Shown: positions 1 to 64,000 of the stretch, piece after piece
Layout of the letters: every line of letters starts with the position of its first letter
Position numbering within the stretch: the first letter of the stretch is position 1
Position numbers and translations under genes: made by a program
The notes under the pieces: model-generated
What the model was told of the DNA's origin: nothing
Seen by the model: only the letters and a program-made list of their open reading frames with translations
Databases searched by the model: none
From: Moorella sp. Hama-1
Lineage (GTDB): Bacteria > Bacillota > DSM-521 > Neomoorellales > Neomoorellaceae
Assembly (NCBI RefSeq): GCF_023734095.1
Contig: NZ_AP024620.1
Span: forward strand, 2,910,501-2,974,500
Length of the DNA: 64,000 nucleotides
Direction: 5' to 3'

Positions 1-121
1 CTTTATCGGGCCGCAGCTCTTTTACGGTCTTCAGTGCTGCTTCCCGGCCCAGGAGGCCGTACATCTTGCCGATACCGCTGCAGGGGATGACGTAAACTTT
101 GCGGGAGCTATTTCCCGGCAT
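1..121 (-). CDS. DGC-type putative zinc-binding protein, 5' end only
   Basis: Only the first 40 codons lie in the window; the gene runs off the left edge. The ATG is at 121 and the N-terminus contains VYVIPCSGIGKMYG. This resembles the start of the neighbouring 290-residue protein (YVILPCNGLDK), so both look like members of the DGC putative zinc-binding family, whose conserved N-terminal Cys lies in a PCxG motif. It overlaps the end of the preceding gene by 14 bases, which implies translational coupling in one minus-strand operon. The function is unknown. Family assignment rests on the short N-terminus and the neighbour. Confidence 0.7.
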   Translation of the reverse strand, partial: MPGNSSRKVYVIPCSGIGKMYGLLGREAALKTVKELRPDK

Positions 122-980
122 TGAAATCAGCCACCTTTTCCTTTAATACTTCCATATAGCGCTGCCCGTCCAGTAAAAATTCGCGGTCAGCCTCAAAGTT
201 GGTCAGTTCCAGTTCGGCAATCCAGCCCTTTTCATAGGGGTTTTCATTGATGAGTTCCGGCGCCTCCAGGATAGCTTCATTAACGGCCACCACCCGGCCG
301 GTAACCGGGGAAACCAGTTCATAAACCGCTTTTGCCGACTCGATGGTACCCATTTCGCCGAATTGCTCCACTTCTGTACCCGGATCGGGGGGCGTGACAA
401 AGGTAATATCGGAAAGGTTTTGCTGCAAGTAGTCGCTGATGCCTACGCGGCCCCTATTCCCCTCTACCTGCACCCAGCAGTCGTTCTCGTTGAAGTAAAA
501 GCCTGCCAGGGGTACCCGGAAGATAAACTTATCGTGGCGATGGATGGCGTATTCCAGCGGGCCGGCAAAAAGGCCGGCGTTTTCTCCAGGAACCCGACCG
601 GCCTCCGCTTCCATGAAAACTGGCTGCCAGGACCGCCAGACATCCTCCACGAAGGCCGCCGCCCCTGCCCCCACCCGCCAGTCAGGGCCGGGGTTATAGT
701 CCCTCTTTTTAGCTTCTTCGGCCATGGTTATTTTACGGTAAATCTTCAGGTTGTTGTTAGCGGCGATGCGGCTGGCGCAGCGGGTGGCGCAGCCGTCGAT
801 AACCACCAGGCTGCCTTCTTGAAGAAGGGAAGCGTAACGGGACGGCGCCGTCTGGTAAAGCACCGGGCAGATGATCTCGCTGCCCGTAGCTGCCGCCATT
901 TTCAGGGCCAGTTCCCTGGCCAGGCAGCCTGCTTCTTTGTCCAGGCCGTTGCAGGGCAGGATAACATACTTTGCAGCCAC
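108..980 (-). CDS. DGC zinc-binding domain fused to a GcvH-like lipoyl domain
   Basis: This 290-residue protein has two parts. Residues 1-95 resemble DGC zinc-binding proteins, with C10 in PCNGLDK, C19, and the D62-G63-C64 signature followed by C68. Residues 145-285 resemble glycine cleavage H protein, with the lipoylation site ESAKA (K217) in a GTIESAKAVYELVSP context and the typical NPYEKGW at 248-254. The fusion suggests a swinging lipoamide arm tied to a metal or sulfur site. Start is GTG at 980, with AGGGGG about 9 bases upstream and only 2 bases after the ferredoxin gene. No other glycine cleavage gene is in view, so a role in glycine cleavage is not supported. Substrate unknown. Confidence 0.82.
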   Translation of the reverse strand: MAAKYVILPCNGLDKEAGCLARELALKMAAATGSEIICPVLYQTAPSRYASLLQEGSLVVIDGCATRCASRIAANNNLKIYRKITMAEEAKKRDYNPGPDWRVGAGAAAFVEDVWRSWQPVFMEAEAGRVPGENAGLFAGPLEYAIHRHDKFIFRVPLAGFYFNENDCWVQVEGNRGRVGISDYLQQNLSDITFVTPPDPGTEVEQFGEMGTIESAKAVYELVSPVTGRVVAVNEAILEAPELINENPYEKGWIAELELTNFEADREFLLDGQRYMEVLKEKVADFNAGK

Positions 981-982
981 GG

Positions 983-1270
983 CTATTTACCCCCTTCTTC
1001 CTGGCGCAGGGCCTTGATTGCCTCCAGGACCCAGGATTTCTCGGGAAAGGAAATGGCGTCCGGCCCGCAGGTCTTGGCGCAGGCGCGGCAGAAGACGACG
1101 CAGTTGGTGGGATTGGCCACGATCAGGCGGGGCTCTTCCTCCCGGACCTCGTATACCTGGTGCGGGCAGAATTTAGCACACTCCAGGCAGTAATTGCACC
1201 GGCTATAATCAATCACCGGCGCCCAGGTGATCTTCTCCCGCGGCACGCCCATAAAGGTGTTTTCAGCCAT
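983..1270 (-). CDS. 2[4Fe-4S] ferredoxin-type protein
   Basis: This 95-residue protein has two cysteine clusters, C25-C28-C31-C35 (CNYCLECAKFC) and C57-C61-C64-C68 (CVVFCRACAKTC). The first matches a classical [4Fe-4S] binding motif; the second has CxxxC spacing at its start, slightly off canonical. It probably carries electrons between the HdrA-like protein encoded just upstream and an unknown partner. It overlaps the upstream gene by 8 bases and ends 2 bases before the DGC-GcvH gene, so the three are almost surely co-translated. A simple soluble ferredoxin is the alternative reading. Confidence 0.85.
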   Translation of the reverse strand: MAENTFMGVPREKITWAPVIDYSRCNYCLECAKFCPHQVYEVREEEPRLIVANPTNCVVFCRACAKTCGPDAISFPEKSWVLEAIKALRQEEGGK

Positions 1271-1640
1271 CGGACCGCGCCTCCCAATCCGCCAGGGCGG
1301 CGGCCACTTTCTGAAATGCTTCCTCGGTGGTCAGGTCGCGGATATCCAGGGGATAAAAATCGGTCTTTAAGTCCATCCCCGCTGCCTTCAGGGCGTCCCG
1401 GAACATTTTATTCTGCATGTTGGGGGCGCAGGCGGCAATCATGACCTTTCGGTGGGCCTTGAGGAAGTCGGCCAGGAAGCGGTCACCGTCCTCCTCGCAT
1501 AACTGGGGGTGGATAAAACCGTACTCCACCGGCAACTCAACCCGTACGCGGTTGATAAAGTCCCAGATGTCCATCTTGGCAAACCCCGGGCACTTGCCGG
1601 TGCAGACGCACATGATTAAACCCGGCTTTTCATCAGGCAT
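1263..1640 (-). CDS. Stand-alone HdrA N-terminal-like iron-sulfur protein
   Basis: This 125-residue protein resembles the N-terminal region of heterodisulfide reductase HdrA without the FAD domain. It has CVCTGKC near the start (C11, C13, C17), C48, and the hallmark-like AACAPNMQNKMF (C71), corresponding to the A-SC-P---H---F pattern of HdrA. I chose ATG 1640 over the in-frame ATG at 1658 because AAAGGAGA lies just upstream of the former. It heads an operon with ferredoxin, DGC-GcvH and DGC genes. An adaptor or electron-transfer role is inferred; catalysis alone is unlikely without flavin. Confidence 0.78.
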   Translation of the reverse strand: MPDEKPGLIMCVCTGKCPGFAKMDIWDFINRVRVELPVEYGFIHPQLCEEDGDRFLADFLKAHRKVMIAACAPNMQNKMFRDALKAAGMDLKTDFYPLDIRDLTTEEAFQKVAAALADWEARSDG

Positions 1641-1703
1641 ATGTGTTTCTCCTTTCATTATTGCTTCTCCGGCAGTTTGTTCCGCTTATCTCTTGACATA
1701 TTC

Positions 1704-1731
1704 ATTATATAACTTTCTACTTATTTGTCAA
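1704..1731 (-). promoter_or_regulatory. Sigma-A-type promoter of the HdrA-N/ferredoxin/DGC-GcvH operon
   Basis: Reading the minus strand, TTGACA (1726-1731), a 16-base spacer and TATAAT (1704-1709) lie about 65 bases before the start codon at 1640. The outer ends form an inverted pair, CTTGACA at 1692-1698 and TGTCAAG at 1726-1732, which could be an operator. The rest of the 1641-1968 gap is AT-rich and holds no gene that I can see. It contains a TCGAATATTATT box near 1793. Confidence 0.65.
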
Positions 1732-1968
1732 GGTTATTATATTCCATTTTACTAATACATACTGCCAGGGCAATTTCGTAATAATTATAGCGTCGAATAT
1801 TATTAAATGCAGAGATAATAATATGGATATAGAGCCGGGTCCTTTAATAGCAAGCAAAACCCCTAACGATTGCTTTAATCCAGTAACCATGGCCGGATTT
1901 ACCTATTTACATTTTAATCATTTCATGCTAATCTCCTTATATAATAAATATCTAATGAGGTGAGCCAA

Positions 1969-3361
1969 ATGTCCATCGGAACTTTGGCCGGTGAAACCAG
2001 GACTTATGCTAAGAACAAGTGGATCCTGGCCACGGTGGCCATCGGCGCCTTTATTTCCACTTTTGACGGCGGCGTGATTAATGTCGGCCTGCCGACCATC
2101 GCCAGCTATTTTAAGACTAATATCAATACCGTCCAGTGGGTCACTTCCGTCTACCTGTTGACCATGTCCGCCCTGCTCTTGATCTTCGGCACCATGGCCG
2201 ACGCTTACGGCCGCCGCCGTATCTATAACGCCGGTTACTTTGTCATCACCATTTTCACCCTCTTTTGCGCCTTTACCACCAATATCGGGATGCTCATCTT
2301 TTTCCGGATCTTACAGGCCATAGGTGGAGCGATGGTTATGGCCAATGGTATGGCGATTGCCACCGAAAACTACCCGCCAGAAGAACGCGGTAAAAACCTG
2401 GGGTTGTTGGGTACCATCGTGGCCGTCGGCAGCCTGGCCGGGCCGCCCCTGGGGGGCCTGGTAATCGGCTGGATGGGCTGGCGGGCCGTCTTCTTTCTAA
2501 CATTCCTGGTCGCCCTGGCCGGCTTCCTGGCGTCGATGGTAACCATACCCCGGGACAGGCGTTTAAAAGAAAAATTAAACTTCGACTATATCGGGGCCCT
2601 GGCTGTTATTATCGCCATAGTAATCTTTATCTATGGTTTTTCCAATGCCAATGTTTACGGTTGGACCAGCCCGATCATTCTTATTAGCATCGTCCTCTTT
2701 GTTGCCAGCAGTTTGTTTCTTAATCTTTTACGAGCGCAGCCGCGCCAATGCTATCCTCGATTTCCAGCTCTTTAACAACTGGACCTTTACTTCTTCGATT
2801 ATAGCCGCCCTGGTGTCTTTCATCACCATGTACTCGCCGAAGGTTTTGATACCCTTTTTCTACCAAAAAATCCTGGGGTTTACCCCCCAAAAAGCCGGTT
2901 TCTTAATGATGGCCTTCCCGACGGCCATGGCTGTTACCGCCTCTTTCAGCGGCTGGCTTTCCGATAAAATCGGTTATGTCCTCTTGACCACCAGCGGGCT
3001 GGTATTGAACGGCCTGGCCCTGGTGGCCCTGGCCAACATCAGCCTGCAAACGCCGATAACCTTGATTATTATTTATATCGCCATGATGGGCGCCTCCCTG
3101 TTCCAATCCCCGAACAATAGCTGCGTGATGGGCAGTGTGCCCAAGAACAAACTCGGCGCCGCCACCGGTATTAGCCAGTTGATCAAGAATCTGGGTATGG
3201 TCATCGGTATTACTTTTTCCGTAGTCATCTTTAGCTCGCGCATGGCCGGTATGTCCGTTGCCTACAACCAGGCTTTTGTCAAGAGCATGGGTTTTGTCTA
3301 TTACCTGGCAGCCGTTTTAAGTTTTGCTGGGGCCGCTATATCTTCCCGGCGTGGTAAATAA
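1969..3361 (+). pseudogene. MFS drug-exporter-like transporter (DHA2/EmrB type), frameshifted
   Basis: Two overlapping reading frames together encode about 465 residues of an MFS transporter. The first covers FDGGVINVGLPTIASYF and the DAYGRRR loop; the second resumes as FLIFYERSRANAILDFQL and runs to the C-terminus. The frame changes by one extra base near 2721-2725 (TTTCTTAATC). The start is ATG 1969, with GAGGTGA just upstream, rather than GTG 1960. In DHA2 exporters these are proton-driven efflux pumps with 14 membrane segments. Either the gene is broken or the base is a sequencing error in a short T/A run. It ends 24 bases before a truncated DGC gene. Confidence 0.8.
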
Positions 3362-3385
3362 ATTACTTTAAAAGGTGGGATAGTC

Positions 3386-3625
3386 ATGACGCAACAGGAG
3401 AATTGGTACCTTCCCTATATGGATCAAAAGGTCAAGGGCATTAAAGTGGTGGAACGCCCGGCACCGGTAGCTGTCTTTTACTGTGCCGGGGCCTCCAATG
3501 TGGGCCAGAGCACGGTCCTGGGCAGCAACGAGGCTGCCCGGCGCCTGGGATATGACCAGGCCGCCCTCTTATGCCTGGCCAGTAATAAAGTAGCTTGTTA
3601 TTATTTTCCTATAAATACAAGTTAA
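3386..3625 (+). pseudogene. Truncated DGC-type putative zinc-binding protein
   Basis: The 79-codon frame starts well (ATG 3386, AAAGGTGGGA upstream). It reads VAVFYCAGASNVGQSTVLGSNEAARRLGYDQAALLCLAS, typical of the first half of DGC-domain proteins, with the conserved Cys in YCAGASN. After LCLAS near codon 67 the sequence turns AT-rich and the frame soon stops, so the second half with the DGC triad is missing. It probably once encoded a full-length partner of the adjacent MFS gene. A short functional protein is possible but less likely. Confidence 0.65.
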
Positions 3626-3665
3626 AAACAATAACCAGGCCCGGTAACATACACAGATAAACACC

Positions 3666-3694
3666 TTGACACCGCCAGCCTAATACCATATAAT
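3666..3694 (+). promoter_or_regulatory. Strong sigma-A-type promoter for the PadR gene
   Basis: TTGACA (3666-3671) is followed by a 17-base spacer and a perfect TATAAT (3689-3694), about 50 bases before the GTG start at 3746. Confidence 0.85.
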
Positions 3695-3713
3695 ACAACT
3701 TGCAAGCATTACC

Positions 3714-3729
3714 CCTCTAGGTATAGAGG
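3714..3729 (+). promoter_or_regulatory. Inverted repeat, candidate PadR operator
   Basis: CCTCTA-GGTA-TAGAGG is a perfect 6+6 inverted repeat downstream of the -10 box and just before the ribosome-binding site of the PadR gene. Autoregulation is typical of PadR proteins, so this is a natural operator candidate. This is inference from position and symmetry. Confidence 0.45.
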
Positions 3730-3745
3730 CCAAAGGTGAGTTCAA

Positions 3746-4111
3746 GTGGATTATACTGAGCGCGAGTACTGGAACGGTATCATCAAGATGTGCCTCTCGA
3801 AATTCTTTATCCTGCGGGTCCTCTACACCCAGCCCATGCACGGCTACGAAATAGCCCGTACCGTGGCTCAGGTCACCCGGGGCTGCTGCACGCCCACCGA
3901 GGGGACGATCTACCCGGTACTCCGGGAGTTCGAGGAGGGCGGCTACGTCACTTCTGCTATCGAGATAGCCGGGGGCCGGGAGCGCAAGGTATATACCCTG
4001 ACGCCGAAAGGGCAGGAAGCCTTCCGCGTTGCCGTCGAGGCCTGGCGGGAGGTTACCAGCTACATTTTACAGGCGGTAAAGGTACAGGAAAGTAACGAGC
4101 AATTAAAATGA
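3746..4111 (+). CDS. PadR-family transcriptional regulator
   Basis: This 121-residue protein has the PadR winged-helix pattern: LRVLYTQPMHGYEIARTV, then TPTEGTIYPVLREFEEGGYV and a wing with RKVYTLTPKGQEAF. The start is GTG 3746, with AAAGGTGAG about 6 bases upstream. A strong promoter and a symmetric box precede it, and a Cys-rich DUF2703 gene follows at 4250, so it probably controls itself and that gene. PadR proteins often respond to toxic or redox-active compounds; the ligand is not evident here. Confidence 0.88.
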   Translation: MDYTEREYWNGIIKMCLSKFFILRVLYTQPMHGYEIARTVAQVTRGCCTPTEGTIYPVLREFEEGGYVTSAIEIAGGRERKVYTLTPKGQEAFRVAVEAWREVTSYILQAVKVQESNEQLK

Positions 4112-4128
4112 ACGGAGGTGAAAGGTAT

Positions 4129-4164
4129 ATGTTTAGACTCATGCATTGCCCTTTTAGGTATTGA
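4129..4164 (+). CDS. Possible 11-codon leader peptide
   Basis: An ATG at 4129 sits 8 bases after a very good ribosome-binding site (GGAGGTG, 4114-4120) but opens only 11 codons (MFRLMHCPFRY). It lies between the PadR gene and the DUF2703 gene. It may be a leader peptide, the stump of a lost gene, or chance. The strong site is the only positive evidence. Confidence 0.3.
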   Translation: MFRLMHCPFRY

Positions 4165-4249
4165 AGGTAGATCGAACTGGTGGTCCTTTTCATCGACGTC
4201 ATCTTTCCGGTTATACCTTCAATATCATCTTCGCATGAGGAGGCCACGT

Positions 4250-4999
4250 ATGATGGCAGAAAAGAAAGGATTGCTGGCCAGGGTTTTGGGCCGGCAGGGA
4301 AGCTCTTGTTGCTCCTTCCAAATCGAGGCGATACCGGAAGGAGACACCTCTACCGCTGATAATGGTTGCTGCTGCGGTGTTGCCTTGGCGGATAACCCTG
4401 AAGGAGCAGGAGGGCATGAAGCAGGGTTATCACCCGCAACCGGGGATTCCCAGCGGTCCCTCGACATCGAGTTTCTCTACCTGGACCTCGATGCCTGCAC
4501 CAGGTGCCGGGGAACGGGGCGCAACCTGGAAGAGGCCCTCAACGAAGTGGCAGGGATTTTGCAAGCCACCGGGATCCAAGTCAACCTGCGCAAGATCCAT
4601 GTCCGCACGGAAGAACAGGCCCTGGCCCTGGGCTTTGTCAGTTCGCCCACCATTCGCATCAACGGCCGGGACATCCAGCTTGACATTCGGGAAAGCCTGT
4701 GCGAATCCTGCGGCGACCTCTGCGGCGAGGATGTGGACTGCCGCGTCTGGGTGTACCAGGGTAAAGAATATACCGAAGCTCCTAAAGGGATGATCATCGA
4801 GGCCGTCCTGAAGCACGTTTACGGCGGGGGTACCGCAGCTCCGGCTGTAAGCAAACCATTGAAGGAGCTGCCCGACAATTTAAAGCGCTTCTTTGCGGCC
4901 AGGCGCAAAAAAGAAGAGGTTGGAACCGGCCCCAATAACGGCCCGGGCACACCCGATAGTTGTTGCGGTATATCCCCATTAGCAAAATGCTGCGGTTAA
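4250..4999 (+). CDS. Cys-rich DUF2703-domain protein
   Basis: This protein of about 249 residues carries a DUF2703-like core beginning SLDIEFLYLDLDACTRCRGT, followed by a thioredoxin-like stretch with LGFVSSPTIRINGRDI and a CESCGDLCGEDVDC cluster. Extra cysteine pairs occur near the N-terminus (SSCC, GCCCG) and at the extreme C-terminus (DSCCG, KCCG). The start is ATG 4250 or 4253, with GAGGAGG just upstream; longer readings to 4118 lack a site. Such proteins are thought to bind metal or act in thiol chemistry, but the function is not established. Co-expression with the PadR gene is likely. Confidence 0.72.
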   Translation: MMAEKKGLLARVLGRQGSSCCSFQIEAIPEGDTSTADNGCCCGVALADNPEGAGGHEAGLSPATGDSQRSLDIEFLYLDLDACTRCRGTGRNLEEALNEVAGILQATGIQVNLRKIHVRTEEQALALGFVSSPTIRINGRDIQLDIRESLCESCGDLCGEDVDCRVWVYQGKEYTEAPKGMIIEAVLKHVYGGGTAAPAVSKPLKELPDNLKRFFAARRKKEEVGTGPNNGPGTPDSCCGISPLAKCCG

Positions 5000-5050
5000 C
5001 GGGCCGGGCCGGTCCAGCCGGGGAACTACCGGCCCAATACCTTTTTACTA

Positions 5051-5096
5051 CTAAAAATCAACCCGGGGCAACTTCAATCCCCGGGTTGATTTTTAG
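5051..5096. terminator. Bidirectional terminator between DUF2703 gene and ttrA
   Basis: A perfect 18-bp stem (5051-5068 pairing with 5079-5096) with a 10-base loop has A and T runs inside both stem ends. It can stop transcription arriving from the DUF2703 gene and from the oppositely oriented ttr operon. Confidence 0.9.
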
Positions 5097-5103
5097 CCAG
5101 GCT

Positions 5104-8100
5104 TTAGACTTTCTCCACTTTCACCCTGGTGTCGTAGAAGGAGGCGCTGCCGCCGATGGGGTCAGTGAGGGAAGTGGTCTTCATCTTTGTGTCGAGGAGC
5201 ATCACGGCATTGGGGCAGAGGCCCTGGCCCCGCCGGGGATCGCCTTTAACAACCTGGCCGTCGATAACGACGTCCCGGGCGCCGTAGGCCCAGTGGCCGT
5301 AGTGCCAGGAGGCGGCAATGACCCCGGGCCTGATACCCTCGATGAGTTTAACCTTGCCCTGTACCGCCTCGGCGCCGGCGGGGCCCAGGTCCAATTTACC
5401 TTCAGGGTTAGTCCGGGAGGTGAGCTTGACCCGGTCACCGTCATGCAGCCCCAGGCGGGCGCCGTCGTTGCGGTGCATAAGGATGAAATTCTCCGGCAGG
5501 AGGGCTATTTGGGACCAGTAGTTGCCGGGGGTCCGGGATTGGCCGCCGAAGATTTCCTTGAAGGTTATCAACTGGAAGGGGTAGTCCTCATCCCGGACCG
5601 GGGTCCCGTCGCTGTTGCTGATAGGTTCCCACTGTGGCACTCCGGCAAAGGGTTTACCGGTAATACTATCACGGGTGGTGGCCGCGGGTTCGCTATAAAG
5701 ATTCATCAGCTTACCAAAGGGATGGCCGACATAGCTGCCGTCAACTGCTTTGGCGGCATCTTCAAAGCGTCCGCCCCGATTTAGTATATAGACCGTCTTG
5801 CGCCAGCGGTCAGCACCCACAGCCCGGCGCCATTTATCTTCACTATATACGGCCGGCGGTAAATGGCGCCGCGCCGTTTTGAACAGGGCGAGTTCGCGGT
5901 CATCAGCATCGGGCACTTCTTCCCCAGGCTTGTCACCAGAGGCCAGGTTGGCCGCAGCTTTTAGATAGTAATCCTCAGGTCGTTTAAAATCCCAGCCCGG
6001 TCCGAAGCCGTCCTGGCCGTAACCGGGCAGGCCCAGGGCCTCGGCGATGGCCAGCATGGCGGCCTCGGCGGAGATAGGCATCTCCTCACCAAAAACCCTG
6101 ACGACCTCCGGGATCGGGGCGGCCACGGGCTGCCGGAATTTGGTCGCTTTAGTCGTTGTTGCCGGCGTTGCCCCCAGGAAGGCCCATCGTTCCAGGTAGG
6201 TGATATCCGGGAAGATATAGTCAGCATACATAGAGGTCTCGCCGATGACGATGTCGTCGGCAATGAACAGGGGCACCCGCTCCAGGTCCTGCAGGATTTT
6301 AATCTGCGCGGCTCCCCCCGGCGCCGCCAGGACAGGGGTACCCATGTGCAACCAAAGGATTTTAATAGGATAAGGATATCCGGCCCCGGCGGCCGGGATA
6401 ATCTCCTGGTAGACATCGGAGGTCAGGGGAAACCAGGGCCTATCTGCCGGGAAGCCCTTAAACAGGGTACTGCGATCGTAGTGAGCGCCTTCACGGGTGA
6501 GCTTGATCCCCCAGGGGGAAACCTTACCCCGGTGCATCTTGCCGAGATCAAAGGGCTGGCCCGGCTTGCCGCCCCCGGCGGCCCAGGAACCACCCCCGGC
6601 CGTCAGGCCGCCGCGCCAGTCCACGTTGCCAATGAGCAAATTGAGAATAATAATGGCCTGGGCGGTGTAATAGCCGTTGGTATGCTGGACGGCGCCGCGG
6701 TAGAAATCAATGGCTGCCTGCTTGCCGTAACTGGTAAATTCCCGGGCCAGGTCGCTGATGGCCTGGGCGGGAACGCCGGCCGCGGCCGCCAGTTCCTCGA
6801 TGCTTTTTGCCCCGGCCTGCTCCTGGAGGAGGGTAAAGGCCGACTTTACTTTAATACCATTAACCTCAGCGGTAACGAAAAGGTCGCCTTCAACCGGATT
6901 ATCCTTATCCTCGGGGTTGACGGCAACCAGCTGGCCATTGCGGAATACCACGAAAAGGTCCTTGCCCTTTTCGCCATCAGCCAGGCCGGCCTCGCTGGCC
7001 CGGAGGAAGGGCCCCGGCTGGCCATCCTCATCGATTTTCACCAGCCAGGTGGCATTAGTCCAGGATTTTTCCCCGTCCTGGGCCGCGGCCGCCCGGTTGG
7101 CGTTAGTAAGGAATTTGGTATCATAGCGCTGGTTGGCAATAATCCACTGGATCATCCCCAGGGCCAGGCTCAGGTCGCCGCCGGGTTTGACCGGTACCCA
7201 CCACTGGGCGTGGGCGGCGGTCTTGGAGAAACGCGGGTCCACCACGGCCATTTTCAAGCCCTTTTCCACCAGGGAGCGGGTAATCTGCTCGGCCATGGGG
7301 GTGGGGCCGAAGTTGGCCTCGAAGGCGCCCGTGCCCCAGAAGATGACAAAGCGCGACCAGCGGTAATCGGGCTTCATGTGATTAGGTCCTGGCGCCCACT
7401 TGCCATCGCTGTACTGGGCCGTGGCCCATTTGTAAGCCACATGGTGGCTCTGCTCGCAGATAGTGGTGTGCTCAAACCAGTTAACCGAACCAAAGCTGTT
7501 GAGGACAAAGCGTTTGGTCCAGTCGCTGCGGCCCGGTTCAATGCGCCCGGCCATAAAAACAAACTGGTTGTTTTTCGGGCCCAGGTCCGGGTGCTCGGGA
7601 TCAAGCAAGAGATCCAGGTTGGCGGCATATTTAGCTTTAAAATCCGCCAGGGACATCTCCTTCCTGGCCACCTTGGCGGCGTCCTCACCCATAGCCTTGA
7701 AGGCGGCCGGATCTTGAGCGGCAAAAACCTCTTTAAAGCCCGGTACTATCCGGTCCTCGCCAATGGCGGCAAAGAGCTTGCCACCGTTGACAATCTCTTT
7801 AATGGCCTGGTCGAAGGGTATAGCCTGCCACTTGTTAGAACCCCGGGGGCCGTTGCGTTTCAACACCTTGACCAGACGGTAGGGGTCGTACAGGGTCTGG
7901 ACCCCGGCCTGGCCCTTGGGACAGAGCCGGCCATCAACTCTGGCCGCAACCTCCGGCGAGGTGTTGTAGGGCAGCTGGGGGTAATAATTGACCGGGCTAT
8001 AGGGATTGCCATCCAGCTTGACCAGGACGCCGTTGCTCAGCTTGCCCTTGAGGGTACACTGGGTGTTACACTGCAGGCAGACGCCGTAAATCATATTCTC

Positions 8101-8262
8101 GGCCCGGGCGAGTTCGTATGCCCCTTCCCCGTTTCCCTGCTCACCGGCTGTCCCGCTTTCGTTGGCACCGGCCAGGGAAGGGGCTTCCGCCGCCAGTAAG
8201 GCCGCCCCGCCCAGCAGGGCCGAGGTTTTTAAGAAATCCCTGCGTTTGATTTTATAGCTCAT
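5104..8262 (-). CDS. ttrA: Molybdopterin oxidoreductase, tetrathionate reductase catalytic subunit-like
   Basis: This 1052-residue protein begins with a twin-arginine signal (KRRDFLKTSALLGG, R7-R8), so it is probably exported folded. A [4Fe-4S] site follows (C62, C65, C69, C114: VCLQCNTQC and GRLCPKGQAG), then the molybdopterin body and a C-terminal dinucleotide-binding domain. The NPYSPVNYYPQLPY region and the length fit the TtrA branch of the DMSO-reductase family. GGGAGGTG precedes ATG 8262. It is last in the order ttrB-ttrC-ttrA, and a PhnD-like sensor lies upstream as in known ttr loci. Thiosulfate, polysulfide or arsenate as substrate cannot be excluded from sequence alone. Confidence 0.8.
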   Translation of the reverse strand: MSYKIKRRDFLKTSALLGGAALLAAEAPSLAGANESGTAGEQGNGEGAYELARAENMIYGVCLQCNTQCTLKGKLSNGVLVKLDGNPYSPVNYYPQLPYNTSPEVAARVDGRLCPKGQAGVQTLYDPYRLVKVLKRNGPRGSNKWQAIPFDQAIKEIVNGGKLFAAIGEDRIVPGFKEVFAAQDPAAFKAMGEDAAKVARKEMSLADFKAKYAANLDLLLDPEHPDLGPKNNQFVFMAGRIEPGRSDWTKRFVLNSFGSVNWFEHTTICEQSHHVAYKWATAQYSDGKWAPGPNHMKPDYRWSRFVIFWGTGAFEANFGPTPMAEQITRSLVEKGLKMAVVDPRFSKTAAHAQWWVPVKPGGDLSLALGMIQWIIANQRYDTKFLTNANRAAAAQDGEKSWTNATWLVKIDEDGQPGPFLRASEAGLADGEKGKDLFVVFRNGQLVAVNPEDKDNPVEGDLFVTAEVNGIKVKSAFTLLQEQAGAKSIEELAAAAGVPAQAISDLAREFTSYGKQAAIDFYRGAVQHTNGYYTAQAIIILNLLIGNVDWRGGLTAGGGSWAAGGGKPGQPFDLGKMHRGKVSPWGIKLTREGAHYDRSTLFKGFPADRPWFPLTSDVYQEIIPAAGAGYPYPIKILWLHMGTPVLAAPGGAAQIKILQDLERVPLFIADDIVIGETSMYADYIFPDITYLERWAFLGATPATTTKATKFRQPVAAPIPEVVRVFGEEMPISAEAAMLAIAEALGLPGYGQDGFGPGWDFKRPEDYYLKAAANLASGDKPGEEVPDADDRELALFKTARRHLPPAVYSEDKWRRAVGADRWRKTVYILNRGGRFEDAAKAVDGSYVGHPFGKLMNLYSEPAATTRDSITGKPFAGVPQWEPISNSDGTPVRDEDYPFQLITFKEIFGGQSRTPGNYWSQIALLPENFILMHRNDGARLGLHDGDRVKLTSRTNPEGKLDLGPAGAEAVQGKVKLIEGIRPGVIAASWHYGHWAYGARDVVIDGQVVKGDPRRGQGLCPNAVMLLDTKMKTTSLTDPIGGSASFYDTRVKVEKV

Positions 8263-8284
8263 ACTGACACCTCCCTTGCTATTA

Positions 8285-9472
8285 TTATTGGGGTAAACTG
8301 GTACCTACTTCCTGATAACGATTTGTTATGACCTCCTGTTGATCCGGATGCCGGTTGAAGGGTAGATACTCCATTCCCAGTTTAAAAATAAGGATGCCCA
8401 GGGCCAGGACAAAGAGTACCGCCAGCCACTCGCTCCAGGTCGGTACATAGGTGTAAGCCAGCCCGGGCTCGCTGTAGGCGGCCGGCAGCTCCGGGAAGAG
8501 GGGCACCAGGAGGCCCGGCACGACGATGTTGTAGCGTACCCCCAGGAAACCGATGGTGATCAATAAGCCGGCCCAACCGGCGCTCCTGGTGGTAACCTGG
8601 CCCCGCACCAGTAACAGCACCGGGAGCAAGGCTCCCACCACCAGATGCACCCCCCAGAAGATCCACCAGTTGGGACCGAGCAGTATTTGCTGGTATGGCA
8701 GGGCATGGGCGGGGGAGAGGTAGTAGCTACCCAGCAGCATTTCCGCCAGTTCAAAGAGCAGGTAGAAAACCAGGAGGCCGAGAACAATCTTGGCCAGGAT
8801 ATTGATGGCCCGGCCGGTTTCCGCCTCCTGCCGGCCGGAATTCGCCACCGCTACCACAAAGGTGAGCAGTGCGGAGCCGGAAGCCAGGGCCGCTACTAAA
8901 AACATAACCGGTAAGAGGGGGTTGCTCCAGTAGGGCCGCGCCTGGACCACACCCAGGAGGGCGCCCAGGCCGCCGCTAAAGGCCGCTGCCACCAGCACTC
9001 CCACCATAGCCAGGGAGCGCGACGGTTGCCTGACCCCCGGGCTTCCTCCCGGCGCTGTTCCAGGCGCTGCTTTCCCACGCGCTTCATAATAGAGTTGCCC
9101 TATAAGGATGACCAAATAGATGCCATACAGCCAGACCATCCAGGCCATGGGGGAGTGGAAGTTAGGGGTAAAGAAGACTTCCCAGGCCCGCCCCAGGTGC
9201 CCCAAATCCAGGCCAATGGCCGCCAGGGCCAGCAGGAGGCCCGGTCGCCGGGCGGGTTCCAGCTCCTTTATACCGAAGATGACCGGCAGGTTACTCAACA
9301 GGTAGACTCCGGCGGATAAACCGCTGGCGAGCATGTAGGTAGCCACTCCCAGGCCCCAGGGAACGGCGCTGGAATAACCCGCTGCTTTAGCGCCCAAAGC
9401 CAGGTGCTGATAGACCCCGGCCGCCCCGACCAGTAAGGCTGCTATGGTAATTAACCAGCTAAGCTTTTTCAT
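8285..9472 (-). CDS. ttrC: NrfD/TtrC-type membrane subunit
   Basis: This protein of about 395 residues is almost entirely hydrophobic helices, as in the NrfD/PsrC family that exchanges electrons with the quinone pool. The start is ATG 9472 (MKKLSWLITIAALLVG), preceded by GGGAGGTGAGG; the longer frame to 9487 has no site of its own. It lies between the iron-sulfur subunit gene (14 bases upstream) and the catalytic subunit gene (22 bases downstream). It would anchor the exported TtrA/TtrB pair and pass it electrons from menaquinol. Confidence 0.83.
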   Translation of the reverse strand: MKKLSWLITIAALLVGAAGVYQHLALGAKAAGYSSAVPWGLGVATYMLASGLSAGVYLLSNLPVIFGIKELEPARRPGLLLALAAIGLDLGHLGRAWEVFFTPNFHSPMAWMVWLYGIYLVILIGQLYYEARGKAAPGTAPGGSPGVRQPSRSLAMVGVLVAAAFSGGLGALLGVVQARPYWSNPLLPVMFLVAALASGSALLTFVVAVANSGRQEAETGRAINILAKIVLGLLVFYLLFELAEMLLGSYYLSPAHALPYQQILLGPNWWIFWGVHLVVGALLPVLLLVRGQVTTRSAGWAGLLITIGFLGVRYNIVVPGLLVPLFPELPAAYSEPGLAYTYVPTWSEWLAVLFVLALGILIFKLGMEYLPFNRHPDQQEVITNRYQEVGTSLPQ

Positions 9473-9486
9473 ACCCTCACCTCCCA

Positions 9487-10395
9487 TCAGGTTAAATAAT
9501 AGACCTGGGGTTCTGTACCCAATTCTTCCTTTAAGCGCATCCGGCCTTCACCAGCCAGCCATTCCCGAACCAGGCTCTGGGGGTCGTTGAGGTCGCCAAA
9601 ACAGGTCGCCCCGCCCAGGCAGGTGGTGACACAAACCGGCAACTGGCCGGCCCGGAGCCGGTGCAGGCAAAAAGTGCATTTCCGGGCGTTGCCGATGGGC
9701 GAGCGCCCCTTTTGTCGCGGCCATTGCCGGCCGTATTCCGGCGCCGGCTCGGTCTCATAGGGTTCCAGCCGCGGTGTCTCCTGGGTATAAAACCGGCCCG
9801 CGTCAAAGGAGCGGGCGCCGTAGGGGCAGGCCGCAATACAATAACGGCATCCGATGCAACGGTTATAATCGATGGCCACAATACCATCCGCCCGCTTGTA
9901 GGTTGCCTTTACCGGGCAGACGGCAGTACAGGCCGGTTTGGCGCAGTGCATGCAGGGCCGGGGTAAAAACTGGCGCTGGACCTGGGGATAAACACCCCTC
10001 TCCTCTTCCATGACCGGCCGGTAAACTACCCCCGGCGGCAGGTGGTTTTCGGCTTTACAGGCGACTGTGCAGGCCTTACAGCCGACACAGCGGCGCAAAT
10101 CAATAACCATACCCCATTGGCGCTGCTCGATGGGCTTGGCCAGGGCCCTTTTTAGATCCTCTTCCTGGCGCCGGATCTTGTTCTCCCAGTCGTTGTTGGC
10201 CGGCCACCCTTTGATGGCTGTAGCCCGGTTGCCGGGGCCATCCCCGGGTACAGCCGTTGTTCCGGCGGCAGCCGCAGGTTTACTGTTAAGGGCTCCCACG
10301 GCAGCTACTCCCAGGACCACGCCGGCAGCCGTCTGCGCCAGGAATTCCCTGCGGGTTACCGGCTCTAGGGTTACCCTTCCTTCTTTACCCACCAT
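9487..10395 (-). CDS. ttrB: Four-cluster iron-sulfur electron-transfer subunit
   Basis: This 302-residue protein has its own twin-arginine signal ([17 protein letters not shown]15-R16). Four cysteine groups follow: [35 protein letters not shown], and a split CTFCLHRL...CVTTC. This is the layout of DmsB/PsrB/TtrB subunits with four [4Fe-4S] clusters. I chose ATG 10395 because AAAGGAGG lies 5 bases upstream; the frame stays open to 10449. It should relay electrons from the membrane subunit to TtrA. It is first in the operon. Confidence 0.85.
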
Positions 10396-10500
10396 AGTGC
10401 CTCCTTTCCGCTCCGTTTTCAGGGCAGGCGTTACTGTGCCCGCTATCACAATTATCCTATTTTTTTACCGGCGGCCCAATCAGGGTTAGCCCGGAAATTA

Positions 10501-10532
10501 AAAAAGCCTCAGGGTTTTCCCTTAGGCTTTTA
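10501..10532 (-). terminator. Terminator after the LuxR-type gene
   Basis: AAAAGCCT-C-AGGG pairs with CCCT-T-AGGCTTTT around a TTTT loop, and the minus-strand reading is followed by a T run. It separates the regulator gene from ttrB, so ttrBCA probably has its own promoter. Confidence 0.7.
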
Positions 10533-10554
10533 CCACCATCATTAGTTTTGACTT

Positions 10555-10986
10555 TTAATCCCGGGGGATCAGGCCCTGCTGTAAGGCATAGTGGACCAGT
10601 TCCGCCCGGCTGGTTAAGTTCAGTTTCCGGCTGATATTCCCCTTATGGGTTTCTACTGTTTTCACGCTCAACCCCAGGGCAGCGGCAATCTCGTGATTGG
10701 TATAACCCAGGGCCACCAGGCGCAGCACCTCTGTTTCTCGCGGCGTTAAACTTTTATTTCTCCCCCCAAAGTTTCCCCCGGAATGACCCTTGGACTTCCC
10801 ACCCTGTTGCAGACGCTGGTCCAACTGCTGGCCCAGGGAGGTAACCAGGACGGCCCTGGTCTGCAGAGCCATGGCCATTCCCAAAAAGATGATTGTCGCC
10901 AGGACTAGAGCCAGAATTTTATAACGGAAGCTAAGGTTAATAGCCCCAGCGTGGATCTTTCCCTTTAAACTATGACTGAAGGTCAT
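10555..10986 (-). CDS. Membrane-anchored LuxR-type DNA-binding protein without receiver domain
   Basis: This 143-residue protein has a basic N-terminus, one membrane helix (ILALVLATIIFLGMAMAL, about residues 23-40), a short glycine-rich linker, and a C-terminal LuxR/NarL helix-turn-helix (LTPRETEVLRLVALGYTNHEIAAALGLSV...). No receiver or kinase domain is present. The N-terminus looks like the start of a sensor kinase, so the protein may be an in-frame deletion fusion of a TtrS-like kinase and a TtrR-like regulator, or a genuine one-component membrane regulator. The start is ATG 10986 after AAGGTGGGA. It is encoded 67 bases after the PhnD-like lipoprotein gene. Confidence 0.72.
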   Translation of the reverse strand: MTFSHSLKGKIHAGAINLSFRYKILALVLATIIFLGMAMALQTRAVLVTSLGQQLDQRLQQGGKSKGHSGGNFGGRNKSLTPRETEVLRLVALGYTNHEIAAALGLSVKTVETHKGNISRKLNLTSRAELVHYALQQGLIPRD

Positions 10987-11053
10987 GGATATCCCACCTT
11001 GCGTCTTGAAAACGGCAGCTCTGTCCCTCCTTGGGGGGAGCCCAGGGTCACGA

Positions 11054-12013
11054 TCATGGATAACCCACCTTGCGGGCAATCTCGCGCACCGAATTGTAAG
11101 CCTCGTCGTTAATGGCGGTAAAGCGCTCGATACCCAGCTCAGTTAAAACCTTGCGGCCGCTTTCCTGCCGGTTCATTTGCAGGAAGGCTTCCCGGAGCTT
11201 CGCTTTTAAGGCCGGATCCAGGCTTGGGCGCACCACTACGGGCGGAGAGGCGAAGTCGTCGGACCGCTGGATGATCTTAACTTTGGCGGCGATATCCGGG
11301 TGCTTTTTAGCAAAGGCCTCATAGACCAGGCTGTCCACGGCCGCCCCGTCGACGATGCCCTCGGCCACCGCCCGGATGGATTTGTCATGGCTGTAGGTGA
11401 AAATGTAACTCTGAAAGAAGGTTTCCGGCCTCTCGCCTTGCTGCTGGATATAGTAAAGGGGGACCAGGCGCCCGCTCATAGACATGGGGTCGGAAAAGGC
11501 AAAACGCCGTCCCCTCAGGCCGGCGAAATCCTTAACCGGGCTGGATTTAGGGACAATGATGTAGGAAGCGTACTTCGCCCGCCCGCCCACTTCGGAAGCA
11601 GCCACCAGCTCCATCCCAAAATCCCGCTGGCCCTTCACATAGGCATAGGTGCAGATAAAGGCGGCATCAATGTCGCCGGAATTCATGAGCAGGTTTACTT
11701 CCGCGTAGGTCTGGCGGGTAATAAACTCCACCGGGTAGCCCAGGGCTTCTTCTAAATAACGGGCCAGATCTGTATATCCCTGGTAGCCCTCTTCCGGTGA
11801 GACTACCGGGGCGGCGGCCAGGCGCAGGGGGCGTTTTAATTCCCCCGCCGGGGCCGCACCGTTATAACTGGCTCCCGGATAATCACTGCGTAAATCGTTG
11901 AGTTTAATTACCCCGTCACGGTTTGTTTTAGCGCAACCTGAAAACAAAAGGATGAAAGAAATAAGCGCCAGGAAGAAGATTAACCTTGTCCGCCCGGTGG
12001 TCATCAGGGACAC
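11054..12013 (-). CDS. PhnD-like periplasmic-binding lipoprotein, likely tetrathionate sensor
   Basis: This 319-residue protein has a lipoprotein signal (ISFILLFSGC, C27), then a phosphonate-binding-protein-like fold with RQTYAEVNLLMNSGDIDAAFICTYAYV and SSPVKDFAGLRGRRFAFSDP. The same fold forms the sensory part of TtrS, the tetrathionate sensor kinase. Here it stands alone with no ABC permease or ATPase nearby and is followed by a membrane LuxR protein. I infer that it binds tetrathionate or a related sulfur anion and signals to that protein. An orphan transport lipoprotein is the alternative. Confidence 0.75.
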   Translation of the reverse strand: MSLMTTGRTRLIFFLALISFILLFSGCAKTNRDGVIKLNDLRSDYPGASYNGAAPAGELKRPLRLAAAPVVSPEEGYQGYTDLARYLEEALGYPVEFITRQTYAEVNLLMNSGDIDAAFICTYAYVKGQRDFGMELVAASEVGGRAKYASYIIVPKSSPVKDFAGLRGRRFAFSDPMSMSGRLVPLYYIQQQGERPETFFQSYIFTYSHDKSIRAVAEGIVDGAAVDSLVYEAFAKKHPDIAAKVKIIQRSDDFASPPVVVRPSLDPALKAKLREAFLQMNRQESGRKVLTELGIERFTAINDEAYNSVREIARKVGYP

Positions 12014-12219
12014 CTGCCCCCTTAATTAAAACAAGCTTTAAGATGATTATAACATATTTTATAAACAGGCATCCTTGGCATTGGTTCTCAGGACTTTGCG
12101 CAAAGATTCCCTGGCATTAATAAAATAACTGCATCACCCAAGCAGGAAATAGCAGCCTCAGAGCGAATATTAATATCTATAGCGCATCACTCGAATATTA
12201 TAATAGGAAGGGTGATCTT

Positions 12220-12585
12220 ATGGCGAACAAGTTGCTCATAACCCTAACCTGCGGGCGCAATGACCCGGAAAAGGCTACGGTGGCCTTTAACGTCGCCACG
12301 ACAGCTATTATGTCCGATATGGAAGTACTGTTGGCCATGAGCTCCGAGGGCAGCACCCTCAGTGTTAAAAATGGCGCCGCCGATGAAATCGCCGTGCCGG
12401 GGATGCCGTCGCTAAAGGAATTAATGGCTACCTTTGTGGAAAACGGCGGCCAGATGATTGTCTGTACCCCCTGTTTTATGAAACGGGGTTATAAGGAAGA
12501 AGATCTTAGAGAGGGTGTTACCCTGGCCGGAGCGGCCAAAGTAGTAGAGTTTATTTCCCAGGGTGCGGCTACCCTTTCGTTTTAA
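12220..12585 (+). CDS. DsrE/TusD-like sulfur-carrier family protein
   Basis: This 121-residue protein has the DsrE-like pattern KLLITLTCGRNDPEKATVAFNVATTAI, a TLSVKNGAADEIAVPGMPSL loop, and a candidate active-site VCTPCFMKRGY containing two cysteines. DsrE-family proteins transfer persulfide sulfur or act as peroxiredoxin-like redox proteins. Its position divergent to the tetrathionate sensor suggests that it handles sulfur released by tetrathionate or thiosulfate reduction. GGAAGGGTGA precedes ATG 12220. Two boxes containing GCGAATATTA and TCGAATATTA (about 12162 and 12191) lie upstream. Confidence 0.82.
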   Translation: MANKLLITLTCGRNDPEKATVAFNVATTAIMSDMEVLLAMSSEGSTLSVKNGAADEIAVPGMPSLKELMATFVENGGQMIVCTPCFMKRGYKEEDLREGVTLAGAAKVVEFISQGAATLSF

Positions 12586-12603
12586 AATGTTAAAATGAAT
12601 CTA

Positions 12604-12690
12604 GTAGGAGGGGGCGGCTAGCCCCCGTCCTCTCACACCACCGGACGTGCGGGTCCGCATCCGGCGGTTCAGCGCCCATGCCGGGCGCAC
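12604..12690 (-). mobile_element. 3' remnant of a bacterial group II intron (domains V-VI)
   Basis: On the minus strand the sequence reads GGGCGCTGAACCGCCGGATG, then GCACGTCCGGTGGTGTGAG and ends GCCGCCCCCTCCTACT. This is the usual look of domain V, domain VI and the 3' end of group II introns in Firmicutes. No reverse transcriptase or 5' part is present: upstream there is a terminator hairpin and a broken VapC gene. Recognised from memory of intron 3' ends; a covariance-model search would settle it. Confidence 0.65.
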
Positions 12691-12696
12691 CACCAC

Positions 12697-12721
12697 TAAA
12701 GGCGGGCTTAGCCCGCCTTTA
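12697..12721. terminator. Perfect hairpin beside the intron remnant
   Basis: TAAAGGCGGGC-TTA-GCCCGCCTTTA forms an 11-bp stem with a 3-base loop. It lies just after the VapC remnant on the minus strand and could be its terminator. Group IIC introns favour insertion after such hairpins. Confidence 0.7.
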
Positions 12722-12764
12722 TATCTTAAACCCGTCTTGGTTGTTTGATAGTTTTTACCTTTAT

Positions 12765-13115
12765 TTAACTTCTGGGTGCCTCCCCAGGTCCAGTTTCCTT
12801 ATATTCATATGGTTGAATAACTATTAGTTTATTGTGCTTTACATAGTTGAAATCCTTAGGGTTAGTTGTATAGAGAGGTAAGCCCCTGGCGATAGCAATG
12901 GCAGCTATATAGCAATCTTCTACATGATCTTCCCGATATTCGGCAGACTGCCTACTTAGTAGACCAGCTATTTTAGCCACTCTCCGGCCTGTACCGATAA
13001 CCTTACAAAATACCGGTATATCTTCTAATATCCTCTTTTCTTCTTCTGGTGAAATGTATGGATACTGTAATAACTCCTTCAGGGTGTGTACGGTAGTAAA
13101 TATAGTTTCTTCATG
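12765..13115 (-). pseudogene. VapC-type PIN-domain toxin, 5' truncated
   Basis: The frame reads ETIFTTVHTLKELLQYPY, then IPVFCKVIGTGRRVAKIAGL and ends with EDCYIAAIAIARGLPLYTTNPKDFNYV, the C-terminal two thirds of a PIN-domain ribonuclease. The conserved acidic D-IAA and N-DF end region is present. No start codon is available: in frame, a stop (13116-13118) comes immediately before HEETIF. The N-terminal aspartate region and the antitoxin are missing, so this is a relic. Confidence 0.72.
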
Positions 13116-13235
13116 TTAAATTTTTATGATAGGCCCTTTTTAACTTTGCCCCAACTCTATTCCAATATCAAGTTCCCTCTCATATTATAATTCATTTGTA
13201 ACTACTCAAGGTTAAATGCATACCAGATGATCGGG

Positions 13236-13801
13236 TTAAACCAGTATGATAACCTGAAGCAACATTACCGCGGTATTGAGCCATAAGTCTTTGCGTTTTA
13301 AATGGGTGAGCTCATGGATAAAAACATACTGCAGTTCTTCTGGTGCTAACCTGCTGGTTACTGCCGGGCTGAGTAAAATCTTGGGCCGGATCAAGCCATA
13401 GAGGGCCGGTGATTTCAGGCTGTGATCGAAGATAATGGCTACTTCTGCTTGCAGGTTTAGTTTGCGCTTGCACGCCTCCAGGATGGCGCTGACGCCCGGT
13501 TCTTTACATAAAGGCTATTTTTTTAACCGGTAGGCTAACTTCCCATTGACCATGAGAATGTAAAACAAAAGCGCTAAAACACCGAATAACCAGACCCGGG
13601 CCGCTGTTTCATAGCTGAAAAGCCCGACCCCCTAACCGCCGGGGGTAAAGGGCCTTGCGTGTTCTCATTTACAACAGGCTTGCCCGGTCCATTCGTGGTA
13701 CCTGGTTCGTTTATTGTGCTCGGAGGGTTCGGTACAACGGCCGGCCCTAAATCAACCTTTTGCTGGTAAGACGGTAAAGCACTCCCCCAGCGGCCCCCCA
13801 C
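13236..13801 (-). pseudogene. BlaR1/MecR1-type M56 metallopeptidase relic
   Basis: On the minus strand the reading VWLFGVLALLFYILMVNGK runs to an in-frame TAG after YRLKK. It continues as EPGVSAILEACKRKLNLQ, LYGLIRPKILLSPA and EELQYVFIHELTHLKRKDL, which is the zinc-binding HELTH motif of M56 peptidases. The upstream Pro-rich part (13640-13801) is in another frame, so there is at least one nonsense change and one frameshift. The frame stops at 13236, before the expected end. In BlaR1/MecR1 systems such proteins sense cell-wall stress; no BlaI-like gene is nearby. The 13802-14078 stretch holds nothing recognisable. Confidence 0.7.
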
Positions 13802-14078
13802 GAAAGTATTACCGGATTACCTGCCGGGGCAAAGAGTATCTTCGCAGACTATCTCTGAGTGGGGGGCAATGGTTTCGGGGGTCCAGAGATTGGGTATTGA
13901 GGTGAGCATGTAAGTAATCGGCATAATAGGCCGGGGGAAACCCTTGGGGTGAATAAATAATTACCGGTTCAAAAAGACCGCTCCATTGCCACCTTCGTAG
14001 AGGAAGATCGCTGGTGATATGTTACCTCGATACCAGCGCCCTGGCTTGCCTAGGCGACCGTCGCCAGTTACCGGCCGG

Positions 14079-14852
14079 CTAATCCGGTTTATAGCCCAGG
14101 TGACGGGATATCTCCCGGCCGGCCTGGCGCACCAGTCGCCCCAGTTCCGGTACCCGCTCCGGGGTGACATGCAGGGTGGGGCCGGATATACTTAACGCCG
14201 CTACCACCCGGCCGCGGTGATCAAAGATGGGTACGCCGACGCAGCGGATCCCCTCTTCATTTTCACTATCATCGATGGCGTAACCGCTTTCCCGCACCCG
14301 GGCCAGCTCTGCCTCCAGGGCAGCCATGGTGGTAATAGTACGGGGGGTAAAACGAGGCAACCCCTTGCCGGCAATGATCTTTGCCACTTCCTCCGGCGGC
14401 AGGAAGGCCAGCATGGCCTTGCCGACAGCTGTCGAGTGCAGGGCTACCCGGCGGCCAATCTGGGAGTACATACGGATGGTGCGGTTGCCTTCCACTTTAT
14501 CCACATAGACAGCCTCGCCGTTGTCCCTGATAACCATATGCGCCACTTCCTGGCTGGCAGCAGCCAGTTCCTTGAGATAGGGGTGGGCTACAGCACGGAC
14601 ATCGAGACGGTCCAGGAGGCTGCTGCTTAGATCCAGGACCTTTAAACCCAGGGTGTATCTTTCTGTGGCCGCTTCCTGTTCAACGTAACCGTAAGCCTTC
14701 AGCGTGGTGAGCAGGCGATAGACAGTACTTTTATTGAGGCCCAGCCGGCGGCTGAGCTCGCTTAAACCCACCCCTTCCCCGGCTGTTGCCAGGGCTTCCA
14801 GGACTTTGAGCCCCTTCTCCAGGGACTGGACGAGACCTTCATTTGGTGGCAA
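14079..14852 (-). CDS. IclR-family transcriptional regulator
   Basis: This 257-residue protein has an N-terminal winged helix (LKVLEALATAGEGVGLSELSRRLGL) and the IclR effector domain with GRRVALHSTAVGKAMLAFLP and IRCVGVPIFDHRGRVVAALS. It is close to the regulators of sugar-acid pathways (KdgR, IolR-like), but the ligand is unknown. It stands alone; the nearest sugar-acid gene is a broken PfkB kinase at about 19 kb. The start is ATG 14852 (MPPNEGLVQSLEKG), the normal beginning for the family. Confidence 0.88.
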   Translation of the reverse strand: MPPNEGLVQSLEKGLKVLEALATAGEGVGLSELSRRLGLNKSTVYRLLTTLKAYGYVEQEAATERYTLGLKVLDLSSSLLDRLDVRAVAHPYLKELAAASQEVAHMVIRDNGEAVYVDKVEGNRTIRMYSQIGRRVALHSTAVGKAMLAFLPPEEVAKIIAGKGLPRFTPRTITTMAALEAELARVRESGYAIDDSENEEGIRCVGVPIFDHRGRVVAALSISGPTLHVTPERVPELGRLVRQAGREISRHLGYKPD

Positions 14853-14937
14853 AACTTTTCACCCCGGAAACAAAGCTTTTTTATATTGTAGCATTATTTC
14901 GCGGCCGGGGGAATGATCTCGCTATAAATAAACAAAA

Positions 14938-14967
14938 GCAGCAGGTGCACTATAGCGTTCCTGCTGC
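14938..14967. terminator. Hairpin in the IclR-MazE intergenic gap
   Basis: GCAGCAGG pairs with CCTGCTGC across a 14-base loop and is followed by GATTTTATTT on the plus strand. No plus-strand gene precedes it closely, so its purpose is unclear. I see no gene in the surrounding gap (14853-15189). Confidence 0.45.
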
Positions 14968-15189
14968 GATTTTATTTCCAGTTCTTTTTGCCCGGTTTGT
15001 TACATCCGTGAATTTTTTAGCTTACCCGGGCCTGACCCAGTTTAGAACCCGGACCGGTAAGCATCATGCGGCCCGAAGGCAAGCCATCGGACTCAATGCG
15101 TGATAAATCTATCAGGGTACTGGATGGCAAATATCTATGCCTACCAGCTGCCCTCCGGCTAAAATTAGCAAAGATGATAAAGCTTTTCG

Positions 15190-15226
15190 TTGACAGGGGG
15201 TATATTATATCTTACTATGTAGTAAG
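15190..15226 (+). promoter_or_regulatory. Promoter with overlapping operator of the MazE/VapB-PIN operon
   Basis: TTGACA (15190-15195), a 17-base spacer and TACTAT (15213-15218) form a good promoter. The -10 box lies inside a perfect palindrome, CTTACTA-TG-TAGTAAG (15211-15226). Such a site over the -10 fits autorepression by the antitoxin encoded just downstream. Confidence 0.75.
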
Positions 15227-15249
15227 AACAAGATCAGGTGGTGAAACCC

Positions 15250-15492
15250 ATGGCCGTTACTTCTCTTTCAACTAAAGGCCAGGTTGTTATTCCCAAATGG
15301 ATCCGAGAAACCTTGAAGCTTAAATCGGGCGCTAGATTTCTGGTTGAGCTGGAAGGTGGCAGGATAATTCTTAAGCCTGTGAAAGAGAGCATTGCTGCCG
15401 ACCTGTACGGCAAATATCAGGGTCTGGATTTGCTGGGCGATTTGTTGCGCGAACATCAACAGGAGTTAAATAACGATGGCAAAAAACGATAA
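15250..15492 (+). CDS. AbrB/MazE-fold antitoxin
   Basis: This 80-residue protein begins MAVTSLSTKGQVVIPKWIRE, the swapped-hairpin AbrB/SpoVT DNA-binding fold, followed by SGARFLVELEGGRIILKPV and a helical tail expected to wrap the toxin. I chose ATG 15250, with AGGTGGTG about 7 bases upstream; GTG 15238 is inside that site. It overlaps the toxin gene by 17 bases, which is typical of an antitoxin-toxin pair. It probably represses through the palindrome at 15211-15226. Confidence 0.85.
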   Translation: MAVTSLSTKGQVVIPKWIRETLKLKSGARFLVELEGGRIILKPVKESIAADLYGKYQGLDLLGDLLREHQQELNNDGKKR

Positions 15493-15955
15493 TAACCAGC
15501 TAATTAACTCCATTACCCTGGACTCCTGGGCGATACTCGCTTGGTTGCAAGGGGAAGATGCTGGCCTGATAGTTAAAAATCTTGTCGCCTGGAGTAATGG
15601 TGAAGCAGGGAAAGTTAAAGAAATCAGCTCTTGGCTGGGAGAAACTATCGACCCCCCACAGCTTTACCTGAATGTAATCAATCTGGGCGAGATTTTTTAC
15701 ATTTTGGGTCGCCGTAGAGGCGAAAAAGCAGCTCAGGATATAATTAACCGTATTCAGTTATCCACCCTGGAGATTGTTCCCGTAACGACTGATCTGGTGA
15801 TTAAAGCAGCCAAAATAAAAATAAAGCATACTATCGCTTATGCCGATGCCTTTGCCGTAGCAACAGCAGAGATTACTGAGAGCATCCTTTTTACCGGGGA
15901 CCCGGAATTAAAAGACATTAATGAGGTTAAAGTTTTCTGGTTGGGCTCAAAATAA
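15476..15955 (+). CDS. PIN-domain toxin (VapC type)
   Basis: This 159-residue protein carries a PIN-domain pattern: TLDSWAILAWLQGE at the N-terminus, LNVINLGEIFYIL in the middle, and IAYADAFAVATAEI with TGDPELKDI near the C-terminus. These supply the expected conserved acidic residues of a Mg-dependent RNase. It overlaps the antitoxin gene and shares its promoter. It appears intact, unlike the VapC relic 2.5 kb upstream. Confidence 0.83.
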   Translation: MAKNDNNQLINSITLDSWAILAWLQGEDAGLIVKNLVAWSNGEAGKVKEISSWLGETIDPPQLYLNVINLGEIFYILGRRRGEKAAQDIINRIQLSTLEIVPVTTDLVIKAAKIKIKHTIAYADAFAVATAEITESILFTGDPELKDINEVKVFWLGSK

Positions 15956-16073
15956 AAAGCCAGGCCAGGGTCCTTTGCCCGGCCAGGCCATTGTTGATGC
16001 CGCTAATTTCATAATTCGTTTGCCGTTTTCAATCTCGTGCGTAATCATAAAGAAACCCTAGGGCCGGTGATTT

Positions 16074-17003
16074 TTATTTGGATGCACGACCGGCTTTATA
16101 AATTGGTAGATAGACGTCAGCATCCCGGATTACGCAGCCGGTTTTACCACCATCGCGCATGATCTGGGTACAGCGACTGCAGGCGATACAAACTTTATTC
16201 GCGTCCAGGTAACCCCGGGTAAGTAAATCCCGGGCGAAATCCCGGGTTACGCTAAACAGGCGGGCCACACTTTCCAGGGGATGCTCAGGGGGGATAGTGG
16301 CTCCTACCATCGGCGTGTCAAAGGGCCGCGTAATATCCGGCCGGTTGTAATAGGGATTGCCGGCTGAAACAGCGACCAGGGAAACCCCCTGCTGCTTCAG
16401 GAGATGCAATAGCTGCTTGGGTTCTGTTAAGTCAGGGAGGGTGTAATCTTCCTGATCCACACCCCACCCATAGGGATAGGGATGGGCGTCACAGGCGCTT
16501 AAGCGGACCGCCAGGATCAGCTCATCGCCGACGGCAGCCTTCACCCTGGCGATTGTCTCCAGGAGAAAACGCACCCGGTTCTGGAACTCCCCGCCATATT
16601 TACCATGACGCGTATGGGCAGCCAGTAACTCCGATAAAAGATAACGGTGGCAGGACTTGATATCAACGCCATCAAAGCCAGCTTCCCTGGCTAGCAAGGC
16701 GGCCTCGACATAACTGGCCTGCAACTGCTCCAGTTCAGCATCAGTAATAGGGGCCTGGTCCGGAGTTACGCCGGCGGGACCGTCCAGGTAGGGATCATGG
16801 TAGGCGATTACCGGCTGCTGGTGGCCAAAAGGCTTGCTGTAACGGCCGGAGTGGGTCAACTGTAGGATACAGAGGGGCCGGTGGTCGGACCCCATACTAT
16901 TCCGCGCAATCAAGAGAATCGCCAGCCCTAATTCCCGGTTTAATTTACCGATTAACTCAATAAGCTGATGGCTAGCATAGATACTACTAATTTTTTCATG
17001 TCT
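16074..17003 (-). pseudogene. Old-yellow-enzyme (NADH:flavin oxidoreductase) relic
   Basis: The frame covers CILQLTHSGRYSKPFG, the LTDAEL-like segment, AREAGFDGVDIKSCHRYLLSELL and KVCIACSRCTQIMRDGG, all characteristic of OYE/2-enoate-reductase-type flavoproteins. The N-terminal 90 or so residues with the first barrel strands are missing: in frame, a stop lies at 17004-17006. Between HPLESVARLFSVTR and DFARDLLTRG the usual barrel strands 7 and 8 (the phosphate-binding region) appear deleted. The protein cannot form a full barrel, so I call it a pseudogene. The reading may start at TTG 16913 if anything is made. Confidence 0.72.
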
Positions 17004-17127
17004 TCAATACCTTCAGTTTTTTCATCTTTAGTTCCCATCTTTCGCTACTTCAACCCGCAACAAAACTATTATTTATCTGTTGTCCGCCAGGCCCCCCTCC
17101 CCGGTTAGACTCTTTATTAATTTGGAG

Positions 17128-18141
17128 CTATCGCCCGCCAGCCGGCCCGTAACCAACCGACGCCCGGACCAGGAGTTGCGACGGTAGCCTTTCGACCGTG
17201 GGTCTGGATTTTCGTTTGCTGTTAATCAACCTAATCAACCTCTCCACTGCCCGTTGGCCGACTTCATAAAAGGGCTGGGCCATGGTGGTCAGGGGCGGGT
17301 CCATTAATTCCGACATATCCAAGTTATCATATCCCATGACAGCTATATCCTGTGGCACCCGCAGGCCCTTTTCTTTTAGAGCTTTAATGGCACCCAGGGC
17401 TTTAGGATCGCTGGCGGCAAAGACAGCGTCTGGTTGCTGCCCCCGTTCTAGGATGGTGAGGATGGCCCGGTAACCGTCTTCCCAATCTTTAGTGCCATGC
17501 ACTACCAGATCTTCATTATAAGTCAGCCCGGTTTCAGACAGGGCCGCCTGGTAACCGGCAAACCGCTGGCGATAGAGGTCAAGCTCCATGGTACCGTTGA
17601 TCAAGGCAATGCGGCGGTAACCGCGCTGGATAAGAAATTTTGTAGCCTCGTAACCACCCCGGTAGTTGTCGACGATAACAGCATCCACCTGATCCTCCAT
17701 GTGACGGATCATGAGAACCACCGGGAAGCCTTGCTCTTTAAGCTCTAAAATGTGGGTACTGGCTGCTGTGGCGGTGGAAAAGATCAGGCCGTCCACCAGG
17801 CGCTTGCGCAGGTTGTCGACATAGGCCTTTTCCGTTTCTATATCTTCGTCGGTATTACAGAGGATGACGGTATAACCGTGCTTTTTGGCAACGTCGGTAA
17901 TCCCTTTAATGGCTGCCGGGAAAACCAGGTTGCGGACATTAGGGATAATGAGGCCGATAGTTTTTGTCCGCCCTTCCTTTAACCCCTTGGCCAGGGCGTT
18001 TGGCTGGTAGTTGAGCTCACGTACGGCCTGGAGGACCTTCTCCCTCGTTTCCGGACTGACTATCACCCGGCCGCTTAAAGCGCGGGAGACGGTGCTAGGC
18101 GAAACCCCGGCCCGTTCAGCTACTTCTTTAATGTTAACCAT
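17128..18141 (-). CDS. LacI-family transcriptional regulator
   Basis: This 337-residue protein starts MVNIKEVAERAGVSPSTVSRALSG, a standard LacI helix-turn-helix with hinge (ALAKGLKEGRTKTIGLIIPN). A periplasmic-binding-like effector domain follows, ending LPSQLLVRASVGYGPAGG. It is full length. The ligand is unknown; the neighbouring relics (PfkB kinase, OYE) suggest a lost sugar-acid pathway. Upstream are two direct repeats of TTGTGCAATC that may be its operator. Confidence 0.9.
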   Translation of the reverse strand: MVNIKEVAERAGVSPSTVSRALSGRVIVSPETREKVLQAVRELNYQPNALAKGLKEGRTKTIGLIIPNVRNLVFPAAIKGITDVAKKHGYTVILCNTDEDIETEKAYVDNLRKRLVDGLIFSTATAASTHILELKEQGFPVVLMIRHMEDQVDAVIVDNYRGGYEATKFLIQRGYRRIALINGTMELDLYRQRFAGYQAALSETGLTYNEDLVVHGTKDWEDGYRAILTILERGQQPDAVFAASDPKALGAIKALKEKGLRVPQDIAVMGYDNLDMSELMDPPLTTMAQPFYEVGQRAVERLIRLINSKRKSRPTVERLPSQLLVRASVGYGPAGGR

Positions 18142-18168
18142 ATAATCAGCATCCTCTGCTGCAAACCT

Positions 18169-18190
18169 TTGTGCAATCCATTGTGCAATC
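18169..18190 (-). promoter_or_regulatory. Direct repeats TTGTGCAATC x2, candidate operator
   Basis: Two exact copies of TTGTGCAATC (18169-18178 and 18181-18190) are spaced 12 bases apart, 30-50 bases before the LacI gene start. Each core, TTG-TG-CAA, has 3+3 symmetry. An autoregulatory site is inferred from position only. Confidence 0.4.
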
Positions 18191-18269
18191 GTTTGTAGAA
18201 TCTATTCGCTATGGATTGTTAAATTCCTACTAAGGTAAGGTAAAAAATTTTTCAATCCGGGAAATTAAT

Positions 18270-18289
18270 AAAGCCCCTCCCGGGGCTTT
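18270..18289 (-). terminator. Terminator of the DUF433/DUF5615 pair
   Basis: AAAGCCCC-TCCC-GGGGCTTT is a perfect 8-bp stem with a 4-base loop, 22 bases after the stop at 18311 on the minus strand. It is followed by an AT-rich stretch. Confidence 0.7.
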
Positions 18290-18310
18290 GCAGCTGCTAT
18301 AATAGCTACA

Positions 18311-18685
18311 CTATTTTCGTGGCAAAAAAGGTAAACGTCGTACCCGGATTCGCCGACTTTGAAATACTACTACCGCACCTCGTTGTAGAACTTCAGATAA
18401 CCCTGGTAGATTGGCCTGACATAAAGCCAATATAGTTGCCGGCCTTTTATCGGGTTGGCGAAAAATTACCACCGAAGGGCTTGATGCCTGACGGGTTGCT
18501 AACAGGGTACCGAAATCGGTATCGGCCGTTAAAATAATACGATTATCACGCGATGCCAGTTCAAAGATAAGATGGTCGGGGGCATCAGCCATTCCTAAAT
18601 CTCTTACGTGCATTGCATCATAGCCAGCTTTGCATAGTTCCTGAGCTAAACAAGGTGACAGGGCGTTATCCACTAAAAACTTCAT
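18311..18685 (-). CDS. DUF5615 PIN-like toxin
   Basis: This 124-residue protein begins MKFLVDNALSPCLAQELCKAGYDAMHVRDLGMADAPDHLIFELA and includes RIILTADTDFGTLLA, the classic DUF5615 PIN-like pattern with acidic residues for metal binding. It overlaps the upstream DUF433 gene by 4 bases. Such pairs are annotated as toxin-antitoxin modules with the PIN-like protein as the presumed ribonuclease. The gene appears complete. Confidence 0.85.
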   Translation of the reverse strand: MKFLVDNALSPCLAQELCKAGYDAMHVRDLGMADAPDHLIFELASRDNRIILTADTDFGTLLATRQASSPSVVIFRQPDKRPATILALCQANLPGLSEVLQRGAVVVFQSRRIRVRRLPFLPRK

Positions 18686-18912
18686 AGTTCGCTAATAAGA
18701 GGTAACTCACGTTCGCGCACAGCTTCAGCAGCAAAACGTAAGGCCTCGGTAATATCTTCAGCTTCCAGGTCGGGATAATACTTTAAGATTTCTTCGCGGC
18801 TTAGTCCGCTGGCAAAAAGGTCTACCACAGTAGCAACAGGAATGCGAAGCCCCCGGATGCAGGGTACCCCACCCATCTTTTCCGATTCTACAGTTATACG
18901 TTGGAAACTCAA
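18682..18912 (-). CDS. DUF433 antitoxin
   Basis: This 76-residue protein reads RITVESEKMGGVPCIRGLRIPVATVVDLFASGLSREEILKYYPDLE, the full DUF433 signature (a winged-helix-like antitoxin). It precedes and overlaps the DUF5615 toxin gene. A ribosome-binding AGGTGATG lies just upstream of the start at 18912. It is expected to neutralise the toxin and repress the operon. Confidence 0.85.
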   Translation of the reverse strand: MSFQRITVESEKMGGVPCIRGLRIPVATVVDLFASGLSREEILKYYPDLEAEDITEALRFAAEAVRERELPLISEL

Positions 18913-19026
18913 CAGGCATCACCTCTTAACTCAACTCTATTAACATTTTACCATTTAGTAGACACAATTAAAAGATTGGTATAAGGAAATTTATAAGCCT
19001 TGAAGTTGACTCCAGGGCTTGATTAT

Positions 19027-19749
19027 TTACCGCTGCACCCGGCCGGAGGCGTCGCCGCGCATGAGGTTCATGACTTCATCCCGGGTGACATGGTTGAAGT
19101 CACCGGGGATGGTATGTTTCAGACAGGAGGCAGCCACGGCGAATTCCAGGGCTTCAGCGGGAGCAAACCCTGCCGTCAGGGCGTAGATCAGGCCGCCAGC
19201 GAAGGCGTCGCCGCCGACACGGTCGACGATATGGATCTGGTAGCGCCGGGAGTTGTAAAACTCGCGGCCGTCATAGAGCATGGCCGACCAGCCGTTGTCG
19301 AAGGCGCAATAACTCTCGCGCAGGGTAATGGCTACTTGTTGCAAGTGGAAACGGGTTAGAAGTTCCCGCGCCACCAGGCGGTAACCCTCTGCACTGATTT
19401 CTCCTTTAGTAACATCAGAAGCCGCAGCTTTAATGCCAAAAACCTTCTCGGCATCTTCCTCGTTCCCGATGGCTATATCAACGTAAGCCATCAACTGGGT
19501 CATCGTGGCCCGCGCCTGAGCGGGGGTCCACAGGTTTTTACGGTAATTCAGGTCGCAGCTCACCGTCAGGCCCATTTCTTTGGCCAGGCGGGCGGCCTCC
19601 AGGGTCACGGCGGCTACATTTTCCCCCAGAGCCAGGGTGGTGCCGGTGAAGTGAAACCAATCGGCGCCGGCAAAGATCTTGGCCCAGTTGAACTCACCCG
19701 GCTGGACCCCGGCAATGCTGGCGTACTTGCGGTCATAGTGGAGGCCAGC
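19027..19749 (-). pseudogene. PfkB-family sugar kinase (2-keto-3-deoxygluconate kinase-like), 5' truncated
   Basis: The reading HYDRKYASIAGVQPGEFNWA, AGADWFHFTGTTLAL, VSCDLNYRKNLWTP, IAIGNEEDAEKVFGI and VDRVGGDAFAGGLIYAL belongs to a PfkB carbohydrate kinase of the KDG-kinase type. The catalytic GGDAFAGG (usual form GAGD) is present. The first 90 or so residues are missing, with a stop in frame at 19750-19752. A fragment in another frame (KGVPGALEVIRELAS, about 19745-19800) precedes it, so the 5' end has been lost through a rearrangement. A GTG at 19608 could start only a shorter, inactive protein. Confidence 0.72.
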
Positions 19750-19812
19750 TCACGGATGACCTCCAGGGCGCCCGGTACGCCTTTAACTTTTGCATTCTTA
19801 TCCCCCTATGGT

Positions 19813-21831
19813 TTATATATTGAAATTGTGGTTTATTATAGTAAATATATTCGCCATACCATCCTTAATTCCTATGGCGTTTTTTCGTGTACTTTCACTT
19901 TGGGGATGGGTTTCGCCTATTTTTGCCACCCATTCAGTTTTCGTCATTACCGCCCCCCAGGGCACAGCAGAAATATACCACTGGACAGGCGCCCAGTTAC
20001 GGGCCAGGTTGGTCCATACAACGGCCCAGGTAACTAAATCGTCAACCCCCCACTGGGCTAACTTCTCCCCTAAGGGAGTAATAACTATCGATTTTTTATT
20101 ACCCGTTATTAATTCGGCGTGTTTTAGCCACATCATCATAGCGTCAAACTGACAGTTGCCCCAGCTATTATGGCTTACCCAGTCATTAGGTGATAAAAGA
20201 AACTCCTCAAGCCATTCCTTTCTCATTCCAAAGTGTTCATAGGTATGCAACGTTTTTTTCTCATTTCCACTCATATTTAAACCTCCATCGCTTATTGCCA
20301 GTGATTTGGCAGTAAGACAAGCTTTACCATGCAGATCAAGGCACAAACCGCAGGTTACACACTCCTCGCCAATTCGCACCCGGCCCAGGGTATCCAGAGC
20401 ACCGATAGGGCACTCCACCTGGCAGGCCTGGCAGTGGCTGCAGTAAGCGCTCTTGAGGGCCACAGCACGAAAGGCGCTGAGGACGAAGCGGTCGGCATGA
20501 GCCAGGCCATCAACCTCGATGATGTTGCTATTTTCAAAATGCTGCATAACGTAGGGATATACTACGCCGCCCCTCTCAACATACCCCTGGCCTGCTCCGG
20601 TACGTACTAGACGGCCCAAGGTTTTGGCCCATTCCTGCCAATCTTCGGTAGGCTGACGCAGGGTAAAGATAATCTTGCCGCCCTCTGTCTGCTCGATAAC
20701 CCGGTTGCCGCCGCCAGGCAGGTAGCGCCCGCCGGCTCGACCTTTCCAGCTGCCTTTCTCCAAATAACTATCCATTTCCTTAGATGAGATGCCCATATTA
20801 GCGGCATATGTACGTAATTCATCAATAAAACCTACCATGTCTTGGTTATAAACTTTCCAACTAATAATATCCCACCATTGGGATGCCATTGGACATACTG
20901 CGCAACCTACACGCATGACGCCGTAACGATAGGCCCGGTTTAACAACAGGCGGCGGCTAAAAAGATACAAAAAAACTTCCCCAGCATTCCAGGAGATGAT
21001 GGGGCTGGCATTGATCTGCATCTTGTGTTTACCGCCGTAGGTAATTTCTGAGTAAGTCGATCGGCTGGCACTTTCCTCGTGGCGCACGCCATCGAAAATT
21101 AGGGCCTTTACTGAGGCTTTACCCGCTAACTGGCGCAATAGCAGCAGGGTGGGTACCGATTTATGTACAGAGCAGCACCACCGATGAATACGGCTGGGGG
21201 GGCCTATTTCCCGCCATGTTGTCAGGGCATCTTTCGCGCTCCTGGCCGTATAAAAGGATAAATGGGGCCAGCGCACTTTAGCTGCTTCCACAGCTTGATA
21301 TGTATCATGGATTTCCATACCTGTATCACCGAAAATGACCACGAATTGATCCGGCTCCAGGGCCCGCTGGATCAGATCCAGAGTTACAAATGAATCCTTA
21401 CCGCCGGAAAAGGCAACTGCTGCTATATCTACTCTTTTACGGTGTTTGGTAAAAGTTTGGTAGATAAATCTGAGCGATTTCTGCACCAGCCCCTGGAGTA
21501 AAGCATTATTTTTAGCCGTCATAGCTTCGGTATCGACAGGAACCAACGTTAATTCCGGCCGATAAATTTTAAGCCTGTGCTGGGTAAACAGGCCACCACC
21601 TTCAGCCTCCGCTACAAGTTCATCCCGATAATAATATTTCCGGCCGCCAACGGCCCATAACAAAGGTGCATCGACTCGGGGATAATTCCAATACCTATCA
21701 AACCCCAACAGATCAAGTTCCTCGAAGAAGACGGGCCGGATTTCGCTCTTCGTTCCATCCTCTTTCGTATCAGCCAGCAAAATACCGCCTGTATCTTTAT
21801 CCCATTGGATCTCGTACATGCCATTATTCAT
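19813..21831 (-). CDS. PAPS-reductase-family protein with two [4Fe-4S] sites and partial DUF4007 domain
   Basis: This 672-residue protein has an N-terminal region of unknown type (1-130), a PP-loop SGGKDS (142-147), CC at 219-220, and C310/C313 in RVGCAVCPMASQWW. A ferredoxin-like pair follows: C464, C467, C470, C474 and C491, C494, C497, C505. From about 525 it matches DUF4007 (EHFGMRKEWLEEFLLSPNDW, TPLGEKLA). The layout is like DndC/BrxP-type PAPS-reductase proteins of phosphorothioation and BREX-like defence loci. The last 30 residues look unrelated and DUF4007 seems cut short where a broken kinase gene begins. The start may be ATG 21831 or 21819. Confidence 0.7.
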   Translation of the reverse strand: MNNGMYEIQWDKDTGGILLADTKEDGTKSEIRPVFFEELDLLGFDRYWNYPRVDAPLLWAVGGRKYYYRDELVAEAEGGGLFTQHRLKIYRPELTLVPVDTEAMTAKNNALLQGLVQKSLRFIYQTFTKHRKRVDIAAVAFSGGKDSFVTLDLIQRALEPDQFVVIFGDTGMEIHDTYQAVEAAKVRWPHLSFYTARSAKDALTTWREIGPPSRIHRWCCSVHKSVPTLLLLRQLAGKASVKALIFDGVRHEESASRSTYSEITYGGKHKMQINASPIISWNAGEVFLYLFSRRLLLNRAYRYGVMRVGCAVCPMASQWWDIISWKVYNQDMVGFIDELRTYAANMGISSKEMDSYLEKGSWKGRAGGRYLPGGGNRVIEQTEGGKIIFTLRQPTEDWQEWAKTLGRLVRTGAGQGYVERGGVVYPYVMQHFENSNIIEVDGLAHADRFVLSAFRAVALKSAYCSHCQACQVECPIGALDTLGRVRIGEECVTCGLCLDLHGKACLTAKSLAISDGGLNMSGNEKKTLHTYEHFGMRKEWLEEFLLSPNDWVSHNSWGNCQFDAMMMWLKHAELITGNKKSIVITPLGEKLAQWGVDDLVTWAVVWTNLARNWAPVQWYISAVPWGAVMTKTEWVAKIGETHPQSESTRKNAIGIKDGMANIFTIINHNFNI

Positions 21832-21888
21832 CCTTATTTCTTTCTTAGCCGATTGATCTCTTTTAATAACAATCAGACATAGGGTCAG

Positions 21889-22458
21889 CTAAAAATCCTC
21901 TTCAATGGCTTCTCTATCTTCAGGTATGTAGTTATAAAACAGGGACAGACTAATATCCGGAAGGTTAATCCCTTTAGTCAGGAGATATTCAATTAATTGT
22001 TTAACCTCAAGTGCATTAGGATGACATTCTTCAACAATGGTCAAGAAATCCTGATCACGTAGCCGCCCTGTTTCAGCCCGGAATATTAACTTGTCGATAA
22101 TGTCTTCCAGGCATAAGGTAGTTTTAGTCCGGCCCGTACTTATTGTAGAATCATAATCGTAATTATAGCTTCGTTTCGGTCGTGTTATCCCGACTCGCTG
22201 CCGGCATTCCCGATTATCTTCTTTATTGTCCTGGTTACAAGCATCTATAATCTGTTTACCAGGTAATTCATCAACAATCTCAATACCTTTAGCAGCCAAA
22301 TGCTCATAGACCCTATCAAGGGCTTCCATCGATACGTCGCTCATTTTGTCGTTCAACGTATCAATTATAACCTGATAGGTAACGTAGCCACCAAATTTTT
22401 GACCCAGCGTTAATAATTGTCGTAAGCACCGGTTTAGTGCAACTTCATTTTCTGACAT
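21889..22458 (-). CDS. Protein with two sigma-factor region 1.1-like domains
   Basis: This 189-residue protein has, at about 10-66, LRQLLTLGQKFGGYVTYQVI and AAKGIEIVDE, the pattern of region 1.1 of primary sigma factors (LI..GK..GYLTY.EIND...L...GI.VVDE). A second related block lies at about 117-168 (LIFRAETGRLRDQDFLTIVE, then LLTKGINLPD). No sigma regions 2-4 are present. The start is ATG 22458 after GGGGAAAAGG. It sits 57 bases before the PAPS-reductase gene, so the two probably form an operon. Region 1.1 mimics DNA in sigma factors; here it may bind RNA polymerase or a DNA-binding partner. Confidence 0.68.
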   Translation of the reverse strand: MSENEVALNRCLRQLLTLGQKFGGYVTYQVIIDTLNDKMSDVSMEALDRVYEHLAAKGIEIVDELPGKQIIDACNQDNKEDNRECRQRVGITRPKRSYNYDYDSTISTGRTKTTLCLEDIIDKLIFRAETGRLRDQDFLTIVEECHPNALEVKQLIEYLLTKGINLPDISLSLFYNYIPEDREAIEEDF

Positions 22459-22934
22459 AACCTTTTCCCCACAACGGTGCTGGACAACAAATGTCTGCCT
22501 ATTACAACCAATTCTACATAACCCCGCCAACTCCTGCCTTCAGCTTAATCTTACATTAAGCCACCGCCAAATACTGTCGGGTACGTTTGTTCGTGAAATA
22601 AAAATCTATGCTGCTGTTTTTCTCTGAGAGGCCAAACGATTCTCCCCCATTTAAGGCAGGATCCCGCTGGGGTCTTGCTGTATGGTGGCGGCCTGAACGG
22701 GTAGAAGTGAAGCTAACTGCCGGTCTATTAGTGAAAAGTCCTATCTAAAAGTTCTTAGCCGTCAGAAGCATCTCCGGCGTGCAAAAATCGCACTGCACTA
22801 CCCTCACATCAGCAAATGCCTGCTACAACTGGTGCCGCTGTCCGTTTTGGGCTCATTCACAATAATTCACACAAACAAATCCTGGCAGGAGCTTTCCGGT
22901 CAAATGTAGTTGCTGTATAAACTTTGTTTCATAA
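22459..22934. other. 476-base gap with one copy of a direct repeat
   Basis: No gene is recognisable. The only structured element is a 48-base segment at 22546-22593 (TTACATTAAGCCACCGCC and following), which matches one at 24331-24378. The remainder is of mixed composition without a clear promoter and may be decayed sequence. Confidence 0.5.
22546..22593 (+). repeat. Direct repeat, left copy
   Basis: CTTAATCTTACATTAAGCC, then CCGCCAAATA and TCGGGTACGTTTGTT. It shares roughly three quarters of its positions with 24331-24378 in the same orientation. The two copies bracket the GGDEF/Spo0E/XRE cassette. Confidence 0.55.
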
Positions 22935-23618
22935 CTACCCGTAGCAGTAGTAAACATAATTTCTTTTTTCTTTTGCTTTGTAAAGGGCTTCATCGGAAAT
23001 TTTAATAAGTTGTTCCATGTCAATATCTGCCCCTTCTTTTGTTGAGGCTATACCAATACTCACAGTAATTTTACAGGCAATACTTCCATAAGAAAAAAGG
23101 TGATTTTCTACTATCGTTCTAATCCTGTCCGCAATTTTGAAAGCCTCTTTGGCGCCGGTACGGGGGAGAATGACCGCAAATTCCTCCCCGCCCCAACGAG
23201 CTACTATATCTATATCGGATTTTCTTATGCTACTTTGCAGGATTTCGGCAAACTGCCGCAGCACTTGATCCCCTGCCAGATGCCCGTATGTATCGTTTAT
23301 ACCCTTGAAATTATCTATATCTATCAGAAGCAGTGAAATGGGGGTTTGGGCCTGTATTGCGTACAGTTTAGTGGAGAAATACCTCCTGTTGTGCAAGCCG
23401 GTCAACACGTCAATATGTACCTGCTGATGCAGTTTTTTAACCACCCCACCCAAAGCCGTGGCGATTAATATCTGAATTATTGCATAAAACCCCCATGCCA
23501 AATCGTAGCCGTAGTGGCCATAGTTGTAATAACTTTCTAGCAAAAGGGTAACCAGCAACATAATTAACCCACCAAACAATAAAATCATCGGCGCATATTT
23601 ATATATTTTCTCTTCCAT
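22935..23618 (-). CDS. Membrane GGDEF protein (diguanylate cyclase)
   Basis: This 227-residue protein has two N-terminal membrane helices (MILLFGGLIMLLVTLLLES and YAIIQILIATALGGVV) and a complete GGDEF domain: DVLTGLHNRRYF, LLLIDIDNFKGINDTYGH and the active-site RWGGEEFAVI. It should make cyclic di-GMP at the membrane. There is no RxxD inhibitory site directly upstream of GGEEF. Its start overlaps the Spo0E-like gene by 20 bases, tying c-di-GMP synthesis to a sporulation-type phosphatase. Confidence 0.88.
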   Translation of the reverse strand: MEEKIYKYAPMILLFGGLIMLLVTLLLESYYNYGHYGYDLAWGFYAIIQILIATALGGVVKKLHQQVHIDVLTGLHNRRYFSTKLYAIQAQTPISLLLIDIDNFKGINDTYGHLAGDQVLRQFAEILQSSIRKSDIDIVARWGGEEFAVILPRTGAKEAFKIADRIRTIVENHLFSYGSIACKITVSIGIASTKEGADIDMEQLIKISDEALYKAKEKRNYVYYCYG

Positions 23619-23772
23619 TTAACTCACTCCCTTTTTTACTTTCCCAGTAATACTCGACAATGTACTTATCAATTTTCTGGCTTATTTTCAAAAGGATCCT
23701 TTTGCTCATATTCATCTTTACCGCATTATCAAGGATTCTCCTGGCCACTTCTATTTTGTCTTTTTCATCCAC
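23599..23772 (-). CDS. Spo0E-like aspartyl-phosphate phosphatase
   Basis: This small protein of about 57 residues reads KIEVARRILDNAVKMNMSKR then ILLKISQKIDKYIVEYYWE. The S-Q-x-x-D core (SQKID) with flanking helices is the Spo0E signature; family members remove phosphate from Spo0A. I prefer GTG 23772, since GGGGGAG lies 8 bases upstream; GTG 23781 is also in frame. It overlaps the GGDEF gene and is divergent to an XRE regulator. It probably tunes sporulation or another Spo0A-type output. Confidence 0.75.
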   Translation of the reverse strand: MDEKDKIEVARRILDNAVKMNMSKRILLKISQKIDKYIVEYYWESKKGSELNGRENI

Positions 23773-23819
23773 GCCATTCACTCCCCCAAGACAATCACAG
23801 ACATAATTTTATATCAAAA

Positions 23820-23836
23820 CTTTGCTCGTTGCAAAG
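23820..23836. promoter_or_regulatory. Inverted repeat between Spo0E-like and XRE genes
   Basis: CTTTGC-TCGTT-GCAAAG is a perfect 6+6 inverted repeat in the divergent intergenic region. It is a natural binding-site candidate for the XRE regulator encoded at 23913. Confidence 0.5.
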
Positions 23837-23912
23837 ATAAATTTTATGCGTGAAGCAAATTCAGAGAAAGCTTAAAGTCGGATAAAGTTATTTAAGTGGG
23901 GAGTGAATAGAT

Positions 23913-24302
23913 ATGGAAATAAATATAGAGATCGATAATAAGGCCATCGGGCAAAGAATACGGGGAGGAAGAGAGAAATTTAAGCTTTCCCGGGAAGAGT
24001 TTGCGGAAATCATCGGGCTTTCGGATTACTACGTAGGACAGCTGGAACGGGGAGAACGCCAAATGAGTCTCCCCGTTTTGGTTAAGATCGCCAGCTGTTT
24101 GCATGTTTCTTTGGATTATCTTGTGTGGGGTAAAATTACCTATGATGAATATTGTATACGCGATGGTGGTAGTACTTACAGTACCTTAAACAACAGTAAC
24201 GATAGAGAGCTGCACGAATTGATTAATAGGTGTTCGCCGAAAGAATTGAAGCTGGTTAAAAAACTTATTAAAACTGTTCTCCCTTATGTGGACAAAAACT
24301 AA
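23913..24302 (+). CDS. XRE-family helix-turn-helix regulator
   Basis: This 129-residue protein has a Cro/C1-type helix-turn-helix at about 10-70 (IGQRIRGGREKFKLSREEFA then IIGLSDYYVGQLERGERQM) and a C-terminal helical region with SPKELKLVKKLIKTVLPYVD. GGGGAGTG precedes ATG 23913. It is divergently transcribed from the Spo0E-like/GGDEF pair and probably controls it. The shape resembles SinR-like regulators of lifestyle switches, but this is only an analogy. Confidence 0.82.
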   Translation: MEINIEIDNKAIGQRIRGGREKFKLSREEFAEIIGLSDYYVGQLERGERQMSLPVLVKIASCLHVSLDYLVWGKITYDEYCIRDGGSTYSTLNNSNDRELHELINRCSPKELKLVKKLIKTVLPYVDKN

Positions 24303-24330
24303 CAAAGAGCTATACACCCCTACCTGTAAT

Positions 24331-24378
24331 TTAACCTTACATCAAACCCCCGTCAAATAATGACGGGTACATTTGTTT
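24331..24378 (+). repeat. Direct repeat, right copy
   Basis: TTTAACCTTACATCAAACC, then CCGTCAAATA and ACGGGTACATTTGTT. It matches 22546-22593. Here the centre also forms a hairpin, CCCGTCA-AATAA-TGACGGG. Confidence 0.55.
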
Positions 24379-24410
24379 TATATAGACACTACTTTAATCA
24401 TAGACCCATA

Positions 24411-24445
24411 ATAAAAACCCTGTAACTAATTCTAGCTACAGGGTT
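24411..24445 (-). terminator. glmS terminator
   Basis: AACCCTGTA pairs with TACAGGGTT around a 12-base loop (24416-24445). On the minus strand it is followed by TTTTTATT. It lies 46 bases after the glmS stop. Confidence 0.88.
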
Positions 24446-24490
24446 GAGCAGCAATCTCATAGGATTTAAATCCCTTAGGGATTTTCGCCC

Positions 24491-26311
24491 CTACTCCACC
24501 GTGACGCTTTTCGCCAGGTTTCGGGGTTTATCCACGTCGCAGCCGCGGGCGACAGCAGTATAGTAAGCCAGGAGCTGCAGGGGTACCACTGTAACCACGG
24601 GGGCCAGCCAGGAGGGCACCGGCGGCAGGTAGAGGACGGCGTCGGCCTCTTCAGCCACGGCCGTGTTGACCGCCTGGGTGAGGGCCAGGACCCAGGCGCC
24701 GCGGGCCTTGACTTCCTTAATGTTGCTGAGCATCTTCTCCAGCAGCTCTGTCTGGGTGGCCGGGGCGATGACAGGCGTACCCTCTTCGATTAAAGCCAGG
24801 GTGCCGTGTTTCAGTTCCCCGGCGGCATAGGCCTCGGCGTGGAGGTAGGAGATCTCCTTCAGCTTCAGGGAGCCCTCCAGGGAGGCGGCGTAATCCAGGC
24901 CGCGGCCGATGAAGAAGGCGTGTTCGTGGGACGCCATCCGCCCGGCCAGTTCCCTGATCCGGGGTTCGAGCTTCAGGACTTCTTCCACGTAGCCGGGCAG
25001 ATCCTTAAGGCCAGCGGCGATTTCCTGGGCCCAGGGGGCGCCGCCCCTTTCCTCGCCCAGGTACAGGGCCAGGAGGTACAGGGCCGCCACCTGGGTTACA
25101 TAGGCCTTGGTAGAGGCTACGGCGATCTCCGGCCCGGCCCAAGTATAGATAATGTGATCCGCTTCCCGGGCCACGGAACTACCGACGACATTGGTGATGG
25201 CCAGCACCGGCGCCCCGGACTTTTTCGCCTCCCGCAGGCTGGCCAGGGTATCGGCCGTTTCCCCGGACTGGCTGATGACCAGGCCCAGGGTATGCTCGTC
25301 GAGGATCGGTTCCCGGTAACGAAATTCGGAAGCCACATCGTCTTCAACTGGCAACCGCAGCAGCTTCTCGAAGAGGTATTTGCCGACCATACCGGCATAA
25401 TGGGCCGTGCCGCAGGCGATAATGGCCAGCTTTTGCAGGTTCCGGGCTTCCGCCGGAGTTATATGAACATCTTCCAGCCGGACGCGACCGTCGGCCAGGA
25501 GGCGGCCCTTCAGGGTGTCTCGCAGGGCCCGGGGTTGCTCGTGGATCTCCTTCAGCATAAAGTGGGCGTAGCCGCCCTTTTCCGCCGCCTGGAGGTCCCA
25601 GGCCACATGGAAAACTTCCTTGGATTTATGGCTGCCGTCGGCGTTGTAGATCTGCGCGCCCCGGGGGGTAATGTGGACTACCTCACCGTTCTCCAGGATG
25701 TAGTTATCCCGGGTATAAGGCAGCAGGGCCGGGATGTCGGAGGCCAGGTAGGTCTCCCCGCCGGCCAGGCCGACGATGAGGGGGCTGTCCTGGCGTACCC
25801 CCACCATTTCCTCGGGATGATGGGCGCTGACTACAGCCAGGGCGTAGGAGCCGCGTAAGACGGGTAGCATCTTGAATACCGCCTGGAGGAGGTCCCCTGC
25901 GTAGTTCTCCTCCACCAGGTGGGCCAGGACCTCGGTATCCGTTTCCGAGATAAAGCGATGGCCCCTGGCCGTCAGCTGCTGGCGCAGTTCCTGGTAGTTT
26001 TCGATGATCCCGTTATGGACGACGGCGAACTTGCCGCTGCAATCGAGGTGGGGATGGGCATTGACGTCCGAGGGGCAGCCGTGGGTCGCCCAGCGGGTGT
26101 GGCCAATCCCTACCTGTGCCCCGGCCAGGTTGCCGTTGAGGCGGCTTTTCAGGGTCACCAGCTTACCGGCACTCTTCTCTACCACCAGCCCGCCGTCTTT
26201 AAGGACGGCAATACCGGCCGAGTCGTAGCCCCGGTACTCCAGCCGTTCCAGCCCCTTAACCAATATGGGAACGGCCGGGCGCGGGCCCAGATAACCAACA
26301 ATACCGCACAT
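24491..26311 (-). CDS. glmS: Glutamine-fructose-6-phosphate aminotransferase
   Basis: This 606-residue protein is full length. It starts MCGIVGYLGPR, with the catalytic Cys directly after Met, and has the amidotransferase motifs RWATHG and HNGIIENY, then two SIS domains with SQSGETADT and ASTKAYVTQ. It ends in the usual CDVDKPRNLAKSVTVE. It makes glucosamine-6-phosphate from fructose-6-phosphate and glutamine, the first step to UDP-GlcNAc and peptidoglycan. A glmS ribozyme precedes it, so expression should fall when the product is abundant. glmM lies just upstream in the same orientation. Confidence 0.98.
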   Translation of the reverse strand: MCGIVGYLGPRPAVPILVKGLERLEYRGYDSAGIAVLKDGGLVVEKSAGKLVTLKSRLNGNLAGAQVGIGHTRWATHGCPSDVNAHPHLDCSGKFAVVHNGIIENYQELRQQLTARGHRFISETDTEVLAHLVEENYAGDLLQAVFKMLPVLRGSYALAVVSAHHPEEMVGVRQDSPLIVGLAGGETYLASDIPALLPYTRDNYILENGEVVHITPRGAQIYNADGSHKSKEVFHVAWDLQAAEKGGYAHFMLKEIHEQPRALRDTLKGRLLADGRVRLEDVHITPAEARNLQKLAIIACGTAHYAGMVGKYLFEKLLRLPVEDDVASEFRYREPILDEHTLGLVISQSGETADTLASLREAKKSGAPVLAITNVVGSSVAREADHIIYTWAGPEIAVASTKAYVTQVAALYLLALYLGEERGGAPWAQEIAAGLKDLPGYVEEVLKLEPRIRELAGRMASHEHAFFIGRGLDYAASLEGSLKLKEISYLHAEAYAAGELKHGTLALIEEGTPVIAPATQTELLEKMLSNIKEVKARGAWVLALTQAVNTAVAEEADAVLYLPPVPSWLAPVVTVVPLQLLAYYTAVARGCDVDKPRNLAKSVTVE

Positions 26312-26340
26312 ATTTACTTCACTCTCCCTTTATTTTTTTA

Positions 26341-26514
26341 CGGGAGAGGTAAAGGGTCACCCGGCGCCCTTTGTCCCCGGGATTGCTCCCGGGTTTTGTG
26401 ACGCCTTTGACGGCCGTAACCCGGCCGGGGGGCATCCGCCGATAACTCGATTAACCCCCGCCTCGTCAACCAGCCAACCTATTCCCGGTAAATACACTTG
26501 CTGGTCCCGGCGCT
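26341..26514 (-). ncRNA. glmS ribozyme-riboswitch
   Basis: On the minus strand the 5' end reads A-GCGCCGGGACC, with predicted self-cleavage between positions 26514 and 26513. Further conserved pieces follow: GGTTGACGAGGCGGGG with TTAATCGAG, ATCGGCGGATGCCCCCC, and the 3' part ACAAAGGGCGCC with GTGACCCTTTACC. This matches the glmS ribozyme core from P1 to P4. Glucosamine-6-phosphate acts as cofactor for cleavage and leads to mRNA decay. It ends about 30 bases before the glmS start. I saw no convincing promoter in 26515-26710. Confidence 0.93.
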
Positions 26515-26710
26515 TGCATTATTTTACCTCTTTACCTCTCACCCTTTGCCCTGGGACACAACCACTGTCCTGTTAACCCAGATGGAACGCCTCTTTTTGC
26601 CTTATAGTTTCCTGCCACTCCAATCAGCCTGGAAAGTTTGGGTTGGAAGTTACGGATCATCCCCCCTTTCCCTCCGCTTTCACTCCGTTTTATGGACAAA
26701 TGTAGCTGGA

Positions 26711-28045
26711 TCATAAGCCGGTAGCAGCCCGCTGCAGAAAGCCCATAATGGCCTCCAGTTCCCCCCGGTCCGGGCCTTCCACCATCAGGCGGATAATGGG
26801 CTCGGTACCCGATGGCCGCACCAAAACCCGGCCCCGCCCGGCCAGCTGTTCCCGGGCCGCGGCTACAGCCGCCAGGAGGTCGGGGTGGTCCATAGCGGCC
26901 TCCTTGTCAGCCACCCGGACGTTGACCAGGAGCTGGGGCAGGTGGGGCATGACGGCCGCCAGTTCCGACAGGGGCCGGCCGGTGGCGGCCATGACCTGCA
27001 GGAGCTGCACCCCGGTGATCAGACCGTCACCCGTGGTATTATGCTCCAGGAGGATGATATGGCCCGACTGCTCGCCGCCCAGGACGGCACCGCTCTTCAG
27101 CATCTCTTCCAGGACATAGCGGTCGCCCACCCTGGTCTGTTGCACCCTGAGGCCCGCCGCCGTCAGGGCCTGGTGCAGGCCGTAGTTGCTCATGACGGTC
27201 ACTACCACCTGGCCGCCGGGCAGGCCGCCCTGCTCCTGGCGGTAGAGGGCCAGGATGGTCATAATGGCGTCCCCATCGACGACCTGGCCCTTGGCATCGA
27301 CGGCGATGACCCGGTCGGCATCGCCGTCAAAGGCCAGGCCTACCATGGCTCCCCGGGCGACGACGGCCGCCTGCAGATCCTCTGGATGGGTGGACCCACA
27401 CCTGACGTTTATATTAGTACCATCCGGTTCATTATGCAAGAGGGAAACCCGAGCTCCCAGGCGCTGGAAGATAACCGGGGCCACCCGGCAAGCGGCGCCG
27501 TTGGCACAATCGAGGACCACCTGCAGCCCGGCCAGGCCGCGGCCGGCCGTACTGCAGACGTAGGCGCAATAGCGTTCCGGGGCGTCGGTTACTTCCCGGA
27601 CCCGGCCCAGTTCGACCCCTACCGGCCGGGGCAGGTCATCCGCCGGGCTCAGGACCAGCCGTTCGATCTCCTCTTCCACCGGGTCGGGCAGCTTGTAGCC
27701 GCTGGCGCTGAAGAATTTAATGCCGTTGTCAGCTACCGGGTTATGGGATGCCGAGATAACCACCCCGGCATCGGCCTCCAGATCCCGGGTCAACCAGGCC
27801 ACTGCCGGGGTGGGGATCACCCCGACTTTTAATACCTCACCGCCGACGGAACAGATGCCGGCCACCAGGGCCGCCTCCAGCATATCGCCGGAGATGCGAG
27901 TATCTCGGCCTACTACCACCCGCACCCGGCCGCTGTTCCCGGCCAGGACGGCAGCCCCGGCCCGGCCCAGGCGCAAGGCCAGCTCCGGTGTCAGGCCCTG
28001 GTTGGCCACGCCCCGTACCCCGTCGGTGCCGAATATTCTAGCCAT
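26711..28045 (-). CDS. glmM: Phosphoglucosamine mutase
   Basis: This 444-residue protein starts [12 protein letters not shown] and has the active-site phosphoserine in VVISASHNP (S100), the metal-binding loop FDGDADR and the C-terminal [10 protein letters not shown]. It converts glucosamine-6-phosphate to glucosamine-1-phosphate, the step after GlmS. I chose ATG 28045, with AGGGTGG about 5 bases upstream, over GTG 28054, which lies in that site. It is in the conserved cdaA-cdaR-glmM-glmS order, which links c-di-AMP with cell-wall precursor supply. Confidence 0.97.
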
Positions 28046-28105
28046 GACATCCACCCTTCAATTTCGTACTATCATTATAGGGTTGCAAATGGAAAGTTGC
28101 TACTC

Positions 28106-29062
28106 TCAGGGCCCGCTGCCGTTCCCGGCAGCGCCGGTAGGTGCCGGGCCGATTTCCACTACCACTCGTACCCGGGGGAAACTGCTCAGCTGCACCCCGG
28201 CCGGTATCTCCAGGTTGGTTTCCATGGTTACGTTTTTCTTGGCCCCGGCAATATTAATAGATGCCGTATTGAGGTAATCCAGGGCCGCCAGCTGGCTGTA
28301 GGGAGCGAAGGCCTCCACTACCTCCGGCTGCAGGATCACCCGCTGGATGGCGTAACCCTTGGCCGGTTCCCCCGTCAGGCGCGGCCGGACCGGCAGCATC
28401 TTGCTAGGCATGTCCTGGACGACGGGGATAAAGGTCTCCACCGTATCCGGCTTTACCGCCAGCCAGGTCGGCAGGGGATGCCCCTCGCGATCAGCAATCT
28501 TGACCGGCAACTGGGCCAGGAAGTTGCCGCTGGCCTGGTCGATTTTGGCCTCCACATAGACGCGACCGATCTCCTTTAAAGTAGCGGCCGGGCCGGAGAT
28601 TACCACCTGGGAGGGCTTCAATACCGGCTCCAGGGCGCGGTAACCGCTGGCCGGCGAGCCCAGGAGGCTCACCTGGACCGGTAACTGGACGTCCTCCATT
28701 TTTTCCACCCTGACGGTCACCTGGGACGGGTTAACGTGGATTACGCTGATCCCTTCTGGTACATTGACCTGCACCGGCAGGACGTTGTTGCCTACCCGGG
28801 CGTCCCTCAGGTCGGCGTAGGCATGGACATCCCGGGGCAAGAGGTTGGCCACAGCCGCCTTGCGACCCTCCACCCGGACCTGCACCTCCGCCGGGTGGTC
28901 GGCAACTACCAGGCCGCTGCTCAGGTTTTCCGTTTCCAGGGGAACCCGGACCACCGTCTCGCCGGTGGGGTTCTGCTCGCCGGTGACATACATCCAGAGT
29001 ATAATAGCCAGGATAACGGCCATCAAGCGGTAACCCCAGTTCTGGCGCCAATGCTCCAGCAT
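28106..29062 (-). CDS. cdaR: CdaA regulatory protein (YbbR-domain)
   Basis: This 318-residue protein has one N-terminal membrane helix (RLMAVILAIILWMYVTG) and then repeated YbbR domains outside the membrane, for example VPLETENLSSGLVV, VNPSQVTVRVEKMEDVQLPVQ and LKPSQVVISGP. It binds and modulates the cyclase CdaA. One base separates it from cdaA, and glmM follows closely. The size and order are standard for the family. Confidence 0.94.
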   Translation of the reverse strand: MLEHWRQNWGYRLMAVILAIILWMYVTGEQNPTGETVVRVPLETENLSSGLVVADHPAEVQVRVEGRKAAVANLLPRDVHAYADLRDARVGNNVLPVQVNVPEGISVIHVNPSQVTVRVEKMEDVQLPVQVSLLGSPASGYRALEPVLKPSQVVISGPAATLKEIGRVYVEAKIDQASGNFLAQLPVKIADREGHPLPTWLAVKPDTVETFIPVVQDMPSKMLPVRPRLTGEPAKGYAIQRVILQPEVVEAFAPYSQLAALDYLNTASINIAGAKKNVTMETNLEIPAGVQLSSFPRVRVVVEIGPAPTGAAGNGSGP

Positions 29063-29063
29063 C

Positions 29064-29900
29064 TCAAGACCTCCAGGGCCAGAAGAAAGTGGTATTATGA
29101 TTATCCTGGGGCAGCATCAAGCTTTGGAGAAGTTCCTTTAAATTCTTTTCCTCCAGGAAGCGGGTGAGCTTGCCGCCCTCGGCTACGGAAATCACGCCTG
29201 TTTCCTCCGAGACAATCAAGACAACGGCATCGGAGATCTCACTGATCCCCAGGGCGGCCCGGTGCCGGGTACCCAGCTGTTTACTGAGGTAGGGGCTCTC
29301 GGACAGGGGTAAAAAGCAACCGGCCGCCACCACCCGGTCGCCCCGGATAATGGCCGCGCCGTCGTGAAAGGGGGTTAGGGGGACGAAGATATTAATCAAG
29401 AGTTCGGCTGAAACCACCCCGTCGACCCGGATACCGGTCTCAATATAGTCATTGAGACCTGTTTCCCGTTCTACCACCACCAGGGCCCCGGTCCGGTTTT
29501 TGGCCAGGACCTGCATGGCCCGTACCAGTTCGTTGATTAGCTTCTCCATATCCTCGACCCCCAGGACCGTCAGGGGCCGAGCAAAAAACTTACCCCGGCC
29601 CAGTTGCTCCAGGGCCCGGCGCAGTTCCGGCTGGAAGACCACCGGCAGGGCGACCACTATCACCAGGCGCAACTGGCTCAAGAGCCAGTTGATGGTCGTC
29701 AGGTGCAGGCGCGCGGCAATGACTGAAGCGACCACCAGCACTACCAGACCTTTAATCAGCTGGACGGCCCGGGTGCCTTTAATGAGCATCATGAATTTAT
29801 AAATGACAAAGGCCACCACGCTGATATCCAGGGCTACCAGCAGGAGGTCGATAAAATTTAAAGATAATACATAGCGCCAGAGGGTCGCCAAACCAGTCAC
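29064..29900 (-). CDS. cdaA: Membrane diadenylate cyclase
   Basis: This 278-residue protein has three N-terminal membrane helices and a DAC domain with the catalytic FHDGAAII (DGA) and GTRHRAALG motifs. It makes cyclic di-AMP from two ATP, a signal controlling potassium, osmolytes and wall homeostasis in Firmicutes. The start is GTG 29900 (reading MTGLATLWRYVLSL). It is first in the cdaA-cdaR-glmM-glmS group. A TATAAT-like box lies about 30 bases upstream, but the matching -35 is weak. Confidence 0.97.
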   Translation of the reverse strand: MTGLATLWRYVLSLNFIDLLLVALDISVVAFVIYKFMMLIKGTRAVQLIKGLVVLVVASVIAARLHLTTINWLLSQLRLVIVVALPVVFQPELRRALEQLGRGKFFARPLTVLGVEDMEKLINELVRAMQVLAKNRTGALVVVERETGLNDYIETGIRVDGVVSAELLINIFVPLTPFHDGAAIIRGDRVVAAGCFLPLSESPYLSKQLGTRHRAALGISEISDAVVLIVSEETGVISVAEGGKLTRFLEEKNLKELLQSLMLPQDNHNTTFFWPWRS

Positions 29901-30056
29901 CCCACTTTTACCCGGCGATGTTTATTATATGATAGCCAGAACACTTCATTCGACAGGTAGGTCGGAAATCCCTTCTTTACCCGGTTGCCCGTTTTTGCTA
30001 GTTGCCACCGGGCCGGTCTTCAGATAAAATAGCAGTTAAAGAAGGAGGTGCCGTCC

Positions 30057-30788
30057 TTGCGCCGCATTTATGTTTCCCTCTTGCTCATCAGTATCTTTTC
30101 CGGGCTCCTGGTCGCCTGGCAATGGCGCTCCCACCAGGCTACCGCCGCCCAGACCAACCAGGACCCCGGCCTGATTGATATTATTCATTCCCTGGAAAAA
30201 GAAGACGCCTCCCTGGAGAATCGTATTGCCGACCTGCGCCAACAGATTGATAGCCTGCAAAAGCAGCATTCCCAGGGCACGGATCACCTGGCGAGGATTC
30301 AGCAAGAAATCGATAACCTCCGCTTGAGTGCCGGCCTGGCCGCCGTGACAGGACCGGGGATTACCGTTATCCTGGATGATAACAACGCCGGGGCCGAGGC
30401 CGCCCAGAAGTCCTCCCCGGCCACCTACAAGCCGGATGATTTTATCATCCATGATAAAAACGTCCTCTATATGGTCAGCGATTTAAAGGCCGCCGGGGCC
30501 GAGGCTATCGCCGTCAACGGCCAGCGCATTGTGGCCAATTCCGATATCCGCTGCGTGGGTACGGTCATCATGGTCAATTCCACCCGCCTGGCGCCGCCCT
30601 ACCTCATCCAGGCCATCGGCAACCCGGACAAGCTGGAGGCCGCCGCCCTGCGCTCACTGGATTTTGTGGATTTAAAGAGCCGCGACTTCCCCGTCAAGGT
30701 GGTCAAGAATGATAGCCTGAACCTGCCGGCCTATAAGGGCGGCTTCCCCCTGGACCATACGCGACCCCTGCAAGGAGGCGGACAGTAA
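30057..30788 (+). CDS. DUF881-family protein, first of two
   Basis: This protein of about 243 residues has an N-terminal membrane anchor (YVSLLLISIFSGLLVAW), a coiled coil (SLEKEDASLENRIADLRQQIDSL) and the DUF881 core: GLAAVTGPGITVILDD, VSDLKAAGAEAIAVNGQRIV and PPYLIQAIGNP. DUF881 proteins (YlxW/YlxX) are often encoded near division and wall genes; their biochemical role is unclear. The start is TTG 30057, with GGAGG 9 bases upstream; GTG 30048 overlaps that site. It is divergent to cdaA. Confidence 0.88.
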   Translation: MRRIYVSLLLISIFSGLLVAWQWRSHQATAAQTNQDPGLIDIIHSLEKEDASLENRIADLRQQIDSLQKQHSQGTDHLARIQQEIDNLRLSAGLAAVTGPGITVILDDNNAGAEAAQKSSPATYKPDDFIIHDKNVLYMVSDLKAAGAEAIAVNGQRIVANSDIRCVGTVIMVNSTRLAPPYLIQAIGNPDKLEAAALRSLDFVDLKSRDFPVKVVKNDSLNLPAYKGGFPLDHTRPLQGGGQ

Positions 30789-30790
30789 TT

Positions 30791-31516
30791 ATGCTGAAGA
30801 TTAAAAGCTGGCCCCTCTCCCTGACCGCCGTCTTCCTGGTCCTGGGTATCCTCCTCTCCCTGCAGTTCCGCACCCAGCGGCTCCTGGCCAGCTCCCTGGA
30901 GGCCCAGAAGACCACCGACCTGGTAACCATGTGGAAGAACCTGAGCGCCAAACGGAACCAGCTTCAGGGTGAAATCGCCCAACTGCAGCAGCAGCTCTTT
31001 ACCCTGAAGACGAATTCCGGCCAGAGCAGCGAGGCCGAAGCCTCCCTGACCAGGGAATTAACCCGCCTGCAGATGAATACCGGGTTGGCGGCCGTCAAGG
31101 GGCCTGGGGTGACAGTGACTATTACCGGCGATGCTCCCCTCCTTTATTTTGACCTGGTAGACCTGGTCAATGAGCTCTGGGCCTCCGGAGCGGAAGCCAT
31201 TGCTGTTAATAACTACCGTATCAATGCCTACAGCACCATCAGCGAGGAAAACGACGGCCCGCGCAACTATATCACCGTCGACGGCCAGCGGCTCCTCTAT
31301 CCCATTGTCATTAAAGCCATCGGCGACCCCCAGACCCTGGATAAGGGTTTGACCTTTACCGGCGGACTCATTGACAACCTGAATAATCTCTATAAAGTCT
31401 ACCCCATCGTCAAGCGGGAACAGGACCTGCAACTGCCGGCCGCCTCCCTGCCCACCTGGCGCTATGCCAAAGCCGCCCCGCCCCAGGCCCCCGCCGGGGA
31501 TAAAGGCGGCAAGTAG
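30791..31516 (+). CDS. DUF881-family protein, second of two
   Basis: This 241-residue protein is a paralogue of the preceding gene: membrane helix at about 9-26, coiled coil (NLSAKRNQLQGEIAQLQQQL), then GLAAVKGPGVTVTITGD, LVNELWASGAEAIAVNNYRI and LLYPIVIKAIGDP. It starts 2 bases after the first gene with GGAGGCGG upstream. The tandem arrangement is usual in Clostridia. The two may form hetero-oligomers; function unknown. Confidence 0.88.
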   Translation: MLKIKSWPLSLTAVFLVLGILLSLQFRTQRLLASSLEAQKTTDLVTMWKNLSAKRNQLQGEIAQLQQQLFTLKTNSGQSSEAEASLTRELTRLQMNTGLAAVKGPGVTVTITGDAPLLYFDLVDLVNELWASGAEAIAVNNYRINAYSTISEENDGPRNYITVDGQRLLYPIVIKAIGDPQTLDKGLTFTGGLIDNLNNLYKVYPIVKREQDLQLPAASLPTWRYAKAAPPQAPAGDKGGK

Positions 31517-31598
31517 GAGCCGGCGCAAAAAGAAAACGCGTCTACCCAGGCGCTGCCGGGGGCCGAGTGTGGCCGCGCCTGGGACAGAGCTAAAAAGT

Positions 31599-31657
31599 AG
31601 CCAGGCCCCGTGCCTGGCTTTGTTTATTACCGGGCCGGGCTGCGGCCCTTTTATTTT
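31599..31657 (+). terminator. Two tandem terminators after the DUF881 pair
   Basis: First, AGCCAGGC-CCCGT-GCCTGGCT (31599-31619) followed by TTGTTT. Second, GGGCCG-GGCTG-CGGCCC (31632-31648) followed by TTTTATTTT. Together they close the plus-strand unit before repeat copy A. Confidence 0.85.
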
Positions 31658-31687
31658 AGTGATCCTCGAAAATGCAGGCTGAGCAAT

Positions 31688-31926
31688 GGGCTGGAGGTTA
31701 CAGGCGGAGGGCGACTTGGTTCGAGGCGTCAGCAAACTCAGCGAAGCCGCAGGGAGGCGGCGGTGAACGGGATGGGGATCGTAACGAACTTCAGGAACGA
31801 TAAGAAGTATGCCCCGTTATGATTGCTCGAAGAGATAAAGTTAAGCCACCCCCGCCGCCGAGCAAGGCTGAGCGCCAAGTTTGCTAGCCGAGAACCACCG
31901 GAGCCCGAAGGCTATACCTCCAGCCC
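31688..31926 (-). repeat. Interspersed 240-bp element, copy A (inverted)
   Basis: This 239-base element lies between the convergent DUF881 and cimA genes and is inverted relative to copies B-E. It begins GGGCTGGAGGTTACAGGCGG and ends GGCTATACCTCCAGCCC. Internal anchors shared with the others, read on the minus strand, are CCCATCCCGTTCACCGCCGCC, GAACCAAGTCGCC and the GAGCAAGGCTGAGCGC-type hairpin. The ends form imperfect inverted repeats. It holds no credible gene. Confidence 0.88.
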
Positions 31927-31984
31927 TGGGAGCTACAGGAAGGCGAGTATAGGTTACAGAAACACACCCAGGCGCCCGGCTTCT

Positions 31985-33574
31985 TTACGGCGTCGCCGCC
32001 CGCTTAGTAATCTCCTGGTGCTGCTTTAAGAGGGCGTATTCCATGCTGTCCAGCAGGGCCTCCCAGCTGGCTTCGATAATATTGGTGGAGACGCCGACGG
32101 TATTCCAGGAATTAGTACCGTCCCGGGATTCAATCAAAACCCGGACCCGGGCACTGGTGGCATCCTTTTCATCCAGGACGCGCACCTTGTAGTCCGTCAG
32201 GCGCATATGGCGGATGGCCGGGAAAACCTCCTCCAGGGCCTTGCGCAGGGCATTATCCATGGCATTGACGGGACCGTTGCCCTCGGCAGCCGTATGGACC
32301 ACCTGGTCCCCCACCCGCAGTTTGACAATGGCCTCCGAGATAGCTTCCTGCCCGGCCCGCTTTTCCACCAGGGCCTTGACGTACTCCACCTCGAACTGCT
32401 GCCGGTACTCGCCGGTGGTCTTGCGCAGGAAGAGCTCCAGGGAGGCATCGGCGCCCTCGAACTGGTACCCCTGGCGCTCCATCTCCTTGATCCCGTCCAT
32501 AATGCCCCGCTCCCGCTCCGGGTTCAACTCCAGGCCCATCTCCTCCGCCTTGCAGCGCAGGTTGCTGGCCCCGGCCTGGTCCGACATCAGCACCCGGCGT
32601 TCGTTGCCCACCAGCTGGGGCCGGATGTGCTCGTAGGTATCCGGCGCCTTGAGGACGGCGCTGACGTGGATACCCCCTTTATGGGCAAAGGCGCTGTAGC
32701 CGACAAAGGGCTGGCTTCCGGGCGGGACGACGTTGGCAATCTCGCTGACGTAACGGGCGACCTCCGTCAGGTGGGCCAGTTGCCCCGGGGGCAGGCACTG
32801 GTAGGCCATCTTCAGCTCCAGGTTGGGGATCACCGAGCACAGGTTGGCGTTGCCACAGCGTTCGCCGAAGCCGTTGATAGTCCCCTGGACCTGGCGACAA
32901 CCGGCCTGGACGGCCGCCAGGGTGTTGGCTACGGCCAGGTCGCCGTCATTATGGGCATGGATGCCCACCGGCACCGGGATCTCCTTTGTTACGACCGCAA
33001 CCGCCGCCGCTATCTCCCCGGGCAGGCAGCCGCCGTTGGTGTCGCAGAGGACAATCCAGCCCGCCCCGGCCCTGGCCGCCGCCTGCAGGGTGGCCAGGGC
33101 ATAATCCGGGTTGTTCTTGAAGCCGTCAAAAAAGTGCTCGGCGTCGTAGATAACCTCCAAGCCCTGGTCCACCAGGAAGGCCACGCTGTCGCCGATCATG
33201 GCCAGGTTTTCCGCCGGCGTGGTGCCCAGGGCGGCCGTCACGTGCAGGTCCCAGGACTTACCAAAGATAGCGGCCGCCTTAACCCCGGCGCGCTTGATGG
33301 CCAGCAGGTTGGCATCCTCGGCAGCCACCTGGCCGGGTTTACGGGTGCGGCCGAAGGCCACCAACCGCGCCTGCCGCCAGATGACCTCCCGCGCCCGGAG
33401 GAAGAACTCCATATCCTTGGGGTTGGCCCAGGGCCAGCCCCCTTCGATATAATCCACGCCCAGGCGATCCAGGCGGGTAGCAATCTTGAGCTTATCCTCA
33501 ACGGAGAGGCTGATGCCCTCGCCCTGGCTGCCGTCCCGGAGGGTGGTATCGTAAATCAGGATCTTCTCAGCCAT
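31985..33574 (-). CDS. cimA: (R)-citramalate synthase
   Basis: This 529-residue protein begins ILIYDTTLRDGSQGEGISLSVEDKLKIA, the CimA/LeuA-type TIM barrel; the GSQGEG variant and IEGGWPWANPKD favour CimA over LeuA. HAHNDGDLAVANTL gives the metal-binding histidines, and a C-terminal LeuA-type dimer regulatory domain follows. It condenses acetyl-CoA with pyruvate to citramalate, the threonine-independent start to 2-oxobutyrate and isoleucine. It begins 3 bases after leuB and is the last gene of the ilv-leu operon. LeuB, LeuC and LeuD also serve this route. Confidence 0.93.
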   Translation of the reverse strand: MAEKILIYDTTLRDGSQGEGISLSVEDKLKIATRLDRLGVDYIEGGWPWANPKDMEFFLRAREVIWRQARLVAFGRTRKPGQVAAEDANLLAIKRAGVKAAAIFGKSWDLHVTAALGTTPAENLAMIGDSVAFLVDQGLEVIYDAEHFFDGFKNNPDYALATLQAAARAGAGWIVLCDTNGGCLPGEIAAAVAVVTKEIPVPVGIHAHNDGDLAVANTLAAVQAGCRQVQGTINGFGERCGNANLCSVIPNLELKMAYQCLPPGQLAHLTEVARYVSEIANVVPPGSQPFVGYSAFAHKGGIHVSAVLKAPDTYEHIRPQLVGNERRVLMSDQAGASNLRCKAEEMGLELNPERERGIMDGIKEMERQGYQFEGADASLELFLRKTTGEYRQQFEVEYVKALVEKRAGQEAISEAIVKLRVGDQVVHTAAEGNGPVNAMDNALRKALEEVFPAIRHMRLTDYKVRVLDEKDATSARVRVLIESRDGTNSWNTVGVSTNIIEASWEALLDSMEYALLKQHQEITKRAATP

Positions 33575-33577
33575 TCC

Positions 33578-34651
33578 TTATCCCTCTTCCATCGCCCGCC
33601 GGACGAGTTCCCCCATTTCGGCGGTGCCCACCAGCCTGGTTCCGGGAACGTAGAGATCGGGGGTGCGATAGCCCTGGGCCAGGACCCGGCCCACGGCGGC
33701 CTCAATGGCGGCAGCCGCCTGGTCCATCTTAAAGGAATACTTGAGCATCATGGCCGCTGAGAGGATGGTGGCCAGGGGATTGGCCTTCTGCTGGCCGGCG
33801 ATGTCCGGGGCTGAACCGTGGCTGGGCTCGTAGAGGGCCACCTCGCCGCCAATGCTGGCCGAGGGCAGCATGCCGATGGAACCGGTCAGGACGGAGGCCT
33901 GGTCGCTCAGGATATCGCCGAAGGTATTCTCTGTAACGATGACATCAAAATGGGCCGGCCGGCGCACCAGCTGCATGGCGCAGTTGTCAACATACATATG
34001 CTCCACCGTGACCTCAGGAAATTCGCCCCGGAGGTCCTCCACCGTATCCCGCCACAGGCGCGAGGAAGTGAGGACGTTGGCCTTGTCGACGCTGGTCAGG
34101 TGGCAGCGGCGCTGGCGGGCGATGGTAAAGGCCAGGCGGACGATGCGTTCAATCTCCGCCCGGGTGTAGTACATGGTGTCGTAGGCAAATTCCCCCTCAG
34201 CCGTCTGCTCGCGCTTTTTAGCGCCGAAGTAGAGGCCCCCCGTTAGTTCCCGGACGATGATCAGGTCGGTGCCAGCGACGACTTCTTTCTTCAAGGGTGA
34301 GGCCTCCACCAGGGAGTCGTAGAGGTAGGCCGGCCGCAGGTTGGCGTAGAGGCCCAGTTCTTTGCGCAGGGGCAACAGGGCCGCCGTCTCGGGGCGCTCG
34401 GCCGGGGGCAGGCTATCCCATTTGGGTCCGCCCACGGCTCCCAACAGAACAGCGTCGCTCTGGCGGCAGAGGTCCAGGGTCTCCGGTGGCAGGGCCCGGC
34501 CCCGGGCATCGATGGCGGCACCACCTACCAATGCTTCCGTAAACTGGAATTCGATTCCTACCCGGCGACTGACAACCTGCAGGACCTTGACGGCTTCGGG
34601 AACGATCTCCGGACCGATGCCGTCACCGGGCAGAACAGCAATTTTATACAC
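33578..34651 (-). CDS. leuB: 3-isopropylmalate dehydrogenase
   Basis: This 357-residue protein has the isocitrate/isopropylmalate dehydrogenase pattern: [12 protein letters not shown] at the N-terminus, [14 protein letters not shown] for substrate binding, [27 protein letters not shown] for metal, and [10 protein letters not shown] for NAD. It oxidises 3-isopropylmalate, and also methylmalate in the citramalate route. Its start overlaps leuD by 8 bases and it is followed directly by cimA. Confidence 0.97.
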
Positions 34652-35144
34652 CTGTCTTCACCTTCCCGGCCACGTAGGGCATCAGCCCCCCGGCGGCAAT
34701 GAGTTCCTGCATGAAGGGCGGGAAGGGGGCCACCGGGTAGGTCGCACCCCGGGTGAGGTTGACGATCTCGCCCTTTTCAGCGTCGATCTTAACCTCGTCT
34801 CCGGCCTGGATCCCCGCTGCCGCCGCCGGGGACTCGAAGATGGGCAGGCCGATGTTAATGGCGTTGCGGTAAAAAATACGGGCAAAGGAGGCGGCGATGA
34901 CGGCCGCTACCCCGGCGGCTTTGATGGCTACCGGGGCGTGCTCCCGGGAGCTGCCGCAGCCGAAGTTCTTTCCGGCGACGATTATCTCCCCGGCTCTCAC
35001 CCGGCCGGCAAAGGTGGGGTCGGCGTCTTCCATGCAGTGCCGGGCCAGTTCTCCGGGGTCGGTGGTATTTAAATACCGCGCCGGGATGATCGCGTCGGTG
35101 TCGATGTCGTTGCCGAAGGTGTGACACTTGCCTGCTATGAGCAT
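34644..35144 (-). CDS. leuD: 3-isopropylmalate dehydratase small subunit
   Basis: This 166-residue protein has the swivel-domain motifs of the small subunit: [16 protein letters not shown] and [18 protein letters not shown]. It is the short form that pairs with the approximately 420-residue LeuC. It overlaps leuB. The 338-base gap to leuC upstream holds repeat copy B, which is unusual between two subunit genes. Confidence 0.96.
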
Positions 35145-35202
35145 TTAGATCATCCTCTCAATTACTTCTCTTGCCGGTATTTCCAGACAGGCAGGTCCCC
35201 CC

Positions 35203-35442
35203 GGGCTGTAGGTACAGGCTCCAGGCTCCAGTGGTTCTCGGCGAGCAAACTTGGCGCTCCGCCTTGCTCGGCGGCGGGGGTGGCTCTGCTTTATCCCTTT
35301 AAATTAACATGACGGGGAGTGTAACTTTTCGTTCCTTAATCTACGTTACGATCCCCATCCCGTTCACCGCCGCCTCACTACGGCTACGCTGAGTTTGCTT
35401 GCGCCTCGCACCAAGTCGCCCTTCGCCTGTATCCTCCAGCCC
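35203..35442 (+). repeat. Interspersed 240-bp element, copy B (inside the leu operon)
   Basis: This 240-base element lies between leuC and leuD. It begins GGGCTGTAGGTACAGGC and ends CGCCTGTATCCTCCAGCCC. Anchors include GGTTCTCGGCGAGCAAACTT, GCCTTGCTCGGCGGCGGGGG, CCCATCCCGTTCACCGCC and ACCAAGTCGCCC. No gene is present in the 35145-35482 gap. Confidence 0.92.
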
Positions 35443-35482
35443 GCTGGTGTTACCATTAACCCTGACGTAATGCATGGCTCAC

Positions 35483-36745
35483 TTAAATCGCTTCTTCCGG
35501 GGCGGCGATGCGGCCTTTGATGGCGCTGGCGGCGGCTACCGCCGGCCCGGCCAGGTAGACCTCGCTCTCGGGATGGCCCATGCGGCCGACGAAGTTGCGA
35601 TTGGTGGTGGACAGGGCGCGCTCCCCTTTGGCCAGTATCCCCATGTGGCCGCCCAGGCAGGGGCCGCAGGTGGGGGTGGAGACGACCGCCCCGGCGGCGA
35701 TAAATACTTCGATGAGTCCTTCGGCCAGGGCGGTACTGTAGATCTGCTGGGTGCCGGGGATGACGATGAGCCGGACCTCCGGGTGGACTTTGTGACCCCG
35801 CAGGATGGCCGCCGCGACCCGCAGGTCTTCTAAACGGCCGTTGGTGCAGCTGCCGATGACTACCTGGTCGATTTTGATCTCCCCTACCTCCCGGACGCTG
35901 CGGGCGTTTTCGGGCAGGTGGGGCAGGGCTACCTGGGGGTCGATTTTACTGGCGTCAATGTCCAGTTCCCGGGCATATACTGCGTCGGGGTCGCTCTGGT
36001 AGAAGTGGTAATCCCTTTTTAAGCGGCCCTGGATGTAGGCCAGGGTCTTTTCGTCGGGAGGGAAGATGCCGTTCTTACCCCCGGCTTCGATGGCCATGTT
36101 GGCCATGGTGAAGCGGCCGTCCATGCTGAGCTCAGTGATGGCTTCGCCGGTGAATTCCATGGCCATGTAGCGGGCGCCGTCGACGCCGATTTGCCCGATG
36201 GTGTACAGGATCAGGTCTTTACCGCCGACATAGGGTTGGAGTTGGCCGTGGAAACGAAAGAGGATGGTCTCCGGTACTTTAAACCAGCACTCCCCCGTGG
36301 CCATGGCGGCGGCGAGATCCGTGGAGCCGACGCCGGTGGCGAAGGCCCCTAGCGCCCCGTAGGTGCAGGTGTGGGAGTCGGCGCCGATGACCAGGTCCCC
36401 GGGGCCCACCAGGCCGGCCTCAGGCAGCAGGCAGTGCTCGATGCCCATGCGGCCGATCTCGAAGTAGTTGGTGAGGCCCTGTTCCCGGGCGAACTCCCGT
36501 AAGACTTTGGCCTGCTCGGCGGATTTGATGTCCTTGGCCGGGGTGAAGTGGTCCGGCACCAGGACCACCCGCTCCGGGTCGAAGACCTTCTGGACGCCGA
36601 GTTTTTTAAACTCCTGGATGGCCAGGGGGGCGGTGATGTCGTTCCCCAGGGACAGGTCCACCCGGGCGTTGATGAGCTGGCCGGGCTCCACCGCCTCTAA
36701 TCCGGCGTGGGCGGCCAGGATCTTTTCCGTTATGGTCATGCCCAT
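35483..36745 (-). CDS. leuC: 3-isopropylmalate dehydratase large subunit
   Basis: This 420-residue protein is the short-type LeuC. The [4Fe-4S] ligands lie in [21 protein letters not shown] and PTCGPCLGG. It isomerises 2- to 3-isopropylmalate with LeuD and probably also citramalate. The start is ATG 36745 ([10 protein letters not shown]) after GAGGGGA; ATG 36739 is a close alternative. It follows leuA by 22 bases. Confidence 0.96.
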
Positions 36746-36767
36746 ATGGCGTTATCCCCTCTTCCCA

Positions 36768-38324
36768 TTATAGTTGGCTTGAAGATTGGACAGCAATATT
36801 CTCTTCCCCCACCTCGTAAACCACCTTATTAATGGCGTTCAGGTAGGCGCGGGCGCTGGCTTCCAGGACGTCGGTGCTGATACCGCGGCCGATAAAGACC
36901 CGGTTGGCATACTCGATCTTTACCGTTACCTCACCGACGGCGTCCTTGCCACCGGTAACGGCATTGAGGTTATAAGATTTAAGGCAGACCGGGATCCTGG
37001 TCAGCTTATCGATGGCCTTGAAAGCGGCGTCCACCGGGCCTTCGCCGCAGGCGGCCTCTTCTTTTAATTCTTCGCCCACCCGGATGCCGATGGTGGCTGT
37101 AGGTACCACCCGGTTGCCGGTGGAGATGTGAATGTGTTCCAGGACGAATTTCTCCGGGATGTGCTTGACTTCGTGCTCGACAATGGCCTCCAGGTCGCGG
37201 TCGCTGATCTCCTTCTTGCGGTCGGCCAGTTCTTTAAAGCGGGCGAAGGCCTTATCCAGTTCAGCCTCGGTTAGTTTAAAGCCCAGTTCCTCCAGGCGGC
37301 TGCGCAGGGCATGGCGGCCGGAGTGTTTGCCCAGGAAGATATTATCCTGGACCAGGCCGATCAGGGCCGGGTTCATAATCTCATAGGTGGTCCGTTCCTT
37401 CAGGACGCCGTCCTGGTGGATCCCGGCCTCATGGGTGAAGGCGTTTTTACCGACAATGGCCTTGTTGTACTGGACGGGCATACCGGTGAGGCTGCTGACC
37501 AGTTTGCTGGTACGGTAGATCTCCTCGGTGACGATGCCCGTCCGGCAACCGTAGTAATCCCTCCGGGTGTACAGGGCCATAATAAGCTCCTCCAAGGCGG
37601 TGTTGCCGGCCCGTTCACCGATGCCGTTGATGGCCCCTTCCACCTGTAAGGCGCCGTTCTCGATGGCCGCCAGGGAATTGGCCACCGCCATTCCCAGGTC
37701 GTTATGGCAGTGAACGCTGATCTGCACCTGATCAATACCCGCCACCCGCTGCCGGATCTGGCTGATCAGGCGGCCGAACTCCGCCGGGGTGGCGTAGCCC
37801 ACGGTGTCCGGGATGTTGAGGACGGTAGCACCAGCCTCAACAGCTGCAGTCAGCACTTGGCAGAGGAAGTCCAGGTCGCTCCGGGAGGCGTCCTCCGGCG
37901 AAAACTCGATATCATGGCAGTAGCTTTTGGCCCGGGCCACGCCCCGCCGGACGGCCGCCAGGACCTCTTCCCTGGTCATGCGCAGTTTATATTGCAAGTG
38001 AATATCCGAGGTAGCAATAAAAACATGGATCCGCGGCCGTTTAGCCTCCTGCAGGGCCTCCCAGGCGCGGTCGATATCCCGGTCGTTGATCCGGGCCAGG
38101 CCGGCAATGACCGCTCCCTCGACTTCCCGGGCCACAGCCCGGACGGCTTCAAAATCCCCGGGGGAGGCGATGGGAAAACCGGCTTCAATGACATCGACCC
38201 CCAGCCGGGCCAACTGGCGGGCGATCTCCAGCTTCTCCTGGATGTTCAGGCTTACCCCCGGCGACTGTTCGCCGTCGCGCAGGGTGGTATCGAAAATATA
38301 AATCCGCTTCTTGCTATCTGCCAA
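36768..38324 (-). CDS. leuA: 2-isopropylmalate synthase
   Basis: This 518-residue protein has [22 protein letters not shown] at the N-terminus, the [16 protein letters not shown] metal site, [14 protein letters not shown], and a C-terminal LeuA dimer regulatory domain (feedback by leucine in the family). It condenses acetyl-CoA with 2-oxoisovalerate. The start is TTG 38324 (reading [10 protein letters not shown]), with AGAGGG about 8 bases upstream. Having leuA and cimA in one operon gives committed steps for leucine and isoleucine together. Confidence 0.96.
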
Positions 38325-38386
38325 GGTATCAACCCTCTTTCGCCAATAATCTGCACCGTAGCGTGGTGATCGGGAGCCACCCTTGC

Positions 38387-40069
38387 TTATTCCGGTAGCA
38401 ACATCTCATCCAGGCCGGCCCCCTCCGGGACCATAGGGTAAACCATCTCCTCCGGACTGATGACGCACTCGATGAGGGTCAGCCGGTCGTTACCCATGGC
38501 CCGGGCCAGGACGGGCACTACTTCTTCCTGCCTGGTAATGCGCAGGCCCTCGGCGCCGTAGCACTCCGCCAGGCGGACAAAATCGGGGTTACCGGTAAAC
38601 TCGATGGCTGTATACTGGCGGTCATAATAGAAGTGCTGGAGCTGGCGCACCATGGCCAGGCTCTGGTTATTGAAAAGCAGGATTTTCAAGGGTAAACCCT
38701 GCTCCATGGCCGTACCCAGTTCGGCCATGCTCATCTGGAAGCTGCCGTCGCCGGTGATCAGCCACACCTGTTTATCCCGCCGGGCCAGGGCGGCGCCGGC
38801 AGCCGCCGGCAGGCCGTAGCCCATGGTACCCAGGCCACAGGAGGAAACGAAACTGCGAGGTTCGGTATAACCATAATAAAGGGCGGCCCACATCTGGTGC
38901 TGGCCGACGTCGGTGGCGATAATAGCCTGGCCGCGGGTCATTTCCCCCAGGCGTTCCATAACCCACTGGGGCCGCACCTCGCCGCCCCGGCCATAGGTCA
39001 GAGGATAGAGATTCCGCAGCTCTTTAATCCGTTGTAGCCAGGGGCCGTGGCTGGCCGGTGCCACCAGAGGCAGGAGTTCCTGCAAAATGCAGCTGATGTC
39101 CCCCACCAGGGGCAGATCCACCCGCACGTTTTTGCCGATCTCCGCCGGGTCAATATCCAGGTGGGCAATCCGGGCCCGGGGGGCAAACTTCTCCAGGGCC
39201 CCCGTCACCCGGTCGTCAAAGCGCACCCCCAGCCCCACCAGGAGGTCGCACTCCATGAGGGCATGATTGGCGCAGGGCTTGCCGTGGAGGCCCACCATGC
39301 CCAGGGCCAGGGGGTTATCCTCGGGGAAGGCTCCCAGGCCGGTGAGGGAGGTGACGACCGGCACCTGGAGTTTTTCTGCCAGCTGGCGCAAATAATCCTC
39401 GGCCCGGGAAGCCAGGACCCCACCGCCGGCGAAGATAAGCGGCCGTTCCGCCTCGCCCAGGAGTCGCGCCAGGGCGCGTAGCTGGCCCGGATGGCCCTGG
39501 TAGGTAGGTTTATACCCGCGCAGCTCCACCCTCTCCGGCAGCGATGCCCGGCAGAGGGCTAGGGCCACATCCTTGGGTATATCGATCAGTACCGGCCCGG
39601 GCCGGCCGGTACTGGCGATATAAAAGGCTTCTTTGGCAATACGGGGTAATTCCTCGACGTCCTTGACCAGGTAGTTATGCTTGGTAATGGGAATGGTGAT
39701 GCCGGTGATATCGGTCTCCTGGAAGGCGTCGCTGCCCACCATCCGCGTCGGTACCTGACCGGTAAAGATGACCACCGGCACGGAGTCCATATAAGCAGAG
39801 GCAATGCCGGTGACCAGGTTGGTAGCCCCCGGCCCCGAGGTAGCCAGGCAGACCCCCGTCTTACCGCTGGTCCGGGCGTAACCGCTGGCGGCATGGACGG
39901 CGTTCTGCTCCTGGCGGACCAGGACGTGACGGATAGGCGTCCGGGCCAGTTCGTCGTAGAGGGGCAGTACCGCGCCGCCGGGATAACCGAAGACCAGCTC
40001 CACCCCTTCGGCCAGGAGGACCTCCATGACGGCCCGGGCCCCGGTGCGCTCCTTACTCCCCAGTGTCAT
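38387..40069 (-). CDS. ilvB: Acetolactate synthase large subunit, second copy
   Basis: This 560-residue ThDP enzyme has [16 protein letters not shown] (with the GYPGGA loop before the catalytic Glu), [16 protein letters not shown], a central FAD-binding domain, and the ThDP site [15 protein letters not shown]...NNQSLAMV. It makes acetolactate or acetohydroxybutyrate. It overlaps the regulatory subunit gene ilvN by 17 bases, and another large-subunit gene lies on the other side of ilvN. The two large subunits differ clearly and may have different substrate preference or regulation. Confidence 0.93.
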
Positions 40070-40571
40070 TGCCGCTGGCCTCCATTCCCCTGGTCTTCGC
40101 CCCCCGGAGCATGGCGATCTTACCTGTCCGCACTACCTCCCGGATGCCGAAAGGTCGCAGGGAATTCTCGATGGCGTCGATCTTATCGGCATCGCCGGTA
40201 GCTTCAATAATCAAGCTGTTACGGGCGATATCGACAATCCGCGCCCGGAAGATATCGACAATCTGCATGATCTCCCCCCGCACGGCGGGTTCGGCGTTGA
40301 CTTTGATGAGGATTAACTCCCGCCCCACGTAGGGATCATCGGTAATATCGCTGATTTTAATCACATCAATAAGTTTATTGAGCTGTTTGCCGACCTGTTC
40401 GATGATCTGCTCGTCGCCGTCGACGACGATGGTCATGCGGGAAATAGAAGGGTTTTCGGTCCGGCCTACAGCCAGGCTGTCAATATTGTATCCCCGGCGG
40501 CTGAAGAGACCCGCCACCCGGGTCAGGACGCCGGGGCGGTTTTCCACCAGGACTGAAAGGGTGCGTTTCAT
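40053..40571 (-). CDS. ilvN: Acetolactate synthase small (regulatory) subunit
   Basis: This 172-residue protein has an N-terminal ACT domain ([33 protein letters not shown]) and the IlvN/IlvH C-terminal domain. It confers valine feedback on the large subunit. It overlaps the upstream ilvB by 4 bases (ATGA) and the downstream ilvB by 17, so all three are translationally coupled. Confidence 0.96.
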
Positions 40572-42304
40572 GCTCCCCTACCTCCCGTTACCATCTTATT
40601 GAGGGTGCCCCCCGGCGGCACCATGGGAAAGACGTTCTCCTCCCGGTCGATCTTCACGTCCAGCAGGAAGGGACCCGGTGTTGCCAGAGCTTCAGTCAGG
40701 GCCGGGACGACTTCCTCGCTGGTCATAACCAGCCGCCCCGGGATGCGGTAAGCTTCAGCCACCTTGACAAAATCCGGGTTGCCGAGCATCTCCGAGTAAG
40801 CGTAACGCCGGTCAAAGAAGAACTCCTGCCACTGGCGTACCATCCCCAGGTAGCCGTTGTTCATAAGGATGATCTTTACCGGCAGCTGGTAATGGCTGAT
40901 GGTGGCCAGCTCCTGGATGTTCATCTGGAAGCTGCCGTCACCGGTAATGACTACCACCGTTTCCTCCGGCCTGGCTATGGCGGCGCCCATGGCTGCCGGC
41001 ACGCCAAAGCCCATGGTGCCCAGGCCGCAGGAAGAGAAGAAGGCCCGGGGCCGCTCCAGGGGGTAGTAGTGGACGGCCCACATCTGGTGCTGGCCGACGT
41101 CGGTGGCGATCAGGGCCTGCCCTTTAGTAAGATTGTATAATTCCTCCAGGACATACTGGGGCTTCAGGCCGCACCTCTCATAATGCAGGGGGTTTTCCTC
41201 CTGCCAGCGCCGGATCTGCTGGCGCCAGGCCGGGTGTTCCCCTTTTCCCGACAGTTTTTCCAGCAGGGCGGCCAGGCCCTGGCGGGCATCGCTGACAATG
41301 GGGATATGGGCCGTGACGACCTTGCCAATCTCAGCGGCGTCGATATCAATGTGAATGATCTTCGCCTGCGGAGCGAAGGCTTCGATTTTACCCGTTACCC
41401 GGTCGTCGAAGCGGACGCCGACCCCGATGATGAGGTCCGTCTCACACATGGCGTAGTTGGCCGCTGCCGTGCCGTGCATGCCGACCATGCCCACAAAGAG
41501 GGGACTGGTTTCCGGGAAGCCCCCCTTACCCATCATGCTCATGACCACCGGGATATCCTGACCCTCGGCCAGCTGCCGCACCTCTTCATGGGCCCCGGAG
41601 GTAATTACCCCGCCCCCGATAAAGAGGAGGGGCCTGGCGGCAGCGGCTATGGCGGCCGCCGCCTGGGTTACCTGCAGGGCATGGGGTGACACCTTGCTCC
41701 GGTAGCCAGGCAGGTGCAGTTTCGGCGGGTAGCGAAACACCGCCCGCTGGGTAGTAAGATCCTTGGGAATATCAATCAAGACCGGTCCCGGCCGGCCGGT
41801 GGTGGCGATATAAAAAGCCTCGTGGATGGTAGCCGCCAGGTCGTGGACGTTCTTTACCAGGTAATTGGCCTTGGTTACGGGCAGGGTAATGCCGGTAATG
41901 TCGGCTTCCTGGAAGGAATCGTGGCCGATCATCTCGACGCTGACCTGGCCGGTAAGGGCTACCAGGGGAATGGAGTCCATATAAGCGTTGGTGATCCCGG
42001 TCACCAGGTTGGTAGCTCCCGGGCCGGATGTGGCAATACAGACGCCGGGTTTGCCGCTGGCGCGAGCATAACCCTCGGCTGCATGGGCAGCGCCCTGCTC
42101 ATGCCGCGTCAGGATATGGCGGATATTGGAAACCGCCAGTTCGTGATAGAGGGGGAGGACGGAACCGCCCGGGATACCGAATACGGTATCCACGCCCTCG
42201 GCCTGGAGGGCTTTAATGATAATCCCCGCCCCGGTTAGTTTTTTCGCTTCAGCTCGATCCCCAATGGTAAAAAGCACCCCTTTGCGCTTAAGATATTTTG
42301 ACAA
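40568..42304 (-). CDS. ilvB: Acetolactate synthase large subunit, first copy
   Basis: This protein of up to 578 residues has [40 protein letters not shown], and the ThDP motif [15 protein letters not shown]...[11 protein letters not shown]. The N-terminus is uncertain: TTG 42304 gives a 30-residue extension before the normal family start ([15 protein letters not shown]), with no clear ribosome-binding site. It is the first large-subunit gene of the operon, directly after ilvD. Confidence 0.94.
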
Positions 42305-42332
42305 GATGGGTTCCCGCCTGGCGCCGCAGTCT

Positions 42333-43991
42333 TTATGCCAGCACCGCGCCCTTAGCCCCGGAAGTAACCATACGCGCGTAGCGGGCCAAGTAACCGCTGG
42401 TGATCTTCGGCGGCGGCGCCTGCCAGTTCTGCCGGCGGCGGGCGATTTCCTCTTCGGCTACCTTTAATTCTAATTTACCGGCTTCAATATCAATGGCAAT
42501 GGTATCGCCCTCTTCGACCAGGGCGATGAGGCCCCCAGCCGCCGCCTCCGGCGAGACGTGGCCGATGGAAGCGCCCCGGCTGGCTCCAGAGAAACGCCCA
42601 TCGGTAATGAGGGCCACAGAACTATCCAGGCCCATGCCGGCCAGGGCCGCCGTAGGGCTGAGCATCTCCTGCATCCCCGGACCACCCCGAGGTCCCTCAT
42701 AACGAATGACAATGACATCCCCGGGTTTAATTCTCTGACCCATGATAGCGGCAAAGGCCTCTTCCTCGCTGTTAAAGACCCGGGCCGGCCCTTCATGCTG
42801 CATCATCTGCGGCAGGACGGCGCCCTTCTTGACCACGGCGCCCTCGGGAGCCAGGTTGCCGTACAGGACAGCCAGGCCGCCCTCGGCGCTATAGGGGTCT
42901 TCTACGGGCCGGATAACCTCTCGCCGGCCGACCTCCCGGCCGCCGATGTTTTCCGCCACCGTCCGGCCGGTTACCGTTAGGAGGCTACCATCAATCAGGC
43001 CGTGGCGGTAGAGTTCATTCATCACCGCCGGGATGCCCCCGGCTTCGTCCAGGTCCTGGATGTGCTGGCTGCCGGCCGGGCTGAGCTTGCAGATCTGGGG
43101 CGTACGGCGGTTAATCTCCCCGAAGATCGTGAGATCCAGCTCGACCCCGGCTTCGTGGGCGATGGCCGGCAGGTGCAGGCAGGTGTTGGTGGAACCCCCC
43201 AGGGCCATATCTACGGTTACGGCATTACGGAAGGCCGCAGCCGTCATGATGTCCAGGGGCCGGATATTTTTCTGCAGGAGCTGCATCACCTGCATGCCGG
43301 CTTCCTTGGCCAGGCGCACCCGGGCGCCGCTGACGGCCGGAATGGTGCCGTTACCGGGCAGGCCTATGCCCAGAGCTTCAACCATACAATTCATGGTGTT
43401 GGCGGTAAACATGCCGGCACAAGAACCGCAACCCGGGCAGGCGCAGTTCTCCAACTCCGCCACCTCGGTTGCCGTCATCTTGCCGGCTTGGGTGGCGCCT
43501 ACCGCTTCAAACATAGTGCTGAGGGAAATATCCCGGCCCTGGTAACGGCCGGCCAGCATGGGACCGCCGCTGACAAAGATGGCCGGGATATTCAACCGGG
43601 CCGCCGCCATCAGCATGCCCGGCACGATTTTATCGCAGTTGGTAATAAAAACCATGGCGTCAAAGGGATGGGCGATGGCCATCACCTCCACCATATCGGC
43701 GATGAGTTCCCGGCTGGCCAGGGAGTACTTCATACCCACATGGTTCATAGCCAGGCCGTCGCAGACGCCGATAGTGGGAAACTCCAGGGGCGTACCTCCG
43801 GCCAGGCGTACCCCTGCCTTGACAGCCTCGGCCAGGGTATTTAAATGAAAATGGCCGGGGATTAATTCGTTATGGGCGTTGACAATGCCGATAATGGGCC
43901 GGGCGATCTCTGCGTCCGTCAGGCCCATGGCCTTGAGGAGGGAGCGGTGCGGGGCCTTGGCCAGCCCCGTTTTCATCGCGTCACTGCGCAT
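42333..43991 (-). CDS. ilvD: Dihydroxy-acid dehydratase
   Basis: This 552-residue protein has [16 protein letters not shown] and [16 protein letters not shown], the cysteines for the iron-sulfur cluster, and the C-terminal [22 protein letters not shown]. It dehydrates the dihydroxy acids of valine and isoleucine synthesis. I chose ATG 43991 (MRSDAMKTG), with AGGAGAGG 6 bases upstream; the frame is open to 44018. It lies 112 bases after ilvE. Confidence 0.97.
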
Positions 43992-44103
43992 GGCTTTCCT
44001 CTCCTGTCTTATTATCAATTAACTCCTTCCCGGATGGCGCTCTACCAGTGTGTCCCGTCCTTTTCTCTCTTATCTTGCCACCTGGCAACAGGCGGTCTAC
44101 CTT

Positions 44104-44982
44104 TTAAGCAAAGATCTGCGGACCGTCGGTTTTGGTTAACTCCCGGTAACGGGCAATGAGATCCCTGGTTATGGGGCCCGGCTGGCCGTTACCAATGGGC
44201 CGGCCGTCTACTTTAACTACCGGGATGGCTTCCGCCGCCGTGCCGGTGAGGAAGCATTCGTCGGCCACATAAACGTCGTGGCGGGTAAAGACCTTCTCGT
44301 AAACCGGAATGCCGGCTTGGGCCGCCAGTTCCATGACGGCGTTACGGGTAATACCTTCCAGGAGGCCGACAAAGGGCGGCGGGGTAATTAACTGCCCGTT
44401 CTTAACAATGAAGATGTTATCGCCGGTGGCCTCGGCCACGTAACCCTCTTTATTCAGAAAAAGCCCTTCCGGAGCACCGGCCCGGGTGGCCTCCATTTTA
44501 GCGATGATGTTATTCAGGTAGTTCAGGGACTTGATGCGCGGGTCCAGGGCATCGGGAGCGTTACGCCGGGTCCCCAGGGTTACCAGTTCCAGACCTTTTT
44601 CGTATAATTCCGCCGGATAGAGTTCAATGGCCGCTGCGATGCAGAAGATGGACGGCCGGGGGCACTTGCGGGGATCGAGGCCCAGGTCGCCCTTACCCCG
44701 GGTAATGACCAGGCGTATATAAGCATCCCGCAGGTTATTGCGCCGGCAGGTCTCCAGGACCACTTCGGTCATTTCATCTTTGCTCAGGCCGAGAGCCAGG
44801 TTGATAGAACGGGCGGAATCATACAGCCGATCAATATGCTCTTTTAAACGAAAAACCCGGCCGTAGTAGGCGCGGATCCCCTCAAAGACACCGTCGCCAT
44901 AGAGCAGGCCATGATCAAAGACAGACAACTTCGCCTCTTCTTCGTCGACATACTCGCCGTCAAGATAGATAATCAGCCCCAC
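44104..44982 (-). CDS. ilvE: Branched-chain amino acid aminotransferase
   Basis: This 292-residue protein is a fold-type IV PLP enzyme. It has YLDGEYVDEEEAKLSVFDHGLLYGDGVFEGIR, the PLP lysine in DPRIKSLNYLNNI, and EGITRNAV with TAAEAIPVVKVDGRPIG. It catalyses the last step of valine, leucine and isoleucine synthesis. It is the first gene behind the promoter at 45063-45091 and so opens the long ilv-leu-cimA operon. D-amino acid aminotransferase is the less likely alternative. Confidence 0.92.
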   Translation of the reverse strand: MGLIIYLDGEYVDEEEAKLSVFDHGLLYGDGVFEGIRAYYGRVFRLKEHIDRLYDSARSINLALGLSKDEMTEVVLETCRRNNLRDAYIRLVITRGKGDLGLDPRKCPRPSIFCIAAAIELYPAELYEKGLELVTLGTRRNAPDALDPRIKSLNYLNNIIAKMEATRAGAPEGLFLNKEGYVAEATGDNIFIVKNGQLITPPPFVGLLEGITRNAVMELAAQAGIPVYEKVFTRHDVYVADECFLTGTAAEAIPVVKVDGRPIGNGQPGPITRDLIARYRELTKTDGPQIFA

Positions 44983-45062
44983 GAGTTTCTCCTCCTCATA
45001 TACCGGTCGGTAGTGGGCGCCGGGGCCGGCGCGACAAAAGCCGCAAAATATGTTTATGTTTC

Positions 45063-45091
45063 AGTATAAATAACCCTTAATCAAGTGTCAA
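45063..45091 (-). promoter_or_regulatory. Consensus promoter of the ilv-leu-cimA operon
   Basis: On the minus strand, TTGACA (45086-45091), a 17-base spacer and TATACT (45063-45068) lie about 80 bases before the ilvE start. The leader is too short for a T-box, and none was seen. Confidence 0.88.
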
Positions 45092-45131
45092 GGATTTTTC
45101 GCTGATGGCAAAGATTAAGTATTGATTAAGC

Positions 45132-45164
45132 AAAAAATAAGGGCTACCACGAAAGGCAACCCTT
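45132..45164 (-). terminator. Terminator after the lactate permease unit
   Basis: On the minus strand AAGGGTTGCC pairs, with two mismatches, with GGTAGCCCTT around TTTCGT, followed by ATTTTTTG. It stops transcripts coming through repeat copy C before the ilv promoter. Confidence 0.75.
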
Positions 45165-45224
45165 GCTTTATATTCCAAAATAGGTTCCAGGTAAAAATGG
45201 ATATTGATGCCGCTTCTCAGCTTC

Positions 45225-45307
45225 GGGCTGGCAGGTACAGCTCCAGGCTTCGCTGAGTTTGCCTGCGCCTCGAACCAAGTCGCCCTCCGCCTGTACTCGT
45301 CAGCCCC
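45225..45307 (+). repeat. Interspersed element, copy C (internally deleted, 83 bp)
   Basis: It begins GGGCTGGCAGGTACAGCTCC and ends CCGCCTGTACTCGTCAGCCCC, so both element ends are present. About 158 central bases are missing between CTCCAGGC and TTCGCTGAGTTTGC. The flanking TTTAGCCAGCATTTTTA also matches the right flank of copies D and E. Confidence 0.85.
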
Positions 45308-45372
45308 GCTTTAGCCAGCATTTTTAGTAAATTCGCGGGACGTTGGCCCCCCTGTCTCATAGCGCTGATGGG

Positions 45373-47118
45373 TTACGGCGTGAAGGGTACCTGCATACCG
45401 GTAAAGACGTAGGCCTGGAGCCAGACCAGGGCGCTCAGGAGGATGGCCAGGGCCAGGCTGTGCCAGACGACGTTACGGAAGATGGGGCCGACAGCCTGCA
45501 TGCCCTCTTCATGGTTTTCATAACAGGCTACGGTAGCAACGACAATGCTCTGGGCGTCAATCATCTTACCCATAACACCGCCGGTACTGTTGGCAGTAAC
45601 GATGAGGACCGGGTTCAAACCCAGCTGTTCCGCCGTAATCCGCTGCAGGCTGCCGAACATGGCGTTGGAGGAGGTATCGCTGCCGGTAAGGAAGACCCCC
45701 AACCAGCCGAGCATGGAGGCGAAGAAGGGGTAGGCCGCCCCGGTGCGGGTGAAGGCCAGACCCAGGATGGCATCGGTACCGGCGTAACGGGTAGTAAAGC
45801 CCAGGCCGACAACCGTGGTGATCACCGTAATGGGCACCTTCATCCTGGTAACTGTACGGCGGAAGGCCTCCGACCATTGGGCCGGCGTCAACCGCAGGAC
45901 GAAGAACCCGGAAATTAAAGCAGCAATCATAATGCCCGTGCCGGCGGCCGACAGCCAGTTAAAGACATAAATGGCGCTCTCCAATTCCGGCTTGGTCCCG
46001 TGGACCACCGGCGGCATGCGGAAAACAACACCATGCAGATAAGGCATAGGAATCTGGGGGGCGGAAATACCATTGAGAAAACTCTTCCACCAGCCCATAC
46101 CCCAGAGGAAGACAGCGGCAGCCAGGAGCACCCAGGGCAGCCAGGCCTGGATAATCTCCCCGGTAGTATACTTGGGGCCCTGCATTTTTTTAACCGCCAC
46201 AGCACTGGCAGCCGCCGCCCCGGGATTGGAGAATTCATCTTCAGAAGCAACAATGTGTTTTGGTTGCCAGACTTTGAGGAACAGGGCGGTTACGATCATG
46301 CTGACAATACCGCTCATAATATCTACCAGCATGACATTGCCCGCCTGGGACATTAGGAACTGGGTCAGGGCGAAAGAGGCGCCGCAGACCAGGGTCGCCG
46401 GCCAGACTTCCCAAACGTCCTTCCATTTGCCCTTATCCATAAAGACCAGGGTCGCCACCAGCCAGAAGGGGACGATGATGGAGAAGAAAGGCAACTGGCG
46501 ACCGGCCATCATGGTTATCAAGTGCTCGGGAATGCCACTAACCTTACCCAGCATAATGATCGGTGTGCCAATGGCTCCCCAGGCTACCGGTGCTGTATTG
46601 GCAATCAAGCAGATTACGGCTGCCTGGAGGGGACGGAAGCCCAGACCGACCATCATGGCTCCGGCCACAGCCACCGGGGTGCCAAAGCCGGCGGCACCTT
46701 CCATGAAGGCGCCGAAGCTAAAGGCTACCAGCAGGGCCTGTAAGCGCCGGTCCGGGGTAATGCCGGCCACCGTGTTTTTAACGATCTCAAATTTACCAGT
46801 CACCACGGTCATGGTATAAAGGAAGATAGCTGAAAAGACAATCCAGCCAATGGGCAAGAGCCCGTTAAAGACGCCCATGACGAAGGCGCTAATAGCCGTC
46901 GGCACCGGCATTCTCATCATTAATACTGACACCAAGATTCCGACCACGGCCGCGCTGATGGCCGCATAGGGAGCAAAGATACCCCGGTGCTTGTGACCGA
47001 ACTTGTCAGTCCAGGGATGGATGGCCAGCAGGTACAGGAGGACTACGATGGGCAGGGCGGCAAAGACCGTCGACAGGAAGACATTGCCCAGGGGGTTATA
47101 ATTTTGATAGTAGGGCAA
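45373..47118 (-). CDS. lctP: L-lactate permease
   Basis: This 581-residue membrane protein has the LctP-family pattern, including GAFMEGAAGFGTPVAVAGAM, FLTGSDTSSNAMFGSLQ and NSTGGVMGKMIDAQSI, with a dozen or more membrane helices. It imports lactate, probably with protons. It is alone in its unit; no lactate dehydrogenase is nearby. In acetogens this would supply lactate as a carbon and energy source. A glycolate permease of the same family is an alternative. Confidence 0.93.
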   Translation of the reverse strand: MPYYQNYNPLGNVFLSTVFAALPIVVLLYLLAIHPWTDKFGHKHRGIFAPYAAISAAVVGILVSVLMMRMPVPTAISAFVMGVFNGLLPIGWIVFSAIFLYTMTVVTGKFEIVKNTVAGITPDRRLQALLVAFSFGAFMEGAAGFGTPVAVAGAMMVGLGFRPLQAAVICLIANTAPVAWGAIGTPIIMLGKVSGIPEHLITMMAGRQLPFFSIIVPFWLVATLVFMDKGKWKDVWEVWPATLVCGASFALTQFLMSQAGNVMLVDIMSGIVSMIVTALFLKVWQPKHIVASEDEFSNPGAAAASAVAVKKMQGPKYTTGEIIQAWLPWVLLAAAVFLWGMGWWKSFLNGISAPQIPMPYLHGVVFRMPPVVHGTKPELESAIYVFNWLSAAGTGIMIAALISGFFVLRLTPAQWSEAFRRTVTRMKVPITVITTVVGLGFTTRYAGTDAILGLAFTRTGAAYPFFASMLGWLGVFLTGSDTSSNAMFGSLQRITAEQLGLNPVLIVTANSTGGVMGKMIDAQSIVVATVACYENHEEGMQAVGPIFRNVVWHSLALAILLSALVWLQAYVFTGMQVPFTP

Positions 47119-47509
47119 AAGAATCCCTCCTCGTAAAGGAAATAATGCAAATCAGTGCTCGAGTTACCGAACGGACAGCAGTGTTAAAGGATGGACCCAA
47201 AGAAAAAATAGTGACTCCGTTGCTACTATAGTAAACCTTATAAAACTATCCCCTTTAAACATTCCCACCCCCTTCTTTTTGATCATATGCCCCCTGGCCG
47301 GACGGCATGCCCTTTCCAGTTGAATGGCAGCCACCTGGTGGCCAGACCGGCTATTTTATATATTCAACAAAAGACTAGATTTTCCTGCTAAATGGTCAAA
47401 AAATTTTCGTTTCATCGCAAACTTGTGACATATATAACATACTTTGCGGCGTATAAATTCCGGCCCCTGGTAGATGCTAAGGATAAACCACAGGAAAGGA
47501 GCTCTATTT
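47119..47509. other. 391-base divergent intergenic region
   Basis: It separates lctP (minus) from the small gene at 47510 (plus). A 10-base palindrome TACTATAGTA lies near 47223-47232 in the lctP leader. I see no clear -35/-10 pair for either gene and no further coding region. Confidence 0.5.
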
Positions 47510-47641
47510 ATGGCCAAATTGGAGGAATTGGAAATCGCCCGTTTAAGTGATGAGCAAAGCAAGCGTTTGCAGGAAACGGAGAAACTAATCAATGCCGCCG
47601 GTAACCAGGATATCTACCTGCTGGCTTTAAAGAAAAAGTAA
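47510..47641 (+). CDS. Small 43-residue protein of unknown function
   Basis: ATG 47510 opens a 43-codon frame (MAKLEELEIARLSDEQSKRL...) with GGAAAGGAG about 8 bases upstream. The peptide is charged and probably one amphipathic helix with a short tail ending LLALKKK. It ends 11 bases before the next small gene, which has its own ribosome-binding site. The good site, the spacing and the shared terminator suggest a real two-gene unit. I do not recognise the family. Confidence 0.6.
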   Translation: MAKLEELEIARLSDEQSKRLQETEKLINAAGNQDIYLLALKKK

Positions 47642-47652
47642 GGTGAAGGAAA

Positions 47653-47877
47653 ATGTCCCTAAACGGTCTTATTCGCCAGAGCCTGGGTATGGTGGAAGAA
47701 CTGGTGGCCATGCCCTTCGAGGTAGCCCGGAAGGTCTGGCCGGAGGAAAGTAACTCTACTGCCAGCCAGGTTATCCACCGTGCCGCCGGCCTGGGTGAAG
47801 GCCTGGCGACCATGCCAGTCAAGGCCTTCCGGGAACTCTTTGAAGACGAACAGCAGCAACAACCGCCGGCATCTTGA
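47653..47877 (+). CDS. Small 74-residue conserved-looking protein
   Basis: ATG 47653, with AAGGTGAAGG upstream, encodes MSLNGLIRQSLGMVEELVAMPFEVARKVWP and ends with a Gln-rich tail. It contains two similar segments, VEELVAMPFEVARKVWPEE and GEGLATMPVKAFRELFEDE, so it looks like an internal duplication of an amphipathic helix motif. It is followed by two strong terminators. The function is unknown. Confidence 0.65.
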   Translation: MSLNGLIRQSLGMVEELVAMPFEVARKVWPEESNSTASQVIHRAAGLGEGLATMPVKAFRELFEDEQQQQPPAS

Positions 47878-47949
47878 GATTATCCAGCCGCTCAGGCATC
47901 GACATCCTAAGGTACCAGCCCCGGTCCCCAGGATACCGGCTTAAAAAGA

Positions 47950-48004
47950 AAGCCCGGGAAACTCTTGTTCCCGGGTTTACAGCCCCTGTCACAGGGGCTT
48001 TTTC
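47950..48004 (+). terminator. Double terminator after the small-gene pair
   Basis: First hairpin AAGCCCGGGAA / TTCCCGGGTTT (47950-47978). Second, AGCCCCTGT-C-ACAGGGGCT (47981-47999), runs straight into TTTTTC. Two strong hairpins after two tiny genes is notable. Confidence 0.9.
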
Positions 48005-48050
48005 ATTCCTGGCATTAACCTGGCGGCACAGGAGATGGAAGCCACCAATC

Positions 48051-48269
48051 TTAATGGCAACCGCTGCAGCTGCTACAGCTCCCGCCGCTGCAGCTGCTCC
48101 CGGTGGAACTCGCGCCGGGGTCGCCCTTACGGGCATAGAGGAAGCCGGTAAACCTCTGGCTCACTTTACCGCCGCACTCCGGGCAACGGACCTTATCCCT
48201 GTCCTTGATCGCTGCAAACTGGCTGAAGAGGTGCCCGCAGTCATTACATTTAAAATCATAGGTCGGCAT
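48051..48269 (-). CDS. FmdB-type zinc-ribbon protein
   Basis: This 72-residue protein starts MPTYDFKCNDCGHLFSQFAA and has a second CPECGG, giving the four-cysteine zinc ribbon of the FmdB/CxxC_CxxC_SSSS family. The tail is the usual low-complexity Ser/Cys/Gly (GSSCSGGSCSSCSGC). It is a putative regulatory or metal-binding protein. It follows the HD-GYP gene by 24 bases, so they may be co-transcribed. Confidence 0.88.
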   Translation of the reverse strand: MPTYDFKCNDCGHLFSQFAAIKDRDKVRCPECGGKVSQRFTGFLYARKGDPGASSTGSSCSGGSCSSCSGCH

Positions 48270-48293
48270 GACCTCATCTCCCTTCCCTGGTGA

Positions 48294-49445
48294 TTATAAC
48301 ACCTCGCGCCCTTCTCTGCCAACACCGGCAACCGAACCCTCCCCGCCTGCCGGCGGTACAGCCTCCGGTGGCAGGACGCGACAAACAAAGTGATCCAGGT
48401 CCACCGTCAGGTCCAGGGAAGAGGGTACGGTATAGGGCTTCCCATCGGCATGGTAAAGGAGACGTACCCGCGGCTGGTGGGAATGCCCCCGGGAGGTGCC
48501 GGTAACCACCCCAACTTCGCCGTTATTCAATTCCACCATAGTTCCCGCCGGGTAGGCAGCTACATTGAGCAAAAAGGCCTTGATTATCCGGTAGTCATGG
48601 GTAAAATTCCCTGCTCCGGCCAGCATTTCGTAGGCTTCATAGGGCGGGTAAGCTCGCCGGTAAACCCGGTCCGCCGTCAGGGCATCGTAAACGTCGACGA
48701 CACCGGTAATCCGGGCGAACTCATGGATCTCTTCCCCTTTTAATCCCCGGGGGTAACCACTGCCGTTAAAACGTTCATGGTGTTCCAAGGCCACCCGGGC
48801 CGACACCAGGCTTACTTCCTTCTGTAACCGGAGGATATCAAAACCGCATTGGGCATGACGGCAAACCAGCTCGTATTCCTCTACCGTCAGCCGGCCGGGT
48901 TTGTTCAAGATATGTAAGGGTATACAGGTCTTACCGATATCATGGAGCAGAGCGCCCACCCCCAGGTGCAGGAGGGCGGAGCGGGTGTAATGCAGGGTCA
49001 GGCCCGTAACCATGGCCAGGATGCAGACATTTACCGAGTGGGCGAAGGTATAATCATCCAGGGCGCGGATATCGGTCAAATTAAGCATCAATTCTTTCCG
49101 GTCCAGGAGATCCTCCAGGAGGCTGTTGACCACCCGTTCAAGGCGGGCGTAATCAGCCAGCAGGGGGGCTTGCCCTCTTTCCCCCTCCTGTTGAGAGCCG
49201 AAAAGGTCTCTCACGGCCTTAACGGCCTGTAGCCGGGTTTTCTCGTTGACGACGTCTTCTATTTCCAGGTCGCCAGCTTCCTCATCCCGGATATATACGG
49301 CCGGTATACCCAGTTCCCTCAAGCGAATCAGGTAGCTGGGTTTCAGGGTTACGTCTTTATTCAGTAAAACCTGACCGTCGGCGTTATAAATAGCCCGGGC
49401 TACCACCATCCCCGGCTGCAAGGCATCAACTGGCAATTTACGCAC
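48294..49445 (-). CDS. HD-GYP domain protein (c-di-GMP phosphodiesterase)
   Basis: This 383-residue protein has an N-terminal DUF3391-like region (LQPGMVVARAIYNADGQVLL), then an HD-GYP domain: HSVNVCILAMVTG, LLHDIGKTCIPLHILNKPG and HHERFNGSGYPRGLKGEEI with DALTADRVYR. A C-terminal YuzB/PilZ-like beta segment follows (PAGTMVELNNGEVGVVTG). It should degrade cyclic di-GMP. The start is GTG 49445 after AGAGGAG. It could balance the GGDEF protein at 23 kb, though the genes are far apart. Confidence 0.9.
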   Translation of the reverse strand: MRKLPVDALQPGMVVARAIYNADGQVLLNKDVTLKPSYLIRLRELGIPAVYIRDEEAGDLEIEDVVNEKTRLQAVKAVRDLFGSQQEGERGQAPLLADYARLERVVNSLLEDLLDRKELMLNLTDIRALDDYTFAHSVNVCILAMVTGLTLHYTRSALLHLGVGALLHDIGKTCIPLHILNKPGRLTVEEYELVCRHAQCGFDILRLQKEVSLVSARVALEHHERFNGSGYPRGLKGEEIHEFARITGVVDVYDALTADRVYRRAYPPYEAYEMLAGAGNFTHDYRIIKAFLLNVAAYPAGTMVELNNGEVGVVTGTSRGHSHQPRVRLLYHADGKPYTVPSSLDLTVDLDHFVCRVLPPEAVPPAGGEGSVAGVGREGREVL

Positions 49446-49594
49446 TACCGGCCACTCCTCTTCCCGCCACTCCTTTATTTCGACATTGGGGAAAAAAATC
49501 CTTCACAGCAATAGCCTCCGGGGGCAGGCGGCAGGAAAAACAACTGCCGGTAGCGAACTTTTTTATTAAACAGGTTTGCAGGGAGATGATACTT

Positions 49595-49957
49595 ATGCCC
49601 CTGGCTACCGTCCAGATCTGGGAGGGTGTCGACCGGGCCAGAAAGCAGAAACTCATCGAGGCCCTCCGCGCGGCCATGATCAAATACGGGGGCCTGGACC
49701 CGGAGGAGATCTATATCGTCGTCCAGGACCTATCCCGGGATAGCTATACCATTAAGAACGTCTTGAGTTCCGAGGACACCCTGACCTGCGCCACCGTCCG
49801 CGGTTGCTCCTTCAGCGGCCAGGAGGGCTGCCTGCTGAAGCAGGGTAAAAACTGCTGGGAGACGGACCATGGTTGCCCCTTGAACCCCTGCGCCGGCAAG
49901 CATGACGAGTGTAATTTCTTCCGCCACGTCCAGTTGATGGAGGTTGTCAACCAGTAA
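49595..49957 (+). CDS. 4-oxalocrotonate tautomerase-like domain with Cys-rich tail
   Basis: This 120-residue protein begins MPLATVQIWEGVDRARKQKL, so processing would expose the catalytic N-terminal proline of the tautomerase superfamily. The core (to about residue 60) is as long as a normal 4-OT subunit. Residues 60-110 form an extra domain with seven cysteines (65, 71, 79, 87, 94, 99, 106), including GCSFSGQEGC and DHGCPLNPC, likely a metal or cluster site. I chose ATG 49595 because Pro must follow Met and AGGGAG lies 9 bases upstream. The fusion is unusual; its substrate is unknown. Confidence 0.75.
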   Translation: MPLATVQIWEGVDRARKQKLIEALRAAMIKYGGLDPEEIYIVVQDLSRDSYTIKNVLSSEDTLTCATVRGCSFSGQEGCLLKQGKNCWETDHGCPLNPCAGKHDECNFFRHVQLMEVVNQ

Positions 49958-50034
49958 TTCATTTTAGCCCGGTCGTATTTCTGGGCTTCCGTGTTAGTTA
50001 AAGGGGAGTTAGCCCTTCCAAAAAGGACGCTATC

Positions 50035-50065
50035 AAAAAAAAACCACCCTGACTGGGTGGTTTTT
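50035..50065. terminator. Bidirectional terminator
   Basis: AAACCACCC-TGACT-GGGTGGTTT (50041-50063), flanked by A and T runs on both sides, ends the tautomerase gene from one side and the small membrane protein gene from the other. Confidence 0.9.
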
Positions 50066-50066
50066 C

Positions 50067-50183
50067 TTATTTTGAATGCTGGTTGTGGGGGAAAATGCTG
50101 TAACCGGGATCCCTTTGCTGGCGGTAGAGGTAATACCCCAGGGCCAGAACCGCTCCACATAAGATAACAATACCATAAATCAT
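50067..50183 (-). CDS. Small single-span membrane protein
   Basis: A 38-codon frame from ATG 50183 encodes MIYGIVILCGAVLALGYYLY, one membrane helix, then a short polar tail (RQQRDPGYSIFPHNQHSK). GGGGGTG lies about 6 bases upstream; an in-frame ATG at 50198 lacks a site. A terminator follows at once. The family is unknown, but the layout and signals suggest a real gene. Confidence 0.55.
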   Translation of the reverse strand: MIYGIVILCGAVLALGYYLYRQQRDPGYSIFPHNQHSK

Positions 50184-50324
50184 TGCCTGCACCCCCATAG
50201 ATCGGCTGGTACCCGTTTATTAACAATGCCGTTATTGGCCTTTCCTACATTTCTTAGTATAGGGGGTAGTAACCGGAGTGTCAAGGTTTGAACCTGGCGA
50301 CAGACTGACGCAGCGAAACAAAAC

Positions 50325-51839
50325 TCACGCCAGGCCGACCCGGCCGGCCAACCCGTGTTCGTGCAGGCTCACTGTATCCTTCAGGACGCGGATATACTTT
50401 ATTTCCGGATCCTCCGTCCCCTGCAAGTCGGCGTGTTCATTTTTGAGCAGGGTGACGTAATCGATAATCTCCCTGGTAATGACCTCGCCCGGGCACACCA
50501 GGGGGATACCTGGCGGGTAGGCCGTGATGGCCTCGGCGCTAATCTCACCCTCGGCCTGCTCCAGTTCCAGGCTGCGGGTCTGGCTATAGAACGCCTCCCG
50601 GGGTAAGGCCGCCATCCGGGGGATGGCCGGCAGGGGCGGGCAAAAGCGAATTACGTTTTTCCGGGAGCGTTCCCCGGCGATGGCTTTAAAGGCGGCTACC
50701 AGCCGGCCGGCGGTCTCCTCGTCGTCGCCGATGGAGACCAGGAGCAGGACGTTATAAAGGTCAGAGAGTTCCACCTGGATCTTGTATTCCTGCCGCAGCC
50801 GGGTTTCCATCTCGTAACCCGTCATCCCCAGGCCCTGGACGTTAACGGTAATCTTGGTGGGATCCAGGTAGCTGCACCCCGGCAGGTGAGTCACCTCATC
50901 GCCCATAATGGCTAGCCCCTCAATGCGAGCCAGCTCTCCGCGAATCCACCGGGCCAGGGCCAGGGTGCGCTCCAGGAGTTCCCGACCCCGGAGGGCCATC
51001 TGCTTCCGGGCCACATCCAGGGAGGCCAGCAGGATATATGAGGGACTGGTGGTCTGGGAGAGATTCAGGACAGCTTTAATATGCTTGGGGTCCAATCTCC
51101 CGCCCTGGAGCAGAAGAAAAGAACTCTGGGTCATAGAACCGGCCAGTTTATGGGCGCTGCTGGCCGCCAGGTCGGCTCCTGCCTCCATGGCCGAGTCAGG
51201 CAGGGCGTCATGAAACTTCAGGTGGGCACCGTGGGCCTCATCCACCAGGACCGGCACGTTATACCTGTGGGCGACGACGACAATCTCCTTTAAAGGGGGC
51301 ACGGTGCCGTAGTAATTGGGGCTGATAACGAAAACGGCCCTGGCATCCGGGTGTTCCCTTAACGCCCCTTCTACTTGTTCCGGGGTGATGCCCATGGAGA
51401 TGCCGAAGTCAGTGTTGATGGCCGGTTCAATATAAACCGGCCGGGCTCCGCTCAGGATGAGGCCCCCCAGGGCCGAGCGGTGGGCATTGCGGGGGATGAT
51501 AATCTTATCGCCCGGCTGGCAGACGGCCAGGATCATGGCCTGGATACCGGAGGTGGTACCGTTGACCAGAAAAAAGGCCTGTTCTGCCCCGTAGGCCGCC
51601 GCCGTCAGTTCCTCTGCCTCCCGGATGACATCCCGGGGATTGCAGATATTATCCAGTCCCGGCACGCAGGTGAGGTCCATGGCCAGGACCTTCTCACCCA
51701 CGTATTCTTTAAACTCGGGCAGGGCCCGGCCCTGTTTATGGCCGGGCACATGGAAGGGTATAATGCCTGCATCGATATATTGCTTTACCGCTGTAAAAAC
51801 CGGCGTCCGGGTCTGGTCGAGCACGGCCATCACCCCCAT
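50325..51839 (-). CDS. speA: Orn/Lys/Arg decarboxylase family protein (probably arginine decarboxylase)
   Basis: This 504-residue fold-type I PLP enzyme has the FHVPGHKQGRALP N-terminal motif, VDEAHGAHLKFH, and the PLP lysine in SAHKLAGSMTQSS, plus the C-terminal domain with YPPGIPLVCPGE. It matches the short decarboxylases of Firmicutes (arginine or lysine, with CAD/SpeA naming). It would supply polyamines. Start codons ATG 51839 and a nearby GTG are both possible. It has no obvious operon partner. Confidence 0.9.
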   Translation of the reverse strand: MGVMAVLDQTRTPVFTAVKQYIDAGIIPFHVPGHKQGRALPEFKEYVGEKVLAMDLTCVPGLDNICNPRDVIREAEELTAAAYGAEQAFFLVNGTTSGIQAMILAVCQPGDKIIIPRNAHRSALGGLILSGARPVYIEPAINTDFGISMGITPEQVEGALREHPDARAVFVISPNYYGTVPPLKEIVVVAHRYNVPVLVDEAHGAHLKFHDALPDSAMEAGADLAASSAHKLAGSMTQSSFLLLQGGRLDPKHIKAVLNLSQTTSPSYILLASLDVARKQMALRGRELLERTLALARWIRGELARIEGLAIMGDEVTHLPGCSYLDPTKITVNVQGLGMTGYEMETRLRQEYKIQVELSDLYNVLLLVSIGDDEETAGRLVAAFKAIAGERSRKNVIRFCPPLPAIPRMAALPREAFYSQTRSLELEQAEGEISAEAITAYPPGIPLVCPGEVITREIIDYVTLLKNEHADLQGTEDPEIKYIRVLKDTVSLHEHGLAGRVGLA

Positions 51840-51943
51840 GTATCTTTTGCAACAGAAATTATTACAACATAAACCGGGTGGGGATGCAAGAAGTTTTTTC
51901 CCTATATTCTTATGGGCTGCGGCCGCAATTAGTTACCCCGAAT

Positions 51944-51973
51944 TAAAAAGGAGCCACCTGGATGGTGACTCCT
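51944..51973 (-). terminator. Terminator/attenuator hairpin before speA
   Basis: AGGAGCCACC pairs with GGTGACTCCT (one G-U pair) around TGGAT, and on the minus strand it is followed by TTTTTAATT. It may end the fbp transcript after repeat copy D or act as an attenuator of the decarboxylase gene. Confidence 0.7.
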
Positions 51974-52012
51974 CCGAAATGAGATGTGTGAGGTGGGAGG
52001 TGGGAGGCTTGG

Positions 52013-52035
52013 TGAAACTGGCTGCGCCAGTTTCA
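52013..52035. other. Perfect 10-bp hairpin
   Basis: TGAAACTGGC-TGC-GCCAGTTTCA forms a perfect 10-bp stem with a 3-base loop, in the gap between speA and repeat copy D. No T run follows, so it is not a plain terminator. The rest of the 51840-52152 gap holds no gene. Confidence 0.55.
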
Positions 52036-52152
52036 GATTAAAGCTTGTCGCCTCTCATTTCTTCCCTTCGTTGGTGGCTGCCCGCCGCCATTGTCGACTC
52101 CTCCGAAAATAGACTTCTCCCCAAAATGGTTACAACTTACAGCAACTGCTGC

Positions 52153-52394
52153 GGGGCTGGCGGTACAGGTCTCCAGGCTCCATGGTTCTCGGCGAGCAAA
52201 CTTGACGCTCAGTTGCTTAAGCGGCGGGGATGGCTCCACTTTATCCCTTTGAATAATCCCAGCGGGGATTGGAACTCTTAGTTCCTACACTTACGCTACA
52301 ATCCCCATCCCGTTCACCGCCGCCTCACCTCGGCTTCGCTGAGTTTGCTTTTCGCCTCGAACCAAGTCGCCCTTCGCCTGTAACCTCCGGCCCC
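52153..52394 (+). repeat. Interspersed 240-bp element, copy D
   Basis: This 242-base element begins GGGGCTGGCGGTACAGG and ends GCCTGTAACCTCCGGCCCC. It has GGTTCTCGGCGAGCAAACTT, CTTTATCCCTTTGAA, CCCATCCCGTTCACCGCC and TCGAACCAAGTCGCCC. Right flank TGCTTAGCCTACCTTTCC matches copy E. It lies just after fbp. Confidence 0.92.
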
Positions 52395-52456
52395 TGCTTA
52401 GCCTACCTTTCCTAATTCGTGGCGGGGTCTAGAACTCGTGAGGGGCTTCCTAACCC

Positions 52457-53596
52457 TTACTTCGCTCCCAGTTCTTCGGCCACCGGTTCCAGGCAGTCCC
52501 GGCGGCCGACTTTGACAAAGCGATCCTGCAATTTGGCCATGACTTCGGGCATGGTGGTGTACTCCATGTCCTCCAGGGGCAGGCGGTGGGGCTCAAAGGG
52601 ACCCAGGGAACGCAGGTAGTTGGCGATCTCGTTGGCCGTCTGGCGGGCTTTATCAAAGGCCACGTCGCCGAAGAAGTCCTGGGGACCAACCAAACGTCCC
52701 CCGGCCAGCTGGAAGCCCATGGCCACCACCCGCGGCGGCCCGTCGAAACGCGTCGGCGCCGACTGGTTCATCCCTACAGGCATCAGGGGACCAATGTGAG
52801 AGCCGCGCATCCAGCCGGCCACCAGGTGGGGGTTGGCGAAGGGCTCCAGGGCCTCGCCTACGGCCGGCAGGCCGCTCTGGCAGCGGACGATACAGACCGG
52901 GTCGTCTTTACCTACGTAGCGCCCGGCCATAAGGTTCAGGCGCTGGGTGCTGGAAACGGCGGCGATCTCACCTGAAGTTTTCGAGTGAACGCTCTTGATG
53001 CAGTACCGCCCCGGGGCGCCGATGAAGACCAACAAATCGTAGAGTTCCTCTGGCAGGGAGAACTCCACCCGCTCGTTCTTAATCAGGTCATAGACCTCGA
53101 AGCGAAAGCCCTGGTGCATCTTGGGGTCGATTACCAGGCCGATGGTATTAAAGGGATCGGCGAACATTTTATAGAGGGGGAGATTCCAGGCCCCGGGCTC
53201 GGTCTTGTCGGCGGCAAAAACGATAACCGGCTCGCTCCTGCGTTCCTCAAACTCCATCTCCGCCACGCCGGGACCCATACCTTTGATATTGCCGGAAAAG
53301 GCATCCGACAGGAGGTCCTGGCCGGCGCCGTAGAGTTTCAGCTCCCGGGCCACCTCAGTGCACTCGAGAAAAACATTCCAGGCCAGATGATGAATTTCCG
53401 GGCAGTCAACGCCATATTTATGGGTCATGATGAGGTCAATGTCATCACCGACATGGGCCACCCGGTAATCAATGAGCAGTTTGCTTTCGGCCAGGGAGCG
53501 TTCCGCCGTCTCCAGCAGGCGCGGGTGGACGCTCGAGTGACCAACGTAACCGCCAATATCAGCTTTAATAACGCTCAAGGTAATCCTTTCACCCAA
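52457..53596 (-). CDS. fbp: Bifunctional fructose-1,6-bisphosphate aldolase/phosphatase (type V)
   Basis: This 379-residue protein has the archaeal/thermophile FBPA/P pattern: SVIKADIGGYVGHSSVHP, GVDCPEIHHLAWNVF, GKDDPVCIVRCQSGLPAVGEALEPF and PVGMNQSAPTRFDGPPRV. It condenses triose phosphates and removes the C1 phosphate, committing carbon to gluconeogenesis. This is typical of thermophilic autotrophs, including acetogens. The start is TTG 53596 (reading GERITLSVIK), with GGAGG 10 bases upstream. Confidence 0.95.
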   Translation of the reverse strand: MGERITLSVIKADIGGYVGHSSVHPRLLETAERSLAESKLLIDYRVAHVGDDIDLIMTHKYGVDCPEIHHLAWNVFLECTEVARELKLYGAGQDLLSDAFSGNIKGMGPGVAEMEFEERRSEPVIVFAADKTEPGAWNLPLYKMFADPFNTIGLVIDPKMHQGFRFEVYDLIKNERVEFSLPEELYDLLVFIGAPGRYCIKSVHSKTSGEIAAVSSTQRLNLMAGRYVGKDDPVCIVRCQSGLPAVGEALEPFANPHLVAGWMRGSHIGPLMPVGMNQSAPTRFDGPPRVVAMGFQLAGGRLVGPQDFFGDVAFDKARQTANEIANYLRSLGPFEPHRLPLEDMEYTTMPEVMAKLQDRFVKVGRRDCLEPVAEELGAK

Positions 53597-53702
53597 GGTA
53601 GCATAGCCTCCTTACCCAAATTAAAAGTAATTGTGTTATACTATATGCTTCCTTATTCGATATAGAATAGCAGATTCCTTCTTTTGTATATGTTTTTTTG
53701 GA

Positions 53703-53731
53703 TAAAAAAAATAAGGGCCCTTAGCGGACCC
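53703..53731 (-). terminator. Terminator after the DASS transporter
   Basis: On the minus strand GGGTCC pairs with GGGCCC (one G-U pair) around GCTAA, followed by TTATTTTTTTTAT. It closes the unit ending at 53856. Confidence 0.75.
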
Positions 53732-53735
53732 AGAA

Positions 53736-53855
53736 TGATGGGATAAACGTCATAAGCGGCTTGGCTGGCGTCACCGGATAATCTTGCACTTTTAAGGTAA
53801 CGATACCCGCCCTATAGGCATCCTCGATGATGTTACCGGCCCCGTATCCGCCCCT
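53736..53855 (-). other. In-frame extension after the DASS stop, possible gene tail
   Basis: Directly after the TAG of the transporter the same frame continues for about 40 codons (GGYGAGNIIEDAYRAGIVTL, then KPLMTFIPSFWVR) and ends with TAA. It reads like real protein, so it could be the tail of a lost gene or of a longer transporter. It has no start codon with a ribosome-binding site. I do not recognise it. Confidence 0.35.
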
Positions 53856-55316
53856 CTAAGGTAAAGGCACCCCGGCCGGCATCCCCGCTATAACCAGGCC
53901 CACCGCAATGGCGACGGCACTGATGATCGTCATAATTACGCCGATCTTGAAGAGGTCTTTAAAGCTAAAATAACCATAGGCGTAGGGCAAAACAAAGGAG
54001 GGGCTCTCGGTCACCAGGATAAAGTGGGTGGAAGAGGCAAAGCCGGCGGCCATGGCCAGGGATAACACCGGCAGGCCGTTTTGCTGGGCATAGGCAATGA
54101 TAAAGGGTACATTAACTGAGGCCGCCGCCGTAAAACTGGAGAAACCCAGGGAATCCACAGCCACCAGCAGGGTAACCGCCAGGGGCTGTAAGGTAAGGGG
54201 CAGGACGGCCATGGGTTTCAGGGCATGCTGGGCCACCCACTGAGCCAGGCCGCTCTGGCTGGCCCCCAGACCCAGGGCGAAGCCGCCCACTACCAGCATC
54301 AGCGCGCCCCACTCCAGGCGTTTCTCGACGTCGCTCCATTTTTTAAAGACACCAATACCGGGCATGGACAGGAGGCCCAGGATAATTAGCGAGACCAGGG
54401 CGATGGGCATTTTATTCCAGGACCCGGTAAGCCAGAGGACCACTGCCAGGAGGAAGACGACCAGGGTAGTGATTTCTTCCACGGACCAGGCACCCATACT
54501 TCCCAATTCCTTACGAATAACCTCTTTGCCGTAGGGCAACTCTTTAATCTCCGGCGGAAAGATCTTTAAAATCAGCCACCAGGAAATAAGGCCGACCACC
54601 AGGAAGATGGGCGTAGCTATGGCCACCCAATCCAGGAAGGAGACCGCTACTTTAGCCTTAGTAAGAAAACTCATGGTAATAACGTTGGAAGCTACTCCAG
54701 AGGGGGTACAGATGCCGCCTAGGGTCGAACCGAACATGATGGCCATCATCAGTCCCCGGCCCAGGTTGCTCTCCCCCGGTTTGGCATCCACCGATTGTAA
54801 CAAGCCGACAACGATGGGCAGCATCATGGCCACCACGGCCACGTCGGTGACGAACATGGAGATAACGAAGGACACCAGAAAATAAATTCCAATTACCCGA
54901 TTAACTTTGGTACCGGAAAGGGCAAGCAACAGGTAAGTGATGCGCTTGCCCAGGCCGGACATGGTGAAGGCTACCGACAGGGCCAGCACGCCGATCAGGA
55001 AGGGCACAAAACTGTCACCAAAACTCTGGGCGATGGATTTATCCAGGCTGAGAATACCGGTAAAGTGGAGCATCACCGGGACCATGAGCGCCGTCACCGG
55101 GATCGGCAGCGTCTCCGTCAGCCACCAAAAGACAGTCGTCGCCATGACCCCCAGGGTGCGCATGGCCTGGGGTTTCATATCAGCCGGTACCGGTAAAATT
55201 GAGAAGAGCCCCAGGATGGCCAGGCCGATAATAAAGTAAACCCATTTGATGCCGGAATTCTTCGCAGCCGCGACCGGTTGCTGGCCGCTCTTGCCGGCTT
55301 GACTGGCAGTAGCCAT
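53856..55316 (-). CDS. DASS/SLC13-family anion transporter
   Basis: This 486-residue membrane protein has the divalent-anion:sodium symporter pattern: LPIPVTALMVPVML, FGDSFVPFLIGVLAL, GSTLGGICTPSGVASNVI (the SNT-like substrate loop) and ASSTHFILVTESPSFVL. It likely imports a dicarboxylate, a sugar acid or another organic anion. It is encoded downstream of the Zn-dehydrogenase gene and is probably the importer of the LacI-controlled operon. The start is ATG 55316. Confidence 0.88.
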   Translation of the reverse strand: MATASQAGKSGQQPVAAAKNSGIKWVYFIIGLAILGLFSILPVPADMKPQAMRTLGVMATTVFWWLTETLPIPVTALMVPVMLHFTGILSLDKSIAQSFGDSFVPFLIGVLALSVAFTMSGLGKRITYLLLALSGTKVNRVIGIYFLVSFVISMFVTDVAVVAMMLPIVVGLLQSVDAKPGESNLGRGLMMAIMFGSTLGGICTPSGVASNVITMSFLTKAKVAVSFLDWVAIATPIFLVVGLISWWLILKIFPPEIKELPYGKEVIRKELGSMGAWSVEEITTLVVFLLAVVLWLTGSWNKMPIALVSLIILGLLSMPGIGVFKKWSDVEKRLEWGALMLVVGGFALGLGASQSGLAQWVAQHALKPMAVLPLTLQPLAVTLLVAVDSLGFSSFTAAASVNVPFIIAYAQQNGLPVLSLAMAAGFASSTHFILVTESPSFVLPYAYGYFSFKDLFKIGVIMTIISAVAIAVGLVIAGMPAGVPLP

Positions 55317-55438
55317 TATTTATCCCCGCCTTTACTTCATGATTGTATTGTCATGGGGGAATTAAAATATTAAGATAGAAGCGGGCAGGGAGCAGCCCCT
55401 GAGAAGCTGCCGGGCTTCAGGCCGCCCCCGCCGCCGCT

Positions 55439-55461
55439 AACGGCCCTTACCGGGCCGTTAG
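55439..55461. terminator. Hairpin after the Zn-dehydrogenase gene
   Basis: TAACGGCCC-TTACC-GGGCCGTTA is a perfect 9-bp stem just after the stop at 55469. It lacks a T run, so it may be a weak terminator or mRNA-stabilising hairpin between two operon genes. Confidence 0.6.
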
Positions 55462-55468
55462 TTCCATT

Positions 55469-56545
55469 TTAAGGGTTAATTACTACCTTCATGGCTCCGT
55501 CCTTACGGTTAACGAAGTAATCCAGACCCTTCTGGAACTCCTCCAGGGGGAAGGCGTGGGTCATGATGGGCTTGGCGTCGATCTTGCCCTGGGCCATCAG
55601 GGACAGGGCGCGCTTGCAGTTCTGGTTGCCCTCGCCGCGTACCGTTAAGAGGCTGATCTGGTTTAAGACGACATAATCCAGGTTGGCCGTCACTGGTTCT
55701 TTATAGAAGGAAACTAAGACCATGACACCGCCCTTTTTGGCTGATTTAATGCCGTACTCGAAGGACTGGGAGTTGCCGGCGCACTCAAAGACCCTTTCGG
55801 CGCCCTTGCCGCCGGTAATCGCCATTACCTCAGTGACAGGATCTCTTGTTTCGCGAATGTTAATGGTATGCGTGGCCCCCAGTTCCCGACCTTTGGCCAG
55901 CCGGTCCTCCCGGGTACCCATAAGGATAATTTTCTCCGCTCCCAGGGCCCGGGCGCCCTGGATCACCGACAGGCCGATGGGCCCGGGGCCGATGACCAGG
56001 ACCGTATCCCCGGCGATATAGCCGCCGCTCTTATCGATGGCGTAGAGGGCGCAGCCGGCTGTGGTCACATAGGTAGCCTCGTTAAAGGTGATATTGTCGG
56101 GGATCTTGTAGACCGAGTTGATGTGCTGGACGGCGTACTCGGCAAAGCCGCCGTCGACGGTCATCCCGGCGGCGCGGTGGCCTTTGTCCAGGCGGCCGTA
56201 GTTCAGGCAGGCGGTGTACTTACCGTCGATGCAGTTCTCGCAGCGGCCACAACCCTTATGGGCCTCGATGGCCACCCGGTCGCCCACCTGGAACTCGTCC
56301 ACCGTTTCCCCCAGGGCGACGATAGTCCCGGCCCACTCGTGGCCGAAGGTGAACTCGCCGTAGGGCGGCATCTTGGGCATACCCTTGGTGATAATCTTGA
56401 CGTCCGTACCGCAGATACCGCAGGCGGCCACCCGGACCAGTACTTCGCCGGGGCCGGGCTTGGGCACCGGTTTCTCCACCAGGCGCACGTCATTGGGGCC
56501 AAAGAGGACCAGGGCCTTCATTTTTTCCGGGATCTTTTCCGTCAT
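55469..56545 (-). CDS. Zinc-dependent medium-chain alcohol dehydrogenase
   Basis: This 358-residue protein has CGICGTDVKI and FGHEWAGTIVALG (catalytic zinc), the structural-zinc lobe KGCGRCENCIDGKYTAC, and the NAD-binding VLVIGPGPIGLSVIQ. It is nearest the sorbitol/threonine/cyclitol dehydrogenase branch. I chose ATG 56545, with AAGGAGG 9 bases upstream; the frame is open to 56581. With the creatininase-like and epimerase-like genes upstream it recalls IolM of the Thermotoga inositol pathway, but a polyol dehydrogenase is equally possible. Confidence 0.87.
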   Translation of the reverse strand: MTEKIPEKMKALVLFGPNDVRLVEKPVPKPGPGEVLVRVAACGICGTDVKIITKGMPKMPPYGEFTFGHEWAGTIVALGETVDEFQVGDRVAIEAHKGCGRCENCIDGKYTACLNYGRLDKGHRAAGMTVDGGFAEYAVQHINSVYKIPDNITFNEATYVTTAGCALYAIDKSGGYIAGDTVLVIGPGPIGLSVIQGARALGAEKIILMGTREDRLAKGRELGATHTINIRETRDPVTEVMAITGGKGAERVFECAGNSQSFEYGIKSAKKGGVMVLVSFYKEPVTANLDYVVLNQISLLTVRGEGNQNCKRALSLMAQGKIDAKPIMTHAFPLEEFQKGLDYFVNRKDGAMKVVINP

Positions 56546-56608
56546 GATTGTCGACCTCCTTGGGAAATATGGTGCTACCAAATCAGAGAATTGTTGGCTG
56601 GCCTCCTA

Positions 56609-56848
56609 GGGGCTGGTGGTACAGGCTGCAGGCTCCGTGGTTCTCGGCGAGCAAACTTAGCGCTCAGCCTTGCTCGGCGACGGGGGTGGCTTTACTTTAT
56701 CCCTTTGATCAATCCTAACGGGGCGTGCTATTCCAGTTCCTGAAGTCACGTTACGATCCCCATCCCGTTCACCGTCGCCTCGCCGCGGCTTCACGCAAGT
56801 ATCTGACGCCTCAAACCAAGTCGCCTTCCGCCTGTACTCGCCAGCCCC
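56609..56848 (+). repeat. Interspersed 240-bp element, copy E
   Basis: This 240-base element begins GGGGCTGGTGGTACAGGC and ends GCCTGTACTCGCCAGCCCC. It shares GGTTCTCGGCGAGCAAACTT, CTTTATCCCTTTGATC, CCCATCCCGTTCACCG and AACCAAGTCGCC. It lies within the carbohydrate operon, between the UPF0261 gene and the dehydrogenase gene. Confidence 0.92.
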
Positions 56849-56908
56849 TCCCTAGCCTACTTTTTCATGGTTCGCTGGTGGGGCGTTAACCCCCATGAGG
56901 GCTCGTCA

Positions 56909-58129
56909 CTAAGAAACCTCCATCAGCTGGTGCATCACGGCGGCGGCGCTGGTGGCGAAGACCGGGTCGTTAATGTGGGCCTCAATCTTCATCAACTTGA
57001 TCCTGGGGGCCAGGTTGGCTTCCAAGGCCGCCACCAAAGCGGCATCGGCTTCCGGGTCGTGGAGGGGGCCGCCGGCGCGGCCATTCTCGGACCATCCCTT
57101 CAGGGGAACCAGCACCGCCACCGGCCCGCGGGAGGCGTTCAATTTGGTGGCCATGACCTCGCCCACCCGGGCCAGTTCGGCGGCCGTAGCCCGTACATTG
57201 GTGTTGTAGGGGTTATGGTAGTGGGTCGGCCGGCCCCGGAAACGGGGCGGGATGCTTTCCGGCGGGCCAAAGCAGAAGTAATCCAGGCCTCCCAGGGATA
57301 GCACCTGGGGAATACCCCGCCGGCCCGCCGCCTCCAGGCGCGGCCGCAGGGGGGTGTAGATGTCGTCGCCGTGGACCTCGCCTATGAGTTCGTGGGGGGT
57401 GAGGTCCAGTACACCGTTGATTACCCCGGCTTCGATTAGTTCCTCCATAGCCGAGCCGCAGGCCCCGGAGGCGTGGAAGGCTATAACTTCATACCCCAGC
57501 TCCACCAGATGCCCCCGGGCGGCGGTCACCGCCGGGTCGGTATTGCCCAGGGCTGTAACGGCAATCACCGGCCGTTCACCGGTTTGCAGGGGCCGGCCGT
57601 AAAAGGCCATGCCCATCACCGCTCCGGCAGCATTGCTGAGAATGGTCCGGCTGACGGTGTTGGGGCCGCCCAGCAGGTCGGCTACCGAGAACATCATGAT
57701 AATATCTTTGTACTCTATATAAGGACGGACATTGCCGGAGGCCACCGTGGAGACAATCACCTTGGGCAGGCCGATGGGTAAAGCACGCATGGCCAGGGCC
57801 GCTATGGCCGTACCCTGGTTGCCGCCGATACCCAGGACCCCGGCCAGCTCGCCCCGTTCGTAAAGTTCCTGTAATACTGCGGCTGCTCCCCGGCCCATGG
57901 TGGCTATCATAGCGTCCCGGCGTAAGGTGCCCAGATCCTTACACTCCACTCCACCCCGGCGGCAGATCTCCTCCCGTGGGTAGGCAGCCGGAAAACTATG
58001 GGGATGGCGGGTGCTGACATCCAGTACCGGAGCCTGCCAGCCGTGGCTGGTGATGAAGTCCTGCAGGAAGCGGGCTTCGGCCTCTTTGGTATCCACGGTG
58101 ACGATAAGGGCAATGGCCTTTGCTGGCAC
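56909..58129 (-). CDS. Tm-1-like/UPF0261 family protein
   Basis: This 406-residue protein reads AIALIVTVDTKEAEARFLQD, GVLGIGGNQGTAIAALAMRA and ALGNTDPAVTAARGHLVELG, then EVIAFHASGACGSAMEELI. This is the UPF0261/Tm-1-like ATP-binding family. The plant homologue Tm-1 binds ATP; bacterial members occur in carbohydrate operons with unknown reactions. It follows the TIM-barrel gene by 18 bases, and the same operon has aldolase and hydrolase genes. An enzyme on a sugar-derived acid is plausible. Confidence 0.85.
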   Translation of the reverse strand: MPAKAIALIVTVDTKEAEARFLQDFITSHGWQAPVLDVSTRHPHSFPAAYPREEICRRGGVECKDLGTLRRDAMIATMGRGAAAVLQELYERGELAGVLGIGGNQGTAIAALAMRALPIGLPKVIVSTVASGNVRPYIEYKDIIMMFSVADLLGGPNTVSRTILSNAAGAVMGMAFYGRPLQTGERPVIAVTALGNTDPAVTAARGHLVELGYEVIAFHASGACGSAMEELIEAGVINGVLDLTPHELIGEVHGDDIYTPLRPRLEAAGRRGIPQVLSLGGLDYFCFGPPESIPPRFRGRPTHYHNPYNTNVRATAAELARVGEVMATKLNASRGPVAVLVPLKGWSENGRAGGPLHDPEADAALVAALEANLAPRIKLMKIEAHINDPVFATSAAAVMHQLMEVS

Positions 58130-58147
58130 GCTGTTTCTCCTCCTCGA

Positions 58148-59065
58148 TTAAGCCAGTGCCCAGGCTTCTTTGATGACCCGCTTGGCGTTAGCCAGGATAA
58201 GTTCCGAGGTCTCGCCGGGCAGGAGGGGCCTCACTTCGGCACTTAGAACCGGCCGCTTCTCCGGCCCGATCAGCCCCAGATCGGCCAGCAGGCGGAAGTA
58301 GGCGCTGACCTGGGGGGTATCGATCTCCCCGTCTTCTACCCCGAAGCGGGGCTGCAGGTCGCCGTAGAGGGGGTGCCGCCGGTCCTTCATGACACAGTTG
58401 CCGATATGGAAGGCCATCAGGTAATCCTGGACCAGGGGCAGGGCTTCTTCCGGCTTTTCCCGTAGCAGGGGGAAGTGGGAGAGGTCCGCCAGGAGCCCGA
58501 ACTTAGGATAACTTGACCGTAACTCCCTGGCAATATCAAAAGCATCACAGAAATGGCCAATTAAGGATTCTTTGTCAATATCCCGGTCAAAGATCTTCAG
58601 GGTAATGGCCGGGTCCCCCATCCCCCGGGCGTACTCACAGATTTGAGCCAGGGAATCCACTAGCAGTTTCTTGGCTTCCTCCCGCCGCTCCGGCCCCGGG
58701 TCCTTCCCGGCCGGGATGCGCACGGCGACGGCACCCAGGTCGGAGGCCTCTTTCAGGCAGTTAAAGACCTGTTTGACGGCCCGCTTCCTCTCCCCGGGGT
58801 CCAGGGAGTTCAGGTTTAATTTCTGGGAAAAGATGGCCGGCTGGCAGGCATAACATACCTCCAGGTGGGCAATCTGCAGCAGCCGGGCGGCTTCTGTGCG
58901 CTGCTGGACGTCCTTAATCCAACCGACTTCCACGGCCGTGAAAAAATCATCTTCGGCGATGCGCTCCAGGGTCTCCACCACCGGCCCGGTACCATTGACG
59001 ACCTCGGGGAAGGCCTTGAAATGGACAATCCCCACCTTCAAATACTCATAAATAGAAGTTCGCAC
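58148..59065 (-). CDS. Sugar phosphate isomerase/epimerase-like TIM barrel
   Basis: This 305-residue protein has an AP-endonuclease-2/xylose-isomerase-like barrel. The N-terminus has VGIVHFKAFPEVVNG and FTAVEVGWIKDV; the middle has ITLKIFDRDIDKESLIGHFCDAFDIA, FGLLADLSHFPLL and MAFHIGNCVMKDRRHPLYGD, which carry the Asp/His/Glu metal ligands. It probably isomerises or epimerises a keto-sugar or keto-acid. It sits between the class II aldolase and UPF0261 genes in the LacI-controlled operon. Confidence 0.82.
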   Translation of the reverse strand: MRTSIYEYLKVGIVHFKAFPEVVNGTGPVVETLERIAEDDFFTAVEVGWIKDVQQRTEAARLLQIAHLEVCYACQPAIFSQKLNLNSLDPGERKRAVKQVFNCLKEASDLGAVAVRIPAGKDPGPERREEAKKLLVDSLAQICEYARGMGDPAITLKIFDRDIDKESLIGHFCDAFDIARELRSSYPKFGLLADLSHFPLLREKPEEALPLVQDYLMAFHIGNCVMKDRRHPLYGDLQPRFGVEDGEIDTPQVSAYFRLLADLGLIGPEKRPVLSAEVRPLLPGETSELILANAKRVIKEAWALA

Positions 59066-59138
59066 CCCTTAACACCCCCTTAATTTAAACCATTTAGGCG
59101 AAGTGTAAATCAATTCAGGCGACCGAAATGAAAAATTT

Positions 59139-59732
59139 TTAGCCCAGTTGGGCCAGCAAAAAGGCTACCCGGGCGTTATCCTCCAGAACGTCGGCCAGGT
59201 AGAAAGCCCGGTGAATGTCTGGTCCCACAGTGATAAAGCCGTGGCGGGTCATTACGGCAGCCTTCAGCTCCGGGTCCTGAAAGGCTTTACTGACCATCTC
59301 TGCCAGCTCCACCGAACCTGCCGGGGCGAAACCGATGACGCCGATTTTACCCAGGCCGCCCTCAGCTGCTGCCGTCACCGCCGGCAACTCACCCCGGGCT
59401 GTGACATAAGCCGTAGCGTAGGCCGAATGGCCATGGAAAACCGCGCCGACCTCCGGCCGGGCCTTCATGATCCCCAGGTGGAAACGGATTTCTTTGGAAG
59501 GCTTGCCGGTCCCGGCCAGGATGTTACCCTCCAGGTCGACCAGGATAAAATCCTCCGCCTCGACATCCCCAAAGGATTTGCCGGTAGCCTTAATCAAAAC
59601 CTGCTCCGGGTGACCGGGCACCCGGGCGCTGATATTGCCGCTGGTGGCCGAGGTGAGGTTGCGGGCAAAGATCTGTTTGCTCACAGCCGCCATTTCCCGG
59701 CGTAATCCGGTAACAGCATCGAGTTCGAGCAT
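59139..59732 (-). CDS. Class II aldolase/adducin family protein
   Basis: This 197-residue protein has the FucA/AraD-like zinc site: LTSATSGNISARVP, FHLGIMKARPEVGAVFHGHSAYATA, and the C-terminal MTRHGFITVGPDIHRAFYLADVLEDNA. It likely cleaves a sugar phosphate or keto-acid by retro-aldol reaction. It is followed 73 bases later by the epimerase-like gene. Fuculose-phosphate aldolase, ribulose-phosphate epimerase-like or decarboxylase functions are all known in this family. Confidence 0.87.
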   Translation of the reverse strand: MLELDAVTGLRREMAAVSKQIFARNLTSATSGNISARVPGHPEQVLIKATGKSFGDVEAEDFILVDLEGNILAGTGKPSKEIRFHLGIMKARPEVGAVFHGHSAYATAYVTARGELPAVTAAAEGGLGKIGVIGFAPAGSVELAEMVSKAFQDPELKAAVMTRHGFITVGPDIHRAFYLADVLEDNARVAFLLAQLG

Positions 59733-60033
59733 ATTCTAATCCTCCTACCCCGCCCCTGGTACAGACCGGCCCCTACTGGCCGTCACGCACTCTCGCAGAT
59801 GAAGCATTGTGAGTCTGGAGTACCTCGACAAACAAATTTCCGGCAATGGTATGAACCACTTAAATCTGTCAAGGTGCTTTCCCCCGCAGCTATGGTTTAC
59901 CTGGCTGCCAGCCACGTCGGGGAGAGCTTGCATCCGGTAGAGGATTTGCCAGACCAGCCCGATTAAGATATCCTGGCCTGGAGCACCGGCCTGTACCTGT
60001 AAGCCCGGGGTCTTCATATTACTTGCGCCTTAC
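59733..60033 (+). other. 301-base gap with possible degenerate coding traces
   Basis: This gap interrupts an otherwise tight operon. On the plus strand, two short frames (SLEYLDKQISGNG, then in another frame WYEPLKSVKVLSPAAMVYLA with ASHVGESLHPVEDLPDQPD) could be one frameshifted relic near 59815-59969. I do not recognise it, and the signal is weak. No promoter or terminator is evident. Confidence 0.3.
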
Positions 60034-60882
60034 TTAAGCCCTCTCGGGGAAGTCGCGGTTTTCTACTTGGAAGGGGAATTTCTTAACTTCTTCCAGGAAG
60101 GCTGCCAGGTGCTCGGCCTCCTTCTCGAAGAGCTTCAAGCCCTTCTCTTTGGTGCCCCGGAAGGGGTTGCCAATGGTGGCGTGATCGGAATACTCATGGT
60201 GCTCCATGGGCACGAAGATGTTTTCCGAACCCCGGAAATTGACGGTAACGGTGCCGTCCTTCTTGGAGAAGTTGGGACCCATCCAGGCCGGGGCGTGGGC
60301 GCGGTCGTTGACGGCCCGGCTCATATCCACCAGCCTCTCGTCATAGGCCATCATCTGGGCGGTTTCCATTTCGCCGGCGTGCCAGCCCGGGGTTTCCTCC
60401 GGCGGCCCTTCCAGGATACCCTTGACGACCTCGCATTCCCGTTCCGTCGGGGTCTTGTAGAAGGCGACAAAGGCGCCGGTCTGGTAGCGGAGCTTGCGCA
60501 GGAGCTCATCGATGGGCTTGGTGTTGGAACCGTGGTGGGTGACAAAGACGATTTTATTGGCGCCGTGGAAAATCAAGCTGCGGGCGATATCGTAAAGCAC
60601 CCGGCGGAAGGTCTCAGCCGAGAGGGTGACGGTGCCGCAGCCTTCGCCGACCCGGCCCATGTGGTGGGCGGAATAGCCAAAGGGCAGCAGGGGAGTATAA
60701 GGTACATTGGCAATTTTGGCAGCCCTCTCAGTAACGGAAATAGTTGTAAAGCTGTCGGTACCAAGGGGTACGTGGGCACCGTGTTTCTCGCAGCTACCCA
60801 CCGGCACCATGACGGTATCGGTTTCCTTGAACCATTCCTGGGCGTCGACATAGGCACATTCTAAGAGGTTGTAGCTTTTCAT
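60034..60882 (-). CDS. Creatininase-family hydrolase
   Basis: This 282-residue protein has the creatininase-fold motifs TVMVPVGSCEKHGAHVPLGTDS, KIVFVTHHGSNTKPIDEL and ETPGWHAGEMETAQMM, which provide the metal-binding His, Asp and Glu. Family members include creatininase, riboflavin-pathway ArfB, and the inositol-pathway hydrolase IolN. With a Zn-dehydrogenase and an epimerase-like gene nearby, an IolN-like ring-opening role is attractive but unproven. It lies 20 bases after the LacI gene start-to-stop unit, so it is the first structural gene. Confidence 0.85.
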   Translation of the reverse strand: MKSYNLLECAYVDAQEWFKETDTVMVPVGSCEKHGAHVPLGTDSFTTISVTERAAKIANVPYTPLLPFGYSAHHMGRVGEGCGTVTLSAETFRRVLYDIARSLIFHGANKIVFVTHHGSNTKPIDELLRKLRYQTGAFVAFYKTPTERECEVVKGILEGPPEETPGWHAGEMETAQMMAYDERLVDMSRAVNDRAHAPAWMGPNFSKKDGTVTVNFRGSENIFVPMEHHEYSDHATIGNPFRGTKEKGLKLFEKEAEHLAAFLEEVKKFPFQVENRDFPERA

Positions 60883-60901
60883 GGGGAAAACCTCCTGCCA
60901 G

Positions 60902-61903
60902 TTATTTGATTATGGTTGATTCCCTGACCTGGAGTGCTGTCGCCAGGGTGGTAACCGGCGGCACCTCCCGGCCGGCGAGGAGCTCGGCCAGTACCTTCAT
61001 GGCGGTCATCCCCAGGTCATAGACAGGAACGGCAACGGTAGAAAGTTGGGGGGTAATATAGGAAGCAAGGGGGACATTATCAAAGCCCATAACCGCTACA
61101 TCCCGCGGGAGCTGTAAACCCTGTTCCTGAAAGGCCTTCATGGCCCCGATGGCCATTAAATCGTTATGGGCAAAGATGGCGGTTATGGCATCGGCTCCCC
61201 TGAGGGGTAACCGGGCTACGGCCTGGTAACCACTATCAAATTCAAAATTGCCTTCGATAATAAGCCGGGCATCTATTCCTATACCCCGGTCCTGCAGGGC
61301 TTGCTTGTAACCCTCCAGGCGGTCCCTGGCGGTAGTCGAAGTCCCGGGGCCGGTAATGGTGGCAATGCGCCGGTGGCCCAGGGACAGCAGGTGCGCGACC
61401 GCCTCCCGGGCAGCCTGGGTGTTGTTGACCTGCACCGCCGGCAGGTCACCGCGGTGACGGCCGATAACAACGGTGGCAATGTTTTCCTGTTCAAAAAAGT
61501 GGCTCTGGCTGGCGTCCTCGACAGCACCACCGCCGGTAAAGATTATCCCGTCGACGCGCTTCTCCCGTAACACCCTGAGGTACTCCTGGGTGCGCTCCCG
61601 GGAACGGTCGGTGTTGCAAAGAATAACCGTGTAGCCAGAGGCATGGGCCACATCCTCGACACCCCGGACAATACCCGGGTAATAGGGGTTGGCGATGTCC
61701 GGCAGAATAAGGCCGATGGTCCGGGTTTCATTGAGCTGCAGGCTACGGGCCGCGGCATTGGGGCAAAAGCCAAGTTCTTCAATGGCTGCTAAAACGCGTT
61801 CTCTGGTAGTGGGATTGATGGGGTGCTGGCTATTGTTAAGAACCCGGGAGACGGTGGTAACCGAAACCCCGGCGTGTCTGGCGACGTCCTTTATAGTGAC
61901 CAT
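60902..61903 (-). CDS. LacI-family repressor of the carbohydrate operon
   Basis: This 333-residue protein starts MVTIKDVARHAGVSVTTVSRVLNN, with a hinge AARSLQLNETRTIGLILPDI and a full sugar-binding domain. I chose ATG 61903 after AAAGGGGG; the frame is open to 61948. Two LacI-type operators flank the promoter about 240 bases upstream, so it represses itself and the hydrolase, aldolase, epimerase and dehydrogenase genes that follow. The inducer is unknown. Confidence 0.92.
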   Translation of the reverse strand: MVTIKDVARHAGVSVTTVSRVLNNSQHPINPTTRERVLAAIEELGFCPNAAARSLQLNETRTIGLILPDIANPYYPGIVRGVEDVAHASGYTVILCNTDRSRERTQEYLRVLREKRVDGIIFTGGGAVEDASQSHFFEQENIATVVIGRHRGDLPAVQVNNTQAAREAVAHLLSLGHRRIATITGPGTSTTARDRLEGYKQALQDRGIGIDARLIIEGNFEFDSGYQAVARLPLRGADAITAIFAHNDLMAIGAMKAFQEQGLQLPRDVAVMGFDNVPLASYITPQLSTVAVPVYDLGMTAMKVLAELLAGREVPPVTTLATALQVRESTIIK

Positions 61904-62125
61904 GGCTTTCGCCCCCTTTCTCCGGTGCTTTGAGGCTCTTTCTGGCAAACCTTTCTGATTACAACTCGTTCATCATATTTTGTTAATCCTAACGGCGTAC
62001 CTTTAGGTAGCCAGATACCAGCTTTCTTAATCCAACCCGTTCACCGCATTTTGATAGGTCTTTGACCTGGGTTCTTTGGGCTGTGCTTTCTATTCGCTTC
62101 GCTGGTACGTAACTTGAGCAGGGTC

Positions 62126-62203
62126 GGAAAACGTTTTCCTTAGTTGTAAGTCTACCACGCCCGGGGAGGGATGTCAATACTCTTCCTACGGAAAACGTTA
62201 CCC
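62126..62203 (-). promoter_or_regulatory. Promoter between two LacI operators
   Basis: On the minus strand, TTGACA (62172-62177), a 17-base spacer and TAGACT (62149-62154) form the promoter. Operator 1, GGAAAACGTTTTCC (62126-62139), is a perfect palindrome downstream of the -10 box. Operator 2, GGAAAACGTTACCC (62190-62203), lies upstream of the -35. Centre-to-centre distance is 64 bases, about six helical turns, which would suit looping. The mRNA leader to 61903 is about 235 bases and contains AATCCTAACGG and CCCGTTCACCGC, perhaps a degenerate copy of the interspersed repeat. Confidence 0.88.
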
Positions 62204-62373
62204 TTTTTATTTATATTTAAGGTTATCGTTTGCCATAAATAAAAACCTCCCTGCTTGGGCCGAGAGGCTGCCACTGCCGGGAGGCCAACACCCGTTTAAT
62301 ATATCCCGCGTAATATATCCCACGGCACTGCTTTCCTTTTCCAGCATTGCTGGTGCCGCCAGAACCCCTTTTG

Positions 62374-63072
62374 TTACTTCTTCAACTTCCGGGCGACAAA
62401 ACGCAGATGCTTGGTCATGGCCCGGCGGGCGGAATCGGCCGCCCCGGAGATAATGGCCTGGGTGATCTCGCTATGCTGCTCGTAAAGAAGCCTGGCGTTT
62501 TCCTGGTTGGAGTAGAGCTGCTGGCGCTTGTTGGCCAAGGTCTGGGCAATGGTATCGGCGATGGTGTACATCAGCCGGGAGACAATGGGGTTATGGGTCA
62601 TGCCGGCTATGGCCAGATGAAACCTGACGTCAGTATCCTCCTGGAGAAAGCCCCGGGCAAGTTCGTTAGCCATCTCCTGGACGATACCCACCAGCTTCTC
62701 CTTTTCCTCGGTGGTCGCCCGCCGCGCCGCCAAGTGGACTATTTCCCGCTCCAAGATCTGCCGGGCCTCCAACAGGTAGAGGACCTGCTGCTCCTCCAGG
62801 AGCAGGGCCATCACCAGGGGCTGGACTATATCGCTATCCCGGACCTGGCGAACAAAGGTCCCCTCCCCGGCCTTTACTTCCAGGATACCCATGGTGGTCA
62901 AAGCGCGGATAGCCTCCCGTACCGAGGCCCGGCTGACCCCCAGTTTCTCCGACAGCTCCCTTTCGGAGAAGAAGCGCTCCCCGGGCATAAGCTTGCCTTC
63001 ACTCAGGGACTTTTTCACCTGCTCGACGATTTCTTCGTAGATCTTCTTGGTTTTAATGGGCTGTAATTCCAT
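62374..63072 (-). CDS. FadR-type GntR-family regulator
   Basis: This 232-residue protein has an N-terminal winged helix (PGERFFSERELSEKLGVSRASVREAIRAL) and a helical FCD domain with FHLAIAGMTHNPIVSRLM, QHSEITQAI and AMTKHLR, whose Asp and His residues bind a metal and an organic acid. It could regulate acid or sugar-acid use, such as lactate or hexuronate. It stands divergent to the HepT-like gene and has no obvious partner. Confidence 0.9.
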   Translation of the reverse strand: MELQPIKTKKIYEEIVEQVKKSLSEGKLMPGERFFSERELSEKLGVSRASVREAIRALTTMGILEVKAGEGTFVRQVRDSDIVQPLVMALLLEEQQVLYLLEARQILEREIVHLAARRATTEEKEKLVGIVQEMANELARGFLQEDTDVRFHLAIAGMTHNPIVSRLMYTIADTIAQTLANKRQQLYSNQENARLLYEQHSEITQAIISGAADSARRAMTKHLRFVARKLKK

Positions 63073-63149
63073 TAGCGTTACCTCAGGTTGTTTTTGATTA
63101 TTATCACATTTTTTTGAGGTGATGGCAACTACCTTGTCCCTATCTTGAG

Positions 63150-63569
63150 ATGGAAAGTTCGAAGGATACGTTTATCGCCGATAATGATAACTTCGCGATT
63201 GCCGAACACCACCTGCGTCGCTCCCTGGAGCCCCTTCTGGACATTGGCCGACATATTGCCGCCAAGAAGGGGCTTGGCCGGCCCGAGGATTATAAAAGTA
63301 TAATCACCTTGCTGGGAAAAAACGGCGTGATCCCTTGGGAGTTTATGATCAAAATCCAGGGTATGGCCGGTTACCGTAATCGCCTGGTACATGGTTATGC
63401 CAATGTTACGGCAGAGGAGATTTATGACCTCCTTAAAAATAATCTATCCGACTTTGCAGAGTTTGTAAATTATATAATTGAGTACCTGAATAAAGAGAAT
63501 CCGGCTCAGAAAGGTGGGACAGATGATGGCGCCAAAGGTTGTTCCCGATCTCCAACCCCAGGCCATTGA
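63150..63569 (+). CDS. HepT-like (DUF86) protein, probably 5' truncated
   Basis: The frame encodes a HepT/DUF86 core: AEHHLRRSLEPLLDIGRHIAAKKGL, IQGMAGYRNRLVHGYANV (the RNRLVH RNase-type motif) and EFVNYIIEYLNKE. HepT toxins work with MntA nucleotidyltransferases. Compared with usual HepT, about 30 N-terminal residues are missing: in frame, LPCPYLEMESSKDTF extends upstream only to a stop at 63120, without a good start or ribosome-binding site. The tail after NKENPAQ overlaps the next gene. No MntA-like gene is in view. It may be a relic. Confidence 0.6.
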   Translation: MESSKDTFIADNDNFAIAEHHLRRSLEPLLDIGRHIAAKKGLGRPEDYKSIITLLGKNGVIPWEFMIKIQGMAGYRNRLVHGYANVTAEEIYDLLKNNLSDFAEFVNYIIEYLNKENPAQKGGTDDGAKGCSRSPTPGH

Positions 63570-63762
63570 TTATGAAACATACAGTGAGGCAGTTCCGGAG
63601 AAAATGGAGTTAATTGAAGGGTTCCTGATCAGTGGCCCTGAATATCCTGATTCAAGGGAAAAACTTTTATGGGCGCTTCTGATCAATGTCGGCCTGGAGC
63701 GGGCGGTGAAACTGGCCCCAAAGGAAAAATGGGAAGCAGCCCTGCGGGAGATGGACAAATAA
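63523..63762 (+). CDS. Small hypothetical protein
   Basis: An approximately 79-residue protein starts at ATG 63523 or 63526, with AAAGGTGGG upstream. It reads VVPDLQPQAIDYETYSEAVPEKMELIEGFLI, then SREKLLWALLINVGLERAVKLAPKEKWEAAL. The first part faintly resembles the N-terminus of Uma2-type proteins (ELIEG), but no nuclease core follows. It overlaps the HepT-like gene by 47 bases. The function is unknown. Confidence 0.6.
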   Translation: MMAPKVVPDLQPQAIDYETYSEAVPEKMELIEGFLISGPEYPDSREKLLWALLINVGLERAVKLAPKEKWEAALREMDK

Positions 63763-63792
63763 AAAAGGAAGAGCCCAGAATATGGTTCTTCC
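63761..63792 (-). terminator. Terminator after the sucD-like gene
   Basis: On the minus strand GGAAGAACC pairs (one G-U) with GGCTCTTCC around an 8-base loop, followed by TTTTTTATTT. It lies about 50 bases after the stop at 63844. Confidence 0.8.
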
Positions 63793-63841
63793 CAAAGTAA
63801 TGGGGGAAACTACTACCTATCTATTATTAATTAAAGCTAAA

Positions 63842-64000
63842 CTATCTCTCTTAATAGTCGGCCCACCTCAGAAGGTCGCCGGGCAATCTCAACGCCAGCT
63901 GACTGCAGGGCGCTTTCTTTACTCTGCACCGAACCACGGCCCAGGGTCATAATGGCGCCGGCGTGACCCATCTTTTTCCCCGGCGGCGCCGAACGGCCGG
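63842..64000 (-). CDS. sucD: Succinate-CoA ligase alpha subunit-like protein, 3' end
   Basis: Only the C-terminal 52 codons are in the window: RSAPPGKKMGHAGAIMTLGR, then GSVQSKESALQSAGVEIARRPSEVG and the stop at 63842-63844. The GKKMGHAGAI motif with APPG upstream is the conserved C-terminus of SucD, including the active-site region. It could instead be a malate-CoA ligase or another member of the family. The rest lies beyond the right edge. Confidence 0.85.

Follow-up and report, generated by a model that had tools for sequence, protein, structure and literature searches.

The stretch of DNA analysed here (the window, 64,000 nucleotides) spans positions 2,910,501-2,974,500 of the closed 3.32-Mb genome of Moorella sp. 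Hama-1. At its left end lies a tight minus-strand operon (window 1-1640) encoding an HdrA-N-like protein, a ferredoxin, a fusion of a DGC and a GcvH domain (DGC-GcvH), and a second DGC protein (DGC2). What does a lipoyl-type protein do in such company? A lipoate-linked sulfur or metal redox system had been proposed in a first-pass annotation of the same sequence. The metal(loid) side of this proposal is borne out by a context of arsenic genes, but the sulfur side is not. Our preferred reading, to which we give a probability of about 0.5, is that the operon encodes a cytoplasmic lipoyl/Fe-S redox module of the arsenic-resistance islands of anaerobes, which would reduce or bind arsenicals for export or methylation.

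Gene Organization

All four genes of the cluster were found where they had been placed in the first-pass annotation (Table 1). The start codon chosen there for the HdrA-N gene, the ATG at 1640, is favoured by the orthologues over that at 1658, and is backed by an AGGAG ribosome-binding site. Co-translation had also been suggested, and is likely because the genes overlap or nearly touch. Past the left edge of the window, the operon continues with a third DGC protein (DGC3, 139 aa), a 110-aa cysteine-rich protein with the motif CSCGCGG and a 131-aa Fe-S protein (PF04060). The cluster is 93-96% identical in three congeners and is also conserved across phyla; hence it did not arise by chance.

A promoter scan gave two hits, compared with 2.0 in shuffled sequence, one of the two being the promoter that precedes the operon. 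As the hit count equals the shuffle expectation, the weight of this promoter is limited to its perfect match and its conservation. Three other Moorella-like genomes share a block of ~60 bp around the promoter ahead of the module, and diverge farther upstream.

Table 1. Features of the operon in window coordinates.
Feature	Position	Strand	Evidence
Sigma-70-type promoter, TTGACA-N16-TATAAT	1704..1731	-	12/12 consensus matches; precedes the operon
AGGAG ribosome-binding site of the first gene (HdrA-N)	1649..1653	-	Read from the sequence
HdrA-N-like Fe-S protein, 125 aa, stand-alone, no flavin domain	1263..1640	-	PDB HdrA matches
Two-[4Fe-4S] ferredoxin, 95 aa	983..1270	-	PF00037/PF12838
DGC-GcvH fusion, 290 aa, GTG start	108..980	-	PF08859 + PF01597
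DGC domain of the fusion, residues 6-94, Cys 10, 38, 64, 68	699..965	-	PF08859, E 1e-16
GcvH lipoyl domain of the fusion, residues 162-281	138..497	-	PF01597, E 1.3e-34
Codon of the predicted lipoyl lysine K217	330..332	-	Computed position; invariant 79/79
DGC2, 5' part (140 aa; remainder left of the window, L002:18100-18522)	1..121	-	PF08859, E 4e-13

Distribution of the Five-Gene Module

A search of 85,000 species genomes with an HdrA-N profile returned 97 loci, of which 80 were kept. The domain combination is therefore found well beyond this genome: five genes (HdrAN-Fd-DGCGcvH-DGC2-DGC3) recur in these 80 further loci, and their order is the same in 70 of them. DGC2-DGC3 is placed first in three loci. 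In a Bathyarchaeota locus (L107), GcvH is a separate gene of 155 aa, and judging from the sequences, the fusion may have replaced the unfused form, or the reverse. The module is present in Bacillota, Acidobacteriota, Bacteroidota, Actinomycetota, Planctomycetota, Armatimonadota and Asgard archaea, and a tree of its members groups them largely by phylum. The strong HdrA-N form is rare within the phylum of the window (9/398 genomes). As the module is present in some congeners and absent in others, it behaves as an accessory island. One Moorella-like genome (G006) carries a broken module, in which HdrA-N is lost and all that is left of the fusion is a DGC remnant of 137 aa; in this single case there was no GcvH, no dihydrolipoyl dehydrogenase (LPD) over the cut-off and no lipoate-ligase match.

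Seven loci with a weaker HdrA-N paralogue family were inspected. Five have an HdrA-N gene bearing the same five cysteines, the ferredoxin partner is seen in the sixth (L123), and the seventh (L121) holds a truncated strong HdrA-N form beside LPD. All six short-form loci adjoin ArsR plus ACR3-type, ArsC or ArsP genes. The five with the HdrA-N gene (L117-L120, L122) belong to other Clostridia, where the shorter paralogue and a 71-aa ferredoxin lie in ars islands.

No description of the module was found in searches of the open-access literature that paired arsenic with GcvH, DGC, lipoyl, lipoate ligase, Hdr, SaoE or roxarsone, among others, and none of its proteins bears an Ars name in NCBIfam or Pfam.

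The HdrA-N-Like Protein and the Ferredoxin

The HdrA-N-like protein has no Pfam match, but was matched by HdrA N-terminus profiles of NCBIfam (E 0.002-0.03) and by HdrA structures in the PDB (9sfi, E 7e-5; 7bkb, E 8e-5; 5odc, E 0.002). It aligns to the first ~90 residues of HdrA only, and the chain stops before the HdrA flavin domain, in agreement with its initial description as an HdrA N-terminal domain lacking flavin. Five cysteines (17, 19, 23, 54 and 77, in the numbering of the 131-aa reading) are invariant, all five being present in 83/83 sequences. The CxC motif, C54 and C77 align with the four cysteines of HdrA, and by analogy we infer that they hold a [4Fe-4S] cluster. Cys23 is without a counterpart in HdrA in the PDB alignments. 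Compared with HdrA of the CoB-CoM heterodisulfide reductase (5odc, 7bkb, 9sfi), the protein thus shares the N-terminal region and the cysteine pattern, but it stands alone at 125 aa, has the extra invariant cysteine and lacks the FAD and ferredoxin domains. Leaving aside the three congeners, its sequences are 60-76% identical across phyla, which makes HdrA-N the most conserved subunit of the module. The eight cysteines of the ferredoxin are invariant in 28 orthologues.

The DGC-GcvH Fusion and the DGC Proteins

Both domains of the fusion, PF08859 (E 1e-16) and PF01597 (E 1e-34), score far above the cut-off. The lysine in the motif IESAKAVYE is residue 217 and is invariant in 79/79 fusion homologues. 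An AlphaFold2 model (mean pLDDT of 90.9) has two confident domains joined by a flexible linker (127-134). The GcvH part superimposes on the pea H-protein 1htp (VIA Z of 22.9, rmsd of 0.9 over 131 residues), and the fold, together with a lipoyl lysine in an ES.K context, places it in the GcvH type. Sequence and model thus uphold the initial description of the protein as a DGC domain fused to a lipoyl-type GcvH, as do the LPD or ligase genes beside many of the loci. The genome carries lipoate-ligase homologues, and K217 is, as predicted from the sequence, in all likelihood lipoylated. The fusion had been called unusual, which holds with respect to databases, but it recurs in dozens of species. 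No plasmid record with the fusion was found; the searched records gave only ordinary GcvH.

The C-terminal domain resembles GcvH of glycine cleavage in its fold, its lipoyl lysine and its LPD partner. It differs in being fused to a DGC domain, and neither gcvP nor gcvT was seen in the flanking ORFs read around the module. The canonical GcvH of the genome is encoded separately at 2.45 Mb, and we therefore rejected the fusion as the glycine-cleavage H-protein. A third, more distant GcvH is encoded at 0.33 Mb.

Three proteins of the module exceed the cut-off of the DGC family (PF08859) and have its conserved cysteines, so that each module holds three four-cysteine DGC proteins (the fusion, DGC2 and DGC3) in which these residues are invariant or nearly so. 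In the fusion, C64 and C68 are conserved in 79/79 homologues, C38 in 78/79 and C10 in 77/79. Four cysteines are likewise conserved in 79 orthologues of DGC2, with residues 14, 71 and 75 invariant and residue 45 present in at least 90%. The AlphaFold2 model of DGC2 is confident (pLDDT of 92.7) and looks Rossmann/flavodoxin-like. No fold relative is claimed, as the best Foldseek match (E 0.07) and the best VIA match (Z of 7.2) lay within the background, and a DGC2 profile gave no match to PDB sequences. In Acidobacteriota and a few others (L042, L047, L050), DGC3 has a C-terminal extension of ~90 aa that starts with CxC.

Arsenic and Lipoate Genes Near the Module

Left of the operon, and mostly in other orientations, lie two half-size ArsP-family permeases, a PadR regulator, an MFS transporter, ArsR and ACR3. 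The ACR3 gene is the only one of the genome and is 5.5 kb from the fusion gene; in the module-bearing congeners G005, G009 and G010, ACR3 is in each case within 5.5-10 kb. The permeases (160 and 180 aa, L002:15780-16801) are adjacent, and the pair recurs beside the module in several Clostridia.

The neighbourhood was counted in 48 well-covered loci, whose flanks extend 5 kb or more upstream and 7 kb or more downstream. ArsR was present in 37 loci, ACR3 in 19, ArsA in 14, ArsC in 13, ArsP in 11, ArsD in 11, ArsM in 8 and half-size ArsP-family permeases in 7. The control consisted of 20 windows of 20 kb around the canonical gcvH genes of relatives of the window, from species other than those of the 48 loci. 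At least one ars effector was present in 34/48 module loci and in 0/20 control windows (Fisher 2e-8), with corresponding figures of 37/48 and 0/20 for ArsR (Fisher 1e-9) and 19/48 and 0/20 for ACR3 (Fisher 3e-4); related loci are non-independent, so these P values overstate the difference and are a guide only. The linkage of the module to arsenic genes is strong and exceeds the background. ArsR alone is no proof of arsenic because the regulators of the sHdr system of sulfur oxidation are also of the ArsR type and sense sulfane sulfur (PMC10451225, PMC12423496); the argument is carried by ACR3, ArsM, ArsA and ArsD.

LPD was present in 27/48 loci, compared with 3/20 control windows, and lies immediately upstream on the same strand in 25/80 loci. 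Lipoate ligase was present in 9/48 loci and 1/20 control windows, an enrichment that is not significant (P 0.14). The identities of both were confirmed with curated models. In two Bacillota genomes (G127 and G221), LPD, the module and lipoate ligase lie in one stretch. When 145 neighbour genes of sampled loci were counted by Pfam/NCBIfam family, the top families were ArsR, LplA, ArsP, LPD, ACR3 and methyltransferases. Neighbour clustering, curated models and this count agree on ArsR, LPD, ligase, ACR3, ArsP and ArsM-type methyltransferases, and also on thioredoxin-like proteins, ArsC-type phosphatases and DsbD/CcdA.

Several observations count against the preferred reading. There was no ars effector in the flanks of 14/48 loci at the thresholds used, the Fusibacter 3D3 locus among them. 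ArsC-type reductases occur in 13/48 loci, where arsenate reduction may already be covered. The PF03773 'ArsP' permeases are not arsenic-specific, and their best NCBIfam match, SaoE, is below the cut-off. ArsC presence does not decide on an arsenate-reductase role of the module: a second ArsC of the LMW-phosphatase type is absent in this genome and in G005, is near the module in G009 and G010, and varies among module-free congeners.

Proposed Role in Arsenic Handling

The module is very likely arsenic-related, and its frequent linkage to arsenic-resistance genes suggests that it is probably a new means of arsenic handling. With classical ars operons (ArsR, ACR3, ArsC, ArsA, ArsD, ArsM, ArsP) it shares genomic company, and probably regulation and substrate, whereas its proteins are outside the named Ars families. 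Every partner that could be identified is reductive (NADH-linked LPD, ferredoxin, the HdrA-type Fe-S protein and thioredoxin-like proteins), dihydrolipoamide is strongly reducing and binds As(III) tightly, and the nearby exporters act on trivalent arsenicals; we therefore propose reduction or capture of arsenicals by the lipoyl arm. LPD and lipoate ligase would be supplied from genes nearby or elsewhere. The lipoyl arm and the cysteines of the DGC proteins, which may bind arsenic, zinc or a cluster, would be maintained in the reduced state by LPD (with NADH) and the ferredoxin/HdrA-N pair. Arsenic would then be taken up by the dihydrolipoyl dithiol, through reduction of arsenate or methylarsenate or through capture of arsenite, and the arm would swing it between the four-cysteine DGC proteins. 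The trivalent product would be handed to ACR3/ArsP for export or to ArsM for methylation. Ferredoxin-thioredoxin reductase, in which ferredoxin feeds an Fe-S protein that acts on a dithiol, offers no more than an analogy to the module.

The lead given by the first-pass annotation, sHdr-like sulfur oxidation or sulfur transfer, is highly improbable as the role of the module. HdrA-like and lipoyl proteins do occur together here, as in sHdr-LbpA, and the module resembles that system in having a GcvH-like lipoyl protein outside carbon metabolism, an HdrA-related Fe-S protein, a dedicated ligase and an ArsR-type regulator (PMC6067878, PMC12423496). Cysteine desulfurase is also near the module in 14 loci. 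Yet HdrB/HdrC linkage and a full-length flavin HdrA are missing (the HdrA-like protein has 125 aa), and DsrE, TusA and other sulfur-transfer families are not among the frequent neighbours. No HdrBC genes were found nearby past the left edge, where the first-pass annotation had pointed, the nearest CCG-domain gene being ~140 kb off. LbpA has two strictly conserved cysteines near its N- and C-termini that are absent in GcvH, although some archaeal LbpA lack them (PMC6067878); the GcvH part of the fusion has C168 only, in 46/79 homologues. The same genome has a separate sHdr-like locus at 331-345 kb, with ArsR, DsrE, DsrH, GcvH-like, HdrC, HdrB, HdrA, lipoate ligase and radical-SAM genes. The DGC fusion, the three DGC proteins and the arsenic neighbourhood are the module's own, and the arsenic exporters and ArsM at the module speak against a sulfur reading. 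It is also very unlikely that the true substrate is a different metal(loid) (antimony, selenium or mercury, for instance) and that the module sits in mixed resistance islands. ArsR/SmtB regulators and PF03773 permeases serve several metals and ACR3 also carries Sb(III), but ACR3, ArsM, ArsA and ArsD jointly indicate arsenic.

Among the arsenic readings, the module may be a non-redox chaperone or lipoyl decoy, in which the DGC cysteines and the dihydrolipoyl arm would trap As(III) and pass it to ACR3/ArsP/ArsA, or would rescue poisoned lipoyl proteins; in either case LPD and the Fe-S proteins would do no more than keep thiols reduced. Dihydrolipoate is a classic As(III) ligand, and a weak link between the two is noted in PMC6205960. 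The three four-cysteine DGC proteins per module and the presence of ArsA in 14/48 and ArsD in 11/48 loci are in keeping with this reading, but the ferredoxin and the HdrA-type Fe-S protein, the most conserved subunits, exceed the needs of a chaperone. We consider a chaperone or decoy unlikely, and we lean modestly towards a redox-active module rather than a pure chaperone. Methylarsenic chemistry, that is, reduction of MAs(V) to MAs(III) or methyl-arsenic cleavage or transfer together with ArsM and ArsP, is rather more doubtful. ArsM occurs in 8/48 loci, and the sole over-cut-off ArsM adjoins the module in both surveyed genomes that have one (G050, G127); ArsP-family permeases (11/48, half-size 7/48) are also consistent with it. 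However, ArsM is absent from most loci, this genome included, and neither a methyltransferase nor a corrinoid partner accompanies the module with any consistency. The more specific possibility that the module is a cytoplasmic arsenate (or methylarsenate) reductase fed by ferredoxin and NADH, with lipoate as its catalytic arm, and that this reductase acts as an electron sink, is improbable. If true, it would explain arsenate-dependent growth in anaerobes without ArrAB, as reported for Fusibacter sp. 3D3 (PMC9751042). The genome of that strain has the module (L096), but its flanks hold ArsR and no ars effector, and the link is for this reason a lead only. Searched for lipo-, glycine cleavage, heterodisulfide and related terms, the paper gave no mention of the module.

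The known settings of lipoate are five complexes of carbon metabolism and sHdr sulfur oxidation (PMC6067878). If the preferred reading of a lipoyl/Fe-S arsenic module is true, a lipoyl-based arsenic system would extend the roles of lipoate, which among cofactors is the one best known for being poisoned by arsenic. A function would likewise be assigned to DGC proteins, to the stand-alone HdrA-N family and to conserved genes of unknown function in cultured acetogens (Acetobacterium, Eubacterium callanderi, Clostridium ljungdahlii). The module would then be a testable candidate for arsenic transformations in anoxic soils and sediments that lack an assigned enzyme.

Other Genes of the Window and the Genome

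The cluster had been described as close to tetrathionate reductase and DsrE genes. A TtrA-like gene does lie at 5104-8262, but DsrE is ~11 kb off (12229-12582) and neither belongs to the module. The tetrathionate-reductase-like gene was rejected as a module part since it is not near the module in other module-bearing genomes. The molybdoenzyme it encodes scores 514 bits against a TtrA cut-off of 1750 bits, well below. An arsenate-reductase role has been suggested for a Pyrobaculum TtrA (cited in PMC9751042), and by analogy the molybdoenzyme of the window may be an arsenic enzyme.

In the sHdr-like locus (L124, G000:C1:328000-345000), the ligase is fused to DUF116, and radical-SAM genes are present. 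An MFS transporter gene on the other side of the operon (1960-3361), within the window, consists of two overlapping ORFs in different frames (1960-2775 and 2633-3361) and looks frameshifted. A fourth DGC-type gene (3386-3625) is truncated, with 66 residues matching a 120-aa orthologue before the frame is lost; it is intact (120 aa) in G009 and G010, and degraded in G005. A DUF2703 protein (4118-4999) resembles the 'DF family (seleno)protein' model at a score below the cut-off, and in 8 loci DUF2703 genes are again found near the module.
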